A stretch of 64,000 nucleotides of DNA. Source: Vaginimicrobium propionicum. Its GTDB lineage: Bacteria; Actinomycetota; Actinomycetes; Propionibacteriales; Propionibacteriaceae. Both the position numbers and the translations under genes were made by a program. The first letter of the stretch is position 1. Each line of letters starts with the position of its first letter. The stretch lies in assembly GCF_900155645.1 (NCBI RefSeq), contig NZ_LT706985.1:806001-870000 (forward strand), written 5' to 3'. The notes under the pieces were generated by a model. That model worked only from the letters and a program-made list of their open reading frames with translations, did not search any database and was not told where the DNA came from. Positions 1-64,000 of this stretch are shown piece after piece.

Positions 1-499
1 TTTCGTCACGCTGATTAGGGGTACGGTCATCGTCAATAATGATTATTTTGGTGATCTGTTCGTCCAGACGTGGCTGCGAAGTGATTTTTTCTAGTTGCTT
101 GGCATTCTCTACCACAGCTATTTGGACGCCAGAATCGTTAAGAATATAGAACTCTTCATCTGCTTGAGTATTGGGGTAAACCGTTGTGGTTGCCCCGCCA
201 GCGCAAGCGATACCTAGGTCAGCGAAAATCCATTCAATACGGGTGGAAGAAATAATCGCCACTAACTGCTCAGTTTCAAGGCCTAAAGCAATGAACCCAG
301 CGCCGATTAGATCCACTTGGTCTTTGGCTTCAGCCCAAGTTATCTCTTGCCACTGTCCCCCATCAATGGCTGGCGGCACTAGATAGGCGACACGCTCTGG
401 CGTCTGGTCGACTCGACGGCGGAATAATGCCGGATAATTCGGTGCGGCTGCGGCGTCGAGTTGCTCACGCTGATTAATGATTTCAGGGGCGATGCTCAT
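1..499 (-). CDS. Long-chain acyl-CoA synthetase (AMP-forming), N-terminal part
   Basis: The minus strand is open from an ATG at 499 to the window edge, giving 166 codons of an AMP-dependent synthetase/ligase. The protein starts MSIAPEIINQREQLDAAAAP and continues with features of the FadD15-like subgroup, including a segment with IEWIFADLGIACAGGATTT followed by VYPNTQADEEFYILNDSG. Enzymes of this family activate fatty acids with ATP and CoA. A clear GGAGAA Shine-Dalgarno lies just before the ATG and decides the start. The ATP-binding P-loop and catalytic lysine lie outside the window, so activity cannot be judged. It is divergent from the dehydrogenase at 711. Confidence 0.9.
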   Translation of the reverse strand, partial: MSIAPEIINQREQLDAAAAPNYPALFRRRVDQTPERVAYLVPPAIDGGQWQEITWAEAKDQVDLIGAGFIALGLETEQLVAIISSTRIEWIFADLGIACAGGATTTVYPNTQADEEFYILNDSGVQIAVVENAKQLEKITSQPRLDEQITKIIIIDDDRTPNQRDE

Positions 500-666
500 A
501 TATTTTCTCCAAATTCCGCAAACTCACTAGGGACAAACCCATATATCCACCTTAGAGGCAGGCGAGGACGAAGTGGTGTCCGGCTCCACCAAAAGACAGC
601 AATAAAATTCGTAGATAAACATAACGGTGAGATAACCAGTTGCAGCTAGGTCTTGAACTTGAACCA

Positions 667-696
667 TTGATCAGACGCCCAAGGGTCAAATAATGG
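667..696 (+). promoter_or_regulatory. Candidate promoter for the FAD/Fe-S dehydrogenase
   Basis: TTGATC at 667-672 and TAATGG at 691-696 are separated by 18 nt and would start a transcript only a few bases before the ATG at 711. There is no Shine-Dalgarno there, so a very short leader is plausible. The match is weak and was found by eye. Confidence 0.3.
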
Positions 697-710
697 CACA
701 ATGAGTTCTT

Positions 711-3506
711 ATGGGAGCAGATTTTAGTGCAAAAATTAGTCGCTTCCGGGAAATCCTGGATGACGATTCTTGTCTAGACGACACGACTTTGACCAGAGCC
801 GTCTATTCAACAGATGCTTCCATTTACCGCGTAGTTCCCGGAATAGTGGCAAGACCACGTAGCCGAGCAGAACTCATTAACGTAGTCCGGGCAGCCCTTA
901 AAGCCAAACTTCCGATAACTGGACGCGGCGCCGGGACCTCGTGCGCTGGAAATGCTGTGGGGAATGGCTTAGTTATTGATATGTCTAGGCACCTGAACCA
1001 AATTCACGAGATTGATGAAATCTCTGGCACCGCAGTCATTGATCCTGGTGTAGTGCAATCTCAACTACAGATAGCGGCCAAACCCTTCGGGTTACGGTTT
1101 GGACCAGATCCATCTACCTCAAATCGATGCACCATAGGTGGAATGATCGGCAATAATGCGTGCGGTCCGCGTGCTATGGGTTACGGGCGCACTAGCGACA
1201 ATATTGTTGAGCTAGAAGTAATAACCGGCAATGGCGAATTGGTTACGCTGACCAACAGCGGAATAAATGGCGAGATAGGCAAGAAACTCAATGCTTTGGT
1301 TAACGCGAATTTGGCGCTGATCAGAACCCAATTCGCTAACTTTGGCCGCCAAATCTCCGGGTATTCGCTAGAACACTTATTGCCGGAAAAAGGCTTTGAC
1401 GTAGCTAATTTCTTCGCTGGCACTGAAGGCACTCTAGGTATTGTCACTCAGGCAAAGGTTCGTCTAGTCGCAGATAAACCGGTAAAGATAACAGTAGCTC
1501 TCGGTTACTCAGCGATGGCTTTGGGCGCTGACGATATGCCGATTTTGCGTAAATTCCATCCCAGTGCTTGTGAAGGAATGGATAGTAGACTCTCCAATTT
1601 AGTTGCTGAACGCATCGGCGCTCACGCAGTGCCGAAATTGCCTCACGGTGAAGCTTGGATTTTCATAGAACTGGTTGGCGAAGATAGAACTGAACTCATC
1701 GAACGGGCCAACCGTTTAGTGGCAGCCTCCAACTGCCAAGATGGCTGGGTTGTTGATGATGAGGAAGCTGCAAAAAAATTGTGGGCGATTCGCTCAGATG
1801 CTGCAGGTCTTGCCGGGGTGGCCTTAGAAAAACAGGCTTACCCAGGGTGGGAGGATTCCGCCGTCCCACCTGACAGGTTAGGAGCCTATCTACGTGATTT
1901 CGAGGATTTACTAGAACAGCATAATCTTCATGGCTTGCCATATGGCCATTTCGGGGACGGATGTTTGCACTGCCGAATTGATTTCCCGCTGACCGAAACC
2001 GACGGACCGAAACGTTTTCGAGAATTTATCTTGGCCGCCGGTGATTTGGTCGCGAAATATGGTGGTTCGATGAGTGGCGAGCATGGTGACGGACGTGCCC
2101 GCAGCGAGCTACTACCGAAAATGTATTCTGCTGAAGCTATCCAGCTATTTGGCCAAGTTAAGCAGCTTTTCGACCCGAACAATTTACTTAACCCTGGGGT
2201 TCTGGTAGACCCGTTGCCGCTAGATCAAGATATTCGCTATCACCAACCACCACTTCGGATTAGGCGGCCAGATTTTGCTGCTGCCGTGCACCGTTGCACT
2301 GGGGTCGGAAAATGCCTTAGCGACACGTCAACGTCCGGCAACCTGATGTGCCCGAGTTTTCAAGCCACCCATGACCAACGAGATTCGACTAGAGGACGCG
2401 CTCGTGTTCTTCAAGAGATGATTAATGGACGGCTAATCACAGGGGGTTGGCGAGCAAAAGAAGTTAAAGAGGCTTTAGAGTATTGCTTGGCCTGCAAAGG
2501 GTGCCGTCGTGACTGCCCGACAGGCGTTGACATGGCATGGTTCAAATCTAATGTTTTAGATGAGGCCTATCATTCACGAATCCGCCCAATAAATCACTAT
2601 TCATTAGGGTGGCTACCACGCTGGTCTCGACTGGTCACAACGCTAAGAATCGGGTGGTTAGCGAATTTCATCTTACAAACCCCCGGTCTAAAGCACCTTG
2701 TCAGAGCGATCGCTGGGGTTGATCAACGCCGCGATCTGCCACGTTTTAGGCCAGGTAAACCAGCTAAACAGTTAACACACCCCAAACTAAAAAACGGGCG
2801 AAAGATTGCGGTTTGGGTAGATTCTTTCTCTGATTCTTTCGAAGGGAACCAGCTCGCCGCATTGCTGCTTGTGTTGATAGACGCCGGATACGATCCGCAA
2901 GTCATTCAGCCCAATGCTTGTTGCGGATTGACGTGGATAACAACCGGCCAACTTGACGGCGCCCGTCGTCACCTAAAAAATGCTTTGACCATTCTTGAAC
3001 CTATCGCGGCTGAAATGCCAATTGTTGGGATGGAACCAAGTTGTTTGGCGGTGTGGCGTTCAGATGCAGCCGAGCTGCTGCCCAATGATAATCGCGTGGA
3101 AAAGGTGGCTCAACAGATTCATACCTTGGCCGAGATTTTGGTAGATACCGATGGCTGGCAAGCACCCGACCTGTCAGGAACCAAAGTGATCGCCCAGCCG
3201 CACTGTCACCAGTCATCGGTATTAGGTTGGGAAGCGGACGCTAAAGTGCTCGAAGCCACCGGCGCCAAGGTAATCAAACTGAATGGTTGCTGTGGACTAG
3301 CTGGCAACTTCGGGGTCGAACGTGGCCACTACGAAATTTCAGTTAAAGTAGCGCAAAACGAATTATTGCCAGCTATTGATGCATGCGGCAGTCAAGCAAT
3401 CGTTCTTTCAGACGGTTTCAGTTGCCGCAAACAAGTGGGAGATCTTAGCGACAACTTGGCCATGACTTTGGCGCAATTGTTAGTCAGCAACCGGCACCTA
3501 AGTTGA
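711..3506 (+). CDS. FAD-linked oxidase / Fe-S dehydrogenase (D-lactate or D-2-hydroxyglutarate dehydrogenase type, YdiJ-like)
   Basis: 931 aa with the full order of the fused D-2-hydroxyacid dehydrogenase family. An FAD-binding type 4 domain (about 40-200) is followed by an FAD-oxidase C-terminal domain (about 215-505), with GHFGDGCLHCRID near 411 and SGEHGDGRARSELLP near 454. Next are two ferredoxin-type cysteine clusters (CTGVGKC near 528, CLACKGCRRDCP near 592) and a C-terminal pair of CCG motifs (near 736 and 859). Such enzymes oxidise D-lactate or D-2-hydroxyglutarate and pass electrons to the membrane quinone pool; the exact substrate cannot be read from the sequence. The length is usual for the fused form. 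It ends 8 nt before the convergent dcp gene, and no terminator is visible between them. Confidence 0.9.
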   Translation: MGADFSAKISRFREILDDDSCLDDTTLTRAVYSTDASIYRVVPGIVARPRSRAELINVVRAALKAKLPITGRGAGTSCAGNAVGNGLVIDMSRHLNQIHEIDEISGTAVIDPGVVQSQLQIAAKPFGLRFGPDPSTSNRCTIGGMIGNNACGPRAMGYGRTSDNIVELEVITGNGELVTLTNSGINGEIGKKLNALVNANLALIRTQFANFGRQISGYSLEHLLPEKGFDVANFFAGTEGTLGIVTQAKVRLVADKPVKITVALGYSAMALGADDMPILRKFHPSACEGMDSRLSNLVAERIGAHAVPKLPHGEAWIFIELVGEDRTELIERANRLVAASNCQDGWVVDDEEAAKKLWAIRSDAAGLAGVALEKQAYPGWEDSAVPPDRLGAYLRDFEDLLEQHNLHGLPYGHFGDGCLHCRIDFPLTETDGPKRFREFILAAGDLVAKYGGSMSGEHGDGRARSELLPKMYSAEAIQLFGQVKQLFDPNNLLNPGVLVDPLPLDQDIRYHQPPLRIRRPDFAAAVHRCTGVGKCLSDTSTSGNLMCPSFQATHDQRDSTRGRARVLQEMINGRLITGGWRAKEVKEALEYCLACKGCRRDCPTGVDMAWFKSNVLDEAYHSRIRPINHYSLGWLPRWSRLVTTLRIGWLANFILQTPGLKHLVRAIAGVDQRRDLPRFRPGKPAKQLTHPKLKNGRKIAVWVDSFSDSFEGNQLAALLLVLIDAGYDPQVIQPNACCGLTWITTGQLDGARRHLKNALTILEPIAAEMPIVGMEPSCLAVWRSDAAELLPNDNRVEKVAQQIHTLAEILVDTDGWQAPDLSGTKVIAQPHCHQSSVLGWEADAKVLEATGAKVIKLNGCCGLAGNFGVERGHYEISVKVAQNELLPAIDACGSQAIVLSDGFSCRKQVGDLSDNLAMTLAQLLVSNRHLS

Positions 3507-3514
3507 TCAGCTAG

Positions 3515-5503
3515 CTAAACATTGGCCGGCTTTGCGCCGTGGCGCGCCAATAGATATCTGACGTCTTCTGGTTTACCCCTAAAAGCTCGATAGCTTGGTA
3601 TCAACGGTTCACTAAAACCTTTTGCCAGGATTTCACGACGAAATTTCTCGCCATTTTCCCTTGTCATACCGCCATTTTCACTGAACCAGGCGCAGGCGTC
3701 AGCGTCCAATAATTCAGACCACAGATAGCCATAATAAGCACCGGCGTATCCTCCAGACCAGATATGAGAGAAATAGGTGCTGGAATAGCGCGGCGGAATA
3801 AGTTCACTGGCTAGCCCGGCACGAGCAAGTGCTCTGGCCTGAAAATCAGCGACTTCGTTAGGCTCACTGGGCAACTCGTCCAGGCTAGCCGTGTGCCATG
3901 CCTGGTCAAGAACTATGGCAGCAAGCATTTCGTAATCTTCAAACCCCTGGTTGAATTTAGTAGCTACTTTTAGCTTGGTTAGCATCTGGGACGGAATCGG
4001 CTCGTTGGTCTGCCAATGTTTGGCATATCGGGTTATCAGCCCCTCATCTAACGCCCAATATTCATTAACTTGGGAAGGGAATTCGACGTAGTCAGGCGGG
4101 GTATTAGAACCGGCCATGGACGGCAATAAGCAGTCAGAAAACAAACCGTTTAAGCAGTGACCAAATTCATGAAAAAGCGTTATCACCTCGTCCCAGCTGA
4201 GCAAGGTGGGCGCACCTGGGGATGGCTTAGGATAATTGCAATTCAAAGTCACGATTGGCACGGCTTCAAGCAGCTGATTTTGAGTAATCAGCTCACTCAT
4301 CCAAGCACCGCCTTGTTTGGTTGGGCGAGCATAAGGATCAACAATGAGACCGCCGAGCAGTTTACCGTCTGCTTCTAGAACTTCGAAAGCGATAGCGTCA
4401 TCTACGTAAGTAGGAGCAGTAATTTGGTGGAAAGAAATTCCGTAAAGGATATTGGCTTCAGCAAAAATACCGTCATAGACCACATTCTCAAACTTTAGAT
4501 AGGGTCTTATTTGTTCATCCGAAACAGCGAATTTAGTGCGCTCGCGCGCTGCTACGTAAGCCCAATCCCAAGGCGAGAAATCAGAGCCGAAACTAGCGCG
4601 TAAGCGCTCTGCTTCTTTTCTCGCTATTTCAACTACTTGGTCACGCATTGGGTAAAGCACCTGGTTGATGGCTTCAACGCTACCGGCGGTGCCTTGATGG
4701 GCAGCTAACTCAGCATAATTGTCGAACCCGAGCAATGCGGCTTTTTCTGCCCTAAGCCTGGCGGTTTCGATTATTAGTTGACGCATATCGAACTTGCCAT
4801 GGCTACCGCGACAGGTTGCTGCCTGAAATATTCGTTTCCGTAAGTTTCGGTTATCTAAATCGGCAAGAATGGGTTGGCCAGTAGTGTTTACCATCTCAAT
4901 TAGCCAGCCCGCTAAACCAGCTTGCGAGGCGGCCTGCGCTAGTCGATCTTTGCTGTCTTGATCTAACCCGGCAAGTTCATCTTCGTCGCTAACAAGAATG
5001 GCTGAAGCGTTGCGTTCAGCCACAACATTTTGATCCCATTTTGTCTCGTTAACGGCCAGCTGTTCGTTTATTTCACGTAGCCGATGCTGTTTTCCTGCAG
5101 ATAATTCGGCACCACAAACTCGAAAATCTTTTAGCGTTTCAGCAACCCAATGCTGTACTTGTTCTTCCAGGTTATCGCTTTGAGCGAGCTGTTTGACCCT
5201 CTCATAGTAGGCAGGGTTCAGCATGATTTTATCCTGATGGGCTGACAGTCGTGGAGCGTATTCAGCCATGAGCGCATCCATCTCGTCACTGCTATCGGAC
5301 GAGATTTTAGCCTCGAAAGCGCAAAGCACTCTAGTTAGGGCGTCTGCCGCCTTCTCCACTGGATAAATAACATTTGCTGGCGAAGGAGGAGCTTGGCAAG
5401 CGGTTATCTCGTCTATTACGCCAAGCTCATCGGCCATCAACCGATCGAATGCCTTCGCATATTCCTTAGCCGAGTGGTATTTCGGGAAATTTAGCTCACT
5501 CAC
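3515..5503 (-). CDS. dcp: M3 family metallopeptidase (peptidyl-dipeptidase Dcp / oligopeptidase A type)
   Basis: 662 aa cytoplasmic zinc peptidase of family M3 that cleaves oligopeptides. The HEFGH zinc site is at residues 445-449, inside VITLFHEFGHCLNGLFS, and the C-terminal region carries the family YYGYLWSELLDADACAWF signature. There is no signal peptide. Translation starts at a GTG, 9 nt after the stop of ettA, so the two are probably co-transcribed. Dcp and OpdA members cannot be separated with certainty by eye. Confidence 0.9.
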   Translation of the reverse strand: MSELNFPKYHSAKEYAKAFDRLMADELGVIDEITACQAPPSPANVIYPVEKAADALTRVLCAFEAKISSDSSDEMDALMAEYAPRLSAHQDKIMLNPAYYERVKQLAQSDNLEEQVQHWVAETLKDFRVCGAELSAGKQHRLREINEQLAVNETKWDQNVVAERNASAILVSDEDELAGLDQDSKDRLAQAASQAGLAGWLIEMVNTTGQPILADLDNRNLRKRIFQAATCRGSHGKFDMRQLIIETARLRAEKAALLGFDNYAELAAHQGTAGSVEAINQVLYPMRDQVVEIARKEAERLRASFGSDFSPWDWAYVAARERTKFAVSDEQIRPYLKFENVVYDGIFAEANILYGISFHQITAPTYVDDAIAFEVLEADGKLLGGLIVDPYARPTKQGGAWMSELITQNQLLEAVPIVTLNCNYPKPSPGAPTLLSWDEVITLFHEFGHCLNGLFSDCLLPSMAGSNTPPDYVEFPSQVNEYWALDEGLITRYAKHWQTNEPIPSQMLTKLKVATKFNQGFEDYEMLAAIVLDQAWHTASLDELPSEPNEVADFQARALARAGLASELIPPRYSSTYFSHIWSGGYAGAYYGYLWSELLDADACAWFSENGGMTRENGEKFRREILAKGFSEPLIPSYRAFRGKPEDVRYLLARHGAKPANV

Positions 5504-5512
5504 CTGTTCAGC

Positions 5513-7195
5513 TTAGTCGCGAGTTAAGCGGCGATGCCTGGAAGCGTGCGGACGAGCCGCTTCTTCCCCTAACCGCTCGATTTTATTCTTCTCGTAGTCA
5601 GCGAAGTTACCCTCAAACCAGAACCATTTCGCCTGGTCGTCATCGTCACCTTCCCAAGCCAGGATGTGGGTTGCTACGCGGTCTAAGAACCATCGGTCGT
5701 GAGAAATAACCACTGCGCAACCAGGGAATTGCAGTAAAGCGTCTTCCAAACTCGACAATGTTTCGACATCAAGGTCGTTAGTAGGTTCGTCAAGGAGCAG
5801 CAGGTTGCCACCTTGTTTCAAGGTTAAGGCTAGATTCAACCTGTTACGTTCACCACCAGAAAGCACCCCGGCTAGTTTCTGCTGATCAGGACCCTTAAAC
5901 CCGAAGGATGCGACATAAGCGCGCGAGGCCATTTCAAAATTGCCGACCTTGAGATAGTCCAGGCCGTCCGAAACTACTTCCCAAACATTCTTTTCTGGGT
6001 CAATACCGGCACGAGTTTGGTCAACATAGGATAGTTTGACCGTCTCACCTAATTTAAGCGAGCCGGAATCTGGTTTCTCGTCGCCAACAATCATCTTAAA
6101 CAAAGTTGTTTTGCCGACCCCATTCGGCCCGATAACACCGACGATGCCAGCCCGCGGCAAATCAAAACTAAGGCCGTTGATGAGTTTACGGTCATCGAAA
6201 CCCTTGACGAGATTATTTGCTTCCAAAACAATGGAACCAAGTCTGGGGCCAGCCGGAATGTTGATTTCCGAGGTATCAATTTTGCGGAAACGCTCTGCCT
6301 CGGCAGCTAACTCCTCGTAGCGAGCCAGCCTGGCTTTATTTTTTGCCTGCCTGGCTTTGGGGGAAGAACGCACCCATTCGAGTTCGCGCTCTAAAATCTT
6401 GGCGCGTTTCGCATCCTTTTGACCCTCAACCTTCAACCGAGCTTTCTTCGTCTCCAGATAGGTAGAATAGTTACCTTCATAGGGGTAAAGACGGCCTCTA
6501 TCAACTTCGCAAATCCAACCAACAACGTTGTCCAAGAAATACCTATCGTGCGTGATGCATAGCACCGCACCAGGATAGGTTTTCAGGTGACCTTCTAGCC
6601 AAGCCACAGATTCGGCATCTAAGTGGTTTGTTGGCTCGTCAAGAAGTAGCAAGTCGGGTTGTTCAAGTAGCAGTTTGCACAACGCCACCCGGCGACGCTC
6701 CCCACCCGAAAGCACGTCAACAACGGTGTCAGCAGGCGGGCAGCGCAACGCGTCCATCGCTTGTTCAAGTTGAGATTCTAAATCCCAGGCGTTAGCAGCA
6801 TCGAGGCGAGTTTGAAGCTCTCCCATTTCGGCCATCAAAGCATCAAAATCAGCCTCCGGGTCAGCCATCGCGGCAGAAATCTCGTTAAATCTGTCGAGCA
6901 TCGCCTTGGTTTCCCGAACGCCCTCTTCAACGTTCTCAAGGACGGTTTTTCCCTGGGTCAGCGGCGGCTCTTGCAGTAGAATCCCGACGGTGGCGTCCTT
7001 GGCTAGGGCGGCATCACCGTTATTGATTGGCTCCAGACCGGCCATAACCTTTAGCAGGGTTGATTTTCCAGCACCGTTTGGGCCGACGACGCCAATCTTC
7101 GCGTCTGGGAAGAAGGACAAGGTCACGTCGTCGAGAATCAGTTTTTCACCGATTGTCTTGCGCACATTGTGCATGGTGTAGATGAACTCAGCCAC
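5513..7195 (-). CDS. ettA: Energy-dependent translational throttle protein EttA (ABC-F ATPase)
   Basis: 560 aa, the standard length for EttA. It has two ABC ATPase domains in one chain: Walker A GPNGAGKST at 38-46 with a downstream LLLLDEPTNHLD Walker B, then GPNGVGKTT near 357 with LLLLDEPTNDLD. The two are joined by a charged helical linker. There are no membrane segments, as expected for ABC-F proteins that bind the ribosomal E site and gate entry into elongation according to ATP/ADP level. The GTG start is preceded by AAAGGA at about 10 nt. It precedes dcp in the same operon. Confidence 0.95.
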   Translation of the reverse strand: MAEFIYTMHNVRKTIGEKLILDDVTLSFFPDAKIGVVGPNGAGKSTLLKVMAGLEPINNGDAALAKDATVGILLQEPPLTQGKTVLENVEEGVRETKAMLDRFNEISAAMADPEADFDALMAEMGELQTRLDAANAWDLESQLEQAMDALRCPPADTVVDVLSGGERRRVALCKLLLEQPDLLLLDEPTNHLDAESVAWLEGHLKTYPGAVLCITHDRYFLDNVVGWICEVDRGRLYPYEGNYSTYLETKKARLKVEGQKDAKRAKILERELEWVRSSPKARQAKNKARLARYEELAAEAERFRKIDTSEINIPAGPRLGSIVLEANNLVKGFDDRKLINGLSFDLPRAGIVGVIGPNGVGKTTLFKMIVGDEKPDSGSLKLGETVKLSYVDQTRAGIDPEKNVWEVVSDGLDYLKVGNFEMASRAYVASFGFKGPDQQKLAGVLSGGERNRLNLALTLKQGGNLLLLDEPTNDLDVETLSSLEDALLQFPGCAVVISHDRWFLDRVATHILAWEGDDDDQAKWFWFEGNFADYEKNKIERLGEEAARPHASRHRRLTRD

Positions 7196-7268
7196 TTGCG
7201 AGGGTTCCTTTACCTAGTAGATCAATTAGCCCGGCGGGCAGAGTCCATTATGCCAGGTCAACCTCGAG

Positions 7269-8915
7269 TCAGCCCATTGCCTCGGCAACCGCTTGACGAG
7301 CCTTGGCATGACGAATGAGTTCATCTGTGACGGGAGAGATGATTAACTCATTAGCCACCTTAGCTACTGCATCATTCAGCGCTCGTTTCGCGCGGTATGC
7401 CTTAGCCTTTGCACCCGCTTCAACACCCAAACGAGAAACCAAACCGACGACCAGGCCAGCCAATAGTCCACCAACTAGCAGCACAGTAGCTAACGGGGCG
7501 CGCCCAATTTTGATACTCGGCAACCCTGGCAATTGCAGATAGGCAGCCACCAGATCAACTAATAACCAAATCCCCCCAAGACAAGCCGCTAAGAAGACGA
7601 GCCATTGAAAGAATCGGATAACTTTCCACCATCCAAGCCCACTTGTTAGATCTAAATTCGTGGTTGCCACTGCGTTATCTAACTGATCGTAGAGTTGCCG
7701 CTGGCAACTAGCAGTGATTTTTCGAATGGATGCCATCCAGCCGGACGGTAGCCCACGGCTAGCCTCATAGGCTACTTGACGCAAGGCAGAATCTACCCGC
7801 GCTTTAGAAACCCCAGTGGCTGGACGCAAACTGGTGCGCTGCACAGCGGTCGGGGCAATTTGATCCAGCGAGGGTTTACGTCCACTCTTGCCTAGCACTG
7901 GTTTTAGCGGGGTGCGGTCAAGATGGAGAGCTTTTAATGGGTCGGGACGAAATCTGGTCAGCCATTTCGTCATTGGCCAGCCAGTAGCTAAAGCGCCGCG
8001 CTTGAGCATCGAATTGTAAACGGCGTCAGTAACGGTGTTGATGTTTGCGGCCTCGGCCAGTGCGAAATTTAATTCTTGCACGACTTGATTCGGAATCTGG
8101 CTTATTTCGGCTGAGCCGAGGTCTTCGTCCAAGCTCATGGCTGCTTGACGAATGTCTGCCGATAATCGAGCAGCTACTAAGCGTTTTGAGGCGACCATTT
8201 TGGCGATGGCTGACCGTAACTCAGCTATCCCCTGGCCTGTTAGTGCAGAAACTGCCATAGTCTCTACCCCGCCTAAGCCTTCACTTTCTAATAGCTGACC
8301 CAAATCGTTAATGGCGCTGTTCAATTGTGCTGACGTTAGGCGATCCGCTTGGTTAAATGCGATCATCATCACATCTTTGTGACTGGCCAGGGTTTTCAAA
8401 TAGTCATGATGCAATGCGGCATCTGCGTATTTTTGTGGATCCACTACCCAAATCAGCTGATCCACTAGAGCGATCATGCGATCAGCTTCTAGTCGATTAG
8501 TGCTTTGGGTGGAATCTTGGTCAGGTAAATCAATCAATACCAAACCATTAAATGCCTTGTCATCGCCGCGAATAAGGTGCCTGGTGGGCACATCTAGCCA
8601 ATTCAATAATTCGTTGGGGCTTTGGTTACCCCAGTAGGCTGCAACGGATTTAGTGGTGGTTGGCCTGGTTATTCCTGGCTGAGCTAATCGCGCCTGGCAA
8701 ATAGCGTTAAACAGGCTCGACTTACCCGAACCTGTCGGTCCAGCCAGCGCAATGACGGTGTCGTCACCAGAAAACCGCATTCGTTGATCGGCATGATCGA
8801 CAGCTTTTCGCGCCCGCTCAACTATCTCTTTACTAGCCCTACCGCTAGATAATCCGACAGCTGTTGCCAAGGCCTCAATCTGAGTTTTCAATCGGTTTTT
8901 TTGTCCGGTTTTCAT
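7269..8915 (-). CDS. Membrane-anchored GTPase (YfjP/HSR1-like), second of a GTPase pair
   Basis: 548 aa. The N-terminal GTPase domain has G1 GPTGSGKSS at 59-67, a Thr-rich switch I region near 84-90, G3 DLPD at 129-132 and G4 NQAD at 188-191. A long helical region follows. Two hydrophobic segments near 438-460 and 474-495 point to anchoring in the cytoplasmic membrane, and the C-terminus is helical and Ala-rich. The start overlaps the stop of the upstream GTPase by 4 nt (ATGA), with GAAAGG just before it. Large GTPase pairs of this kind are seen in actinobacteria, but I know of no assigned substrate. A role in membrane remodelling or division is only inference. Confidence 0.75.
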   Translation of the reverse strand: MKTGQKNRLKTQIEALATAVGLSSGRASKEIVERARKAVDHADQRMRFSGDDTVIALAGPTGSGKSSLFNAICQARLAQPGITRPTTTKSVAAYWGNQSPNELLNWLDVPTRHLIRGDDKAFNGLVLIDLPDQDSTQSTNRLEADRMIALVDQLIWVVDPQKYADAALHHDYLKTLASHKDVMMIAFNQADRLTSAQLNSAINDLGQLLESEGLGGVETMAVSALTGQGIAELRSAIAKMVASKRLVAARLSADIRQAAMSLDEDLGSAEISQIPNQVVQELNFALAEAANINTVTDAVYNSMLKRGALATGWPMTKWLTRFRPDPLKALHLDRTPLKPVLGKSGRKPSLDQIAPTAVQRTSLRPATGVSKARVDSALRQVAYEASRGLPSGWMASIRKITASCQRQLYDQLDNAVATTNLDLTSGLGWWKVIRFFQWLVFLAACLGGIWLLVDLVAAYLQLPGLPSIKIGRAPLATVLLVGGLLAGLVVGLVSRLGVEAGAKAKAYRAKRALNDAVAKVANELIISPVTDELIRHAKARQAVAEAMG

Positions 8916-10708
8916 AACCTTTCGCCCCCATCTACAGAACCCTCAAGCGATGTAGGCGGATCAGTTATCGTTTTAGCCTGAACTGAGTTCGAAACGCCAG
9001 CTTCGAGTTCATCAAGAGTGTGGTCTCTTGCCTGACGCACATCTGCCACCGCGTTACGAATGTCGTTAGCTTGATCTTTATCCACTAGATAGTTGTCTAG
9101 CACCTGGTTGAACTTCAATAGCTCGCTAGAAACTAACCCTTGGACGCGCGCGTCTAGAGCATCTTTGGCGATCTTAGTTAATCGTCTGACAGCGTCGTCA
9201 CCAAAGATCGATTCGAGGATTTTTTGTGCAAGCGCTGATGTCCCAAGTGCGACCCCACCCTCTAGTCCCGTCAAACCACCGGTGGATGCAAATATAACCA
9301 GCATCAATGCTGCTCCTGCCCCGTTTACTCCTAAAGCTGCTAGGCGAGCACTGTTTCGTTTGCTCACCCCTTCAGCCTCGACAACTTCTAGCACATCGGT
9401 TTGCCAGTCACGGATCGTCTGACTCGCGCGTTGGGCAAAATCTGGGCTTAGCTTCGATAAATCTGGATGATGAGCGAGAATCTGACGCCCCGCCGGATTA
9501 ATCGCCCAAGCATTAATAGCCCTCTCGGCCGAGGCAGCACATTCCTCAATTATTAAAGCTTCTAGACCTGACCCGGCCGCTATCGCAACATCGCGTCCTG
9601 GTGAAGGCTCGCCTTTAAAGAATTGAGTGATTCGGTCACGCAGCCGGCCAACTGTATGGTCAAGTTTTCTCGAAATGTCTGAGGCACCAACAAAATCGTG
9701 CCACCTAGAAAGCACCTCACCCTTTAGCAGGGTACCGTCGGCAGATTGCACCGCGATCGCTCGCACAGCTTCAGCAAAAGACTTGTCGGCGTCTATCTGC
9801 AGTTGTTCCAGAGTGGCAGATTGCAGGTCAAGAGCATCAGCAATTTGTGGAGCTTTATCTAGTAGTTGATTTATCACGCCAGTAAGGGTTTTTAGGACGA
9901 CATGCAGTCGGCGCTGGTTGTCGGCAGCTAGCTGAGCCAGAAAAGCCCTAATCGGCGCTACTGCCATGTCAGGCAATAGCCCCTCATGGTCAACGAGGGT
10001 TTCTGGAACAGCAAATAGTGGCGCCTCAGCAAGCCCGCGTTCGCTCATCATCCGGCCAAGGTCAGCAGGAATGACACGCATAGCATCTGCTGCTACCCGA
10101 TCTAGGACGACAGCTACTGCCCCACCACGGTCGCTGACTTGTTGTAGGAACTCCCACGGCACCGCATCGGAATATCTGGCCGCCGAAGTAACGAATAGCC
10201 ATAGGTCTGCCGCGTCAAGCAACACAGCCGCCAACTGGCGGTTCTCGTCCACGACCGAATCGATGTCGGGAGCATCTAAGATCGCTAGGCCAGGTGGCAA
10301 AGTTGGTTCTGGAACAAGATGTAGAGTTTGGTGATCCTGGCTAGCTACCCTTGAGCGAACCAATCCAGGCAGCACTCGCTCATCAGCGAACCAATGCTCA
10401 TCGTCTGGGTTGAAAACAAGTACCGGCGATTTTGTGGTTGGACGAATCACTCCAGTGGGTGTGACGAGACGCCCAATTAGTGAATTCACGAGGGTAGATT
10501 TGCCAGCGCCAGTTGAGCCACCAACGACCGCCAGCAGTGGCGCAGTGATGTTCTTTATCCTAGGAATAACGTAGTCGTCGAGCTGGGCGGAAAGTTTAGC
10601 TGCACTCTCTTTTTGCTCATCAACGTCGGGCAGTGGCAACGGCAACCTGACCTTCGCCAGACAATCACGCAGATTCTCCAGCGCATCTTCAAGCATTAAC
10701 TCAGCCAC
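8912..10708 (-). CDS. Dynamin-like/large GTPase, first of a GTPase pair
   Basis: 598 aa. A GTPase domain carries G1 GGSTGAGKST at 63-72, switch I near RPTTKSP (89-95), G3 DAPD at 145-148 and a G4-like LDRV at 202-205. That G4 deviates from NKxD, as in dynamin-like proteins. Most of the remainder is helical, with one glycine-rich hydrophobic stretch near 455-490 that could insert into a membrane. It starts 9 nt after the PrsW-type gene and overlaps the second GTPase by 4 nt, so the three are very probably translated from one mRNA and the two GTPases may form a heteromer. Function is unknown. Confidence 0.75.
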   Translation of the reverse strand: MAELMLEDALENLRDCLAKVRLPLPLPDVDEQKESAAKLSAQLDDYVIPRIKNITAPLLAVVGGSTGAGKSTLVNSLIGRLVTPTGVIRPTTKSPVLVFNPDDEHWFADERVLPGLVRSRVASQDHQTLHLVPEPTLPPGLAILDAPDIDSVVDENRQLAAVLLDAADLWLFVTSAARYSDAVPWEFLQQVSDRGGAVAVVLDRVAADAMRVIPADLGRMMSERGLAEAPLFAVPETLVDHEGLLPDMAVAPIRAFLAQLAADNQRRLHVVLKTLTGVINQLLDKAPQIADALDLQSATLEQLQIDADKSFAEAVRAIAVQSADGTLLKGEVLSRWHDFVGASDISRKLDHTVGRLRDRITQFFKGEPSPGRDVAIAAGSGLEALIIEECAASAERAINAWAINPAGRQILAHHPDLSKLSPDFAQRASQTIRDWQTDVLEVVEAEGVSKRNSARLAALGVNGAGAALMLVIFASTGGLTGLEGGVALGTSALAQKILESIFGDDAVRRLTKIAKDALDARVQGLVSSELLKFNQVLDNYLVDKDQANDIRNAVADVRQARDHTLDELEAGVSNSVQAKTITDPPTSLEGSVDGGERL

Positions 10709-10717
10709 TTCTTTCCC

Positions 10718-12232
10718 CTAAATCGTCTGCCCAACTGGCACACGCTGCGCCGGCGTCAGGTTGCGGTTACGTTCGCGCCACCTTCTTGGGGTAATCCTAA
10801 TCTTGAATCGACGCCAAAAGTCGCGGATATTGTTTGGAATCCACGCTAAGCCGCGAAAATCGGTTATTGCCCAAACCCTGTCTTGTTCTATCGCCAGCAG
10901 CAGATTGCGTTGCCGATCCAGGCTAGCAGCGTCGATCAACCCTCGGGTTTCCCAATCGCGAAGATAAGCCAACTCGGTAATGTTGTTCATCATTCGTCTA
11001 GTCGCACCAAAAACTCTCGGCCCACTCAAGAACCCGACAATAAGCATTTTGGCTCTGCCAAGGATTTTGGTGTAAACGAATGGGTCATCAACGTTCAACC
11101 AACCAACTTGAGTAAAGTCTGTCAGCCTGGCTTCTATATTGCGTTTCTGGTGGACGTATCGAAACCCTAGCCAAAGCGCTAACCCGAGGACACCAGCCCA
11201 CCCCATTACCACTAAATATTTAACGTCTAGACCCAATGACGAGAACCCATTGAAGAGCATGTGCGCACTGACCGCCACCAGATAGCCCGCAATCGGGGCT
11301 AAGACACGCACCAATTTCGATCTATTGACCAGACACACCAGACACCCGAGGGAAGCCAGACAGGTAAACAGTGGATGACCAAAACAGGTCAGCACTCCGC
11401 GCAATATGATCACATCATTTAGGGCTTGGTCAGGGTTTTCACCAGATAAATTAGCCGAATAGAGATAGCTGCGAACGTAGTAAATAATGTTCTCAACAAA
11501 GGCGAAACCAACAGCGGAAAGCCCGGCCATAGTTACCACTTGGTGAACAGCAACTAGCCGCCTTCTAAGCAAAATAGCCAACCAAAAGACGATAGTTAAT
11601 TTCGCTGCCTCTTCTACAAGTGGAGCCGAAAAGATAGCTGCTCTAGCACCTTGGGAGGGATCTACCGGGCCTTGAGCGAGCATCAAATTGCCTGCCCAAG
11701 AATTGATAATCAAGGACACCAGCACCGCAATTGTTGCTCCCCAACCAAAGGCCACCCACTTCATCGCTAATTTCGTTGGCCGAATGCGGTCTATCAGGAA
11801 GAAAACCAATACGAGAACGCCCGCCGTCAAGGATGCTGGCTTGATGACCTTCAGGAATCCTTCATTTACTCGCGCCCAACTCAATTCGGCAGGTACCCCT
11901 AAATCAGTCGTAACGTCGTGGACTTCGGTAATGATTCCTTTGCCAACAGTGCGGTAAATGACGAACCCAGCCACCAGGTAACACAGTGTTAGCCCAAACA
12001 CCACCCAGGTATAGGGGTTACGAATCAGGCGTTGCATCCAAGTTAAATAAGCGGGCCTAGCCAACGGCAACCCGTTAACTATCCGTCGACGCTGAGCCGC
12101 AGGGCTGTAATCGACCACACCAGCTGGCGAGGCAGCCATCACTGATTTGGCTGCCCCGCGTCCAAATGCGCGCACCACCCTAGGGCGGATGGCAGGTCTA
12201 GTTGGCCGCCAGGTGTCGAGATCCTGGGTCAT
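10718..12232 (-). CDS. PrsW-family glutamic intramembrane protease
   Basis: 504 aa polytopic membrane protein. The family motifs are present: paired glutamates E207-E208 in PLVEEAAK, E247 in FVENIIYY, H286 in FGHPLFT and H324 in SAHMLFNG, all next to hydrophobic segments. PrsW proteins cleave membrane proteins such as anti-sigma factors, and some relatives are CAAX-type proteases; the target here is unknown. The first about 60 residues are cytoplasmic and Arg/Pro-rich. A TAGTCT -10 box at 12240-12245 lies 7 nt before the ATG and there is no Shine-Dalgarno, so the gene is probably leaderless. It heads the operon with the two GTPases. Confidence 0.85.
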   Translation of the reverse strand: MTQDLDTWRPTRPAIRPRVVRAFGRGAAKSVMAASPAGVVDYSPAAQRRRIVNGLPLARPAYLTWMQRLIRNPYTWVVFGLTLCYLVAGFVIYRTVGKGIITEVHDVTTDLGVPAELSWARVNEGFLKVIKPASLTAGVLVLVFFLIDRIRPTKLAMKWVAFGWGATIAVLVSLIINSWAGNLMLAQGPVDPSQGARAAIFSAPLVEEAAKLTIVFWLAILLRRRLVAVHQVVTMAGLSAVGFAFVENIIYYVRSYLYSANLSGENPDQALNDVIILRGVLTCFGHPLFTCLASLGCLVCLVNRSKLVRVLAPIAGYLVAVSAHMLFNGFSSLGLDVKYLVVMGWAGVLGLALWLGFRYVHQKRNIEARLTDFTQVGWLNVDDPFVYTKILGRAKMLIVGFLSGPRVFGATRRMMNNITELAYLRDWETRGLIDAASLDRQRNLLLAIEQDRVWAITDFRGLAWIPNNIRDFWRRFKIRITPRRWRERNRNLTPAQRVPVGQTI

Positions 12233-12303
12233 ATTTCAAAGACTATCCGGTTAACTAAATATTTTGACTATCGCCCACACCGGCCAGTCAGAGCATTAAT
12301 GGG

Positions 12304-12376
12304 CGGCCCGGGTGGGAGTCGAACCCACGCGCGACAGATTAGAAGGCTGCTGCTCTATCCTCTGAGCTACCGGGCC
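12304..12376 (-). tRNA. tRNA-Arg (anticodon TCT)
   Basis: A 73-nt cloverleaf can be folded on the minus strand: acceptor GGCCCGG/CCGGGCC, D stem GCTC/GAGC, anticodon loop CTTCTAA with TCT, and a T arm with GTGGG/CCCAC. The anticodon stem has one mismatch next to the loop (C-U). The discriminator is G, and CCA is not encoded. Confidence 0.93.
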
Positions 12377-12497
12377 CAGCAATCAATGATAGTTGGTGAA
12401 TGGGATAAACCTGCAATCGTTACTTTTGGTGTGGTCAATCGTCGTTCACCTAGGCCAAGTGGTAACCGATTATAAGCTAAAGCGCTAAGGTTAAGCC

Positions 12498-13121
12498 GTG
12501 AGTGACAACGGAATGCTTGTTTGGATTGACTGCGAAATGACCGGCCTCAATTTGGCCACTGACGCGCTGATAGAAGTTGCGGTGCAAATTACTGACGGTC
12601 AATTAAATGTGTTGGATGAAGGTCTAGATTTGCTGATTCCGCCCAGCGATGAGGCGCTAGCGCAGATGAATGATTTTGTTACTGACATGCACACCAAGTC
12701 TGGTTTGCTGGAAGACCTGAAAAGAGCGTCACTGTCAATGGTCGAAGCTGAAACTCAGCTTCTTGACCACATTAAGAAATATGTTCCCCAATCAGGCAAG
12801 GCACCGCTGGCCGGCAATACGGTTGGCACTGACCGCACTTTCTTAGCTCGCGATATGCCTGAGCTGGAATCCTACCTGCACTATCGCAATGTGGATGTAT
12901 CCACCATAAAAGAGCTAGCTAAACGCTGGTATCCGAGCACCTTCTTCAATTCTCCCACAAAGAACGGCAACCACAGAGCACTAGCTGATATTCAAGAATC
13001 TATTGAAGAATTGCGCTTCTATCGTGAGGCAATTTTTGTTTCCGGTTCCGGGCCTAGCCTCGAAGAAGTACGCCAAATCGCCGCCACACATCAAGGCGAA
13101 ATAACCGGCATTAGCGCCTAG
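12498..13121 (+). CDS. orn: Oligoribonuclease
   Basis: 207 aa DEDDh 3'-5' exoribonuclease that degrades 2-5 nt RNA fragments in the cytoplasm. The first DEDD residues are in VWIDCEMTGL, the later ones around TVGTDRTFLARDMPEL, and HRALADIQESIEELRFYR holds the final His/Asp. The length is typical. The GTG start lies 6 nt after a TAAGGT -10 box at 12486-12491, which also contains an AAGG that could act as Shine-Dalgarno. The 3' end overlaps the convergent CoA-transferase gene by 11 nt. Confidence 0.96.
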   Translation: MSDNGMLVWIDCEMTGLNLATDALIEVAVQITDGQLNVLDEGLDLLIPPSDEALAQMNDFVTDMHTKSGLLEDLKRASLSMVEAETQLLDHIKKYVPQSGKAPLAGNTVGTDRTFLARDMPELESYLHYRNVDVSTIKELAKRWYPSTFFNSPTKNGNHRALADIQESIEELRFYREAIFVSGSGPSLEEVRQIAATHQGEITGISA

Positions 13122-14442
13122 TAGTTGGCGCCAGCGGGATAAAACCGAAGTTAACCGCGTCCCGCATTAGATCCTCTTGAAAATCTGGGTGGGCTACTGA
13201 AATCAGTTTCCTTACCCGCTCAGCGATGGATAGCCCCCACAGGCAGACTGCACCGTTTTCGGTAACCACCCAATCTGCGTCATTTCGGCTCAGGGAAACC
13301 ACTGCCCCTGGTTTAAGTTGCGAGACGATTTTAGAAAATCGTTGAACTTCGCCGGTTTTTCGGTCTTTCTTTATCAGCACCGACGGCATTGCGATTATTG
13401 ACCGGCCACCTGGCGAGCGTCGCGCACCGATAGCAGTATCAGCCTGACCACCTGTACCAGAAAACTGTCGATGCCCGATAGATTCGGAACAAACCTGGCC
13501 GGTGATCTCGACTTCCATCGCCATATTTATCGACACCTGCTGCGGATTTCTGGCAATCACTGCGGGATCATTGACGATGTGGCCAGACATCATAAAGATG
13601 TCGTTATTGTCAGAGATGAAATCATAGAATGCCTGATCGCCATAGCCGAAGGCAGCAACTGCTTTGCCTGTGCCAAATTTTTTATGTGCGCCCGTGACCA
13701 CGCCGGCTTTCATCAACTCAGCCATGCCTGGAGTCATCATCTCGGTGTGGACGCCAAGGTCTTTGCGATCTAACAGCAGATCACAAACCGCATTCGGGAT
13801 AGCACCTATACCTAATTGCAGGCAGTCGCCATCATGAATGAGAGCCGCAACGTTGGCCGCTAAAAGCTTGTCTTTTTCGCTAGGTGTGGGCTTGCCAGCC
13901 TCTGGCACTTTGGCATCCGATTCAATAACGTAATCAATCTCATCCCAATCCCAGTAGTTATCTCCCGGCACATGTGGGACGTTCGGGCTGATCTCGGCAA
14001 TCCGAAGTTTTGCGTTATCTCCCATACCTTTTTCGTAAGTGTTGCCGGTGGCGAAACGTACTCGTCCATTTTCGTCAGGCATGGACGCCAAGGTAATGAC
14101 GATATCGATGTCTCTAGCTTCACAACGAGACTTGACGAAATTCGATAGGTGGCAGGGCAGGTAATTGACTCTGCCAAAAGGTTGGGCTTTTCTGAGCGCG
14201 GGGCTTAAGAACCAAGAATCAATCCAAAAGGAATGAATATAAGGCTCAGACAGGTATTCATAGCTACCTAAGGCAAGCGTTGAGGTGATGGTGACGTCAG
14301 TCACTCGATCAGCGATGTGGTGTAAAGCGGCTAAAAAGGTTTGAGGCTCATTCGGCCCTAAGCCAACCACTATGTGATCTCTAGTTTTGACCAGAGATAG
14401 TGCGCTATCTATCGAGATTAATTTCTGGTGATAATCAAACAT
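13111..14442 (-). CDS. Acetyl-CoA hydrolase/CoA-transferase family protein (4-hydroxybutyrate or propionyl/succinate CoA-transferase type)
   Basis: 443 aa class I CoA-transferase of the Cat/AbfT group. Visible elements are GLGPNEPQTFL near 27-37, the catalytic glutamate E234 in GVHTEMMTPGMAEL, the CoA-binding loop LGIGAIPNAV near 210-219, and SGTGGQADTAIGARR towards the C-terminus. The reaction moves CoA between short-chain acids; the partners could be succinate/propionate, acetate/4-hydroxybutyrate or acetate/butyrate. In a propionic-acid bacterium a propionyl-CoA:succinate transferase would fit, but the sequence alone does not decide. It is a single gene, convergent with orn and divergent from tRNA-His. 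Confidence 0.85.
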   Translation of the reverse strand: MFDYHQKLISIDSALSLVKTRDHIVVGLGPNEPQTFLAALHHIADRVTDVTITSTLALGSYEYLSEPYIHSFWIDSWFLSPALRKAQPFGRVNYLPCHLSNFVKSRCEARDIDIVITLASMPDENGRVRFATGNTYEKGMGDNAKLRIAEISPNVPHVPGDNYWDWDEIDYVIESDAKVPEAGKPTPSEKDKLLAANVAALIHDGDCLQLGIGAIPNAVCDLLLDRKDLGVHTEMMTPGMAELMKAGVVTGAHKKFGTGKAVAAFGYGDQAFYDFISDNNDIFMMSGHIVNDPAVIARNPQQVSINMAMEVEITGQVCSESIGHRQFSGTGGQADTAIGARRSPGGRSIIAMPSVLIKKDRKTGEVQRFSKIVSQLKPGAVVSLSRNDADWVVTENGAVCLWGLSIAERVRKLISVAHPDFQEDLMRDAVNFGFIPLAPTTRR

Positions 14443-14545
14443 AACGCTATCAAGTTACCCAACCGTAGGTTATGTGAGTTTACTAAATCCTCCAATAACA
14501 AATGATTTCATTTGTAGCAGTACCCGATTTCACCTTGGAATACAG

Positions 14546-14560
14546 TTCAGCTAAGCTGAA
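14546..14560. repeat. Perfect inverted repeat TTCAGC-TAA-GCTGAA
   Basis: Two 6-nt arms flank a 3-nt centre, between the start of the CoA-transferase gene and tRNA-His. The site could be an operator for the CoA-transferase or part of the tRNA promoter region. It has no T-tract and is too short to call a terminator. Confidence 0.35.
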
Positions 14561-14593
14561 GAAGCTGTTTTCTTAGCAGTGTGGATGTGCATG

Positions 14594-14669
14594 GTGGGTG
14601 TAGCTCAGTTGGTAGAGCACCTGGTTGTGGTCCAGGATGTCGCGGGTTCGATCCCCGTCACTCACCCCA
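14594..14669 (+). tRNA. tRNA-His (anticodon GTG)
   Basis: A cloverleaf with acceptor GTGGGTG/CACTCAC (one G-U pair), D stem GCTC/GAGC, anticodon GTG and T loop TTCGATC. Discriminator C73 and the preceding G at 14593 provide the extra G-1:C73 pair diagnostic of tRNA-His. CCA is encoded at 14667-14669. Confidence 0.96.
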
Positions 14670-14704
14670 CACACCTTTTTCGATAATCATGGAACAATGG
14701 TCTG

Positions 14705-15970
14705 GTGACAAAATTTAGTCTCCGTCAGCGCCTAGCTATAAAGGTAGGCGATTTGGCAGCGTGGGCGTCTAAGACTGCTGGTCGTGGCTCGGGCGAATCT
14801 ATTCGTGGCGAGTTGATGATGAAAATCGCACCGAACTTATTCGAGTCTTTGCTAGCTGATCGCCAACTTGCCATCGTCTCGGGCACGAATGGGAAAACCA
14901 CTACAACTCATTTACTTACTGCTGCCCTGCGCACTCAGGTGGCTAACCCTAACGATGTCGTAACAAATTCGGACGGAGCAAATCTTGTTCGTGGCATCGT
15001 CTCAGCCATTTCCAGGCACCCTGAAGCTGAGATAGCCGTCCTAGAAACGGACGAACAGGTAGTGCCGTACACCCTGCGGGCTGGGCACCCAAAAGTTTTA
15101 GTGATGCTGAATTTTAGTCGCGATCAACTTGATCGCCATCACGAAGTTAATGCTCTAGGGCGGTCATGGCGAGCAGCGTTAGCTGAACTTGGCGATGAGG
15201 GGCCGAGCGTTATTGCCAATGTCAACGACCCATTGGTGGTGTGGGCTGCCCTGGCTGCCCCGAAACAAATATGGGTTGATATGGGAGTGGGCTGGATGCA
15301 GGATGCTACTCTCTGCCCCGCATGTTCGGCTATTTTGTCAATTGACGGCCACGAATGGCAATGCCCCAATTGCAACCTTGCTAAACCCACCCCGCACCTC
15401 GTTACTGAGGCTAATGCGGTGAGGTTTTCAGATGGACGCACATTTGAGTTGAACCTCCAAGTACCTGGAAGATTCAACTGCGGTAATGCGGCTTGCGCTT
15501 TGGCTGCTGCTGAAGAGATGGGGGTAGCCGCTGAGACTGCCTTGCCAGCTATGCGTCAAGTAACTTCACCAGCCGGCAGATTTGCTATTGCAACGTTTAG
15601 TAACGCGGACGGCTCAACCACCAAAGCTCGATTGATTTTGGCTAAAAATCCGGCGGGCTGGGCAGAATCGCTGCTCATGTTGCGTTCTGACCCAGTAATT
15701 ATTGCCGTAGATTCAGCGATTGCGGACGGCACCGACTTGAGCTGGTTATGGGATGTCGAATATGAAAAATTAGCTGGCCGAAAAGTGATTGTCACCGGGA
15801 AACGCCGAGCTGACTTGGCGGTGCGCCTAGCTTATGCTGACGTGGAATATCAAGTAGTTGATAATTTGGCTGACGCTTTAGCCGGCCCCTTTAATGAGAC
15901 GATAGATGTGCTTGCCATGTATACGCCTTTCATGAAACTGTGTCGGCTCGGCGGGGTGAAAATGTCATGA
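14705..15970 (+). CDS. murT: Lipid II isoglutaminyl synthase, MurT subunit (Mur ligase family)
   Basis: 421 aa. The Mur ligase ATP-binding loop SGTNGKTTTTHLL lies near 60-72, and NFSRDQLDRHHEV is the MurT signature. A four-cysteine zinc ribbon (CPAC and CPNC) lies near 205-226, and the MurT C-terminal domain (DUF1727) follows. With GatD it amidates the alpha-carboxyl of D-Glu in the lipid II stem peptide at the cytoplasmic face of the membrane. The GTG start has only a weak upstream signal (AACAAT 6 nt before it). The stop overlaps gatD by 4 nt. Confidence 0.95.
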   Translation: MTKFSLRQRLAIKVGDLAAWASKTAGRGSGESIRGELMMKIAPNLFESLLADRQLAIVSGTNGKTTTTHLLTAALRTQVANPNDVVTNSDGANLVRGIVSAISRHPEAEIAVLETDEQVVPYTLRAGHPKVLVMLNFSRDQLDRHHEVNALGRSWRAALAELGDEGPSVIANVNDPLVVWAALAAPKQIWVDMGVGWMQDATLCPACSAILSIDGHEWQCPNCNLAKPTPHLVTEANAVRFSDGRTFELNLQVPGRFNCGNAACALAAAEEMGVAAETALPAMRQVTSPAGRFAIATFSNADGSTTKARLILAKNPAGWAESLLMLRSDPVIIAVDSAIADGTDLSWLWDVEYEKLAGRKVIVTGKRRADLAVRLAYADVEYQVVDNLADALAGPFNETIDVLAMYTPFMKLCRLGGVKMS

Positions 15971-16710
15971 ACAAAATTGTTATCGTCTATCAGTCATTGT
16001 TGGGTCTATACGGCGATCACGGTAATGCGGTGGTGCTGGCGAAGAGGCTTCTGTGGCGAGGTATTGGTGCTGAAATTGTCACAGTTGACCCTGGCGAACC
16101 GATACCCACTGACGGGTTAATTTATTTACTGGGTGGCGGCGAAGATATGGCTCAAGTAGCGGCAGTGGCCGCGCTACGCGCTGACGGCGGGCTAGCAGAG
16201 GCTCTCAAACGCGGGGCGCTAATTTTCGGAGTATGCGCTGGGTATCAAGTTTTAGGACATAGTTTCACCGTCGGCGAACGTGACGAAGTGCAACAAGGGT
16301 TAGGCGTCTTAGATATCGAAACTAGACGCGGCCCCACCCGTGCAATTGGTGAAGTTTTGGAACACTGGACAAGAGGCGACACCACCACCTCACTAATTAC
16401 TGGTTTTGAAAATCACGCGGGCTACACGAAGCTTGGGAGTGACGCTAAACCACTAGCCAAAGTGGAAATTGGCGTCGGTAACTGCGGGGATGGTTTTGAT
16501 GGCGCTGTTCAAGGCAAAGTGATTGGCTGTTACCCGCACGGACCGATTTTGCCTCGCAACCCGCAATTGGCTGATTGGCTGTTGGAGCAGGCGTTGGGTC
16601 AGACTTTGCCTAGGTTAGATCACCCCACTAACGCTTTACACGAGGCTTTAAGAGCCAGACGAATCCACGTGGCGCGCACCACTAAAGACCGGGCGCTAGC
16701 CACTAGATGA
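15967..16710 (+). CDS. gatD: Lipid II isoglutaminyl synthase, glutamine amidotransferase subunit GatD
   Basis: 247 aa class I glutamine amidotransferase. The nucleophile is in GVCAGYQVLGHSF and the partner histidine near CYPHGPILPRNP. It hydrolyses glutamine and passes ammonia to MurT. The start chosen is the ATG in the ATGA overlap with murT, giving MNKIVIVYQSLLGLYGDHGN, which is the family N-terminus; an upstream in-frame start at 15940 would run inside murT and is unlikely. Confidence 0.95.
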   Translation: MNKIVIVYQSLLGLYGDHGNAVVLAKRLLWRGIGAEIVTVDPGEPIPTDGLIYLLGGGEDMAQVAAVAALRADGGLAEALKRGALIFGVCAGYQVLGHSFTVGERDEVQQGLGVLDIETRRGPTRAIGEVLEHWTRGDTTTSLITGFENHAGYTKLGSDAKPLAKVEIGVGNCGDGFDGAVQGKVIGCYPHGPILPRNPQLADWLLEQALGQTLPRLDHPTNALHEALRARRIHVARTTKDRALATR

Positions 16711-16754
16711 TTGCCCGCCAGTTGACGCTCGTTGGCAATAAAGAAAGGGATTAG

Positions 16755-17765
16755 ATGTTCTTCCAAAAAATCGACGAGGCAGAATTTAATCGTATTGTCG
16801 AGCAGCACAATGTGGATCTACCCATTGAGCAATCAACAGTTTGGTTGAAATTCGATGAAGCCATGGGGCGCACGCCTTGGTTAGGGATTAAGTATGCACC
16901 TAATGGGGACAATCGCGCGTTAATGAGTCTGGCTAGTTACCAGGTGCGCGGCTTTAAGTATTTGTGGGCTAGACATGGGCCGGTGTGGATCGGTGGACAG
17001 CCATCAGCCACCGAGGAGGAAGAGTTCTTTAATCGGTTAGCAAAAGAAATGCGCGACATCGATTCGCAAGTGGTGTTCATTAGGGCACACGCTATGAATC
17101 GTTTGCCGAATCTAGAGCCAATTTTGCAAACCATCACCTACGACCAAACGGTGATAATCGATTTGACGCGATCTGAAGATGATGTGTTTGCCGCCATGCG
17201 CCAATCTGGACGTCGCAATATCCGAAAAGGATTACGCAACGATGATTTAACGGTTGCCGAATGGACTAACCGAGGCGAAGACGGTTTTCATATCTGCTAT
17301 AAGATTTTGCAGACCACAGCTGATCGGGACGGATTCGGCATTTACCCAGAGTCTGTCTACCTAAAAATGATGAACGCTCTTGGCTCGAAGCATTGCCGGT
17401 TATTTGTCGCTGAGCTAAAGGGTGAGGCCGTGGCGTGGGCACTGGTGACCGTCTATCACGGTCATGGCGTCTATTATTACGGCGGTTCAACAGCTGAGGC
17501 ACACAAAACTTGGGCAGCTGACCTGTTGCACTGGCGAATAATGCAGACCTTGCAGGCTGAAGGCGTCAAATCTTATGACTTGATGGGTATCGGCTCTGAA
17601 CTTAGCCCTCAATTAGGTGGGGTAACCCAGTTCAAACGCAAATTTGCTCCTGAACCAACTAGGGTGGCTCCCGCCTGGGATTTGCCGGTAAAACCTGGCG
17701 TCTATCGTTTCTTACAGGTGGCGCTAAAACTAAAGCACCAAGTCTCTAAGTTGATCCGTACTTAA
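16755..17765 (+). CDS. FemABX-type peptidoglycan bridge transferase
   Basis: 336 aa aminoacyltransferase with a double GNAT-like fold. The N-terminal half has LGIKYAPNGDNRALMSLASY and the linker has MRQSGRRNIRKGLRNDD. The C-terminal domain has YYYGGSTAEAHKTWAADLLHW and YDLMGIGSELSPQLGGVTQFKRKF. Such proteins use aminoacyl-tRNA to add residues to the lipid II stem peptide and so form cross-bridges; the amino acid added here cannot be predicted. A good AAAGGG Shine-Dalgarno precedes the ATG. Its position 44 nt after murT-gatD gives a three-gene lipid II modification unit. Confidence 0.9.
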   Translation: MFFQKIDEAEFNRIVEQHNVDLPIEQSTVWLKFDEAMGRTPWLGIKYAPNGDNRALMSLASYQVRGFKYLWARHGPVWIGGQPSATEEEEFFNRLAKEMRDIDSQVVFIRAHAMNRLPNLEPILQTITYDQTVIIDLTRSEDDVFAAMRQSGRRNIRKGLRNDDLTVAEWTNRGEDGFHICYKILQTTADRDGFGIYPESVYLKMMNALGSKHCRLFVAELKGEAVAWALVTVYHGHGVYYYGGSTAEAHKTWAADLLHWRIMQTLQAEGVKSYDLMGIGSELSPQLGGVTQFKRKFAPEPTRVAPAWDLPVKPGVYRFLQVALKLKHQVSKLIRT

Positions 17766-17812
17766 ACCGAGTCAATGGACGCAAGCAAACAAGACCGTTT
17801 CAAAGGCTATAA

Positions 17813-19144
17813 CTAGACGCTTTTGATGGTCTCGTCATCCTCGTCTGCAACTTCGTCAAGATCAGGGCCTTTCACTCTGGAAAAAGCTACCGACTCTTCA
17901 AGATTGGCGTAGCTAAGCACCATCTTTATGTCCTCGTCGAATGGAAGTTCACGTTTAGCCGCTTCAACGATATTGTCGCGTTCGCCGCTAATAAGGCTAC
18001 GCAACTTAGGGTTGGAGCCACTACCCTGGTAGAGCACTTTCAATAGCCGTAGTAGTTGGATTAGCACTAACGGTTCATCTCCAGCACTACGCCGGATTGG
18101 CGGGATGATCTCATTGACGAAATCTGCTGGAGTGGGGCTGGGGGTGAATGCCAGCAATTCGCCCTCATCCATAACGGACTCGTTGTTCATCGGGTTTTCG
18201 GCGATATTTCGTATTAGCGACGTAGCTTGATTTATCACATGGATAGCAGTCGTCGGGTCATTCGTGCTTGGCGACAAAGCGCGCAATGCAATGTCAGCCA
18301 GCTGATGCAAACCTAGTCGGGTATCCGATTCAGAAACCCGTTCGGCCTCCACATGCACCCATTTTGGAAGGTCTGGCAATTCATCAAAAGTTTTTCCGCG
18401 TCCAAAAACCCAGCCACTGACCTGTCCAGTGATTACCGGATCGCCAGCACTTAACGCAAAGACCACAGTGGCATTGTTATCTTTAGCCCAGGACGCTGCT
18501 TGCCTAGTCGCCACGTTTCTAACGTAACCGGAACCGTCGGCGCGTAACACGACGGCACTAGACGGCACGTCAGGCGCATCCATGCTTTGACGCCATTCTT
18601 CACGGTGTTTAACCACAAGATTTTTCGTCCGATTAGTGGCGGTAGAAAGGATATTGTCCACTCGAACCATGGACACCACCATGCCCACGTACCACACGAA
18701 AGTAGCCAAGGCACAAAACACTAGGACAATAGCCAAGGCTATGCCTAGCTGCGGAGGATAATCGCGAGACTCGGAACGAACCGAGCGGAGCAGCACCACC
18801 GAGTAAACAAAAACTCCACTGAACACCGAAAGGATACCTTTCACCGCGCTCGACTGAATGTAGTCGCGCAGCAGCTGGTGCGAGAATTGGCCTGCAGCTA
18901 CCTGCAAAACAATCAACGTCATAGAGATAGTTGTGGTCAGCACAGTAAGCATTGACGAGGCAATAAAACCCAGTAAGGACGCTGCGGAAGCCGAGTCACC
19001 TGGCCACAGGAACCGCGCCAGAGGTGAGGTGTCGTCCAAGCTGAAATTAGACAAAATCTGCGCTAGAACGGCTGCGACTAACCCAGCAAGAAGTGGTATC
19101 GCCCAGATTTGGTCAGTAAAGATTCGTTTCAGTCGGTAAAGCAT
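17813..19144 (-). CDS. DUF2254 family membrane protein
   Basis: 443 aa. Four hydrophobic segments occupy about residues 12-175, followed by a soluble C-terminal domain with the DUF2254 sequence pattern (QLADIALRALSPSTNDPTTA). The function of the family is not established. The start used is the ATG at 19144, which has GGAGG at the right distance; an upstream in-frame ATG at 19177 lacks one. No partner gene is evident, and it is convergent with the Fem-type gene. Confidence 0.85.
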   Translation of the reverse strand: MLYRLKRIFTDQIWAIPLLAGLVAAVLAQILSNFSLDDTSPLARFLWPGDSASAASLLGFIASSMLTVLTTTISMTLIVLQVAAGQFSHQLLRDYIQSSAVKGILSVFSGVFVYSVVLLRSVRSESRDYPPQLGIALAIVLVFCALATFVWYVGMVVSMVRVDNILSTATNRTKNLVVKHREEWRQSMDAPDVPSSAVVLRADGSGYVRNVATRQAASWAKDNNATVVFALSAGDPVITGQVSGWVFGRGKTFDELPDLPKWVHVEAERVSESDTRLGLHQLADIALRALSPSTNDPTTAIHVINQATSLIRNIAENPMNNESVMDEGELLAFTPSPTPADFVNEIIPPIRRSAGDEPLVLIQLLRLLKVLYQGSGSNPKLRSLISGERDNIVEAAKRELPFDEDIKMVLSYANLEESVAFSRVKGPDLDEVADEDDETIKSV

Positions 19145-19472
19145 ATTTCCTCCAGTTTGCATTACTTGCGCCATCACGTCTTAGGCTTAAATGTCCATAG
19201 GCCTTAAAAGCAACACCAAAAATTCGAGCCTTGAATTTAGCATTATCATCAGCTATTTCATTGGCGGGTAGCATTCATTCTTTCAGCCGCGAAAGCCTAG
19301 ACAAAATGTGCAGACTAGGTATCGGCCGAATGAATCAAACGTTCGAAGCTGAGTGTACGTGGCTAAATAACCTGTCTGGTCTAAATCATGGCGATTAGCG
19401 GGCAAATGTTATGGCGGCTATCTTAATATTTATGTTCAGACACTCTGCGCCCGTACAGTGGGAAATGATTCG
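19145..19472. other. Gene-free interval between DUF2254 gene and tRNA-Lys
   Basis: 328 nt with no convincing ORF, RNA fold or repeat. It should hold the promoter of the DUF2254 gene and the 3' processing region of tRNA-Lys. I see only short degenerate dyads such as TTTC-N6-GAAA. Confidence 0.5.
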
Positions 19473-19545
<73 letters not shown>

Positions 19546-19595
19546 GCACGACGTGCAACTTTAGCGCTTTTAAGTGATCTTACAAAATCACCGGA

Positions 19596-19925
19596 TTATC
19601 GCTTATTGGTGGCATTAAAAATCCCCGTCGTTAGGCCTGCCACAGACGCTACCCCTACGCCAATCAACAGCACAGTGCCAACGTTATTCCAACGAATACC
19701 CAACTCGTCTACAAAAAAGCCACGAAAGCCCTTGAGTGCATCACTCGCGGTCATACGTAAGGCTTCTTTCGTGGTATTAATCGAATCTTTAGCCGCCCGT
19801 TTCACATTGCGCTTTAAGGCTTTCGGGTTAACCTGCGCGGCAACATCCTCAATACCGTTGGCAAAGTCTAAACGCGATGACGCGATCTTTGCTCGAATCT
19901 CTTCGGCCGTGGGTTCTTTCACCAC
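19596..19925 (-). CDS. DUF3618 domain-containing protein
   Basis: 109 aa. The N-terminal half has the DUF3618 pattern (EEIRAKIASSRLDFANGIEDV), rich in charged helix. A single hydrophobic segment near 80-103 (NNVGTVLLIGVGVASVAGL) suggests a C-terminal membrane anchor. It is a small actinobacterial protein of unknown function, often encoded near envelope-stress genes. The GTG start follows AGAGGA at about 5 nt; a second GTG directly after it is an alternative. Confidence 0.8.
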   Translation of the reverse strand: MVKEPTAEEIRAKIASSRLDFANGIEDVAAQVNPKALKRNVKRAAKDSINTTKEALRMTASDALKGFRGFFVDELGIRWNNVGTVLLIGVGVASVAGLTTGIFNATNKR

Positions 19926-20018
19926 TTTGTCCTCTCAAGCGATGTGTATTTCTTTCATCTTGTCACAGAATAGCCGTATTCACATCACAGCTAGCCCAAG
20001 TGCTCTAAGGTATTCGTC

Positions 20019-20504
20019 GTGATAAACATTGGAGACAAAGCCCCTGATTTTGCGTTACCCGATTCCCAAGGCAACACTGTACGGTTGTCTGATTTCGCCG
20101 GAAAGCGCGTTATCGTCTATTTTTACCCGGCAGCCATGACGCCAGGTTGCACTATCGAAGCAGTAGATTTTTCGCGCGCAAAAGATGACTTCGGTCAGGC
20201 GGGCATATCGGTGTTAGGCATCTCCCCAGACGACACCGCCAAGCTTGCGAAATTTATTTCGCGCGACGATTTGTCGGTGACACTGTTGGCAGATCCAGAT
20301 AAGAACGCGATAACCGCTTACGGAGTTTGGGGCAAACGGCATATTTACGGCAAAGATGTTGAAGGCATAATTCGTTCCACGTTCGTCATTGACGTTGATG
20401 AGAACGGTGATGCCACTGTCGTCGATATCCAACGCAATGTACGCGCGAAAGGTCACGTTGCCCGACTCGGTAAATCTCTAGGTTTGGAACTGAAATTAGA
20501 TTAA
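20019..20504 (+). CDS. bcp: Thiol peroxidase of the BCP/PrxQ family
   Basis: 161 aa peroxiredoxin that reduces hydrogen peroxide and organic peroxides in the cytoplasm. The peroxidatic cysteine is C44 in MTPGCTIEAVDF. In classical BCP a resolving cysteine sits five residues later (CTxxxC); here that position is V49, and C44 is the only cysteine in the protein. It must therefore work as a 1-Cys enzyme recycled by an external thiol. The GTG start lies 7 nt after a TAAGGT -10 box (20006-20011), indicating a leaderless mRNA. Confidence 0.93.
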   Translation: MINIGDKAPDFALPDSQGNTVRLSDFAGKRVIVYFYPAAMTPGCTIEAVDFSRAKDDFGQAGISVLGISPDDTAKLAKFISRDDLSVTLLADPDKNAITAYGVWGKRHIYGKDVEGIIRSTFVIDVDENGDATVVDIQRNVRAKGHVARLGKSLGLELKLD

Positions 20505-20628
20505 GATTCCAAATCAGTCTGGGCACAGATAGCAACTACAGTTCAATAGTTTTACTCATCTGTAACGGACTTAATTCATCCAAAAAAAGTTGACCCAAAT
20601 CGTAAATAGTGACAAGTTAAGTTCTCAG

Positions 20629-20656
20629 TTGGGCGTAGAACAGGTTTTGCTATAAA
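20629..20656 (+). promoter_or_regulatory. Promoter of tRNA-Leu
   Basis: TTGGGC at 20629-20634 and TATAAA at 20651-20656 are spaced by 16 nt. Transcription would begin near 20663, a few bases before the tRNA 5' end at 20670. Confidence 0.55.
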
Positions 20657-20669
20657 CTCAACGAAGCCA

Positions 20670-20752
20670 GCCGGAGTGGTGGAATTGGCAGACACGCAGG
20701 ATTTAGGTTCCTGTGCTGATAAGGCGTGAGGGTTCGACTCCCTTCTCCGGCA
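20670..20752 (+). tRNA. tRNA-Leu (anticodon TAG)
   Basis: 83-nt class II tRNA with acceptor GCCGGAG/CTCCGGC, anticodon loop containing TAG, a long variable arm (GTGCTGATAAGGCGT region), T loop TTCGACT and discriminator A. CCA is not encoded. Confidence 0.96.
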
Positions 20753-20793
20753 CAATTATTCTTCACTACAGCAACTACCCGGTCTGACACCGT

Positions 20794-20809
20794 TCAATGA
20801 GCTCATTGA
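20794..20809. repeat. Perfect 16-nt palindrome TCAATGAGCTCATTGA
   Basis: A 16-nt perfect dyad without a loop lies between tRNA-Leu and the 3' end of the DtxR/MntR-type regulator gene. It has no T-tract. It could be a protein-binding site or a weak shared terminator. Confidence 0.45.
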
Positions 20810-20845
20810 CTCAGTTAGGCAACTAAATAGGACGCCATCTATGGG

Positions 20846-21523
20846 CTAATTAATTACGCTCACCCAAACTGCTTCAGCTGCTGTTTTACCCAATGTAAGC
20901 GTCTGACCAGTTTCGGCAATTTTAACTTGAGTAGTTTGAGAAAAAGGTGGCGGCGACAGAACCGTCAATTCGCTCGCGTAGCCCACACCCTGTTCTTCGA
21001 AGAACTGCAGCAGTTTTGGGTCGGCGTCTTTAACCCTTTCAACTTTGATACGTTGGCCTTCCGCAATTTCAATGAGTGGCACAGCGTCAGGCTTATCTAC
21101 CGTTCCATCTGGCTGCGGGATGGGATCACCATGTGGGTCGCGACTGGGGTGGCCTAAAAAGTTGTCTATCCGAGACACAAAAAAATCTGATACCGCATAC
21201 TCTAAATTTTCAGCTTCTTCATGAACCTGATCCCAACGATAACCAAGAGCCTCCACAAGAAACGTTTCCAAGAGGCGGTGGCGACGCACCATCGCGATGG
21301 CGATTTTACGACCGACTGGGGTTAAAGCTACTGAACCGTATCGAACGTGTTTCAGCATACCTTGATCAGTGAGTTTCTTAATTGCGTCCGAGGCGCTAGA
21401 CAACTTAACCCCCACCCGATTAGCGATAGCGGTGGCGGTGACCGGCTCATCTGACCATTCACTTAACCCCCACACGGCTTTTAGGTAGTACTGACTGGTA
21501 GCAGATAGCTCGGTAACTGGCAT
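20846..21523 (-). CDS. DtxR/MntR-family metal-dependent transcriptional regulator
   Basis: 225 aa. An N-terminal winged helix (about 8-70, LSSASDAIKKL as recognition region) is followed by the metal-binding/dimerisation domain (about 75-140) and a C-terminal SH3/FeoA-like domain. Aligned with DtxR, the ancillary site keeps H82, E86 and H101. At the primary site the DtxR Cys102 position is E105, E108 is kept, and the His106 position is Y109. Glu in place of Cys is the MntR-type choice, so manganese sensing is more likely than iron. The ATG lies 6 nt after TAGTCT (21530-21535), so the mRNA is probably leaderless. No transporter gene is adjacent. Confidence 0.9.
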   Translation of the reverse strand: MPVTELSATSQYYLKAVWGLSEWSDEPVTATAIANRVGVKLSSASDAIKKLTDQGMLKHVRYGSVALTPVGRKIAIAMVRRHRLLETFLVEALGYRWDQVHEEAENLEYAVSDFFVSRIDNFLGHPSRDPHGDPIPQPDGTVDKPDAVPLIEIAEGQRIKVERVKDADPKLLQFFEEQGVGYASELTVLSPPPFSQTTQVKIAETGQTLTLGKTAAEAVWVSVIN

Positions 21524-21579
21524 GTTCGTAGACTACCTGAACCCGGCTTAGCTGATCCCAACACACTATCCTTTACATG

Positions 21580-22092
21580 ATGGCTAAAAACAAAAAATCT
21601 GGTTCAACACCAGCTACAGATGCTCTAGTCAAAGCTGGCGTCTCTTTTCAGGTACACACTTATCGTCATGACCCGCACGAATTGCATTACGGTCACGAAA
21701 CCATCACCGAGCTAGGTTTAGACCCTGCTAGGGTGCTGAAAACCCTGGTAATCGAGGTTACCGGCGGGAAAACCCAGCTCGCAGTGGGAGTCGTACCGGT
21801 TGCTGGGATGCTTGACCTTAAAGCGTTAGCCGCCGCACTGAAAGCCAAGAAATGTCAGATGGCTGAGCCAAAAGCTGCTCAACGCTCCAGCGGTTACGTC
21901 GTTGGCGGTATCTCTCCCCTAGGCCAAAGAACAAAGCTAGTAACAGTTATAGACGAATCAGTAAAAGACTATGAAACAGTATTTTGTTCTGGCGGGAAAA
22001 GAGGGTTATCTATCGAACTGTCGCCCACCGATTTAGCAAAGGCGACTGAGGCGATATTCGCCCCAATAGGACGCGAAAACTTCCACGCCTAG
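21580..22092 (+). CDS. ybaK: Cys-tRNA(Pro) deacylase YbaK/EbsC family
   Basis: 170 aa trans-editing enzyme that hydrolyses Cys-tRNA(Pro) mischarged by prolyl-tRNA synthetase. Family features are FQVHTYRHDP, the catalytic lysine region RVLKTLVIEV, and GYVVGGISPLGQRTK. Two ATGs are adjacent (21577 and 21580). The second lies 7 nt after a TATCCT -10 box (21567-21572) and fits the leaderless pattern seen elsewhere in the window. The 3' end overlaps the convergent tauE-like gene by 4 nt. Confidence 0.92.
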   Translation: MAKNKKSGSTPATDALVKAGVSFQVHTYRHDPHELHYGHETITELGLDPARVLKTLVIEVTGGKTQLAVGVVPVAGMLDLKALAAALKAKKCQMAEPKAAQRSSGYVVGGISPLGQRTKLVTVIDESVKDYETVFCSGGKRGLSIELSPTDLAKATEAIFAPIGRENFHA

Positions 22093-22850
22093 GTTGAAAG
22101 CATAGTTTGGACGCCAGTGAAAACGGCTACCCCAGCAAGCAATACACCGAAAATAATCGTCAAGGTAGAGCTTTTCACTTTGGCAGACAGCGGCCCACCT
22201 ATTACGCCACCAAACATAGAAGCTGCAGCAAAAATCAAAATAACTGGCCAGTCAATGTGAACGCCTGTGCCGATTCTTGATACCAAACCTGTCAGAGATA
22301 CCACAATCATCACCAACAAGGACGTTGCGGCAGCATCTCTCATCTTGAACCCGAGGGCGATAATTAGCATTGGCACAACGGCAAAACCGCCACCAACCCC
22401 AAAAAATCCAGTCAATAAGCCAGTGAATATTGCCGCCAAAACCAGCACTAGCGGATTAGCTACAGCCCTCCTGTCTGGTTCAAGATCTCGACTAGCGCGA
22501 ATACCTTTTCGAATCATTATGACTGCTACGCATACCAAGAGCACAGCGAAAAGACGCATCAACTTTTCACCGGCAACCAAAAAACTTAACCGCGAGCCAA
22601 CCACTGACCCAATAATGGATACGGCAGCAAAGATCGCTCCTTTTTTCCATTTCACTCGTCCCGCTCTAGCGGGGGAAATGATCGAAACCAAAGCAGTCAA
22701 AGTCACAATGACTAGGGAACCAGCAGCCGCATCGTGAGGAGATTGACCTAATAAGTACACCAGCACCGGAACCGACAAAATTCCGCCACCAGCACCCAAG
22801 GCGCCAACCACGAGACCAATTAGGACACCAATCACTGCGGCGCTAAGCAT
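22089..22850 (-). CDS. TauE/SafE-family anion exporter
   Basis: 253 aa integral membrane protein with about seven hydrophobic segments. It carries the two repeats typical of the family: GALGAGGGILSVPVLVYLLG in the N-terminal half and GFFGVGGGFAVVPMLI in the second. Relatives export sulfite, sulfoacetate or other organosulfur anions; the substrate here is unknown. The start is the ATG at 22850, preceded by GAGGAAG, and it overlaps the end of dinB by 8 nt. A longer reading upstream would lie inside dinB and is a shadow. Confidence 0.88.
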   Translation of the reverse strand: MLSAAVIGVLIGLVVGALGAGGGILSVPVLVYLLGQSPHDAAAGSLVIVTLTALVSIISPARAGRVKWKKGAIFAAVSIIGSVVGSRLSFLVAGEKLMRLFAVLLVCVAVIMIRKGIRASRDLEPDRRAVANPLVLVLAAIFTGLLTGFFGVGGGFAVVPMLIIALGFKMRDAAATSLLVMIVVSLTGLVSRIGTGVHIDWPVILIFAAASMFGGVIGGPLSAKVKSSTLTIIFGVLLAGVAVFTGVQTMLST

Positions 22851-24183
22851 CTTCTTCCTCCACGTCCCAAACCATTGGCAGCGGGTCAGCCGAATGTAGT
22901 TTAGGGTCATCGTCGGGTAGTGAACGTACTGGACCAACACCAGTAAGCCTCGTCTCGAAACGTAGAGTGACAATGCCTTTCCCGCAGCCCCAAACCCAAC
23001 CGCGACCGTAGTCATCATGGATTATGTCATTACCGGGGCGCCACACAACCCTTCCTGAGCCACGCTGATTGCCAAATTCGACGTATTGCTTCACTAAGTT
23101 TGAATCGTTGTTATCACTGTAAAACAGCTCTTCTTGAGCAGATTGGGTGAAATTGGAAAGCCCTACCCCAATAAGTCTTAAACCTTCGCCAATATCAATG
23201 CCGGTCAGCAATTCTCTAACAATCGAGTAAATTCGATCCGCGCGGTCAGTTGCCCCTTCAATCGTCCTGGAACGCGTATAGGTGGTGAAATCGCCTAGCC
23301 GAGCCTTCAAAGTAATTGTCTTAGCGAAGAGACCATTCTTAACCAGCCGAGCAGCAACCGCATCAGCGTCGGATTTAAGCACTGCTTTCAACTGCCCATC
23401 ATCTTTAACATCAAATTCGAAGGTATTTTCAGTTGAAATTGATTTGGCTTCACCTCCAGGGGCGACTGGACGCTCATCTTGCCCGAAAGCGAGCTTATGC
23501 AAATTATTTCCAGCCACCTCACCAAGTTCGCGGGAAAGTTCCTTAACAGACGCTTGCTGCAAATCGCTTACCAAGTAGATTCCCAACCGATTCAGCCTGG
23601 CAGTGGTAGCTGGCCCAACACCAGGAATTGCCTGTACGGACATAGGTGAAATCACGTCAAGCTCGCTGCCTGGGGCGTAAATCTGGTAGCCATTCGGTTT
23701 TGCCGCCTCAGAGCCTAATTTAGCCATCAACTTGGACGTGCCTACCCCAACGGATGCGGTTAGCCCTTCTGTGCGCTCCTTCAACTCGGCGCGCAACCAA
23801 ATCACCAGCTTCTCCAACTCCGCAGGTGAAGTATTTAAACCACCAGCACGCAAATCGACGAAAGCCTCATCCAGACTCAATGACTCAACCTTAGGGCTCA
23901 ATTCAGACAGCAACGCCATGACTATCTTGGATGATTGCCGATAGGCGGCGCGACGCCCAGCCAAATATGCGGCATGTGGAGCTAACCGACGAGCCTCGGC
24001 AACAGGTTGGGCTGAATGAATTTTGAATTTTCGGGCTTCATAAGACGCGGTCGCTACTACCCCGCGACCACCTATGCCGCCAACAACGACAGGTTTTCCT
24101 CTAAGTGATGGTTTATCACGCTGCTCGACTGAAGCGTAGAAAGCGTCCATATCTAAATGCAGGACGCTAGCTTCAGACCTCAT
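22843..24183 (-). CDS. dinB: DNA polymerase IV (Y-family)
   Basis: 446 aa translesion polymerase. The catalytic acidic residues are in VLHLDMDAFYASVEQ at the N-terminus and LSLDEAFVDL. A helix-hairpin-helix region (IPGVGPATTARLNRLGI) and a little-finger domain follow. The C-terminus lacks an obvious beta-clamp motif that I can assign with confidence. The start at 24183 overlaps the end of folA by 11 nt; an upstream ATG (24264) would add a tail read through folA and was not used. Confidence 0.93.
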   Translation of the reverse strand: MRSEASVLHLDMDAFYASVEQRDKPSLRGKPVVVGGIGGRGVVATASYEARKFKIHSAQPVAEARRLAPHAAYLAGRRAAYRQSSKIVMALLSELSPKVESLSLDEAFVDLRAGGLNTSPAELEKLVIWLRAELKERTEGLTASVGVGTSKLMAKLGSEAAKPNGYQIYAPGSELDVISPMSVQAIPGVGPATTARLNRLGIYLVSDLQQASVKELSRELGEVAGNNLHKLAFGQDERPVAPGGEAKSISTENTFEFDVKDDGQLKAVLKSDADAVAARLVKNGLFAKTITLKARLGDFTTYTRSRTIEGATDRADRIYSIVRELLTGIDIGEGLRLIGVGLSNFTQSAQEELFYSDNNDSNLVKQYVEFGNQRGSGRVVWRPGNDIIHDDYGRGWVWGCGKGIVTLRFETRLTGVGPVRSLPDDDPKLHSADPLPMVWDVEEEDA

Positions 24184-24679
24184 TATCTCTAGCTTGAGCG
24201 CGCTGATACTTAACGAAATCGAACTGTTCGCCCCTGACTCGCTCGACTTCGACCCATTCATCACCTATCTTCGGGAAAGTAACATGACCATCAGCCTTAG
24301 CATGTACCAGCGTTAAATCCAGCTCATCAACCAAATCCATAGCTTGACGATAGATTTCTCCCCCGCCAATAATGAAAGCAATATCGTCAAGCTGTGCCGC
24401 CTGGGCGATGGCATCGTCTAGGCTGGTCACCGCGATTAACTGCTGGCGTTCGGACGCCTCTACGCTGTTTATGACTTTATCCGGCGAGCGGGTAATGACG
24501 ATGCTGGCCCGCCCTTTCAATATCCCCATTGCATCGAAAGTTTTTCGCCCTGAAATCAATGGGTGCCCCATCGTCACGCGCTTAAATCTTGCCCAATCTT
24601 CGCGAAATTTGAATGGTTGATCTTTGCCATCACCGATAACTCGATTACTGGCGACCACGGCAATGGCTATGAGTTTCAT
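24173..24679 (-). CDS. folA: Dihydrofolate reductase
   Basis: 168 aa. It reduces dihydrofolate with NADPH to supply tetrahydrofolate for thymidylate synthesis. Motifs seen are VVASNRVIGDGKDQPF, DWARFKRVTMGHPLISGRKTFDAMG (both sides of the NADPH site) and FIIGGGEIYRQAMDLVDELDLT. The ATG shares an ATGA overlap with the stop of the 41-aa ORF upstream, so translation is probably coupled to it. Confidence 0.96.
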   Translation of the reverse strand: MKLIAIAVVASNRVIGDGKDQPFKFREDWARFKRVTMGHPLISGRKTFDAMGILKGRASIVITRSPDKVINSVEASERQQLIAVTSLDDAIAQAAQLDDIAFIIGGGEIYRQAMDLVDELDLTLVHAKADGHVTFPKIGDEWVEVERVRGEQFDFVKYQRAQARDNEV

Positions 24680-24801
24680 GGCAGATTCACCACAATCTTG
24701 CCGTTTGATTTCAAGATATTGACCGAATCAGTACACACCGCAACCCCACCAATTAACTCGGATAGGTCACCGGCACAAATTTTCGTCAAAGTGGAAATCA
24801 T
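24676..24801 (-). CDS. Small ORF of 41 aa between thyA and folA, unknown function
   Basis: On the minus strand an ATG at 24801 opens a 41-codon frame ending in a TGA that overlaps the folA ATG by 4 nt. It begins 19 nt after the thyA stop and has AAGG 7 nt before the ATG. The product starts MISTLTKICAGDLSELIGG and contains two cysteines (9 and 23) and no clear membrane segment. I recognise no family. The case for a real gene rests on the Shine-Dalgarno, the ATGA coupling and on folA having only a weak ribosome site of its own. It could be a regulatory leader peptide or a small accessory protein of the thymidylate cycle. Confidence 0.55.
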   Translation of the reverse strand: MISTLTKICAGDLSELIGGVAVCTDSVNILKSNGKIVVNLP

Positions 24802-24820
24802 ATCCCAACCTTAGCTAGCA

Positions 24821-25615
24821 CTAGACGGCAATCGGCGCTTTTATGGCCGGCCAGGGATCGTAGTCGGCCACCTGAATATCTGCCAGCGTGAACTTATCTA
24901 TTTGCGTAACCGCTGGGTTTAATCTCAATGTTGGCAATCCTCGAGGCGTCCTGGATAGTTGCTCGTTAACTTGGTCGAGATGATTGAGGTAAATGTGCGC
25001 GTCCCCAAAAGTATGGACGAAATCCCCCACCTCAAGGCCGCAAACCTGAGCAACCATATGCGTTAACAATGAGTAAGAGGCAATATTGAACGGCACTCCT
25101 AAGAATAAATCAGCAGAACGCTGATAAAGCTGACAAGACAATTTCCCATCCGCCACATAAAACTGGAAGAGCGCGTGACAAGGCGGTAAAGCCATCTCAT
25201 CGACTTCGGCTACATTCCATGCTGACACTATGTGACGCCTAGAGTCAGGACGGTTCTTTATGGAGTCGATAACACGGGCAATTTGATCGACATGTTCACC
25301 ATTTGGCGCTGGCCAACTTCGCCACTGATAACCGTAAACATGACCAAGGTCACCATTCTCGTCTGCCCACTCATCCCAAATGTGGATACCGTTTTCATGA
25401 AGCCAGGCAATGTTGGTGTCCCCTCTTAAAAACCACAATAGTTCACCAAAAACACCTTTGGTAAACACTTTCTTCGTAGTGACCAGGGGGAAACCATCCG
25501 ATAGGTGAAACCGCATTTGATAACCGAACACACTTAAAGTTCCGGTACCAGTACGGTCGCTTTTGCGCGTGCCATGATCGCGAACCGTACGCAATAGGTC
25601 TAGATACTGCTGCAC
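24821..25615 (-). CDS. thyA: Thymidylate synthase
   Basis: 264 aa, exactly the length of the E. coli enzyme. It methylates dUMP to dTMP using methylene-tetrahydrofolate and yields dihydrofolate for FolA. The nucleophile is C146 in [22 protein letters not shown] and [17 protein letters not shown] form the phosphate and nucleotide sites. The start overlaps the end of rdgB by 16 nt. Confidence 0.98.
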
Positions 25616-26232
25616 TTTGCCTCACCTTCGACTTTTATCCCCAAAGCATCTGCCAGGATTGGCACCATAGCTCTAAGAGCTTTGCCGCGGTGGCTGATCT
25701 CGTCCTTACGTTCAGCACTTAATTCTGCAGTAGTTTTGCCAGGCTCATCGTCGGCAACGAAAATTGGGTCGTAGCCAAATCCATTGTCTCCACGAGGACT
25801 ACGGGTTAAATGCCCAGGCATTTCACCACGTACCGTGAACTCGCGCCCATCCGGCAGCACCAGCGCAACAACAGCAACGAATTGCGCACCGCGTTTCGCC
25901 TCTGCCACATCATCAATTTGACGTAGCACCAACTCTAAATTGGCTTGGTCATCGTGACCTGTCCCAGCCCATCGACTAGAACGAACTCCCGGCATAGACC
26001 CCAACGCGTCAACACATAAGCCGGAATCATCAGCCAAACATGCCAACCCACTACGACGGCAACCTTCGCGCGCCTTTATTAGGGCGTTTCCTTCAAAAGT
26101 CCACTCAGTTTCAGCCGGCTCTGGGTAATCTTCAATTTCTGCCAAACTTAAGACGTGAACGCCTAGACCCTCTACGATACGTCGTAACTCAGTTAGCTTC
26201 GCCTTATTGTGGGTAGCTAATAAGACTTTCAC
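25600..26232 (-). CDS. rdgB: XTP/dITP diphosphatase (RdgB/HAM1 family)
   Basis: 210 aa house-cleaning enzyme that hydrolyses dITP and XTP to monophosphates. Motifs are the N-terminal [28 protein letters not shown], and [21 protein letters not shown] followed by [14 protein letters not shown]. The start taken is the GTG that overlaps the rph stop by 4 nt (GTGA), which gives the family N-terminus; a longer reading would run inside rph. Confidence 0.95.
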
Positions 26233-26957
26233 AACCCAAGCGCCACCTTCTGCAATCTGGCTAACTCGGCGCAACCCTGGCCACCAAGCTCAAGCAACCT
26301 ATTTAACTGCTCGTGGTCAAACGGAATGTGTTCGGCAGTGCCTTGAATTTCCACAAACTTTCCATCACCAGTGCAGACAATATTCATATCCACGTCAGCA
26401 ACCGAATCTTCAACATATGCCAGGTCGAGCATTTCTACGCCGTTGACGATACCAACCGAAATCGCTGAAACTGAGCCGGTTAGTGGCTCACCGGCAAGCA
26501 GATTTTGGCTGCGCATCCACTCCACGGCGTCATGGAGAGCGATATATGCTCCTGTTACTGATGCAGTTCTGGTACCGCCGTCAGCCTGCAGCACGTCAGC
26601 ATCAATAAGAATCGTGTTCTCGCCAAGAGCTTGGTAATCAATAACGGCCCGCAAACTACGCCCGATAAGCCTGGAGATCTCATGGGTACGACCACCCACT
26701 TTGCCTTTGCGAGACTCCCTGGAGTTGCGGGTATTAGTGGCGCGCGGCAACATCTCATACTCGCTGGTCACCCAGCCCAGCCCCGAACCTTTACGCCATC
26801 TAGGCACGCCCTCTTCAACGCTTGCAGCCACCAAAACCCTGGTGCGGCCAAACTCGACAAGCACCGAGCCTTCAGCGTGATCCAGCCAACCGCGACTGAA
26901 CTTCACCTCACGAAGCTGATCTAGTGCCCTACCATCTTCTCTTTGAAAATCACTCAC
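26229..26957 (-). CDS. rph: Ribonuclease PH
   Basis: 242 aa phosphorolytic exoribonuclease that trims tRNA 3' ends. Motifs are [15 protein letters not shown] at the N-terminus, [14 protein letters not shown], and the phosphate-site region [12 protein letters not shown]. The start chosen is a GTG giving [10 protein letters not shown], which matches the usual family length; a TTG 30 nt upstream is possible. It follows murI after 41 nt and overlaps rdgB by 4 nt. Confidence 0.96.
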
Positions 26958-26998
26958 AGTCTTTACGCTACCTTGCCCCGGCGACAAATTCGTTTCGT

Positions 26999-27814
26999 CT
27001 AAAAATGGATTTGTTCAACATCAGCAACGAATCCACCCATCAGTCTTGCGCCTAACCCTTGAAACCGGGCAGGGTCGCCGGTAGTGACGAAGCGCCTAGT
27101 CGTCTCGGCATTTTCGGTACGTAGCAGCTCCCGGGCGGTCAATTTAGCAAAAGTGGCTCTGGCGCACTCGTCTGAGCTGGAAACTAGATTAACCCCCTCA
27201 CCCATTACATAGCTGATAACGCCAGATAGCAACGGGTAATGGGTGCAACCCAAAATCAATGTATCTATATCCGCCGCTTTAAGTGGGGCGAGGTAGTCTT
27301 CTGCTGTTGTCATAACCTCTTTGCCACTGGTTCTAGCATTCTCGACGAATTCAACGAACCTTGGGCAAACTTGGCTATAAATCTTCACCGATGTCGCCCC
27401 CAGCGCGTCGTAATAGGCTCGACTGTTGTAAGTGGCTTGGGTGGAAATAATTCCTATTCTGCTATTTCGAGTTGTGGCAGCCGCTTTTTGGCTAGCGGGC
27501 ATGATCACTTCGATAACCGGCACATCATAGCGTTCTCGGGCATCTCTAATCACTGCCGATGAGGCTGAATTGCACGCTATGACTAGGGCTTTAACGCCTT
27601 GCTCATGGAGCCAATCAAGGCCTTCGAGGGCAAACTCACGCACTTGAGCTATAGGCCTTGGCCCATAGGGAGCCCTCGCAGTATCACCTAGATAAATGAT
27701 GTTCTCATCAGGCAATAAATCAACAACTGCCCGAGCCACGGTCAACCCACCAAAACCTGAGTCGAATATCCCGATAGGAGCGTTGAGATCCACGTTGGTT
27801 AACTCTAGTCTCAC
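26999..27814 (-). CDS. murI: Glutamate racemase
   Basis: 271 aa cofactor-independent racemase that makes D-glutamate for peptidoglycan. The two catalytic cysteines are visible in [11 protein letters not shown] and [11 protein letters not shown], and the N-terminus has [16 protein letters not shown]. The GTG start overlaps the DUF2017 stop by 4 nt (GTGA), so the upstream in-frame extension was rejected. Confidence 0.97.
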
Positions 27815-28461
27815 TCGAGCGCATCCAGTAGGGACTCTTGGACGTAACCTAACCACTGGTAAATGTCGAGAGCGAAAGATTTAGGGTTTTTGGCTGGCAG
27901 CTGGGATAGCCGATCCTCATCGTCTAAGCCAGCAATAGACAGGCGAGTCGCCAGGGCTAATCGCAAATTCGTCAAGGATTTCAGCCATCCCGCGATGTGA
28001 TTTACCCGAATAGTGCATTTCCCGCCTTCCACTAAACATGCAGCCAAATCGTGAAGCATAGCCTTTGCGCAGGTAACTTTATCGTCCAATAGGGATGATG
28101 CAGTGAACCGGTGGAAATCGTGATTAGACCTTGGATCATCGTTATAGGCGTTTGGAAACAGCCGGCGCAACACCGGGTCAGAGAAATTATAAAAATCAGG
28201 ATCTAGGGGTTGAATATCGTTATTTAGTTCGCGCTCCAACCTGGATAACAACTCATCTTCGTTCTCTTCGCGGCACGGACATGTGCGATTACATTCACTT
28301 TTTTCTTCACGAATCTCAAAATGTACGCCAGCATTAGCGCACGGCATTCCAGCGTCCAAGAGCAATTCAATTAACTGCAACAACAATCCCCGGATTAGTT
28401 CAACCTCTGTGGATTCAAAATTGCACTCCAAACCCTGTTTGCAACGCCGGAAAGTTTGCAT
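27811..28461 (-). CDS. DUF2017 family protein
   Basis: 216 aa actinobacterial protein of unknown function that is commonly encoded directly after clpS, as here. It is helical and soluble. An N-terminal region ends in a cysteine-rich patch (CNRTCPCREE near 77-87), and the conserved C-terminal part contains AGWLKSLTNLRLALATRL. The clpS stop TGA directly abuts its ATG, and it overlaps murI by 4 nt. The context hints at protein quality control, but that is only inference. Confidence 0.85.
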   Translation of the reverse strand: MQTFRRCKQGLECNFESTEVELIRGLLLQLIELLLDAGMPCANAGVHFEIREEKSECNRTCPCREENEDELLSRLERELNNDIQPLDPDFYNFSDPVLRRLFPNAYNDDPRSNHDFHRFTASSLLDDKVTCAKAMLHDLAACLVEGGKCTIRVNHIAGWLKSLTNLRLALATRLSIAGLDDEDRLSQLPAKNPKSFALDIYQWLGYVQESLLDALE

Positions 28462-28755
28462 TCAAGCACCCCTCGTTAGGGTGGCTAACAGCCCGAATTC
28501 ATGCATTGCTGCCACATCACGCTCCATCGCCTCGCGCGCACCAGAGCTGACGATTGCTTTACCCTCCATGTGCACTTGCATCATCAACCGCTCAGATTTA
28601 ACCCGGTCATAGCCAAAATAACGGCAAAAAACATGGGTGACATAACTCACTAAATTTACCGGATCATCCCAGACGATAGTCACCCACAGCTCGTCATTAA
28701 GCAAGCTGGGCTGTTGCTGTTCAAGGCCTTGCACCGTGACTTGCTGACTAGACAT
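28462..28755 (-). CDS. clpS: ATP-dependent Clp protease adaptor ClpS
   Basis: 97 aa N-end-rule adaptor that delivers substrates to ClpA/ClpC-type unfoldases. The ClpS core is clear: WVTIVWDDPVNLVSYVTHVF with the Asp and Asn that bind the N-degron, and MMQVHMEGKAIVSSG. The start used is the ATG at 28755, giving MSSQQVTV; AAGAAT lies 6 nt before it, so a leaderless mRNA is likely. A longer reading to 28800 adds an atypical tail. It heads the long minus-strand operon ending at tauE. Confidence 0.95.
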   Translation of the reverse strand: MSSQQVTVQGLEQQQPSLLNDELWVTIVWDDPVNLVSYVTHVFCRYFGYDRVKSERLMMQVHMEGKAIVSSGAREAMERDVAAMHEFGLLATLTRGA

Positions 28756-28824
28756 ACCTCTATTCTTATCAACAGGTTCAAACGCCCTGAGATAAAACAC
28801 GAAAATCGCCCTTAAACTATCTAC

Positions 28825-30180
28825 ATGACTTCAACAGCTTTGCTGACTGATATGTATGAGTTGACGATGATTATGGCCGCCCGCGAGGCTGGCGTCGCTG
28901 ATAGGCAGTGCACTTTCGAGCTTTTCCCGAGAAGGTTGCCGGAAGGACGCAGTTACGGGGTGGTGGCCGGTGTTGGTAGAGCTATGGAAGCCCTAGCAAA
29001 CTTCACCTTTTCATCTGCCGAAATCCAATTCTTAACCGAAAACAAAGTGATCGACGAGCCGTGCGCACAATGGCTATCTGAGTACCGTTTTTCTGGGAAT
29101 ATTTACGGCTATCCAGAAGGTGAATTGTTCTTTTCCGGATCACCATTATTGGTTGTTGAAGGTAGCTTTCAAGAGGCCGTAGTACTAGAAACATTGCTGT
29201 TGTCGATCTATAACTATGATTCTGCGGTTGCCTCGGCAGCATCCAGAATGACTTTGGCAGCTCAAGGGCGTCCCGTTATTGAGATGGGTAGCAGACGCAT
29301 CCAGGAATGGGCTGCTGTCGCCGCAGCTAGAGCAGCCTGGATCGCTGGTTTCGCGTCCACTTCAAACCTAGAGGCTGGAAGAACTTGGAATATCCCTGTC
29401 GGGGGAACTGCAGCTCACGCTTTCACCTTGCTATTTGATTCCGAAGAAGCAGCTTTTCAAGCCCAACTGAAAGCGATGGGAAAAGGCACGACGCTATTGG
29501 TAGATACCTATGATGTAGACGAGGCTATTCGTAGCGCTATCAGGCTAACTAATGGCCAATTGGGTGCTATTCGCATTGACTCAGGCGATCTTAATACTGA
29601 GGTAATTCGAGTTCGTAAACTACTAGATAGCCTAGGCGCTAAAGACACGCGTATTATCGTCACCTCTGACTTGGACGAGTACCAAATTGCTGCCCTGCGT
29701 GGTGCTCCAGTCGACGGCTTCGGGGTGGGCACCTCAGTAGTTATCGGCTCTGGTCACCCCACCTGCGGCATGGTCTACAAGATGGTAGCTAGGTCTAATT
29801 CATCCAATCCGGATGACCAGCAGATGCCGGTTTACAAGAAATCAATGAATAAGAAAACCATTGGTGGACGCAAATATGCCATGCGCCAAATTGATGACCA
29901 CGGTCGCGCCGAAGCGGAAGTCATTGGGGTTGGAGTAGAACCGAGAGTCGATTCTAATGATCGAATATTGATGGTAGATCTGGTGCGAAATGGCAAGATT
30001 GTTTATCACGAACCATTGCAGTCGGCTCGCGAGCGTCACGAACGCGCACGAGAAGAGTTACCGTCCAAAGCGCGCAAAATAAGCCGCGCTGAACAAGCGA
30101 TTCCAACAGTTATTTTGGACGAGCAATATAACGTACGCCGCAACCCATACTTGGATGGGCAACCGCCAGCCAACCTCTAA
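28825..30180 (+). CDS. pncB: Nicotinate phosphoribosyltransferase
   Basis: 451 aa. It converts nicotinate and PRPP to nicotinate mononucleotide in NAD salvage. Motifs are TDMYELTMIMAAREAGVADR at the N-terminus, the phosphoribosyl site region MGSRRIQEW, and IRIDSGDL. TAAACT at 28813-28818 lies 6 nt before the ATG with no Shine-Dalgarno, so it is leaderless. A divergent clpS-pncB order is also found in mycobacteria. The 3' end is 4 nt from convergent malQ. Confidence 0.96.
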   Translation: MTSTALLTDMYELTMIMAAREAGVADRQCTFELFPRRLPEGRSYGVVAGVGRAMEALANFTFSSAEIQFLTENKVIDEPCAQWLSEYRFSGNIYGYPEGELFFSGSPLLVVEGSFQEAVVLETLLLSIYNYDSAVASAASRMTLAAQGRPVIEMGSRRIQEWAAVAAARAAWIAGFASTSNLEAGRTWNIPVGGTAAHAFTLLFDSEEAAFQAQLKAMGKGTTLLVDTYDVDEAIRSAIRLTNGQLGAIRIDSGDLNTEVIRVRKLLDSLGAKDTRIIVTSDLDEYQIAALRGAPVDGFGVGTSVVIGSGHPTCGMVYKMVARSNSSNPDDQQMPVYKKSMNKKTIGGRKYAMRQIDDHGRAEAEVIGVGVEPRVDSNDRILMVDLVRNGKIVYHEPLQSARERHERAREELPSKARKISRAEQAIPTVILDEQYNVRRNPYLDGQPPANL

Positions 30181-30184
30181 GAAG

Positions 30185-32347
30185 CTAGTGAGCCTCAACG
30201 TGTCGCTGCCACGGCAGCGGCACCATTGACCATTCGTTCATCACTGCCGCTAAGCGCATTGGGCGGCTCATGCCGAAAATATCCTCTAAAAACACCGGAT
30301 TGCCGACCGGATCCGATAACGGCACGCACCAGTTCGGGTATTGCTTCCAAGTACCTGGCTGATTCTGGATGCGCATATCCCCCACAGCGTCCACTAGCGC
30401 CACGTTTAATACCCTGGCGGGTGTCAGCATCAAGAATCTGTGCAAAGCAAGCACAATATTTTCCACCGGGTCAGTAGAATCTTCGCGCAGTAAACCGAGC
30501 TTATTGAGGTTAGCTATCCAGCGATTTATTTCTTGGTCTGCCACCGACTCCTCATGAGCCAATGATTCAGTTAGCAGCCCTAAATCATTGCGCAATTTGA
30601 CGTGAACTTTCGCCAAATAACCGCTAGTTGGAGGCAGATCATGGGTAGTTACCGAACCCATACATAGTGCCCGCCAGTTTTGCGGTGGCAGCGGATTAGC
30701 GTCACTGCCGTTTTCAAACCACAAAACTGAGGTGCCGAGAATACCTCGACTACTCAGGTAGTCGCGCACCCAAGGCTCCACAGTACCTAAATCTTCACCG
30801 ATGACAATGCCTGCAGCTCGTTCGGCTTCTAGGGCAATAATCCCAATCATGGCTTCATGGTCATAACGCACATAGGTGCCTTCAGCAGCACTTTGACCCT
30901 CAGGAATCCACCACAGCCTAAACATTCCGAGGATATGGTCGATACGTACTCCACCCGAGTGACTCATCGCGGTGCGTACCATCTGTCTGAACGGCGCATA
31001 GGCAGTATCCGCCAACCGATCTGGACGCCACGGCGGCTGCCCCCAATCCTGCCCTAGCTGGTTATAGTTATCCGGCGGAGCCCCGACGGTGACACCCATA
31101 GCGTAGGTGTCACGCATCATCCAAGTATCTGCACTTGCCCCAGAAACACCCACTGCCAAGTCAGTAATAACGCCCAGAGACATTCCAGCGTCGATGGCTG
31201 CCTGTTGAGTATTTGATAATTGATCTTGGGCAATCCATTGCAGCCACTCTTCGAACATCACTTCTTCTAGGTGGGCAACCCTGAAATCATCAACTTGCGG
31301 CGATGTTGGACGCTGGAATTCTTCCGGCCAACAACGCCAATCATTGCCGTAGTATTCACAAAGCACGCACCAAGTAGCAAAATCACGCAACCTACGCCCT
31401 TGCGTACGACGAAATTCGTCGAAAGCCATTTGTCGGGAAGGACGGCGACCCCCTCGGTAAAGAATTTTCAGTGCCTGCTTCTTGGCTGACCAAGACTCGT
31501 CTCTTTCGATTAGTTCTTTACCGATTAAACTGTCAGCCAAATCACCCCGTAAAACATCTATCTGGTCACGTTCATGCTCGTCTAATAGCGCATATTCAAC
31601 AACTAATTCCGGACGGATGTACATCGGGTTTACGAAAAGCCTGGAACTGGGCAAGTAAGGTGACGCATCCATCGGCGCACGCGCACAGGAGGCATGGAGC
31701 GGGTTCACCAGCACGTAGTCAGCGTCCAATTGAGTGGCTGACCAGATAGCTAAATCACTTAAATCGGTAAGGTCACCGACTCCCCATGAATCGTGGGAAC
31801 GCACCGAATACAGCTGAGCTGCTAGCCCCCATATCCGACCCTCACCCATGGATTCGGGAAGACGCAAATAATTAGGGGTAACTATCAAGGTGGAGTCTGC
31901 GGTGCGGTCATCAGAAACCAGCTCAATGCGGTGATATCCCAGCGGCAGATCGCACGGGATTTCAAAACTTGCTTCACCGACTAGCTGCCCATCAATCTCG
32001 CGAGGAGCAGTAAAGTTTTCCACTTGACGAACCTGGCGAACTCCGCCCTGCTCTAAACGCAAAGTCACTTGTGCGGGGTGAGTGTGCAGCACGTGAGCAT
32101 CAAAAGTGCATGTCGTGCCTTGTCTAGCGATAACTACCGGCGGCAATGTGCGCCTGAACGGTTTTAATTCCAGATCCATCAGAGCAGACTCAATGGCTTG
32201 CTCACTGCTTGCGTCAATGCCTAAGGCAGCCAGCACTTTGACGACAGTAGCCTCAGAAACGTCTAGGTGGTTGCCTTTCCAGTCCCAAAATTCGGTGGCG
32301 ATGTTCATCGCTTCGGCCAGGTGCTTCAGTGAACCTTGAACAGCCAT
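30185..32347 (-). CDS. malQ: 4-alpha-glucanotransferase (GH77 amylomaltase)
   Basis: 720 aa, in the size range of the actinobacterial long form with an N-terminal beta-sandwich extension (about 1-150). The GH77 barrel includes the catalytic-region segments SGGVRIDHILGMFRLWWIP and GIVIGEDLGTVEPWV. It transfers maltosyl and longer glucan units during glycogen or maltodextrin turnover in the cytoplasm. An AGG lies 7 nt before the ATG. No other glycogen gene is adjacent. Confidence 0.95.
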   Translation of the reverse strand: MAVQGSLKHLAEAMNIATEFWDWKGNHLDVSEATVVKVLAALGIDASSEQAIESALMDLELKPFRRTLPPVVIARQGTTCTFDAHVLHTHPAQVTLRLEQGGVRQVRQVENFTAPREIDGQLVGEASFEIPCDLPLGYHRIELVSDDRTADSTLIVTPNYLRLPESMGEGRIWGLAAQLYSVRSHDSWGVGDLTDLSDLAIWSATQLDADYVLVNPLHASCARAPMDASPYLPSSRLFVNPMYIRPELVVEYALLDEHERDQIDVLRGDLADSLIGKELIERDESWSAKKQALKILYRGGRRPSRQMAFDEFRRTQGRRLRDFATWCVLCEYYGNDWRCWPEEFQRPTSPQVDDFRVAHLEEVMFEEWLQWIAQDQLSNTQQAAIDAGMSLGVITDLAVGVSGASADTWMMRDTYAMGVTVGAPPDNYNQLGQDWGQPPWRPDRLADTAYAPFRQMVRTAMSHSGGVRIDHILGMFRLWWIPEGQSAAEGTYVRYDHEAMIGIIALEAERAAGIVIGEDLGTVEPWVRDYLSSRGILGTSVLWFENGSDANPLPPQNWRALCMGSVTTHDLPPTSGYLAKVHVKLRNDLGLLTESLAHEESVADQEINRWIANLNKLGLLREDSTDPVENIVLALHRFLMLTPARVLNVALVDAVGDMRIQNQPGTWKQYPNWCVPLSDPVGNPVFLEDIFGMSRPMRLAAVMNEWSMVPLPWQRHVEAH

Positions 32348-32477
32348 TTAGGTGCCTATCTCTCGTGATCCCTAGGTCAGATTATCGAAGGTTATACGGC
32401 CACCTCGACACAAACACCTAAGAAATAGCTAAAGACCATCATTTGATGATGCACTTATTCGTGACACACTATTAGCC

Positions 32478-32738
32478 ATGAGCGAAATGGCACCTGGTTC
32501 CCAAACTGTTTTAGATGAACGCACCCAAGCGGAGCAGTTCGAAGATGGCGACGCGGAACGTTTCAGCCACTATGTTCCTAAAAATAAATTAATGGAAGCA
32601 ATGGTCAACGGAACGCCAGTCATAGCTCTGTGCGGCAAAGTATGGGTTCCTAGTCGAAACCCCGAGAAATTTCCTGTTTGCCCAGTCTGTAAAGAAATAT
32701 GGCAGCAAATGAATCCAGGCGAGAACGACAAGAATTAG
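32478..32738 (+). CDS. DUF3039 domain-containing protein
   Basis: 86 aa soluble actinobacterial protein of unknown function. The domain pattern is HYVPKNKLMEAMVNGTPV followed by ALCGKVWVPSRNPEKFPVC and CPVCKEIW. The three cysteines (one in LCGK, then CPVC) suggest a zinc site. CACACT lies 7 nt before the ATG. It lies upstream of hemA on the same strand, but hemA has its own -10 box. Confidence 0.88.
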   Translation: MSEMAPGSQTVLDERTQAEQFEDGDAERFSHYVPKNKLMEAMVNGTPVIALCGKVWVPSRNPEKFPVCPVCKEIWQQMNPGENDKN

Positions 32739-32805
32739 TCAACCCTAAGTCTCATTACCTCTCGGCGACGCGGTGTCGCTAGAGAAAATTATATACAGTG
32801 TCAGC

Positions 32806-34035
32806 GTGCCAGTAATTCAGTTAGGCGTGACGCACCGCAATGTCAGCAACGCTGAACTAGCTAAGCTGAACGAAGCCGCTGACCCCTTACTATCCTTGTT
32901 GAATACCGACAGCGCAATCAGCGGAGCGATTCTGCTGGCAACGTGTAACCGCTTCGAGATTTATGTTGACGCCAAGAATTTACATCCGGGTGTAGAGATA
33001 GTGCGGCAGGGTTTGGCAAAGGTAACTGACGATAGTGAGCCCATCGCCCAGAATCTTCAAGTACGCAGTGGGCAGTTAGCCGTCCAACATTTATTTGAGG
33101 TCACCTGCGGACTAGATGCCGTGGTGGTTGGCGAAAATGAGGTTGCTGGGCAAGTTAGGCGCGCTCTAACCGCCTATTCGCAAACCGCAAACTCGCGTCT
33201 TACTAGGCTTTTTCAAGCAGCATTGACGACGTCTAAGACTGTCGCTAACAACACTCGCCTAGGAGCCAATGGCCGCTCTTTAGCGTCCGTAGGTTTAGAT
33301 TTGGTCGATCAACGTCATGCAGGGGTAGCAGGACGCAAAACCTTAGTGCTAGGCACCGGCGATTACGCTGGCGTAGTGGTAGCTGAGTTGACTCGCCGTC
33401 GCGCAGAGGATATCCGAGTTTATTCTGCCAGCGGACGTTCACGAGCTTTCGCTGATTCCCACCCACAAGTGAAAGCCGTAGAAGAAAAAGATTTTAATGC
33501 CGCCCTCTCGTGGGCTGACCTCATCGTTTGTTGCTCTGGCAGCTCAACTCCGTTAATTACCGTCGAACAATTAAACAACATTAATTTTGACCAGATTCTG
33601 CCAATCATCGACTTAGCGTTAAGCGGGGACGTTGAGAAAAGCGTCAGATATCTTGATCAGGTTGCGGTAATTGATCTAGACGAGATCGCTGCGAATGTTG
33701 ATCCGAGACAAGCTGAGGCAACCGAGCAGGCTAAACGAATAGTTAAGACAAGCGCTGAAACTTTCACCCATGCAGAACAGGGACGCAAAGCTGACCCTGC
33801 AGTGATCGCTATCCGCTCTTATGTGTCACAAATTATCGATAACGAGATTGCGGAAGCCACGCGCCATCACAGCCCGGAAACCAGCGCCGAGATTGCCCGC
33901 TCGCTAAGAAGGGCGTCCAATTCTTTACTTCACACCCCCTGCGTGCGCGCAAATGAATGGGCGCGCAATGGCGATATCGATACTTTCGAGAATGCCCTGA
34001 ACACAGTTTTTGGGATCGAAGTCGAGGTGAGCTAG
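32806..34035 (+). CDS. hemA: Glutamyl-tRNA reductase
   Basis: 409 aa enzyme that reduces Glu-tRNA(Glu) to glutamate-1-semialdehyde, the first step of the C5 heme route. It has GVTHRNVSNAEL, the nucleophile C47 in ATCNRFEIY, the GENEVAGQVRRA substrate region and an NADPH domain near GTGDYAGVV. The start is set at GTG 32806 because TACAGT at 32794-32799 lies 6 nt before it and the family begins a few residues before GxxH; a GTG at 32773 would add 11 residues. It heads the hem operon. Confidence 0.95.
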   Translation: MPVIQLGVTHRNVSNAELAKLNEAADPLLSLLNTDSAISGAILLATCNRFEIYVDAKNLHPGVEIVRQGLAKVTDDSEPIAQNLQVRSGQLAVQHLFEVTCGLDAVVVGENEVAGQVRRALTAYSQTANSRLTRLFQAALTTSKTVANNTRLGANGRSLASVGLDLVDQRHAGVAGRKTLVLGTGDYAGVVVAELTRRRAEDIRVYSASGRSRAFADSHPQVKAVEEKDFNAALSWADLIVCCSGSSTPLITVEQLNNINFDQILPIIDLALSGDVEKSVRYLDQVAVIDLDEIAANVDPRQAEATEQAKRIVKTSAETFTHAEQGRKADPAVIAIRSYVSQIIDNEIAEATRHHSPETSAEIARSLRRASNSLLHTPCVRANEWARNGDIDTFENALNTVFGIEVEVS

Positions 34036-34929
34036 ATGTATCGACTAGGGACAAGAGGCAGTCGACTGGCACGCACCCAATCTCAATGGGTGGGCGACCA
34101 GCTAACCGCTTTGGGACAAAAGGTTGAGCTGGCAATAATCACTACTGCCGGTGACAACCAATCAGTTCCACTAAATAAATTTGCGCGACCAGGCGCTTTT
34201 GTCGCTGCTCTCCAAGAAGCCGTGCTAGATAAGCGCTGCGATCTGGCTGTTCACTCATTCAAAGATTTGCCCTCAGCCCAAGTTAGTGGGCTAGTTTTAG
34301 CTGCTGTGCCGCAGCGAGCCTCTAACCGCGACATATTAATCACTCCAGATGGTTTTCAGATCTCTGAATTACCACGTGGGGCGAGGATCGGAACTTCTTC
34401 TCCGAGGCGAGTAAAAGCCTTGCAGCGGCTTCGCCCAGATCTTAATTTCACGGCTTTACGCGGTAATGTTGAAACCCGCATTCGTGCCGCTATGGAGGGC
34501 CGGGTAGACGGTGTTGTTTTGGCTCAGGCTGGTTTAGAAAGACTAGGTTTATTGACCGATCAGATGCGTCCAATCGACTTTTCTGTGTTGTTGCCGGCAC
34601 CTGCTCAAGGGGCATTAGCTGTGGAATGTCGCGTTAATGACCCAATTGGCGAAGTCATAGCCAAAATTAATGACACAAAAACTCGCATTTGTGTTCAGGC
34701 CGAGCGAGCCGTCCTAGCTGGGGTTGATGCCGCATGTACTACCGCTGTTGGAGCGCACGCATATCTTCAAGAAGCCGACACGCTCTGTCTAGAAGCAGAT
34801 TTGGCTGATTGGCTCGGAGTGGACTATGCGCGGACATCTGAGTCCACTCGGTTGGGTGACAATCCCCTAGCCGACGCCAAGGCACTTGGAATAAGAGTGG
34901 CTGAAACTCTGTTAGCGAGCGCGAAATGA
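34036..34929 (+). CDS. hemC: Porphobilinogen deaminase (hydroxymethylbilane synthase)
   Basis: 297 aa. It condenses four porphobilinogens into hydroxymethylbilane on a dipyrromethane cofactor, which attaches to C234 in GVDAACTTAVGAHAY. Other motifs are GTRGSRLARTQS, AVHSFKDLPS and RIGTSSPRR. The ATG directly follows the hemA stop, and the stop overlaps the next gene by 4 nt. Confidence 0.97.
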   Translation: MYRLGTRGSRLARTQSQWVGDQLTALGQKVELAIITTAGDNQSVPLNKFARPGAFVAALQEAVLDKRCDLAVHSFKDLPSAQVSGLVLAAVPQRASNRDILITPDGFQISELPRGARIGTSSPRRVKALQRLRPDLNFTALRGNVETRIRAAMEGRVDGVVLAQAGLERLGLLTDQMRPIDFSVLLPAPAQGALAVECRVNDPIGEVIAKINDTKTRICVQAERAVLAGVDAACTTAVGAHAYLQEADTLCLEADLADWLGVDYARTSESTRLGDNPLADAKALGIRVAETLLASAK

Positions 34930-36752
34930 GACAACCGATTCTACTCATTCGTCCTGACGGTAATGATCGCGATGCCGCAGCACTTAGAAATGTGGGATTG
35001 ACAGCAATTCAAGAACCATATCTGACCATCAGCTTGGGGGCGCAAAAGCCAGCCAACCGACTGCTTGAAGAGCTACAGTCGGCTGGCGAAAACGACTGGT
35101 TGGTTATCACGTCGCCGCGCGCGATACCAGCCTGGTCTTCCCTTGTTGGCCAGGGCCGACTAATTGAAGCGTTGGACGAAGCAAGAGTACGCGGATTACG
35201 TTTGGCAGCTGTCGGGCCGCGTTCAGCTAAAGGATTGAATGTTGATCTGGTCGGGTCTAAAGATGGCAGCGCTCTAGCTCAACAATTGCTTGAATTTCCC
35301 ACAGGTAAAGCGTTATTGCCTCAAAGCGCTATCGCTAGACGTGAACTATCGGATTTGTTGGGTGAGGCCGGCTGGCAGGTTGTGAGTGCCAGTGTTTACC
35401 AAACTGAGACGGTAACTGAGGAACCAAGATCTGCTAGAGCAGCTAGCGCCGGCAATATCGATGGAGTTCTTCTTCGTTCCCCAAGCGCGGTATTTGCCCT
35501 TGCCAGGTGGACGAAGGGACGGTTGCGCGCCTATGCAGTTGGCCCAACCACGCAGCGTGCTGCAAAAACTCAACCATGGGATGTAGTGAATATCGATTTG
35601 GGTACTCCTGCTGAAGTTGCTGCCCAAATAAAAGCTGCTGAAACGTCTGGGCTTAATCTAAAATCGGTAGTCGATAGGCACCCGCTGCCTGATGGTCACC
35701 CAATGGTTACTGGATTGACCCGCAACTCTCTGGTGATCAGAAATTATCTTGGGGAATACACTCGCACTCGCCCGGTGTGGTTTATGCGGCAAGCTGGTCG
35801 TTCACTACCGGAATATCGAGCAATCCGTGAGGGCACCAAAATGTTGGACTCGTGCCTAGACCCTCAACTTGCCGCAGAAATCACACTTCAGCCGGTACGT
35901 CGTCACGGCGTAGACGCAGCAATATTATTTTCTGACATTGTGGTACCAGTTCGTTTGGCCGGGGTGCCGATAACTATTGAACCAGGGGTAGGCCCAGTGT
36001 GCGCTACACCAATACGTAGCGCTAAAGACGTGGATCGACTACCCGAATTAGACCCTCAAATGGTTGCCCCGGTGGCCGAAGCCGCCAGAATCTGCGTCAG
36101 TGAACTAGGCGCTACCCCACTAATCGGTTTCGCCGGCGCGCCATTTACGGTGGCATCGTATTTGGTAGAAGGTCGCCCATCTCGAGGCTTGCCGATAACC
36201 CGACAGTTAATGCGTGACGACCCAAAAACTTGGCATCGATTGCTGAGTTGGGTGGCCAGATGCACCACCATTTTTTTACGGGAACAAGCAAAAGCTGGTG
36301 CTAGCGCTCTGCAGCTTTTCGATTCTTGGGCGGGACGTTTGAGTGTGGCGGAATATCGAGAATTCTCACTTCCTCACTCTGCCGAAGTACTAGAAGGGGT
36401 GGCCGATCTAGGTCTACCACGTGTCCATTTTGGCACCTGCACTCGTGATTTGTTGGTTGATATGCATGCTGCCGGTGCTGACGTTATCGGCGTGGCTAGT
36501 GATATCGGGTTAGCTACCGCTAATGAACTACTGGGTGCTCAAGTGCCGCTACAAGGAAATATCAACCCTCATTTACTCACCGGCGGCTGGGAAAGGCTGG
36601 CTTGGGCTAGCGCGAATGTCATTGAACAAGGCGCTAAAGCCCCTGGCCACGTAGTCAATTTAGGGCACGGGGTAAATCAATATTGCGACCCTAGAGTGCT
36701 AACTCACCTGGTTGATTTCATCCACAATTATTCGGGGCAATCGTGCGGGTAG
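34926..36752 (+). CDS. Fused uroporphyrinogen-III synthase / uroporphyrinogen decarboxylase (HemD-HemE)
   Basis: One uninterrupted 608-aa frame joins two consecutive enzymes. Residues 1 to about 245 are HemD (LVITSPRAIPAWSSL, VDGVLLRSPSAVFAL-like region, AVGPTTQRAAK), which cyclises hydroxymethylbilane. Residues from about 262 are HemE, beginning with RNSLVIRNYLGEYTRTRPVW and FMRQAGRSLPEYR, with FSDIVVP, LIGFAGAPFTVASYLVEG and the C-terminal NLGHGVNQYCDP; it decarboxylates uroporphyrinogen III to coproporphyrinogen III. A Met at 260 could allow internal initiation, but no Shine-Dalgarno precedes it. The gene overlaps hemC by 4 nt and hemY by 10 nt. Confidence 0.93.
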   Translation: MRQPILLIRPDGNDRDAAALRNVGLTAIQEPYLTISLGAQKPANRLLEELQSAGENDWLVITSPRAIPAWSSLVGQGRLIEALDEARVRGLRLAAVGPRSAKGLNVDLVGSKDGSALAQQLLEFPTGKALLPQSAIARRELSDLLGEAGWQVVSASVYQTETVTEEPRSARAASAGNIDGVLLRSPSAVFALARWTKGRLRAYAVGPTTQRAAKTQPWDVVNIDLGTPAEVAAQIKAAETSGLNLKSVVDRHPLPDGHPMVTGLTRNSLVIRNYLGEYTRTRPVWFMRQAGRSLPEYRAIREGTKMLDSCLDPQLAAEITLQPVRRHGVDAAILFSDIVVPVRLAGVPITIEPGVGPVCATPIRSAKDVDRLPELDPQMVAPVAEAARICVSELGATPLIGFAGAPFTVASYLVEGRPSRGLPITRQLMRDDPKTWHRLLSWVARCTTIFLREQAKAGASALQLFDSWAGRLSVAEYREFSLPHSAEVLEGVADLGLPRVHFGTCTRDLLVDMHAAGADVIGVASDIGLATANELLGAQVPLQGNINPHLLTGGWERLAWASANVIEQGAKAPGHVVNLGHGVNQYCDPRVLTHLVDFIHNYSGQSCG

Positions 36753-38089
36753 CGGTTGTCGGAGGGGGAATAACGGGTTTAGCTGCCGCCTGGGAGGCGG
36801 CGATTGACGGCCAACAAGTCATCGTTTTTGACGAAAAACAATTCGGCGGCAAAATCAAAACCATTCGCAATAATGACTTCCTCATTGAGAGCGGGCCGGA
36901 TTCTTTCGTTAGCTATCGCCCCGCAATGTTGAAGTTAATCGACGAGATAGGGGCTAGTGACCAAGTTATTCCCACCCTAGGGACACGTAAGGTCACCATC
37001 CGCGCACATGGACGGATGCACCCTATTCCTAAGGGCATGAATGGTGTTTTACCAACAAAATTAGTTCCCTTTATTACTACCGGCATCCTTTCACCCACCG
37101 ATAAACTGCGTGCAAGCCTCGACCTGGTTCTGCCGCGCATTCTGAATGCGGACGATATGTCAATCGGAGCTTTCTTGCGTAAACGTTTAGGTAACGGCAT
37201 CGCTTCTAAATTCGCCGACCCATTCATCGGTGGTATCTACGGAGCTAGCGTTGACGAGCTATCCATAGACGCTGTTTTGCCGAGCCTTCGAGTTAATGAA
37301 CGCGAGTACAGGTCGTTAATGCTGGCCGCCTTAGCAGCGGGCAAGACGGCCAAGAAACACCCACCAAGATCGGGCAGCGTTTTTCGCACGCTTAAATCTG
37401 GTCTTGAAGATTTAATTGATCGGCTAGTGACCGAGTTGAGGAACCGCGGAGTAACACTGGCAGATCACACCCCTGTCGTGGCGGTATCCGAAAGTTTTGT
37501 GCGACTAGCTGACGGCACCCAGCATGAAGTAGACGGTGTGATTCTGGCGGGCGGGGTGGCCTCTTCAGCTACTTTATTGCGTCCTGACTATCCAGAAGTG
37601 GCAGCAATTTTAGATAGCATCCCAACTGCCTCTACCAATGTAGTTACGCTGTCTTATGACAGCTCCGCTTTCGCGGGTAAAACGGTCAGCCACGGCTGGT
37701 TGGAGGCCGACCAAGCCCCAGTGTCTGGGGTAACAATCTCATCAGCTAAATTTCCTGGGCGCGCACCCGATGACGTCGTCCTAGCTCGGGCTTTCGTCCC
37801 TGATCGGGTGGGAAAAATCGCCAAAGCGTCAGAGCATGAGTTAACCCGAGCCGTGATTGACCATATTGCGAAAGTTACCCACACTAGTCACCAACCTAAC
37901 CACGTGTGGGTCTCACGTTGGTCGAAGGTGATGCCAAAATATTTAGTTGGCCATTTAGATCGGGTGGCTGGGGTTGAAGATGGCTTAGCTAAGACTCGTC
38001 TACGGGTTGCCGGTTCGGCCTTGAACGGTGTTGGCTTACCTGATTGCGTCAAGGATGGACGTAAAAAAATGCGGGAACTAATAGGTTAG
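36743..38089 (+). CDS. hemY: HemY-type protoporphyrinogen/coproporphyrinogen III oxidase
   Basis: 448 aa FAD enzyme with the dinucleotide motif VVGGGITGLAAAWEA at the N-terminus, ESGPDSFVSYRP, and the C-terminal RVAGSALNGVGLPDCVKDG. In Actinobacteria the HemY-type enzyme usually oxidises coproporphyrinogen III (CgoX) in the coproporphyrin-dependent route, so the name follows the family and the substrate is inferred. The GTG start lies within the last codons of the HemD-HemE gene. Confidence 0.93.
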   Translation: MRVAVVGGGITGLAAAWEAAIDGQQVIVFDEKQFGGKIKTIRNNDFLIESGPDSFVSYRPAMLKLIDEIGASDQVIPTLGTRKVTIRAHGRMHPIPKGMNGVLPTKLVPFITTGILSPTDKLRASLDLVLPRILNADDMSIGAFLRKRLGNGIASKFADPFIGGIYGASVDELSIDAVLPSLRVNEREYRSLMLAALAAGKTAKKHPPRSGSVFRTLKSGLEDLIDRLVTELRNRGVTLADHTPVVAVSESFVRLADGTQHEVDGVILAGGVASSATLLRPDYPEVAAILDSIPTASTNVVTLSYDSSAFAGKTVSHGWLEADQAPVSGVTISSAKFPGRAPDDVVLARAFVPDRVGKIAKASEHELTRAVIDHIAKVTHTSHQPNHVWVSRWSKVMPKYLVGHLDRVAGVEDGLAKTRLRVAGSALNGVGLPDCVKDGRKKMRELIG

Positions 38090-38104
38090 TTAAGAGGGTA
38101 TGTG

Positions 38105-39079
38105 ATGAGCGATGCAATCATGTTGTTGGCTTTCGGCGGGCCAGAGTCGATGGCTGAGGTACGCCCATTTCTGACTCAAGTTAGTCAAGGCGCAAAAATT
38201 CCGCTGGCTAGATTGGCGACAGTTGCTAAACATTATGAGCATTTCGACGGGTACTCTCCGTTGAATAAGCAAAATCGTGACTTAGCTAAAGCTCTTAACC
38301 AAGCCCTTGCGCTGCGCGGCCACAACATCCAGGTTTTAGTAGGAAACCGGCATGGTAGTAATCGATTCCGCGAGGTGCTAGAAGATCTTTCATCTTCCGG
38401 AGCGCACGATATTCTTGCCGTTGCGACTACGCCTTTCACTTGTTATTCGGCTTGTCGGCAGTATCGAGAGAACCTAGCTGAGGCCAGCGCCGGGCTAAAC
38501 ATGAAAATAGCTAAGGTGCCAAATTATTTCGATATGCCAGGTCTAGTTGAAGCTCAGGCTCGACTACTGGCAGGCTCGTTAGTTGGTTGGGATCCGACGC
38601 TGATTTTCACTACTCATTCGATACCGACTGCCGGATCTGAAGAATATTTGGCACAGCATTCTAAGCTGTGCCAACTGGTTAGCCACCGCGCCGGCGAATT
38701 ATTGGGCACTGAGGCACCCACGTGGCGGTTAGTGTTCCAATCCCGCTCTGGTAATCCTCATACTCCCTGGTTAGAGCCCGATATCTGTGATGTGGTGGAT
38801 GAGCTTGCGGATGGTGGGGTACGCGATGTGTTAATTGATCCGATAGGTTTCTTATCCGACCACATGGAGGTGCTTTGGGATTTAGATACCGAAGCCAGCG
38901 CCAAAGCCAAAGGGTACGGGATGAACTTTAGGCGGGTACCCACTGTTGGCACTCACCCAGTATTTGTTGGCGGGTTAGCTGATTTAATCGTGCAATATTT
39001 GGAGGCGTCTGAGCTAGTCAAGGTTGAGGAGCCAGACCCTGCAGAAATAGCTTGTTATAGACCCGCTCTTAATAGTTAA
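38105..39079 (+). CDS. hemH: Ferrochelatase (probably coproporphyrin III ferrochelatase)
   Basis: 324 aa. It inserts Fe(II) into the porphyrin ring. Features are [18 protein letters not shown], the metal-site histidine about residue 171 in [15 protein letters not shown], and the glutamate in [16 protein letters not shown] 38105 is preferred over GTG 38102 because GAGG lies 8 nt before it. Some actinobacterial enzymes carry a [2Fe-2S] cluster bound by C-terminal cysteines; only one cysteine is present near this C-terminus, so a cluster of that type is unlikely. Confidence 0.95.
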
Positions 39080-39093
39080 GAAAGCTGGAAATA

Positions 39094-40092
39094 ATGATTA
39101 CTTTTGATGATGAACGTTTCAGTCCAGTAATTCGTCCTAGACGTTTGCGCGCTAGTACCGCGATTCGTCGACTAGTGGCTGAGAATTCACTTCGGCCAGC
39201 CGATATGGTGTTACCAATTTTCGCCGCTGAAGGATTGACTGATCCTCGCCCGATTTCGTCACTGCCTGGAGTAGTTCAACATTGTGAAACTTCTTATAAA
39301 GATGCCGTGCAGGCGGCTTGGGAGGCAGGTATTGGTGCCATCATGCCTTTCGGCGTCCCGCTGGCTAAAGATGCCATTGGTTCTGGCGCTATAGAGCCAG
39401 ACGGGATTTTAGCGAAGGCTTGTCGCTGGGCTAAAGAGGTTTGCCCTGAAATAGTGGTTATCGCCGATCTTTGTTTAGACGAATTTACCGACCACGGTCA
39501 TTGTGGGGTTTTAGCTGCTGACGGCAGCGTCGATAATGATGCAACTTTGCGTCAATACGCCCGTATGGGGGTAACTCTTGCGGATGCTGGCGCAGATTTT
39601 CTGGGAGCCTCCGGCATGATGGATGGCCAAATTGGCGCACTTAGAGCTAGCCTCGACCAAACTGGGCACCTTAGTACCGGCTTGCTCGCTTATTCAGCCA
39701 AGTATGCCTCAGCTTTCTTTGGCCCCTTTAGGCAAGCTGTCCAATCTAGCCTTAAGGGTGACCGAAAAACTTATCAACAAGACCCGGCTAATTCGCGTGA
39801 GGCTATCCGCGAAGTAATGTTGGACGTTGATGAGGGTGCCGACATTATTATGGTCAAACCTGCGTTGGCTTACCTCGACATTGTTGCCGCCACTAGGGCT
39901 TTGGTAGATCTGCCAGTGGCTGCTTACGTGGTTTCCGGCGAATACGCGATGATTGAGTACGCTGCCGCGAAAGATGCATTTGACCGTAAACGGGTGATTT
40001 TGGAGGCACTGACTAGCGTCAAACGGGCGGGAGCCAACATTATTGCTAATTATTGGGCGATTGAAGTTGCTCGCTGGCTCAAGGAGGGCTAA
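39094..40092 (+). CDS. hemB: Delta-aminolevulinic acid dehydratase (porphobilinogen synthase)
   Basis: 332 aa. It joins two 5-aminolevulinates to porphobilinogen. Schiff-base lysines are in [16 protein letters not shown] and [12 protein letters not shown]. The metal site reads [15 protein letters not shown]127, D129 and C137. That is intermediate between the three-cysteine zinc form and the Asp-rich magnesium form. AGAAAGCTGG precedes the ATG and could act as a weak ribosome site. hemL follows without any gap. Confidence 0.97.
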
Positions 40093-41382
40093 ATGAAAGA
40101 CGGGCTAAGTCAAGAGCTATTTTCCAGAGCGTTGCAGGCTATGCCGGGCGGGGTTTCTTCCCCCGTTCGAGCCTACGGTGCGGTTGGTGGTACGCCAAGG
40201 TTTGCAGCCAGCGCTCACGGCGCCTACATAACTGACGTTGACTCTAATACTTATGTTGATTTGGTTGGCACTTGGGGGCCAGCGATTGTTGGTCACACTC
40301 ACCCAGCGGTGGTCGAGCGCGTTAGCCGAGAGGTCGCCCGCTGCACATCTTTTGGGGCTCCATGCGTGCCGGAATTAGAGCTAGCTGAAGCTATAAAGTC
40401 TCGGGTGATGCCAGTCGAACGCGTGCGGTTCACCTCCAGCGGCACTGAAGCCGTTATGACGGCAGTACGACTAGCCAGAGCCGTAACCGGACGCGAGAAA
40501 ATTATTAAATTTGCCGGTTGCTATCACGGGCATTCTGATTCCCTGCTGGTGGCTGCTGGATCTGGGGCCGCCACATTAGGTAACCCAGACTCTCCTGGGG
40601 TGACTCGCGGTACGGCTGCAGACACCATCGTTATTGAATATGGGGATTTGGAGAGCGTCGAGAAAGCTTTAGCTGGCGGCGATATCGCTTGCGTGCTAAC
40701 CGAGGCAGTGCCTGCAAATATGGGGGTCATTCCCCCTAAAGCTGGCTTCAACAAGGCACTTCGCGAATTAACCAAGGCCCACGGCGCGTTATTCATTTTT
40801 GATGAAGTGCTCACCGGATTTAGGTGTTCAAAAGCTGGCTGGTGGGGTCTAGAGGGCGCTAACGAGGGCTGGGCGCCGGACTTATTTACTTTCGGAAAAG
40901 TTATCGGTGGCGGGTTCCCACTAGCTGCTGTTGGCGGTCAGGCGGCCGTCATGGATCAGCTCTCGCCTGCAGGTCCGGTCTACCAAGCCGGCACACTGTC
41001 TGGTAATCCAATCGCAGCCAGCGCAGGTATAGCCACCCTTGACCTGCTAGATGATGATGCCTATCTAAAATTGTCTACGGCCGCAGACAAAATAGTTAAC
41101 GTTTTGGCTGCCGAATTGAGTAGCGCAGGTATCCCACACACTATTAACCAGGCAGCAAGCCTATTCAGCGTGTTCTTTACTGCTGGCCCAGTCACCAATT
41201 TCAAACAGTCACGTGGCCAAGACACTAAAGCTTTCGCTAAGTTCTTCCACACTTTGTTAGACAATAAGGTCTGGATGGCACCAAGCTCTTTTGAAGCCTG
41301 GTTCGTCTCGACCTGTTTAGGTGAAACTGAATTAGATATCGTGGCTTCAGCTATCCACGAGGCTGCGCAAGCTGCGAAATAA
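40093..41382 (+). CDS. hemL: Glutamate-1-semialdehyde 2,1-aminomutase
   Basis: 429 aa PLP enzyme that converts glutamate-1-semialdehyde to 5-aminolevulinate. Motifs are PGGVSSPVRAYGAVGG, KFAGCYHGHSDSLLVAAGSG, FDEVLTGFR and the PLP lysine about residue 269 in FTFGKVIGGGFPLAAVGG. The ATG directly follows the hemB stop. It is the last gene of the hem operon, and a hairpin lies about 30 nt after its stop. Confidence 0.97.
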   Translation: MKDGLSQELFSRALQAMPGGVSSPVRAYGAVGGTPRFAASAHGAYITDVDSNTYVDLVGTWGPAIVGHTHPAVVERVSREVARCTSFGAPCVPELELAEAIKSRVMPVERVRFTSSGTEAVMTAVRLARAVTGREKIIKFAGCYHGHSDSLLVAAGSGAATLGNPDSPGVTRGTAADTIVIEYGDLESVEKALAGGDIACVLTEAVPANMGVIPPKAGFNKALRELTKAHGALFIFDEVLTGFRCSKAGWWGLEGANEGWAPDLFTFGKVIGGGFPLAAVGGQAAVMDQLSPAGPVYQAGTLSGNPIAASAGIATLDLLDDDAYLKLSTAADKIVNVLAAELSSAGIPHTINQAASLFSVFFTAGPVTNFKQSRGQDTKAFAKFFHTLLDNKVWMAPSSFEAWFVSTCLGETELDIVASAIHEAAQAAK

Positions 41383-41412
41383 CGTAACTCACGGTAACCA
41401 GCACCTTGGCTT

Positions 41413-41428
41413 GCCCGCCTGTGCGGGC
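41413..41428 (+). terminator. Hairpin after the hem operon
   Basis: GCCCGC and GCGGGC arms enclose a CTGT loop, and GAGCGTTGTTTG follows. The T-tract is interrupted, so it may act only partly as an intrinsic terminator. The position 30 nt after hemL fits. Confidence 0.55.
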
Positions 41429-41492
41429 GAGCGTTGTTTGCGCTGATCCAATATATGCTTGAGAAAAATCATTGAATTAATTTGGAGGTCAC

Positions 41493-42767
41493 GTGAGCAA
41501 TCAGCCTGAAAATAATGCTCCCCAGCAACCGCAGTTTCAGCCTGGTCAGCCAATTAACCAGTCAAGCTCAGGCACGCATTACCAGCAACAACCTAATCCT
41601 GCTGCCACCCCGCATCAGGCTCAGAGCTATCCCCCAAGCTTAAATAAGCCGCAATTTACCCCTTACGGTCAATCTGGCAAGGCCAAGAAAGGTAATTTTG
41701 CTCGCGGTTTCGGAGCCGGCTTTGGGTTTTCGATAGGTGCCGGCGTCATCGCCGTGGTGATCTCGTTGATATCTGCTTTGGCGATGGTCGGCTTAGGCAG
41801 CGCTCTTGGATCAATGGCCTCCGGGGCCAATCTTGACACCACTGAAACGATATGGGGTGCAGATAGCGCAAAGAATAAGATGCTTGCCATCAATATTTCT
41901 GGCGTTATCCAGGCTGATAGCGGAGACGCATTTAGCCAAGCAACATATGGTTACGAAGTGGCCGACCAGATAGACAAACTTGATGGTGACGAATACCAAG
42001 GCCTAGTGCTACTAATGGACACCCCAGGCGGTTCCATTACTGGGGCTAGAGCCATCGCAGACTCGGTAGTGCGTTACCAGGAACGTACCGGTCACAAAGT
42101 GTTGGCCTATGTGCAGTCAATGTCAGCTTCCGGCGGCATGTTCTCCATGGCTCCGGCCGACCTAATTATTGCTGACTACGGAACACTGATTGGCTCTATA
42201 GGCGTGATTATGGGCCCATTGTCCTATTACAAGGACGTAACTGCTATTACTGGCAGCATCTTGTCTTCTGGTGTGGAAGCTGGCCAAATCAGTCAAGAAT
42301 ATTTGACCCAGGGCAAGGGTAAAGATTTTGGTAATCCATTCCGTGAGATTACTGAAGAGGAACGCGCCAATTACACCCACGGAATCGAAGTTGAATATAA
42401 GAATTTTGTTAACTATGTGGCCGAGCATCGTAATATCGAGCCAGAGTACATCATTAACACACTCGGGGCTTTCATGTTTGATGCTGAAACTGCTGTTGAC
42501 AATGGGTTAGTCGATTCAGTGGCCCACCGCGACGACGCCTTCAAACAAGCAGCTGAACTCAATGATCTCGATGCCAGTGACACCAAGGTGGTAGCGAATA
42601 CTATTCCAAGCTCACTGGCTCGCTTCTTCGGTGCCGAGAATCGGGTTTACGGGCATAACGTGCCGATGTCGATCAATGACGGCAAGATCGCTACCACTTC
42701 AATTTGTGTTGGTGCCCCTAGCGTACTCGCATATACCGGCGACATTCAGTCGGTTTGTGGCAAATAG
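41493..42767 (+). CDS. sppA: S49 family peptidase (signal peptide peptidase SppA type)
   Basis: 424 aa. Residues 1-65 are disordered and rich in Gln, Pro and Asn. One transmembrane segment lies at about 72-103, followed by the S49 serine protease domain: NISGVIQADSGD, LLMDTPGGSITGARAIADSV, the probable nucleophile S213 in SMSASGGMFSMA, and DYGTLIGSIGVIMGPLSYYK. The single-domain length matches the short SppA form of Gram-positives, which degrades cleaved signal peptides at the membrane. GGAGG lies 4 nt before the GTG start. Confidence 0.9.
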   Translation: MSNQPENNAPQQPQFQPGQPINQSSSGTHYQQQPNPAATPHQAQSYPPSLNKPQFTPYGQSGKAKKGNFARGFGAGFGFSIGAGVIAVVISLISALAMVGLGSALGSMASGANLDTTETIWGADSAKNKMLAINISGVIQADSGDAFSQATYGYEVADQIDKLDGDEYQGLVLLMDTPGGSITGARAIADSVVRYQERTGHKVLAYVQSMSASGGMFSMAPADLIIADYGTLIGSIGVIMGPLSYYKDVTAITGSILSSGVEAGQISQEYLTQGKGKDFGNPFREITEEERANYTHGIEVEYKNFVNYVAEHRNIEPEYIINTLGAFMFDAETAVDNGLVDSVAHRDDAFKQAAELNDLDASDTKVVANTIPSSLARFFGAENRVYGHNVPMSINDGKIATTSICVGAPSVLAYTGDIQSVCGK

Positions 42768-42778
42768 TAAACCACTAA

Positions 42779-42816
42779 TTTTTGGCCTGCCTGGTGTGAA
42801 CTAGCCAGGCCAAAAA
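42779..42816 (+). terminator. Strong terminator hairpin after sppA
   Basis: TTTTTGGCCTG at 42779-42789 pairs with CAGGCCAAAAA at 42806-42816 around a 16-nt loop that can form a further short stem. The A/T ends would allow termination in either direction. Confidence 0.65.
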
Positions 42817-42870
42817 TGTCACTGGGGGTTGGCATAGTGTGATCTAAAGCGGGTTAAGGAGTGCGAGTCA

Positions 42871-44013
42871 ATGAGACGATCAGTCAAGTTCATTCACACT
42901 GCGGACTGGCAAATTGGGATGACTAGGCATTTCCTATCCTCTGGTGTCCAGGGTGAGTTCAGCGGAGATCGCGTAAACACTATTAGGCGCATCGGCGAGG
43001 TTGCTAAGAGCTGCGGCGCAGAATTCGTCCTGACTTGTGGGGATGTTTTTGAATCAAACCGTATTCCTGGACGCGATATTGCTCAGGCGTTAGACGCTAT
43101 GCGTGAGGTTGAACTTCCTATCTACCTACTGCCCGGAAATCATGACACACTCGGGCCTAATTCCATCTATGACTCAACTGATTTCACTTCAAAATGTCCC
43201 TCTAATGTGATTGTGCTTAGAGAATCAGGGCAATACATCATCAGGGATGGTCTCGAGCTACTAGCTGCACCCTGGGTTACTAAACACCCAGGAGCTGACC
43301 CGCTGTCAGGGTTGAGCGAGTTACTTGAAAATTTAACGGCCGACGGCACTATTCGCATAGTAGTTGGCCACGGCATGCTTGAAGAGTTAGAACCGGACAA
43401 ATCAAAACCAGACGCTATTAGACGTGGCCGACTAGATGAGGCTTTGGCTCGCGGCGCTATCGACTATGTAGCTTTGGGTGATCGTCATATTCGCTGGCCA
43501 GCAGACGATTCGGGGGCTATTCACTATTCCGGCACTCATGAGGCCACCCAATATCAGGAAAAAGAACGCGGACAAGTGCTAGAAGTCACCATCGATGACA
43601 GCTTGCGGATAGTTCATCACCAGGTTGGGCAATGGCAATTCAAGCAGCTTCATTTCGATCTAACTTCTGCCGACGACTTGGTGTTAATGGCTAATGAACT
43701 AGCCGAAGTTTCCAGACCGAACAGAACTATTTTGAAAATACAGTTAACGGGGGCTCTGACCATCGCCCAAGCTGCAAAATTAGATGAATTGTTGGCTGAC
43801 CAGTCAAACCGATTCGCAGCTCTCGAAACCCGCTGCAACAGCGGTCAACTGATAATAAAACCCGGCCAAGAAGAATTTGGCGACATTGAGGCTGATGGCT
43901 ATCTACGAGAGAGTATTGACGAGTTGACAGATCTAGCTGGTACAGGCGATGAATCTGCTTCACAAGCTTTGCGTCTGCTCTATCAGATCCTTCAAAGCGA
44001 GGGGCTAGTATGA
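42871..44013 (+). CDS. sbcD: SbcD-like DNA repair exonuclease (metallophosphoesterase)
   Basis: 380 aa calcineurin-like phosphoesterase with the five-block metal site: HTADWQIG, TCGDVFESNRI, LLPGNHDTLGP, VVGHGMLEE and ALGDRHIRWP. It resembles SbcD/Mre11/YhaO nucleases that process DNA ends with an SbcC/Rad50-type ATPase. AAGGAG lies 9 nt before the ATG. It overlaps the partner ATPase gene by 4 nt, so the two are translated together. Confidence 0.88.
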   Translation: MRRSVKFIHTADWQIGMTRHFLSSGVQGEFSGDRVNTIRRIGEVAKSCGAEFVLTCGDVFESNRIPGRDIAQALDAMREVELPIYLLPGNHDTLGPNSIYDSTDFTSKCPSNVIVLRESGQYIIRDGLELLAAPWVTKHPGADPLSGLSELLENLTADGTIRIVVGHGMLEELEPDKSKPDAIRRGRLDEALARGAIDYVALGDRHIRWPADDSGAIHYSGTHEATQYQEKERGQVLEVTIDDSLRIVHHQVGQWQFKQLHFDLTSADDLVLMANELAEVSRPNRTILKIQLTGALTIAQAAKLDELLADQSNRFAALETRCNSGQLIIKPGQEEFGDIEADGYLRESIDELTDLAGTGDESASQALRLLYQILQSEGLV

Positions 44014-46637
44014 GGTTGCATCGGCTAGAGCTCCATAATGTCAAAGGCATTGAGCACCAGGTTGTTGATTTCGCTGATCAATCAGTAACGGTAATTTCGG
44101 GCGCTAACGAAACCGGCAAATCAACGCTAGTTGAGGCGTTTACCAGGCTACTTGACACTAAATACACCTCCAACGCCAAGACGATAAAGGTGCTGCGTCC
44201 AAAAACACGTGATGCTGTGCCCAAAGTGTCGGCTGAGTTCACTATCGGCACTGACCGAGTGGAAGTGGTTAAGGAATTTTCTGGTTCCGCTAGCGCAAAG
44301 ATGACGTTGAAATACGTGTCTGGCTCGAAACGCGGAAATTCTTTAACCGCAGGCGAGGCAGAAGATGAGCTACAAGCATTATTAGCTCATACAGATCAGG
44401 CCTTGTGGTCCGCGTTAAATGAGTTCAGTACAGATCCTTTCAAACAGATGCCACTGACCTCGTCCAATGCTTTGACAGCAGCCTTACGCAAAGCCGCTGG
44501 CTTGGCCAGTAGTAATAACGACACTTCGGTGATTACGCAGGCTAAACGCGAACGAGATAAATTTTTTACCGCTCAAAAAGGTAATCCGACTGGCGATTAC
44601 GCTCGGTTAATCAATGACTTGAATCAGTCTAAAAACCAGTTAGATCTTGCCCGGAAAAGAATTAAAGAAATTGAAGAAACCGAGAACAACTTATCTAAGG
44701 AACAAAGCCGAGCAACCCAGTTATCGCAAGATTTAGCTCAAGCAAAAGAACATCTGGCTAAGGTTAACGAAAACCAGGCGCAAATAATCCAAGCTCAGCA
44801 AAAAGCCGACGAAGCACAAGCCCAAGTCACTCAGGTACATACTGCCCAACGGCTATGCCAAAGCGAATATGACCAGCGGCAAGGATTAATAAAAGACGAA
44901 GAGCATATTCGCAACGAGCTGGACGAGATTGAAAAACAGATTAAAGACCTTAAATCTCAACTGGCTCAGGCTAAATCTGAGCTAGAAAAGGCTGAAACTA
45001 GAGTTAAGGACGCTAATAAGCACCAAAACAACTGCGAAGAAGCTTGGAATCTAGCCGCCACCTGTAGCCAGTTTTTAAGACTAAAGACTGAGCTAGCAAA
45101 AGCCGAGAACCAGCTTAAAGACCACGCCGCTAACCGTTCACAGTTAACCAAAATAGAAGCGAGTTTAGAATCGGAACCAATAAAAAAGGGTGTCGGAGAA
45201 TATTTAGTAGCCGAAATCGTCCAAGCTAGCGGTGAGCTAAAAGCCGCAGAAGCTGCCTTAAAAGCAGCTAGCACCAAATTGCGAATTAAGCGCCTCGGTA
45301 AGGCTAAAGAGTTAATCATTGACGGCGAAGCCATGCAGATAACCGAAAGTAGCGACGTAGAAATTACAGGAGAATCCACCGTTGTCGTCCCTGATAGTTG
45401 GCAATTCAATTTCGTTGTTGGTGAATCATTGCAGTACCGCGAAAAAGTGAGCCAGGCTCGCCTTCGCTACCAAGAAGCTCTAGCAGCGGCTGGAGCAGAA
45501 AGCCTTGAACAGGCTCAGAAACGACTTAATGCAGTGACTAAGGCCACATATGAAGCTGACGCCATAAGAAAACAGCTCACTTCAATCGACGCAGATGAAT
45601 TAACGACTCGTGTTCGAGATCTACGTGAACAGATCTCTGATCTAGCCACCCAATGTCAACCCAGTGTCAGCTTGACTGAGGCTATTGAAGAAGAAAAGCT
45701 CGCCAAAACCAAACTAGATTCGGCTCGCCAACTATGCCTAAGCGCTGTTGAAAAGCACAAAAAACTTGATGAGCATCGCCAAACTATAGTCAGCGAGCTA
45801 AGCAGATTACTCGGCATCCAGGACGGAAAGACTGGCCAAGCTGAATTAGTAGCCAAACAACTAGCTAGCGCCCGCGAAACAGTACCAGATCAGAAGTTAA
45901 CCGATGACCTCGACCAAGCAAACCTAAATCTTGCTAAAGCTCAAGAGATAAAGGCTGCTGCAGATAAGAAGTTGGCAGCCCTTGACGTTGAGGAATGCCA
46001 GCAGAATCTTAAGAGTTGCGAACAGGCTGTTATAAGCACTGAAAAGAACCTCAAAGAGTGTCATGAGGCAGTTAACACCCTGAAGGGCCAACTAATTGGG
46101 TTGCGTGCCAAGTCTTGTCAACAAGATCTTGATGAAGCTGAAACGAAATATCAAAGTCTTGAATTAGCCCATGAACGAATAACAATAAAGGCTAAAGCGG
46201 CAAGGTTACTTTATGAGACGCTGGCCGCTAATTTAGCTAAAGCCCAAAGCGCCTACCAACTCCCGTTTGGTGCGGCCATAAACAAGCTGGGGGCAAGGGT
46301 TTATGATGATCCAGATTTCGCAGTCAGATTAGCCGATGACTTGACGATAACCGCACGCACTTTGGGCGGCCTTGAGATAAATTTCGAGCAACTATCTGCT
46401 GGAGCTAAAGAGCAACTGCTTATTTTGGCAAAACTAGCAGCCGCCATGCTGGTAGATACTGATGATGGGGTGCCAGTGTTCTTGGACGACGAATTAGGCC
46501 ACACTGATCCTGATAGGGCGCGCGAGATAGCTAGCGAAATTGGCAAAGCTGGCCAAGGCACTCAACTGATTATTTTGACTTCTAACGCCGGTCGGTACGC
46601 TGAGCTAACCAACCGCAAAGACATTAAAATCAGCTAG
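44010..46637 (+). CDS. sbcC: SbcC/Rad50-like AAA ATPase (YhaN-type)
   Basis: 875 aa SMC-like protein. Walker A GANETGKST is at 31-39. Long heptad-rich coiled coils occupy about 190-430 and 480-740, and the C-terminal ABC signature LSAGAKEQLLILAKLAA lies near 794 with Walker B PVFLDDELGHTDPDR near 821. Between the coils (about 440-475) there is no CxxC zinc hook but a short beta-rich insert. It should power and position the SbcD-like nuclease in DNA end processing. Confidence 0.85.
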   Translation: MRLHRLELHNVKGIEHQVVDFADQSVTVISGANETGKSTLVEAFTRLLDTKYTSNAKTIKVLRPKTRDAVPKVSAEFTIGTDRVEVVKEFSGSASAKMTLKYVSGSKRGNSLTAGEAEDELQALLAHTDQALWSALNEFSTDPFKQMPLTSSNALTAALRKAAGLASSNNDTSVITQAKRERDKFFTAQKGNPTGDYARLINDLNQSKNQLDLARKRIKEIEETENNLSKEQSRATQLSQDLAQAKEHLAKVNENQAQIIQAQQKADEAQAQVTQVHTAQRLCQSEYDQRQGLIKDEEHIRNELDEIEKQIKDLKSQLAQAKSELEKAETRVKDANKHQNNCEEAWNLAATCSQFLRLKTELAKAENQLKDHAANRSQLTKIEASLESEPIKKGVGEYLVAEIVQASGELKAAEAALKAASTKLRIKRLGKAKELIIDGEAMQITESSDVEITGESTVVVPDSWQFNFVVGESLQYREKVSQARLRYQEALAAAGAESLEQAQKRLNAVTKATYEADAIRKQLTSIDADELTTRVRDLREQISDLATQCQPSVSLTEAIEEEKLAKTKLDSARQLCLSAVEKHKKLDEHRQTIVSELSRLLGIQDGKTGQAELVAKQLASARETVPDQKLTDDLDQANLNLAKAQEIKAAADKKLAALDVEECQQNLKSCEQAVISTEKNLKECHEAVNTLKGQLIGLRAKSCQQDLDEAETKYQSLELAHERITIKAKAARLLYETLAANLAKAQSAYQLPFGAAINKLGARVYDDPDFAVRLADDLTITARTLGGLEINFEQLSAGAKEQLLILAKLAAAMLVDTDDGVPVFLDDELGHTDPDRAREIASEIGKAGQGTQLIILTSNAGRYAELTNRKDIKIS

Positions 46638-46666
46638 GTCTGCCTAGTGTCTACGAGGTTTGGCTA

Positions 46667-48058
46667 TCAGTATCGATAATTCTCTGCCTTATATGGACCT
46701 TCAATATTGACACCGATATAGTCAGCCTGAGTCTTAGTGAGGGTAGTCAGTTCCACCCCAAGCGCATCCAAATGCAGTCTGGCTACCTCTTCGTCTAGTT
46801 TCTTCGGTAACACATGCACGCCCAGGGGGTAAGAATCCGGGTTATTAAATAGCTCCATTTGGGCGAGCACTTGGTCAGTGAATGAATTACTCATCACAAA
46901 ACTGGGGTGGCCGGTGGCATTACCTAAGTTCAGTAACCGGCCACCAGAAAGAACTATCACCCCGTGACCGTCTGGAAATCGCCACAAATCCACTTGTGGC
47001 TTGATATTTATACATTCAATCCCTGGCCAAGCTGCTAGCCCAGCCATATCTATTTCATCGTCGAAATGGCCAATATTTCCCAGAATCGCTTGGTGTTTCA
47101 TCTTGGAGATTTGCTCGGCCGTCACGATATCGCAATTCCCGGTAGCAGTAATGACGATGTCTGCTTGGGTAATCACCGAGTCGAGACGTTTCACCTCGAA
47201 GCCGTCCATCGCGGCTTGTAAGGCGCAGATGGGGTCAATTTCAGTGACAATTACCCTAGCTCCTTGGCCCCGCAATGATTCCGCGCAGCCTTTGCCGACA
47301 TCCCCATAACCGCAAACCACCGCAACTTTGCCGCCGATTAGCACATCGGTAGCGCGATTTATCCCATCGATTAGGGAATGACGACAGCCGTATTTGTTAT
47401 CGAATTTCGACTTCGTGACAGCATCATTAACATTGATTGCCGGAAAAAGCAGTTTGCCGGCGGCAGCCATCTGAATGAGCCGGTGAACCCCAGTAGTGGT
47501 TTCCTCGGTCACCCCTGCCAGATTCTGGGCAATACGCTGCCAATCATGGGTGGAGCAATTCAATACCTGCCACAATGCGCGTTCTTCTTCAGAGGCGTTG
47601 GCTGTTGGAGCAGTCGCGACCCCGTTTGCCAATTCGACACCCTTATGAACCATCAGAGTGGCGTCTCCCCCATCATCAAGAATCATGGTTGGGGTTTGAC
47701 CGCCTGGCCAGTTGAAAATTTCGTTTGTGCAATGCCAATAGTCGGCCAAAGTTTCGCCTTTCCAGGCGAATACGGGGATCCCGGCGGCAGCTATAGCCGC
47801 TGCCGCATGATCCTGAGTGGAGTAAATATTGCAGGATGCCCACCGCACCTGCGCGCCCAACGCAACCAGCGTCTCGATTAGCACCGCGGTTTGTACAGTC
47901 ATGTGAATCGAACCGGCTATTCTAGCCCCGGCTAGGGGTTTTGATTTACCGTATCGTTGCCGCATTGCCATTAGCCCAGGCATTTCGTGTTCGGCCAGAG
48001 TGATTTCTTTACGTCCAAAATCGGCCAAGGTGATGTCTGCAACACGGTAATCATTCAT
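46667..48058 (-). CDS. ahcY: Adenosylhomocysteinase
   Basis: 463 aa NAD-dependent enzyme that splits S-adenosylhomocysteine into adenosine and homocysteine. Features are [32 protein letters not shown], the NAD motif [20 protein letters not shown] and the C-terminal [16 protein letters not shown] at 48066-48071 lies 7 nt before the ATG, so the mRNA is probably leaderless and there is no room for an SAH riboswitch. It is convergent with the SbcC-like gene. Confidence 0.98.
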
Positions 48059-48166
48059 GGGCTACACATTACCTGGACAACTCGAGCTGAAATAACCGCG
48101 CTTTGGCTTATAGCGGATCTATCAAGAGTTTATTGTTCACGACTGTTTTGTTTTCATCTGCCCGAT

Positions 48167-48358
48167 TCAGCGCTTGGGCTTGCGAGCCTCGTCTAACAAA
48201 AGAATCGGAATATTGTCGCGGATTGGATAAGCGAGGCCACATTGATCATTGATACAGATCAGCTCCGCCGCGTCATAGTCGATAGCGAGCCCGCTGTGGC
48301 ATTTTGGGCAAGCAGCAATAGCCATAAATTCGCTGGACAGCGAGATTTCTCCACTCAC
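48167..48358 (-). CDS. Trm112 family protein
   Basis: 63 aa zinc-finger-like protein with CPKC near residues 17-20 and a second pair in CINDQC, followed by LAYPIRDNIPILLLDEA, the Trm112 signature. Relatives activate methyltransferases in eukaryotes; in actinobacteria the gene is typically found beside mannose-metabolism genes, as here. The ATG overlaps the stop of the HAD gene by 4 nt. Confidence 0.88.
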   Translation of the reverse strand: MSGEISLSSEFMAIAACPKCHSGLAIDYDAAELICINDQCGLAYPIRDNIPILLLDEARKPKR

Positions 48359-49146
48359 CTAGTCTCCTTAAGCAACGGAATTAATTTTTTCAAATATGCC
48401 TCGGTCTCACGCTCATCTGCAACCTGGTGACAGTCCACTCCAAGTTCTGCTACCGGATAATCATTTCCCCCAGGCATTAGGCGGTCGCCAATGAATAGCA
48501 TTTCATCTAGCCCAACACCAGTCACGTCACGCAGGGCTTTCATGCCATAAGCCTTGTCAATCCCCATTCTAGTGATGTCAATGGAGGTCGAGCCGCCGGC
48601 ACGCACTTCCAGGTTGGGTAATTCTGCCTGAACAGCGTCACGTAATTTGGCGCGTTTTTCTCCACTAGGATCCCAGGCTTTCTTGTCTGCCACACTGGCT
48701 GCTTGGCCGAGAGCCGAATAGGTTATTTGGGAGCCGCGATCCTCGATACGCTCACCGTTAACAATGTCATCGGCTTCCCACAAGCCAAGACGTTTAGCTT
48801 GCTTCTCCAAAGCGGTGATAGCGGAAGTTTTCTCGGCAGCAGAAAGGGCATGGAAATAAATTTCCTGCCACTGGCCGTCCAGATATTTCAGATAACGGGT
48901 GCCGCAAGTGGGCATTAAATGCAGTTGACTCAAATCACTGTCGTCAGGCAACCTATCTAGGACTTGTTTAGTGAATTGCTCAAAGCGTCCACCTGAGATG
49001 ATGAGCACCTCGCGCACCGCAAGCAGGTCACGTAGCAGTTCAGCCATGGAGTCTGGCAGCGGCGACTTCGACGGCGCCAGCGTGTCGTCAAGATCGAAAG
49101 CAACGATTTTTATATCGTGCAGATTCGGCAATTGGATAAGCGTCAC
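48355..49146 (-). CDS. HAD-IIB protein resembling eukaryote-type phosphomannomutase
   Basis: 263 aa. HAD motif I is FDLDDTLAPS (nucleophile and acid/base Asp both present), motif II VLIISGGRFEQF, and motif IV FIGDRLMPGGNDYPV. Several blocks match eukaryotic PMM rather than generic HAD-IIB phosphatases: PTCGTRYLKYLDGQW, SQITYSALGQAA, GGSTSIDITRMGIDKAYG and GDRLMPGGND. I infer mannose-6-phosphate to mannose-1-phosphate isomerisation, which would feed the ManC-type enzyme at 51040. A sugar phosphatase role is the alternative. It overlaps neighbours on both sides by 4 nt. Confidence 0.75.
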   Translation of the reverse strand: MTLIQLPNLHDIKIVAFDLDDTLAPSKSPLPDSMAELLRDLLAVREVLIISGGRFEQFTKQVLDRLPDDSDLSQLHLMPTCGTRYLKYLDGQWQEIYFHALSAAEKTSAITALEKQAKRLGLWEADDIVNGERIEDRGSQITYSALGQAASVADKKAWDPSGEKRAKLRDAVQAELPNLEVRAGGSTSIDITRMGIDKAYGMKALRDVTGVGLDEMLFIGDRLMPGGNDYPVAELGVDCHQVADERETEAYLKKLIPLLKETR

Positions 49147-49529
49147 CTAAATACCTTACCGGATCGGTGACCAGCGTCAGTTATCACACGTAAGTGTCCA
49201 CGTCTAGCAATCTCGACCACATCGCCACTTGGGGTTTCATCGGATTCGTCAGCATCAGAAAATCCGATTTCTCTTACCGCGTTCGCCAAAGCAAGCAAAT
49301 CATCTTCATCTGGGGCTGGCTGGGAGAAATCCTCATCGCCTACTTTGACTAGCTGCCAACCGAGCGGCACTGTGGTGGACTTGGCGTGATCGATGCATAG
49401 GTCATAGCAGCCTGGTTCAGCTTGTGCCGCTAACGGGCCAAGAACTGCCATCGAATCAGCGAATACGAATGTCAGGGTAGCAACCGCCGGTTTCGAGCAG
49501 GTTGCTCTAGAACATGTCCGCTTCATCAC
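49143..49529 (-). CDS. DUF3499 family protein
   Basis: 128 aa actinobacterial protein of unknown function. Two cysteine pairs (CSRATC near the N-terminus and CYDLC near 42-46) suggest a zinc ribbon, and an acidic stretch lies near 70-105. The GTG start at 49529 lies 6 nt after TAACCT (49536-49541), so it is leaderless and heads the unit DUF3499 - PMM-like - Trm112. The same family sits beside whiB2 and mannose genes in mycobacteria. Confidence 0.85.
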   Translation of the reverse strand: MMKRTCSRATCSKPAVATLTFVFADSMAVLGPLAAQAEPGCYDLCIDHAKSTTVPLGWQLVKVGDEDFSQPAPDEDDLLALANAVREIGFSDADESDETPSGDVVEIARRGHLRVITDAGHRSGKVFR

Positions 49530-49609
49530 AGCCCTAGGTTATGTCTGATGGGACGCATTATCAGACTGGCTTGCCGTGATTCATGGTTTTTCCGAGCTAT
49601 GGTTTTCTT

Positions 49610-50038
49610 ATGTCAGCACGCAGAGATAGGCATGAACGCGGTATTCGTGGCCCAATGGCATTGCCGAATCCATTGACTGGGCGCCCAGTCAATTTCCCTA
49701 GCGCCCCAAAACCTGCGCAATATTTCTCTGCTTGCCTGTTGGAGTCTGTACGCCATATCGAACAGACCTGCCCTAAAGCTTTGTTAGGGGTAGACGTGGG
49801 CGTAGACGAGGTTCCGACGACAGAGTTGAACTACAGTTTGAACGATTCCGTTCCGCTTGCCGCCGCTCTTCAGGCTGATCGTGGGCAGCCAGCAAAAATA
49901 GTGCTATTCAGACGGCCGCTTGAAAGGCGCGTCACATCCAGGAACGAGCTGAAATGTCTTATTCACAGAACATTAGTTGAACAGCTGGCTGCATTAACCG
50001 GGTTGCCGATGCGCGCCATCGACCCGAAACTGAGTTAA
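49610..50038 (+). CDS. Metallopeptidase-family-like protein without the HExxH motif
   Basis: 142 aa. The position between DUF3499 and whiB and the sequence LLGVDVGVDEVPTTE followed by KIVLFRRPLERR resemble the actinobacterial metallopeptidase family (zincin-like) protein found at this locus. At the site where the zinc motif should be, the sequence reads KCLIHRTLVEQLAAL, so HExxH is absent and peptidase activity is doubtful. The start is set at ATG 49610 because TATGGT (49598-49603) lies 6 nt upstream; an ATG at 49583 is possible. It overlaps convergent whiB by 4 nt. Confidence 0.7.
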   Translation: MSARRDRHERGIRGPMALPNPLTGRPVNFPSAPKPAQYFSACLLESVRHIEQTCPKALLGVDVGVDEVPTTELNYSLNDSVPLAAALQADRGQPAKIVLFRRPLERRVTSRNELKCLIHRTLVEQLAALTGLPMRAIDPKLS

Positions 50039-50295
50039 ACAGCCCGCTTTTTTAGCTTCCGGCGTTCTCTTTCGGATAGCCCACCCCAGATGCCGAACCG
50101 CTCGTCATTAGCTAGCGCGTATTCCAAGCATTCGCGACGAACCTCGCAGGTTAGACACACCTTCTTAGCGTCCCTAGTGGAACCACCTTTTTCCGGGAAA
50201 AAGGCTTCCGGATCAGTCTGAGAACACAGCGCCCGCTCTTGCCAAGCCAACGGGCTGTCTTCTGCCGACGTCACAATGCTTAACAACTGATGCAT
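50035..50295 (-). CDS. WhiB family iron-sulfur transcription factor (WhiB2/WhmD-like)
   Basis: 86 aa with four cluster cysteines (C24, C47, C50, C56), the GIWGG turn at 68-72 and a basic C-terminus (SERERRKLKKRAV) for DNA contact. WhiB proteins bind a [4Fe-4S] cluster and sigma factor. The neighbourhood of DUF3499 and mannose genes matches that of whiB2, which controls septation and division in relatives. A GGGAGG ribosome site lies close to the ATG, and a good promoter lies about 60 nt upstream. Confidence 0.93.
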   Translation of the reverse strand: MHQLLSIVTSAEDSPLAWQERALCSQTDPEAFFPEKGGSTRDAKKVCLTCEVRRECLEYALANDERFGIWGGLSERERRKLKKRAV

Positions 50296-50355
50296 GGACC
50301 TCCCCTCTCATCTGGTCACCGACTAAGGATTACCTCAGCCACTTTCATCATTGAA

Positions 50356-50385
50356 ATTACACTCTTGTAACTTCCCGCGAGTCAA
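50356..50385 (-). promoter_or_regulatory. Promoter of whiB
   Basis: On the minus strand TTGACT (50385-50380) and TGTAAT (50361-50356) are separated by 18 nt, close to the vegetative sigma consensus. The leader would be about 54 nt. This is one of the few genes here with both a -35 box and a normal leader. Confidence 0.6.
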
Positions 50386-50409
50386 GTTTGACAAAGATCA
50401 GCAATAAGG

Positions 50410-51030
50410 TCAAGATTTCCAGTCAAAATTTTCAGCTGTTTGTCCTGCGTTACCGTTAGCTGCGTCCTTAGCTCTATTCCATTGATAGCCAACTGAGGCG
50501 TTGCTACTCCACTTTTCATTTGCTGATTGTACGTGTGTAGATTCAGCCACACTGGTGTCAACAGCCGCCGGTTGAATAGGTATTGCCTGCGAATTCCTTG
50601 CAGTTGGCGCGGTCTTTTCGCCTGGTAAGTGCTTAATTAGATAGACCAACAACCCAAAACAGGTTGCCCATAAAACGAATGAAAATAGCGCATAGCTGAA
50701 GAAAGACAGATCATTTAGATAGGTGTCTACCGCCTGGCAAATCAGCATGGCCGCCAACCAAAGAGCTGAAGCAAAAACTGAAACTATCAACGTCAGCAAA
50801 ACAGGCTTAGTGCGTTGATTTGGATTTGTTCCTGCCAGGCAAGCCACTACCCCAACAGCCAACACCCAACCAGGCATAGAAATAGCTGCATTATCGGCTG
50901 CCGGACCCAAACCAATTAACTCAAAAGTATTAAAGAAATTGATGACATTAACTGCAAGGAACCCGAAGTTTACGATTGCCGCCACCAAGGCCAAAACAAT
51001 GATGGTTAGGGCTAGCTTTTCACGATCCAC
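50410..51030 (-). CDS. Hypothetical membrane protein with four transmembrane segments
   Basis: 206 aa. Hydrophobic segments lie near 7-30, 50-66, 76-98 and 108-133, followed by a C-terminal tail of about 70 residues rich in Ala, Asn, Ser and Gln that ends in NFDWKS. I recognise no family. AAGGAG precedes the GTG start, 9 nt after the mannose-1-phosphate guanylyltransferase gene, so the two are probably co-transcribed. That context suggests an envelope role, but nothing in the sequence proves it. Confidence 0.7.
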   Translation of the reverse strand: MDREKLALTIIVLALVAAIVNFGFLAVNVINFFNTFELIGLGPAADNAAISMPGWVLAVGVVACLAGTNPNQRTKPVLLTLIVSVFASALWLAAMLICQAVDTYLNDLSFFSYALFSFVLWATCFGLLVYLIKHLPGEKTAPTARNSQAIPIQPAAVDTSVAESTHVQSANEKWSSNASVGYQWNRAKDAANGNAGQTAENFDWKS

Positions 51031-51039
51031 TGCAACTCC

Positions 51040-52113
51040 TTAGGCAAATTCTGCCCCTAGCTTATTAGAGACTTCGCTCACCAAACCCTTTATCTGCTGG
51101 GAGGCTGACAGCGGCGCGACTAAGGTAACTTCACCTGTGCGCACAACCACACACTTTTCCAGCCCGATCACGGCCAAAACACCGTCATCGGCGGTGTTGA
51201 TCAATAGATTGCCGGACGAATCCTGAGCGACAACGTTGCCAAAGCCAGCGTCGCCATCCTCTGCGTGCAGCGCCTCGAAGAGACTTTGGTAGCTGCCAAC
51301 ATCTAGCCAGTCAACCTTTAGACTAACGGCCACCACTTCAGCGTCTGTTTTTCCTTGTGAGACCGGCTCCATGATGGCGTAATCAACGGAAGTCTTGAAT
51401 AATGTCGGGTAGATATCTTTCAACCGCTCAGGATGGTCAGCTAACTCGCGCACAGCCTGATACGTGGCCGGCAGCAAGGCCTTGAGCTGGTCTAACAGGG
51501 TGGACGCTCGCCAAACAAACATCCCAGCATTCCACCAGTAATCACCGCTGGCTAGGTACTCAGCCGCAGTTTCGGCATCAGGTTTCTCAGTAAACTGGTT
51601 GACTTTGGCGGTGTGCTCGAAACCAGCTATTGACTGACCCTTTGCTAGATAGCCATAGCCGGTATGCGGGCTGGTGGGGACGACACCGAAAGTCACCAAT
51701 GACGATGGCCGTTTCTCGGCAACTTGAAAACCTTCTTCCAAAGCCGCCAAGAACTTCTTTACAGGACGAATCAGTTGGTCAGCAGTCAAAGTTGCGACAA
51801 CAGCCTCGGGGTCGCGTTTGGCTAATACCGCCGCTGGCCATGCCACCGCATTTAAGGAATCCCTGCCCACCGGCTCGCCCAATAAGCCATCATCTGACAA
51901 TTCGGGGAGCTGGGCGCGCACCTCGTCGGCATAGGCAGCGCCGGTGCACACCAAGATACGGTCAGCGTCCAACAACCGCCTAGCGCGGTCAAAGGCAAGC
52001 TGCAGTAAACTCTTACCGTCAAATAATTTCAGTAACTGTTTGGGTTGGCCTTGTCTTGATAGTGGCCACAACCTAGTGCCAGCACCGCCGGCCATAATCA
52101 CTGCGTAACGCAT
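51040..52113 (-). CDS. manC: Mannose-1-phosphate guanylyltransferase
   Basis: 357 aa nucleotidyltransferase. The signature loop AVIMAGGAGTRLWPLSR and QPKQLLKL lie at the N-terminus, with FTEKPDAETAAEYL and WNAGMFVWRASTLL in the core. It makes GDP-mannose from GTP and mannose-1-phosphate for mannolipids or glycoprotein synthesis. There is no fused isomerase domain. TAGTCT at 52120-52125 lies 6 nt before the ATG, so it is leaderless. Confidence 0.93.
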   Translation of the reverse strand: MRYAVIMAGGAGTRLWPLSRQGQPKQLLKLFDGKSLLQLAFDRARRLLDADRILVCTGAAYADEVRAQLPELSDDGLLGEPVGRDSLNAVAWPAAVLAKRDPEAVVATLTADQLIRPVKKFLAALEEGFQVAEKRPSSLVTFGVVPTSPHTGYGYLAKGQSIAGFEHTAKVNQFTEKPDAETAAEYLASGDYWWNAGMFVWRASTLLDQLKALLPATYQAVRELADHPERLKDIYPTLFKTSVDYAIMEPVSQGKTDAEVVAVSLKVDWLDVGSYQSLFEALHAEDGDAGFGNVVAQDSSGNLLINTADDGVLAVIGLEKCVVVRTGEVTLVAPLSASQQIKGLVSEVSNKLGAEFA

Positions 52114-52232
52114 AGCGGCAGACTACTCAACGTCAGCGACATTTTCGATTCAGGGATAACCGAGGGTATAAAATCGGTTCGAAGCGCACGCCGCGACAGC
52201 CTGAGCCGCTAGCCAGACGCTAACCTTATCTC

Positions 52233-53453
52233 ATGCCTAACCGATCTGAGCGAGACCGTCAAGCAGACCTTGACTGGCTATATGGTCGCCAATCCGGTTC
52301 ACCCAACACTGGTCACAACACAAGTTCGCCAAACAATGGGCAAGGCTATGACGAGCCAGATTTCGGTTACGAGCACGCCCAGCGTATTGATCGCCGACAA
52401 CTTCAACAAGAGCTGAAACCTGCCCCCAGCACCCAGCCAGCGCCGGCGCCGCAACCTGCTCCCAAACGCAAGAGGCCTACTCAAGCCAAGCAAAAAAAAC
52501 GACGTCACCCGATAGCTGTCATATTGGCATTACTTGTTGCCTGGGTGGTTTATCTGGTGGCAGTGCCGGTTCACACTGTTTCTACGATGACATCCACCAA
52601 CGCCACCCCTGAAACCAGCCAGGCGGGCTCTCACCCCGGAACTACCATTTTGTTGGTTGGTACAGATTCGCGCGAGGGGCTATCAGACGAAGAAAAAGAG
52701 CGTTTAGGGGCAAACTATGCGGAAGGCCAGCGAGCCGACTCCATCATGGTGCTGTACCGCCCGCGCACCGGAAAATCTGTTCTCGTCTCTTTGCCAAGGG
52801 ACTCACTGGTTACCATCCCCGGATATGGTGACGATAAATTGAATGCTGCCTATTCCTATGGCGGTGCTCCCTTGCTTGTCGAAACTATCGAAGCCAATAC
52901 CGGACTAAAGATGGACGGCTATCTAGAGATTGGCTTTGGCGGCTTTGCCACTCTGGTTGACGCCATCGGCGGGGTGGACGTTTGCTTGGACGAACCTATG
53001 CAAGACGATTTAGCGCATATAGACTTACCGGCCGGGTGTCAGACCTTGAATGGGGCGAATGCCTTGGGCTATGTGCGAATGCGCTATTCAGATCCAGAAG
53101 GTGACCTTGGGCGAGCCAAGCGACAACGCGAGATCATCACAAAAATTGTGCGCAAGTTAGAGAGTCCACGAACGATTCTAGACCCGATTCGCTATTGGAA
53201 AATCAACAAAGCAATCGGCCAAACGTTGACCAAGGGCAGCACGACGTCCTTGCCGGAGCTGACAGCTGGCGGCTTAGCTGGCATGGCTGCGGCCGGCGGA
53301 AAGGGATACTCTCTAGTAGTACCCATTGCTGACCCTAGCGGTTGGACGAGTTGGGGGGCGTCCGTAGTGATTTGGGATTACGACGCTGCCAACGAGCTGT
53401 TCACCGAGATTAACTCCGGCGACACCTCCAACCTAGCTAGGTTCGAGCCTTAA
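52233..53453 (+). CDS. LCP (LytR-CpsA-Psr) family cell-wall glycopolymer transferase
   Basis: 406 aa. A cytoplasmic tail of about 90 residues, rich in Pro, Gln and basic residues, is followed by one transmembrane segment at about 93-112 and the extracellular LCP domain from about 137. Domain motifs are ILLVGTDSREGL, RADSIMVLYRPRTGKSVLVS, LPRDSLVTIPGYGDDKLNAA, LVDAIGGVDVCLD and GYVRMRYSDPEGDLGRAKRQ. These enzymes attach polyprenyl-linked glycopolymers to peptidoglycan. TAACCT at 52221-52226 lies 6 nt before the ATG (leaderless). Confidence 0.94.
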   Translation: MPNRSERDRQADLDWLYGRQSGSPNTGHNTSSPNNGQGYDEPDFGYEHAQRIDRRQLQQELKPAPSTQPAPAPQPAPKRKRPTQAKQKKRRHPIAVILALLVAWVVYLVAVPVHTVSTMTSTNATPETSQAGSHPGTTILLVGTDSREGLSDEEKERLGANYAEGQRADSIMVLYRPRTGKSVLVSLPRDSLVTIPGYGDDKLNAAYSYGGAPLLVETIEANTGLKMDGYLEIGFGGFATLVDAIGGVDVCLDEPMQDDLAHIDLPAGCQTLNGANALGYVRMRYSDPEGDLGRAKRQREIITKIVRKLESPRTILDPIRYWKINKAIGQTLTKGSTTSLPELTAGGLAGMAAAGGKGYSLVVPIADPSGWTSWGASVVIWDYDAANELFTEINSGDTSNLARFEP

Positions 53454-53573
53454 ACCGACGCACTCGCTGGCTGCGTTGAAGCAGATTTCTTGAAACCGGC
53501 TGATGTCGCGCCTAGCCACGCGACCCGTTAAGTTTAGTTTTTCGGCTTGCCAAAACCAGAATTAGTTACTGAT

Positions 53574-54074
53574 CTAACCCAGCCTGGAGCGCACTTTGGC
53601 ACCTTTGTCAAGGACAGTTTGACGAAGATTAGCCTGGAAAGTGACCATCTTGTTGATTAGCGTCTCATCGCCGGCACCTAAAATACGGACGGCTAGCAGG
53701 CCAGCATTGCGGGCATTACCAATGGAAACGGTTGCCACCGGCACACCTGCAGGCATTTGGACGATGGACAACAGCGAATCCATGCCGTCTAAGTATTTCA
53801 GCGGGACGGGAACACCGATTACCGGCAGTGGAGTAGCAGCCGCGACCATGCCTGGCAAATGGGCTGCACCGCCGGCGCCAGCAATAATAACTTTCAGGCC
53901 ACGCTGGTGTGCTTGCCTGGCGTATTTAAGCATGTCGTCAGGCATTCTGTGGGCAGAGACGACGTCTGCCTCGAAAGGAACATCGAATTCGGTTAGCACA
54001 TCGGCTGCTGGTGACATGGTGGGCCAATCGGAATCTGAGCCCATAATGATACCGACGAGTGGATTGTTGCTCAT
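53574..54074 (-). CDS. purE: N5-carboxyaminoimidazole ribonucleotide mutase
   Basis: 166 aa class I PurE of purine synthesis. Motifs are [16 protein letters not shown] at the N-terminus, [15 protein letters not shown] with the catalytic histidine, [16 protein letters not shown], and [16 protein letters not shown]. Its ATG overlaps the purK stop by 4 nt. Confidence 0.97.
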
Positions 54075-55225
54075 TTGACTCCCATCAAATAATTTGCGGC
54101 GTGCTCGCTGCGCGCCAAAGTATCAGCTAAATCGTCACCGTAACAGGTAACATGCCCCAGCTTTCGTCCTGGACGAACATCCTTTCCGTAAAGCTGTACG
54201 CGAGCCCTAGGATCACGGGAGAACACGTGGAGCAGAGCTGAAGTTAGATCCTCGTCACGCCCCCCTAAAACATTGGTCATCACTGTCCACGGAGCACGGG
54301 TTGAGGGATCACCGAGCGGCAGGTCACACACGGCGCGTAGATGATTCTCGAACTGGCTAGTATTTGCTCCATCAATCGTCCAGTGGCCGGTATTGTGCGG
54401 GCGCATCGCCAATTCGTTAACAACCACCGAAGAGTCAGCTTTCTGCATAAGTTCTACCGCAAGCACACCAACTACCCCTAAATCGTCAGCAATATCTAAC
54501 GCTAGTCTGGTTATCTCGGTAGCTAAATCTGGAGCCAGGTTCGGGGCCGGAGTAATGGTTTGAGCACATACTCCGTTACGTTGAATGGTTTCGCTAATGG
54601 GATAGGCCACCGCTTGTCCTGATGGGCTGCGCACTGCCAGTACAGACAGTTCTCTGGAGAAATCTATAAACTCTTCACCGATAATTTGCACTTTCTCACC
54701 GGCAGAAACGTTCAGCGATTCCTCGAAAGGAGCTGCTGCCTGGTGCTGGGAATTAATTTTCCAAACACCATGACCGTCGTAGCCACCGCGACTGGCTTTG
54801 GCGATAATCGGCCAACCAATTTCGTTACCGAAAGAGACTAACGCCTCCCGGTTAGGGCACAATCGCCATTTTGGTGCCGGGGCGTCCAAGGTACGGGTTA
54901 GGCGTTTGCGCATCTCTAATTTATCTTGCGCATAGATGAGCGCTTTTGCGTCAGGACGCACCAGCACGCCTTCTACAGCTAACTGTTCTAATATCCACGT
55001 GGGCACATGCTCATGATCAAAAGTGATGGCATGGACAGATTTAGCGAAGCCACGCACCGTTTCAAGGTCGGTGTAATCCCCCACGCTGACATCATGAATG
55101 ACTTGAGTGGCCGACATCGGCTCGCCTTCTGCCAGCAATTTCAAATTGATACCCAAACCGATAGCTGGTTCAGCCATCATGCGAGCCAGCTGGCCGGCTC
55201 CGATAACACCTATGGAGAAAGTCAC
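54071..55225 (-). CDS. purK: N5-carboxyaminoimidazole ribonucleotide synthase
   Basis: 384 aa ATP-grasp enzyme that carboxylates AIR with bicarbonate; PurE then isomerises the product. Motifs are [50 protein letters not shown] and [14 protein letters not shown]. The start is set at GTG 55225, which lies 7 nt after a TATGCT -10 box (55233-55238); an ATG at 55237 would lie inside that box. Confidence 0.95.
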
Positions 55226-55312
55226 GTGGCTAAGCATAGACGCCGCAGGGACTAACCCTACGAGTTAGCCAAGAATCAAACCTTCAATAACAAACACTGC
55301 GAAGATATTTAT

Positions 55313-56029
55313 ATGACCACTCACATCATCACCGCCGGCGGTGGAGGTTTCTCAATGTCGGCGACTGGCTCCCCCACCGCACTAGATCGTTATGTCCTAA
55401 ACCTGTCAGGGGTGAGCGCGCCACTAGTGTGCTTCATTCCAACAGCTTCTGCTGATGATCCAACCTATATCAATAAATTTTTGACAGCCTACGGCACTTT
55501 AGGCGTTAGAACCATGGTGTTGACATTGTGGAATGATGCCGCCCGCGCCGTCGAGCGACTCCAAGAGGCAGACATTCTGTTGGTTGGTGGCGGATCAACC
55601 GTCAATTTAATGGCGCTATGGAAGGCGCATGCGGTGGTGGACGTGTTAAAACAGATGACTAAAAGCAATAAAGACACCATCTTTGCAGGAGTATCAGCTG
55701 GAGCTAGCTGCTGGTTTGAGGGTTGTATCACAGATTCGTTCGGCCCAGTACGGGCATGGCGTGGTGGCTTAGGTCTTTTGAAGGGAAGCTTCTGCCCGCA
55801 CTTCCACGGTGAAACCTCCCGCGCGCCAGCCTTCACCGACGCGGTAGCTAGCGGCGTACTGCCAGACGGCTACGCTGTCGATGATGGAGCCGCACTGCAC
55901 TGGATTGACGGCAAACTGACGAAAGTATTTGCGGAACGCGAAGGCGCAGAGGCCTATCACTTCATGGCCTCTGCAGAGCCAACCGCTAGCGGCGTAACCG
56001 CCGAACCGTTAAACGTGGAAATTCTGTAG
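55313..56029 (+). CDS. pepE: Peptidase E-like protein (S51 family)
   Basis: 238 aa. The S51 catalytic serine lies about residue 127 in FAGVSAGASCWFEG, with LLVGGGSTVNLMALWK before it and the FCPHFHGE histidine region after. Peptidase E cleaves Asp-X dipeptides; cyanophycinase is the other main branch of the family. It is probably cytoplasmic, with no signal peptide. GAAGAT lies 6 nt before the ATG, a weak leaderless signal. It is divergent from purK and convergent with rnpB. Confidence 0.88.
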   Translation: MTTHIITAGGGGFSMSATGSPTALDRYVLNLSGVSAPLVCFIPTASADDPTYINKFLTAYGTLGVRTMVLTLWNDAARAVERLQEADILLVGGGSTVNLMALWKAHAVVDVLKQMTKSNKDTIFAGVSAGASCWFEGCITDSFGPVRAWRGGLGLLKGSFCPHFHGETSRAPAFTDAVASGVLPDGYAVDDGAALHWIDGKLTKVFAEREGAEAYHFMASAEPTASGVTAEPLNVEIL

Positions 56030-56064
56030 CTCAACACCTCACCCCGGCGATAGCCAGAAAGTGA

Positions 56065-56438
56065 GGACGAGTCGGTCTATAAGCCGGGTTCTGTAATCGG
56101 TGAACATCCATCTGCGATCATCGTTGCCGATGACCTTCCCCGTCGACTTACGCCGCCGGCGTGCAACCTACCCAGCAACATGGCGGGTCACCCAAATTGC
56201 CGCAGGTGCTTGACGCACCTTTCTTGGTCTTGCTCCAGGTGGGGCTTGCCGTGCCAACTTCGTCACCGAAGTTGCGGTGGTCTCTTACACCACCGTTTCA
56301 CCCTTACCCATTTCTGGGCGGTTTACTTTCTGTTGCGCTTTCCCTCGAGTCACCTCGGGTGGGCGTTACCCACCACCTTTGCCCTGCGGAGCCCGGACTT
56401 TCCTCAGCTTTCGCCGCGATCACCCGACCGGCTCGTCC
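56065..56438 (-). ncRNA. rnpB: RNase P RNA, bacterial type A
   Basis: About 374 nt on the minus strand. The 5' end GGACGAGCCGGTC pairs with the 3' GACCGACTCGTCC (P1, some mismatch in the inner part). The universally conserved core is present: GAGGAAAGTCCGGGCTCC near the 5' end and ACAGAACCCGGCTTATAG near the 3' end, which form P4. The RNA is the catalytic component that cuts tRNA 5' leaders. Ends are placed by P1 pairing and may be off by a few bases. Confidence 0.96.
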
Positions 56439-56446
56439 AAACAAAC

Positions 56447-56452
56447 AGTCTA
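56447..56452 (-). promoter_or_regulatory. -10 box of rnpB
   Basis: TAGACT on the minus strand ends 8 nt before the inferred 5' end of RNase P RNA, the right distance for a transcription start. No strong -35 box is visible. Confidence 0.45.
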
Positions 56453-56502
56453 GCGGTTTTAACAAGATGCTCTAAGCCATCACAATGCGTACACTCATGG
56501 GC

Positions 56503-57627
56503 ATGGTTGCTCACTACGTGTTGCAGATCGAGATTGATTCACTAACACAATGGGACGATCGCGCCCAGAACACGACCAGCGCCCACGGCTGGATAATCCA
56601 AGACGTTGATTTAACTGAACGCAGCGATGACCTACACCGGCTCGATGTATCAGGCGCATTATTTCTGGGCTGTCAACTACCAGATGATATTGAAAGCGAC
56701 CTAAAAGAACGCGGCGCAATAGTATTCCCAAAATTGCCGGGATTGCCATTCAACCCGTATAGAGCCAATCTTTATAAACCAACCGAACTTTATGATGGTG
56801 TTGTTGAAGGACGCAGCTACGCTGATTCAACGGACGCACTCGTATATGGCTGGCTACGCACTTTGCCACATTTGCTGCCGCTGCGCGCCTCGCTAGCGAT
56901 GACTCTACACGACCACGCCATCTCCGATGCCTTAGATGAAGCCTGTCAAAGTTTTGATCCTAAAAACACTTTCGGAATCATGGGTGGCCACGCAGTAGAG
57001 CGTAATTCCGACGCATATATCGGCTCAGCGAGATTGGCATCCATGCTGGCCAGCAACAATAATCTCGTCCTGACTGGTGGTGGTCCGGGAGCCATGGAAG
57101 CAGCCAACTTGGGAGCGTTTTTAGCTAACCGGCCAGCCGCACTACGCTCTGCTCTTGATCATTTGGGTCTAGCAAAAGATTATGTGGGTCAGGAAACTTA
57201 TTGGGCGGCCTTGGCGCTGGAGATTCGTCAAACACTCAACCCATCCGGAACCTCGATCGGGGTACCAACCTGGTATTACGGGCATGAACCAGCAAATGTT
57301 TTCGGTACCGGAATCGCCAAATATTTTTCGAATGCTTTGCGCGAAGACGCCCTCATTACACATTGCAAAGGCGGAATCGTTTATTTATCTGGAGCTGCTG
57401 GCACCACCGAGGAAATGTTCCAGACGGTAACCAAAAATTACTATGCTGCCAGCGAAGAATTGATCAGTCCAATGGTATTGGTGGACAAAGAATATTGGAC
57501 AAGACAACTACCGGCTTGGCAATTGCTGTCTTCCCTAGCTAAAGGCAAACCAATGGAAAATAAGATCTTCCTGGTTGATGAAGTAGACGAAGCGGCAGAA
57601 CTTCTACTCAGCATGGAATCGCGGTAG
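56503..57627 (+). CDS. LOG-family-like Rossmann nucleotide-binding protein
   Basis: 374 aa. The lysine-decarboxylase/LOG fold is indicated by FGIMGGHAVERNSDAY, LVLTGGGPGAMEAANLGAF near 193 and YLSGAAGTTEEMFQTV near 296, a variant of the PGGxGTxxE motif. LOG enzymes release cytokinin-like bases from nucleoside monophosphates; longer relatives act on other nucleotides. The N-terminal about 130 residues are of unrecognised type. The start is set at ATG 56503, 7 nt after TACACT (56490-56495); ATG 56485 is the alternative. The stop codon lies inside the following riboswitch region. Confidence 0.7.
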   Translation: MVAHYVLQIEIDSLTQWDDRAQNTTSAHGWIIQDVDLTERSDDLHRLDVSGALFLGCQLPDDIESDLKERGAIVFPKLPGLPFNPYRANLYKPTELYDGVVEGRSYADSTDALVYGWLRTLPHLLPLRASLAMTLHDHAISDALDEACQSFDPKNTFGIMGGHAVERNSDAYIGSARLASMLASNNNLVLTGGGPGAMEAANLGAFLANRPAALRSALDHLGLAKDYVGQETYWAALALEIRQTLNPSGTSIGVPTWYYGHEPANVFGTGIAKYFSNALREDALITHCKGGIVYLSGAAGTTEEMFQTVTKNYYAASEELISPMVLVDKEYWTRQLPAWQLLSSLAKGKPMENKIFLVDEVDEAAELLLSMESR

Positions 57628-57724
57628 GCTCGAGACCACGATCAGCGAAGTCGGTGTGATTCCGACGCTGTCCCGCAACGGTTATAGCCCGGTCGCCTGG
57701 TCACTGAGGCTAAACCGCGAAGGA
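57620..57724 (+). promoter_or_regulatory. Cobalamin (B12) riboswitch
   Basis: The conserved core is read on the plus strand: GCGAAGTCGGTGTGATTCC, GACGCTGTCCCGCAACGG and then TCACTGAGG. This matches the B12-element consensus (GGTGnnATTCCnnCGCTGnCCCGCAAC). The 5' part overlaps the stop codon of the LOG-like gene. The 3' part ends in GAAGGA, which lies 7 nt before the ATG at 57732, so ligand binding could mask the ribosome site. The first plus-strand cobalamin gene, cobD, begins about 560 nt further on. Confidence 0.82.
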
Positions 57725-57731
57725 CGGAAAT

Positions 57732-58283
57732 ATGCTATTTGGGTTGCCAGTCGAAAGGCACAATCTGTGCGTGGGCGAAATGCACCCAATCAACCTCACG
57801 GTGGCCTCTACCACTAAGCAGAGTAAGCAAGACCCTAAGAGAATCAGCATGGCCAACAATGAGGGCGGGTGCCGGTCCAGCCGCCAATATCGGCATGAAA
57901 GTGCGCACTCTATTAGCCACGTCAGCCACCGATTCCCCGCCGCCCCAAGCCACTTCGGTGATGTGTTTACCTGGTGGGGTCGGCTCTTCAACAAGCTCGC
58001 TAGGCAATTTCCCTTCCAAAAAGCCCCAGTTTTGTTCTCTAAGCGCCGACACCAGATTGACCTCAAGGCCGATTTTTTCCGCAATAATCTCGGCAGTCTG
58101 CTTGGCTCGCACCTGGTCAGAAGACCAAATAACTTTAATACCGCAATCACGAAGCCCCCGCGCAGCTGTGGCAGCTTGGGCTCGGCCTCGGCTAGTCAGC
58201 TCAGGAGCCATAGCTTGTCCCAATATCCGTCCACCAAGATTTCCAGTGGATTGCCCGTGTCTAACCAGATACAACTGCATGAG
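57732..58283 (+). other. Open antisense frame joining the riboswitch to cobD
   Basis: An ATG at 57732 with GAAGGA 7 nt upstream opens 184 sense codons that run without a stop into cobD in the same frame; the combined frame is 498 aa. The region is exactly codon-aligned and antisense to the histidine-phosphatase gene at 57735-58280. The encoded stretch is rich in Ser, Arg, His, Asn and Gln and resembles no family. It may be a translated leader, an N-terminal extension of CobD, or chance. Confidence 0.4.
57735..58280 (-). CDS. Histidine phosphatase family protein (alpha-ribazole phosphatase-like)
   Basis: 181 aa. The phosphohistidine motif LVRHGQSTGN is at the N-terminus, ALREQNWGFLEGK follows, and the second histidine is in LIVGHADSLRVLL. 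In a cobalamin cluster the likely role is removal of the 5'-phosphate from alpha-ribazole phosphate or adenosylcobalamin phosphate (CobC of enterobacteria), but general phosphoglycerate-mutase-like phosphatases look the same. A TAACCT -10 box lies 6 nt before the ATG, inside cobD. It is the only gene of this cluster on the minus strand, and none of its 19 Leu or 9 Ser codons is TTA, CTA or TCA. Confidence 0.85.
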   Translation of the reverse strand: MQLYLVRHGQSTGNLGGRILGQAMAPELTSRGRAQAATAARGLRDCGIKVIWSSDQVRAKQTAEIIAEKIGLEVNLVSALREQNWGFLEGKLPSELVEEPTPPGKHITEVAWGGGESVADVANRVRTFMPILAAGPAPALIVGHADSLRVLLTLLSGRGHREVDWVHFAHAQIVPFDWQPK

Positions 58284-59228
58284 ATGAGGTTAGCGCGCGC
58301 GGCAGGTTTATTGGCTGGACTGGGGGTTGATGCAGCAATTGCTGACCCACCGAATAAGGCTCATCCAACCGCTTGGTTTGGACACTGGGCAAGCTGGCTA
58401 GAAAAACATCTTTACCGAGATTCTGTGCTTGCAGGGCTCGGATATTACTTAGCGGCGTTAACGCCAGCAGTAGCTATTGGGCTAACTCTGGATGTATTAA
58501 GCGCCAAACGTCCAAGATTACGTTTTACCGCTACTGCGTTGGCCACCTGGGTGGCACTGGGAGCTAAATCGCTAGCCAACGAGGGGGAAACGATGGCCAC
58601 CAAATTAGATTGGGGGGATCTAGCTGGCGCCAGAGCTGGGCTATCAAATCTATGCGGACGAAAACCTGACGGTTTAGCTGAGCATGAACTAGCTAGAGCC
58701 ACGGTGGAATCGTTGGCCGAAAATACCTCAGATTCTGCGATAGCTTCACTTTTTTGGGGATCTTTTGGCATTACTCCAATGCTTATCCACCGCGCAACAA
58801 ATACCTTGGACGCGATGGTTGGAAACCACAGCTTACGTTTCGAGAAATTCGGGAAAGTGTCAGCCAGAGCAGACGATGTTCTTGGGTTAATTCCAGCCAG
58901 AGCCACAGCGTTGCTGGCTATCTTGACAGCTCCGGGGGTTGGCGGGTCTATTAGCCACACATCGCGGGTAGTCTTTCGAGACCACTTAAAACACCCAAGT
59001 CCTAACGGTGGCTGGTGTGAATCTGCCTGGGCAGGAGCCTTGGGCGTACAGTTAGGCGGACGCAACGTCTATGAATCTGGAGTCGAATATCGAGGCTTGT
59101 TGAATGCCGGAGCTTCACGTCCGGCCGGGCGTGCGTGTCGTCAAGCGGCACGATTAGTAAAAATAGTCTCGTGGACGGCTGGCGGACTATGCGCGGCAGC
59201 GTTGATTGGATGGCGTCGCCGTGGCTAA
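58284..59228 (+). CDS. cobD: Adenosylcobinamide-phosphate synthase CobD/CbiB
   Basis: 314 aa membrane protein that joins aminopropanol (or its phosphate) to adenosylcobyric acid. The motif KAHPTAWFGHWASWLEKHLY is at the N-terminus, with ATVESLAENTSDSAIASLFW and a C-terminal hydrophobic segment. The ATG at 58284 gives the family N-terminus, but it has no Shine-Dalgarno and no TANNNT box at 6-7 nt, unlike its neighbours. The reading frame is open upstream to 57732. It starts 4 nt from the divergent phosphatase start and overlaps cobQ by 8 nt. Confidence 0.93.
   Translation: MRLARAAGLLAGLGVDAAIADPPNKAHPTAWFGHWASWLEKHLYRDSVLAGLGYYLAALTPAVAIGLTLDVLSAKRPRLRFTATALATWVALGAKSLANEGETMATKLDWGDLAGARAGLSNLCGRKPDGLAEHELARATVESLAENTSDSAIASLFWGSFGITPMLIHRATNTLDAMVGNHSLRFEKFGKVSARADDVLGLIPARATALLAILTAPGVGGSISHTSRVVFRDHLKHPSPNGGWCESAWAGALGVQLGGRNVYESGVEYRGLLNAGASRPAGRACRQAARLVKIVSWTAGGLCAAALIGWRRRG
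58287..58292 (-). promoter_or_regulatory. -10 box of the histidine-phosphatase gene
   Basis: TAACCT on the minus strand is followed by CATCTC and the ATG at 58280, the same layout as at LCP and DUF3499. It lies within the first codons of cobD. Confidence 0.5.
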
Positions 59229-60657
59229 CGGGATTCTTATTGCTGGAACATCGTCGGATGCTGGAAAATCCGCCGTTGTTACTGGGCTGTGTCGAGCCTT
59301 AACGAACCGAGGATTATCGGTTGCCCCGTTTAAGGCTCAGAACATGTCGAATAATTCTATGGTGTGCCCGGATGGTGCTGAGATTGGGCGGGCGCAGTAT
59401 TTACAGTGTCAAGCCGCACGAATAACCCCATCGTCCCTAGTCAATCCGGTGTTATTAAAACCCGGCAGTGACCGTACCTCGCACATCATCCTTAACGGCA
59501 AACCTCACGGAAAATTAGTGGCTGGCCAATACGCTACTGGACGTCAAGAATTAGCCAAGGCCGCTTTCGCAGCTTTTGAGGAATTATCTACCCGATATGA
59601 TTTCATTATTGCGGAGGGTGCAGGCTCACCAGCAGAGATTAATCTACGTTCCGGAGATTATGTAAACATTGGTTTGGCTAGGCAATTTAATCTTCCAGTG
59701 GTGATTGTTGGCGATATCGATCGTGGCGGGGTGTTGGCAGCAATCTACGGCACTTGGGCACTATTAGCCGAAGATGACCGCAAGCAGTTAGCCGGTTACA
59801 TCATCAATAAATTCCGTGGTGACCCGCAAGTGTTACAACCCGGCTTAGACGAAATTAGCTTACGCACCGGACTGACCAATTTCGGGGTAATAAATTGGAT
59901 TTCCGGCGTTTGGACAGACGGTGAGGATGCCCTTGAAGTAGCGCGTTGGCCCCAACAAGATCAAAGCCAAGGACTGCGGGTGACTGTAGTCCGATTCCCC
60001 CGAATTTCTAATTCCACTGACGTGGATGCCTTGGCGGCGGAGCCTGGAATTACGGTACAAGTCAGCCAATCACCTCTAGACGTCAAGAACGCTGATCTAG
60101 TGGTGCTACCAGGAACTAGAGCTACCACCTCAGATTTAGCTTGGATGCGCAACAACGGCATAGCCGAAGCTGTTATTGCTCGCCACAGACAGCGCCAGCC
60201 GATATTAGGAATATGCGGCGGCTACGAGATGTTAGCCGAAACTATTGCTGACACTGTCGAAGGTAATGCCGGCAATGTTGACGGTTTAGGAATATTGCCC
60301 GTTACGGTGACTTTCTCGAAAGCAAAAACTACTAGACAATCCACCTATAGCTGGCAGGGAAAGACAGTTTCTGGCTACGAGATTCACCACGGCATATTAA
60401 CTCCTAGAACCTGTTGCGAACCGTTCTTAGATGGCCTGAGAGTGGGAAACACTTTCGCTACCATGCTTCACGGAAGCCTTGAAAATGATGATTTCAGACG
60501 TTCTTTATTGACTGAGGTAGCTCAGCTGACAAGAAATGCTTGGCGCCCAGATTCATCTGCCCCTAGCTATGGCCAGCTTCGCGAACAGATGATTGAGGCT
60601 TTGGCCTTAGCTATCGAAGAAAATGTTGATCTAAATCGGCTCTTGGAGTTGATGTGA
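59221..60657 (+). CDS. cobQ: Cobyric acid synthase
   Basis: 478 aa. It amidates four carboxyls of adenosylcobyrinic acid a,c-diamide. An N-terminal P-loop-like dethiobiotin-synthetase domain (LIAGTSSDAGKSAVVTGLC, FKAQNMSNNSMV) is followed by a glutamine amidotransferase domain with nucleophile about C332 in ILGICGGYEMLA and the histidine region YEIHHGILTPR. The GTG at 59221 was chosen over a TTG at 59206; both lie within the end of cobD. The stop overlaps cobO by 4 nt (GTGA). Confidence 0.96.
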   Translation: MANGILIAGTSSDAGKSAVVTGLCRALTNRGLSVAPFKAQNMSNNSMVCPDGAEIGRAQYLQCQAARITPSSLVNPVLLKPGSDRTSHIILNGKPHGKLVAGQYATGRQELAKAAFAAFEELSTRYDFIIAEGAGSPAEINLRSGDYVNIGLARQFNLPVVIVGDIDRGGVLAAIYGTWALLAEDDRKQLAGYIINKFRGDPQVLQPGLDEISLRTGLTNFGVINWISGVWTDGEDALEVARWPQQDQSQGLRVTVVRFPRISNSTDVDALAAEPGITVQVSQSPLDVKNADLVVLPGTRATTSDLAWMRNNGIAEAVIARHRQRQPILGICGGYEMLAETIADTVEGNAGNVDGLGILPVTVTFSKAKTTRQSTYSWQGKTVSGYEIHHGILTPRTCCEPFLDGLRVGNTFATMLHGSLENDDFRRSLLTEVAQLTRNAWRPDSSAPSYGQLREQMIEALALAIEENVDLNRLLELM

Positions 60658-61220
60658 GCACCAAGACTGACCGGTTGAAACCGCGTCTTATCGTCTATAC
60701 CGGCGAGGGAAAAGGCAAGACCACTGCCGCTTTTGGCATGGGGCTGCGCGCGTGGGCGCAAGGCTGGCGGATCGGGATTTTTCAATTCATCAAGTCAACG
60801 AAATGGCGGGTTGGGGAACGAGCCGCTTTCGACGAATTAAATTTGGCACACACCAGCAGCAAAGTGGGTGGATCGGTTGACTGGTTTACTTTAGGTGAGG
60901 GCTTCACTTGGCTAAATCACGGTTCAAACGATAGAGAACTGGCTAAGGCTGGCTGGCAACAAGTCAAGCGCGCCTTAGAAAAGCAGAGCTACGATTTTTA
61001 TCTTCTAGACGAGTTCAACCATGTTCTTCACCGTGGCTGGGTGGATTTAACGGAAGTTATTGAAACATTGAACGCACGACCGGGACATCAGCACGTGGTT
61101 ATTACTGGCCGAAACGCGCCTGCCGAATTGATTGCTGCCGCCGACCTGGTGACTTACATGAAAAACGTGAAACATCCTTTCGATAAGGGTGAACGTGGGC
61201 AGGCAGGGATTGAATGGTAG
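60654..61220 (+). CDS. cobO: Cob(I)yrinic acid a,c-diamide adenosyltransferase
   Basis: 188 aa CobA/CobO-type enzyme that transfers the adenosyl group of ATP to Co(I). The P-loop is YTGEGKGKTTAAFG at about 15-28, with FQFIKSTKWRVGE and YDFYLLDEFNHVL (Walker B) after it. The GTG start overlaps the cobQ stop by 4 nt and the end overlaps the next gene by 7 nt. Confidence 0.96.
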   Translation: MSTKTDRLKPRLIVYTGEGKGKTTAAFGMGLRAWAQGWRIGIFQFIKSTKWRVGERAAFDELNLAHTSSKVGGSVDWFTLGEGFTWLNHGSNDRELAKAGWQQVKRALEKQSYDFYLLDEFNHVLHRGWVDLTEVIETLNARPGHQHVVITGRNAPAELIAAADLVTYMKNVKHPFDKGERGQAGIEW

Positions 61221-63574
61221 CTCGAATAGTAATTGGCGCCCCTGCCTCCGGTCAGGGTAAAACAACCATTGCCATCGGTCTAATGGCTGCCTTTCGGATG
61301 GCTGGGCTAAAAGTAGCGCCGTTCAAAGTTGGCCCAGACTACATCGACCCTGGTTATCACACGCTGGCCGCCGGGCGTGCGGGACGAAATCTAGACCCCC
61401 ACCTATGCACTCCCGAACTAATCGGATCATTATTTAACCATGGCGCGAGAACTCCTGACGACGCTGATATTGGCGTTATAGAGGGGGTAATGGGACTATT
61501 CGATGGCAAAATCGGGACTGCCGGTTTCGGCTCGACAGCTCATGTTGCCGAACTACTATCAGCGCCCGTTATTTTAGTTGCTGACAGTTCACACAGTTCA
61601 GCCACTACCGCCGCCATTGTTCACGGGTTAGCTGACTACTCATCGCAAATAACTGTCGCTGGCGTGATCGCTAACCGAGTGTCTAGCAAGCGGGTAAGTG
61701 ATGAATTGCGTCGAGCTTTAGCCAGCACGGGCATCCCGCTGCTAGGTACAATTCCGGCTAGTGCCGCAATAGCCGCACCATCTAGACACCTTGGGCTAAT
61801 TCCTGCTGCCGAACGCGCGGGGGCTCAACAAATGGTGGATGCGGCCGGTCAGATAGTAGCCGACAATGTTGACCTTGAAAAGATTCTGCAGATTGGTCGT
61901 CAAGCTGGACGAATGACTTCCGCCATTTGGCGTCCGCAAGACCTAGTCGCTCCCATAGCTGGGGCCCCCACGATAGCTGTGGCCACAGGCAGCGCATTCA
62001 CGTTCAGATATCCAGAAACCGTTGAATTATTGCAGGCTTGTGGGGCGAAAGTTGCCGAATTTGATCCGCTAACAGACCCGCAACTACCAGTCGGCACCCA
62101 AGGACTATATTTGGGCGGTGGCTTCCCAGAGGTGTACGCAAGTCAGCTAGCCGAAAATACCAGTCTACGCACTCAAATTGGGCAGGTGGTGCGGGATGGT
62201 CTGCCTACAGTAGCCGAATGCGCTGGGCTGCTTTATCTGTGCCGCACTATTGACGGAATAGCTATGGCCAACGCTTTAGATGTTGACGCCCAGATGACGC
62301 CAAAACTAAAACTTGGCTATCGGGAGAATGCACCAGAATCTAATTCATTGATTTACCGCATTGGGGAGCCAGTTAGATACCACGAGTTTCATCGAACGCG
62401 GATAGTGGGATCCGACCACTTCTATTCCCCGACTTTGCACGCTAGCTATCAACATGTTCATTGGGCTGCCTATCCACAGTTTGCTACCCGACTAGTTGAG
62501 GCTGCCGCCGAGTTTTCCCCGTCGCGTATCAACCCAATCCATCGTGAGTCGATAGTGCTTGGTGACCTACGTCACCATGGAGATCAAGACACTGGTGACG
62601 GTTTGGTAAACCTGGCAGTAAATGTTCTATCACCGAAACCACCGAAGCTATTGGCTGATGCGCTGCGCGATGATGTTGAAAATTGGTCCGCCTATCCACG
62701 TTTTGACGAGGCTAGAGAGGCTATTGCTAAACGTCATCACATAGCTAAAGAAATGATTTTGCCAACAGCTGGGGCGACCGAAGCATTTAACCTTGTCGCG
62801 CGCACTTTGTACCCGTCAAAACCGGTCGTTATTCACCCACAATTCTCTGAGCCAGAAAGAGCATTAGCAGCCTTAGGAATCCGGGTTTATCGAGCTATCT
62901 CTAAGCCACCCGATTTCGACTTGCCGCCAATAGCTGATTGTTTTGATTTGGTTTGCGTTGGAAACCCGACGAATCCGACTGGAAAACTTTATTCAGCTAA
63001 CCAATTACGCTCACTTCGCAGCTCGAACAGAATCGTTTTAGTTGATGAAGCATTCATGAGTGCCCTGCCAGAAGAGACGGAATCTTTAATCGGCTCAGAT
63101 ATGGCCGGTATCTTGGTTATTCGTTCATTGACGAAAACTTGGTCAATAGCCGGGGTACGTGCCGGTTATCTCGTTGGCGACGCCCAGCTAATTTCTCGTT
63201 GCCAGGAAAACCAATCACCGTGGAGTGTAAGCTCGCCAGCCGCCAAGGTGATGAGCCTGACCGCCAGTACCCAGGCTATTGCTTTTGAGGCGGCTCAATG
63301 CAGTGAAATGGCAGCTAATAGAGCCATCTTAGTAACGGCTTTAAGCCAAGCTGGCTTTGCCCCAATCACCAACGCAGCTACCCCATTCGTTACTTTTGAA
63401 GCCTCCAAGTTGGGGCCGACACCGGCAGCTTCGCTACGCAAAAACGGTTGGGCAGTACGCGACTGCGCATCCTTTCCTGGGTTGGGGCCAAATTGGTTAC
63501 GAGTTGCAGTACGAGAACCTGAAATAAGCCATAATTTCGTTCAAACCTTAGTCAAGCTGACTGAAGAAAGGTAA
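61214..63574 (+). CDS. Fused cobyrinic acid a,c-diamide synthase / threonine-phosphate decarboxylase-like aminotransferase
   Basis: 786 aa in one frame. Residues 1 to about 468 are CobB/CbiA: GAPASGQGKTTIAIGLMAAF, FKVGPDYIDPGYH, EGVMGLFDGK, and a glutamine amidotransferase domain with nucleophile about C336 in TVAECAGLLYL; it amidates the a and c side chains of cobyrinate. Residues from about 470 are a class I/II PLP aminotransferase: ILPTAGATEAFNLVARTLYP, VGNPTNPTGKLY, VDEAFMSALPEE and the PLP lysine about 640 in RSLTKTWSIAGVRAGYL. This part matches the CobC (CobD of Salmonella) group that makes aminopropanol phosphate from threonine phosphate. Confidence 0.9.
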   Translation: MVARIVIGAPASGQGKTTIAIGLMAAFRMAGLKVAPFKVGPDYIDPGYHTLAAGRAGRNLDPHLCTPELIGSLFNHGARTPDDADIGVIEGVMGLFDGKIGTAGFGSTAHVAELLSAPVILVADSSHSSATTAAIVHGLADYSSQITVAGVIANRVSSKRVSDELRRALASTGIPLLGTIPASAAIAAPSRHLGLIPAAERAGAQQMVDAAGQIVADNVDLEKILQIGRQAGRMTSAIWRPQDLVAPIAGAPTIAVATGSAFTFRYPETVELLQACGAKVAEFDPLTDPQLPVGTQGLYLGGGFPEVYASQLAENTSLRTQIGQVVRDGLPTVAECAGLLYLCRTIDGIAMANALDVDAQMTPKLKLGYRENAPESNSLIYRIGEPVRYHEFHRTRIVGSDHFYSPTLHASYQHVHWAAYPQFATRLVEAAAEFSPSRINPIHRESIVLGDLRHHGDQDTGDGLVNLAVNVLSPKPPKLLADALRDDVENWSAYPRFDEAREAIAKRHHIAKEMILPTAGATEAFNLVARTLYPSKPVVIHPQFSEPERALAALGIRVYRAISKPPDFDLPPIADCFDLVCVGNPTNPTGKLYSANQLRSLRSSNRIVLVDEAFMSALPEETESLIGSDMAGILVIRSLTKTWSIAGVRAGYLVGDAQLISRCQENQSPWSVSSPAAKVMSLTASTQAIAFEAAQCSEMAANRAILVTALSQAGFAPITNAATPFVTFEASKLGPTPAASLRKNGWAVRDCASFPGLGPNWLRVAVREPEISHNFVQTLVKLTEER

Positions 63575-63581
63575 CAAACAA

Positions 63582-64000
63582 ATGAGCCGAAAAATCAGCG
63601 AAACGATAGCTAACATCACGCCCACAGATCAAGAGATTGTTGATCAAGGGTGGGCTTTTCAAGACCAATTGATAAAAGTGCCGCGTTCGCTGGGACGCCT
63701 TGAGGAATTAGGCGTTAAGCTCTGCGCTATTGCTGGCAGTGTTCCCCCGCCGGTGCCGCACCCTGCCCAAGTCGCTGTTTTCGTCGGGGATCATGGGGTG
63801 CAGGCAAATAAGGTCTCACCTTGGCCACAAGACATTACCTGGCAAATGGGAGCCAACGTTGCTACTGGTGGAGCCGCTGTATGCTCGCTAGCTCGGCATG
63901 CAGGTGCTGACGTTAAAGTTTATAACGTTGGCGGGCTAACAGATATTGACGGCGTCATCAACTGCCGAATAGCTGCCGGCACCCGGGACATGTCTACTGA
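63582..64000 (+). CDS. cobT: Nicotinate-nucleotide-dimethylbenzimidazole phosphoribosyltransferase, N-terminal part
   Basis: 139 codons to the window edge. The CobT pattern is clear: LGRLEELGVKLCAIAGSVPP, VAVFVGDHGVQANKVSPWPQ, DITWQMGANVATGGAAVCSLAR and VYNVGGLTDIDGV. The enzyme activates the lower-ligand base to its alpha-ribotide phosphate in the cytoplasm. GAAAGG lies about 10 nt before the ATG, 7 nt after the cobB-cobC fusion. The catalytic glutamate lies outside the window. Confidence 0.92.
   Translation, partial: MSRKISETIANITPTDQEIVDQGWAFQDQLIKVPRSLGRLEELGVKLCAIAGSVPPPVPHPAQVAVFVGDHGVQANKVSPWPQDITWQMGANVATGGAAVCSLARHAGADVKVYNVGGLTDIDGVINCRIAAGTRDMST

Follow-up and report, generated by a model that had tools for sequence, protein, structure and literature searches.

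An open frame antisense to a histidine phosphatase gene as a probable ribosome relay from a cobalamin riboswitch to cobD

The window analyzed here, a stretch of 64,000 nucleotides from Vaginimicrobium propionicum (NZ_LT706985.1, positions 806,001-870,000; 51% G+C), holds a match to cobalamin riboswitches that is followed by an open frame, which crosses a complete histidine phosphatase gene on its antisense strand in codon alignment and runs on in frame into cobD. Judging from the sequence, we consider it quite probable that this antisense leader is translated and works as a ribosome relay, which would pass riboswitch control to cobD across a noncontiguous operon. It is also likely that the antisense strand of a conserved enzyme gene is held free of stops by selection, for the sake of riboswitch-started ribosomes that must cross it on their way to the B12 operon, with the start exchanged in evolution and the track kept.

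Locus architecture

All features are listed in Table 1. The original prediction had placed a GAAGGA-N7-ATG start at 57732 next to a phosphatase gene on the minus strand (57735-58280), and these coordinates held when they were re-checked, as did a plus frame that stays open for 184 codons from 57732 to the ATG at 58284 and comprises 498 codons together with cobD. Of all start codons between -180 and +6 relative to the phosphatase stop, the ATG at 57732 has the ribosome site with the best energy. The claim that cobD has no ribosome site at 58284 was borne out by a duplex energy of -1.5, compared with -8.7 at ATG 57732. A scan of 57200-58500 for consensus promoters and terminators gave none, fewer than in shuffles; since that scan does not cover TANNNT promoters, promoter-like sites of this type were scanned by script.

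Table 1. Features of the relay locus, in window coordinates
Feature	Position	Strand	Remarks
-10-like TAGGCT	57625..57630	+	just 5' of the aptamer; overlaps the stop codon of the upstream gene (56485-57627)
Putative cobalamin riboswitch and expression platform	57633..57731 (aptamer 57633-57703)	+	RF01689 and RF00174 matches
GTCCCGC, presumed loop L5 segment	57670..57676	+	read from sequence; complements GCG..GGAC around the ribosome site
GAAGGA, relay-frame ribosome site	57719..57724	+	followed by seven bases and ATG 57732
Relay frame (184 codons), antisense to and codon-aligned with the phosphatase gene, continuing in frame into cobD	57732..58283	+	
Second open plus frame	57739..58287	+	ends in ATGA at 58284
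Histidine phosphatase, branch 1, CobC-like	57735..58280	-	PF00300, 131.9 bits
-10-like TAACCT, leaderless-type promoter	58287..58292	-	six bases before the phosphatase ATG
cobD/cbiB, adenosylcobinamide-phosphate synthase domain	58284..59228	+	PF03186, 264 bits; TIGR00380, 167.5 (cut-off 165.9)
cobQ	59221..60657	+	PF07685; NF001989 over cut-off; GTG start as read, 8-base overlap with cobD
cobO	60654..61220	+	PF02572; GTGA overlap with cobQ
cobB domains and aminotransferase domain, fused	61214..63574	+	PF01656, PF07685, PF00155; 7-base overlap with cobO

Openness of the antisense frame

None of the 19 Leu and 9 Ser codons that the phosphatase uses is one of the stop equivalents TTA, CTA and TCA, while five of the first ten Leu codons of cobD are TTA or CTA, just as had been described. 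The frame could nevertheless be open by chance, as the codon-aligned antisense register is often stop-free in G+C-rich genes, with cobD being expressed from its own unseen promoter or an internal start. For the window, a codon-usage null gave a probability of an open frame of 5.0e-5, which rises to 2.6e-3 once adjusted for the third-base bias of the phosphatase itself, and a simulation of the codon-aligned frame left it open in 0 of 4000 runs. The absence of stops is not shared by unrelated genes, as none of 150 sampled ORFs of the same genome (a sample that includes the fused frame and not the phosphatase) is fully open in that antisense register, and a histidine phosphatase paralogue in this genome carries 10 such codons. 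Genome G185 (57% G+C) has zero frame-0 stops before cobD against 3.4 expected (P 0.03). However, chance alone would leave the frame open with a probability of 0.30-0.49 in the five G+C-rich relatives tested, and it is open in 21 of the 56 other phosphatase copies. Chance is a fair explanation for G+C-rich relatives taken singly, but not for the window genome or for the whole set of loci. Together with the loci described below, whose strongest start lies in register and opens a frame that crosses the gene and ends at cobD, and with a window cobD that has neither a promoter-like nor a ribosome site, this makes an accidental open frame rather improbable.

A second plus frame, 57739-58287, is likewise open across the phosphatase (simulation P 0.010). 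The one start codon that it has close to the ribosome site, TTG 57739, lies at an unfavorable spacing. This second open frame is unexplained and was counted against the relay reading.

Comparative loci

Relay loci were defined as those in which a phosphatase gene stands head to head with cobD at a distance of no more than 170 bases and cobD lacks a promoter-like site, a definition that disregards the antisense frame. One genome per species was compared, the genus of the window being represented by the window genome alone (G000), and 15 head-to-head loci were counted, with G040 (divergent, 461-base gap) left out. The layout was found at nine loci from five genera of the family (g1, g34, four in g32, two in g20, g28), namely G000, G141, G142, G113, G041, G139, G140, G019 and G185, and Propionibacterium freudenreichii is among them. 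The loci are not independent, as three of the five genera belong to a single clade in the tree of CobD. On that tree (42 genomes, G113 absent), the combination of relay and riboswitch takes three changes, at least two of which are forced by well supported branches.

Frame 0 is stop-free as far as cobD in all nine loci, compared with 21 of 56 other copies (Fisher P 4.5e-4), and stops in the plus frame before cobD, which would have spoken against the original prediction, are absent from all eight relatives with this layout. The start with the strongest ribosome-site energy lies in frame 0, with its frame crossing the whole gene, in 9/9 relay loci but in only 3/56 other copies. The register alone is weak evidence, as the strongest start is in frame 0 also in 22 of the 54 other copies that have one and in four of six g13 controls, where the frames comprise 15-44 codons. 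A ribosome-site motif of at least five bases, spaced 4-10 bases from the relay start, precedes the frame in 8/9 loci (not in G041). Stops in the register do occur in the six related loci whose cobD has a promoter-like site, which are the divergent loci of genus g13: all six carry TANNNT 6 or 7 bases 5' of the cobD ATG, together with 1-5 frame-0 stops, while a site of this type is found at cobD in none of the nine relay loci, including the window.

Some loci deviate in detail. In G141, an ATG in a different frame is a rival to the relay start. At G041, the relay is entered through an ATGA from a NicO transporter gene, which is itself preceded by an AdoCbl-type match; this locus lacks a good relay ribosome site, and an ATG within the phosphatase (-7.0) could serve as a cobD start. 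G108 combines a riboswitch-like element (23.7 bits) and an antisense phosphatase, yet has no relay start, and its next gene is of the CobT family with its own ribosome site by eye.

Arrival at cobD

In all nine loci the end point of the frame lies at cobD. It is fused in frame in five of nine loci (G000, G141, G142, G113, G041), and it stops at the cobD start in the other four, with ATGA in G139 and G140, GTGA in G019, and a TGA directly 5' of TTG and six bases 5' of ATG in G185. Accordingly, the original prediction of an N-terminally extended CobD fits the five fused loci and not the remaining four, and it is the delivery of ribosomes to cobD that is the common feature. This part of the earlier interpretation, a riboswitch-led frame translated across the phosphatase region, is what the locus comparison supports. 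Where the frame is fused, the would-be cobD start is weak in 4/5 loci (0 to -3.2). At the three ATGA/GTGA overlaps the cobD ribosome-site energy is -8.4 to -12.9, and a G-rich site lies upstream of the stop/start overlap in G139, G140 and G019.

Translation of the leader might also serve no other end than to keep Rho off the long leader, with cobD starting on its own. Protection from Rho is plausible in itself, as Rho sites may become accessible where a riboswitch blocks translation (PMC11260477). As the whole explanation it appears unlikely, given that cobD has no ribosome site in the window and in most fused loci and that the stop/start overlaps of other loci point to coupling.

Properties of the encoded peptide

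A further alternative is that the antisense frame codes for an antisense protein or for an N-terminal domain with a function of its own. The in-frame fusion in five of nine loci would suit such a role; the frame is separate from cobD in the other four, and the segment ahead of the phosphatase stop is anywhere from 1 to 49 codons long. The relay frame had no match in Pfam or NCBIfam, a structure search of the PDB with the fused model returned nothing at E <= 0.001, and the extension is predicted to be disordered (pLDDT <50 at residues 1-76 and 92-171). Selection on the peptide was tested at the fourfold sites of the phosphatase in six pairs, between which genomes are shared. G000/G185 (55 sites) showed a somewhat higher phosphatase identity of 0.35 against 0.23 for cobD and 0.27 for cobQ, and this is the only pair above both comparators. 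The other four pairs with two comparators never exceeded both: G141/G142 was above cobD but not above cobQ, and G139/G140, G139/G142 and G140/G141 were below both. For G019/G113, with cobD as the only comparator, the values were 0.35 against 0.33. A functional extension is thus very unlikely, and the relay peptide itself is probably unimportant.

Riboswitch

The element of the window matches RF01689 (AdoCbl-II) with 34.6 bits (E 3.4e-6, 57633-57703; gathering score 36.5) and RF00174 with 25.1 bits (gathering score 31.5), so that no riboswitch is found in the window at gathering thresholds. An element at the same place reaches or exceeds the RF00174 score in G139, G140, G141, G142 and G019, and that of G113 lies below it with 26.8 bits. 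TANNNT, which is a loose pattern, stands 5' of the B12 core in all seven riboswitch relay loci scanned, 67-73 bases away in six and 48 in the window. The GTCCCGC loop segment, which we take to be L5, is identical in 7/7 riboswitch relay loci. By eye, its pairing with the ribosome-site region is complete in six of the seven (with one G-U in G141) and one position short in G113, which suggests that L5 may capture the ribosome site. A DNA alignment of six of the seven elements (G113 omitted) had too many gaps at the 5' end to permit a covariation test, so that the capture stays an inference. Two other riboswitch matches of the genome, L002 and L004, show no relay. The former is followed by a frame of 245 codons that has a normal ribosome site and is presumably a corrin methyltransferase, and the latter by a 354-codon frame that we assume to be a BtuC-type permease.

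Phosphatase gene

The best NCBIfam match of the phosphatase is TIGR03162 (ribazole_cobC) with 86.1 bits, short of the cut-off of 162.9 for an assignment as the alpha-ribazole phosphatase CobC, and it is the linkage to cobD that suggests a possible role in B12 synthesis. A leaderless-type TANNNT occurs exactly six bases before the phosphatase start codon in 8/8 relay loci scanned (G041 left out), which in the window would place the promoter of the phosphatase mRNA at the start of cobD. The riboswitch transcript would complement the whole phosphatase mRNA, and its main task could be to silence the phosphatase, in the manner of the antisense-acting riboswitches described in the accessible parts of PMC9943018 and PMC7154746, such as aspocR in Listeria. 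Silencing, however, needs no open frame, no in-register ribosome site and no end at cobD. It would also make little sense, because a CobC-type enzyme, if the phosphatase is one, serves the same pathway and would be switched off when B12 is short. We regard silencing as an unlikely main function. It could coexist with the relay.

Proposed mechanism

A translational-type, B12-repressed riboswitch would control initiation at ATG 57732. Under B12 shortage, ribosomes would enter at this codon and read along the antisense strand of the phosphatase gene, whose codon choice would keep their register stop-free. They would then run straight into cobD, giving the 498-residue fusion in the window, or, in other species, stop at the cobD start and re-initiate. 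Further on, they would probably continue into cobQ, cobO and cobB via overlapping stop/start pairs. The start of the relay would have been exchanged in evolution between a riboswitch site, a plain ribosome site and the hand-over from a transporter gene, with the track being retained. The sequences themselves establish the anatomy, the scarcity of stops and the conserved register and end point; translation, ligand response, capture by L5 and coupling are proposed.

Relation to known systems

The closest parallel is the uPPE2 relay of M. tuberculosis, arranged as B12 riboswitch, uORF and ppe2-cobQ(U) (PMC11260477; this and the following sources are cited for the parts available to us). There, too, a leader frame stands under a B12 riboswitch and its translation is required for the downstream gene, which has an AUGA overlap and no ribosome site of its own. 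Here, a leader frame and ribosome site are likewise found directly behind the riboswitch, and in the window the leader is fused to a cobD with a site of -1.5. Unlike the short uPPE2 leader, the frames comprise 170-253 codons or are fused to cobD, and they lie antisense to a whole conserved enzyme gene; the word "antisense" is absent from the available text of PMC11260477. An operon mRNA that would cross an opposite-strand gene recalls the noncontiguous operon menE-menC-MW1733-ytkD-MW1731 of S. aureus (reviewed in PMC7154746), which our locus fits in gene order and promoter-like sites, as far as these can be read from sequence. The internal region is untranslated there; here it is kept free of stops in the register that a ribosome site sets. 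Antisense-acting riboswitches (aspocR of Listeria, ubiG of Clostridium; PMC7154746, PMC9943018) share the position at the 3' side of the gene and the antisense RNA across it, here proposed; their antisense RNA is the regulator, while here it would also be the cobD mRNA. "Propionibacteri" and "cobD" are absent from the main text of PMC9943018, whose 292 cases sit in supplementary tables.

For P. freudenreichii, a riboswitch has been placed upstream of cbiB/cobD (PMC5644110, PMC8123684, PMC11494915), which is probably the element of the G142 relay locus, and the portions of these accounts at hand do not mention an antisense phosphatase or an intervening open frame. Ligand binding and B12-dependent output have been reported for this cbiB element (Zhu 2015, cited after PMC8123684). 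The layout in P. freudenreichii DSM 20271 is the same, with a GTG as relay start, 33 bases ahead of the phosphatase stop, and a fused CobD that would comprise 548 residues.

Implications

If the proposed relay is true, a single stretch of 550 bases serves twice, coding for an enzyme on one strand and carrying a regulated track for ribosomes on its complement, and the silent codon choices of one gene are constrained by the task of its other strand. It would show how a translational riboswitch, normally limited to the adjoining frame, reaches an operon beyond an inverted gene. "Antisense proteins" and noncontiguous operons would become testable in a safe organism, the industrial B12 producer P. 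freudenreichii, in which the fate of cobD should hang on a single synonymous change to a phosphatase codon. As a guess, five of the nine CobD proteins may have an extension of at least 180 residues that annotation could miss. Recoding or deletion of the phosphatase, or relocation of the riboswitch, could alter expression of the B12 operon, which is a warning for annotators and engineers alike.

Results and Discussion

Locus Architecture

The putative plus-strand relay frame, which runs antisense to and codon-aligned with a phosphatase gene before continuing into cobD, is located in a single-contig genome of 2,010,679 bases, of which the window comprises bases 806001–870000 with a G+C content of 51%. 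The predicted arrangement was present as claimed: an aptamer is followed by GAAGGA, seven bases and ATG 57732, which abuts the phosphatase stop codon, and 184 open codons lead in frame into cobD. The window's riboswitch match lies just below the Rfam curated score, whereas five relatives (G139, G140, G141, G142, and G019; G-numbers denote family genomes) have matches in the corresponding position that reach it (RF00174); the window element and that of G113, likewise below the curated scores, were assigned by their common B12 core and their place. By profile match, the antisense gene encodes a true histidine phosphatase, as proposed; CobC is its nearest model, yet the score stays below that model's cut-off. 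Downstream of cobD, cobQ, cobO, and cobB are successive genes with overlapping stops and starts. The name CobC may carry two meanings at this locus, since the aminotransferase domain fused to the CobB domains is probably of the L-threonine-phosphate decarboxylase type, likewise called CobC. The window's genus is represented by one genome in the comparison set, and the best-matching named loci belong mostly to what we take, from the names, to be Propionibacteriaceae.

Features of the window and of related loci (G000, the window's own genome; L-numbers, extracted loci)
Locus	Feature	Position	Strand	Description
G000	Relay frame	57732–58283	plus	184 codons; fused with cobD, 498 codons
G000	Phosphatase	57735–58280	minus	
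G000	cobD	58284–59228		
G000	Second open frame	57739–58287	plus	spans whole phosphatase, ends ATGA at ATG 58284
G000	RNase P RNA	56064–56435	minus	RF00010, 268.8 bits; just before next gene
G000	Gene	56485–57627		stop codon overlaps riboswitch's −10-like site
G000	CobB fusion	61214–63574	plus	CobB domains and aminotransferase domain
G041	L204	2376–5243		AdoCbl-type match, NicO nickel/cobalt transporter, ATGA, antisense relay frame, cobD
G108	L070	1317–3091		riboswitch-like element (23.7 bits), antisense phosphatase, CobT-family gene in place of cobD
G142	Relay frame			fused with cobD, 548 codons
G141	Relay frame			fused with cobD, 532 codons
G041	Relay frame			fused with cobD, 533 codons
G113	Relay frame			fused with cobD, at least 279 codons, reaches contig end
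G139, G140	Relay frame			ends in ATGA overlap with cobD
G019	Relay frame			ends in GTGA overlap with cobD
G185	Relay frame			ends in TGA, TTG immediately after, ATG six bases on

Depletion of Antisense Stops

A stop in the relay frame corresponds to TTA, CTA or TCA in the phosphatase gene. Codon usage was taken from a sample of 150 ORFs, 169 kb in total and each no shorter than 150 codons, which were picked by length and codon-position signature in the window and in seven further stretches of 20 kb; the sample includes the fused relay-cobD frame, excludes the phosphatase, and may contain spurious ORFs. Here, TTA and CTA made up 35% of leucine and TCA 17% of serine codons, and not one of the 150 was free of all three, so the same absence was not found in the other ORFs sampled. 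The phosphatase contains none, against 8.2 expected from codon usage (P 5.0e-5) or 5.3 after correction for its lower third-position A use (P 2.6e-3). None of 4000 synonymous recodings was open, and a paralogue in the same genome carries ten such codons. The original prediction had weighed chance openness of this register in G+C-rich genes; for single G+C-rich relatives this applies, as their openness proves nothing (P 0.30–0.49, five tested), whereas the low probability in the window speaks against it. However, two simulation results count against the depletion argument: a second plus frame across the phosphatase is likewise open (P 0.010), and stops in the third exceed expectation (16 vs 8.6). 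The ending of the second open frame has the geometry of G139 and G140, and its start is poorly spaced from the ribosome site.

Conservation Across the Family

Among 198 family genomes, the phosphatase was detected in 64 (E <= 1e-25) and CobD in 83 (E <= 1e-60). Of 65 phosphatase copies examined, 15 lie head to head with cobD at a distance of at most 170 bases. Without any antisense-frame information, these were split into six, every one from genus g13, with the −10-like pattern TANNNT 6 or 7 bases upstream of the cobD ATG, and nine lacking it at cobD (G000, G185, G139–G142, G019, G113, and G041), the relay loci. When all starts from 180 bases before to 6 after the phosphatase stop were scanned, the start with the strongest ribosome-site energy was codon-aligned, with a frame running through the phosphatase, in 9/9 relay loci. 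Among the other 56 copies, it was codon-aligned in 22 of the 54 having any start there, and its frame traversed the phosphatase in only three (G076, G055, and G053); the g13 controls gave four of six, with frames of 15–44 codons. The expected conservation of the plus frame was borne out, with no stop before cobD at any relay locus. Frame 0 was open in 9/9 of these vs 21/56 other copies (G185 counted up to the cobD start; Fisher P 4.5e-4, P values being only guides because the copies are related), and the controls hold 1–5 stops each. G093 and G099 both belong to g13. Phosphatase orientation differs among genera (head to head with cobD, or upstream of it in the same direction) and within g28 (G041 and G042); the gene may therefore have flipped in place.

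Relay Start and Proposed Mechanism

A predicted riboswitch heads the relay at seven of nine loci. No riboswitch was detected at E <= 0.05 in the 8 kb searched for G185, which the CobD tree places as sister to the window; there, GGAGG precedes an ATG in register. In G041, an AdoCbl-type match upstream of the NicO gene remains below the required score (45 vs 50 bits), and the relay ATG has a weak ribosome site and overlaps the NicO stop (ATGA); judged from this sequence, transporter and biosynthesis appear chained via a putative relay. G108 is an instructive miss, a second layout over this phosphatase that lacks a relay start: no good in-register start was present among the scanned codons, and its CobT-family gene has its own ribosome site, judged by eye.

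A leaderless-type promoter pattern (TANNNT-N6-start) precedes the phosphatase at 8/8 relay loci scanned, which is why the phosphatase is probably transcribed independently, presumably head-on to the riboswitch transcript. The L5 motif GUCCCGC is identical in 7/7 riboswitch loci; it could pair with the ribosome-site segment GCG-AA-GGAC, which would give a translational OFF switch. Translation begun at the riboswitch's ribosome site would arrive at cobD, and cobQ, cobO, and cobB would then follow via overlapping stops and starts.

Predicted Relay Peptide and Frame Endings

The predicted relay peptide had no family match in profile searches. AlphaFold2 (12 rows) gave pLDDT <50 at residues 1–76 and 92–171 and mostly >75 for the CobD part. 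Phosphatase fourfold sites are the first positions of relay codons; of five genome pairs for which both cobD and cobQ could be compared, only G000/G185 showed higher conservation at these sites than in either comparator. Where relay frame and cobD are fused, the best candidate for a separate cobD start reached ribosome-site energies of −1.5 (G000), 0.0 (G142), −2.5 (G141), and −3.2 (G113), the start being chosen by the analyst for G142 and G141, and −7.0 in G041, with the ATG within the phosphatase. The ATGA/GTGA overlaps gave −10.2, −12.9, and −8.4, and G185 −3.2. Since endings differ between two g20 species (GTGA vs fusion) and among four g32 species, fusion and stop/start endings interchange, as would be expected if ribosome passage, rather than the peptide, is selected.

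Relation to Known Systems

The M. tuberculosis ppe2 riboswitch is reported to act through an AUGA overlap and the translation of uPPE2; output of a PPE2 reporter dropped severely when the uPPE2 frame was deprived of its ribosome site or its start (PMC11260477). This system is a close experimental model for the proposed mechanism. A riboswitch upstream of cbiB/cobD in P. freudenreichii (PMC5644110, PMC8123684, PMC11494915), noncontiguous operons (PMC7154746), and antisense riboswitches (PMC9943018, PMC7154746) have already been published. In the titles and abstract openings of the open-licence literature searched, no description of a translated antisense relay was found. We class the locus as a putative riboswitch-uORF relay running through a candidate noncontiguous operon.
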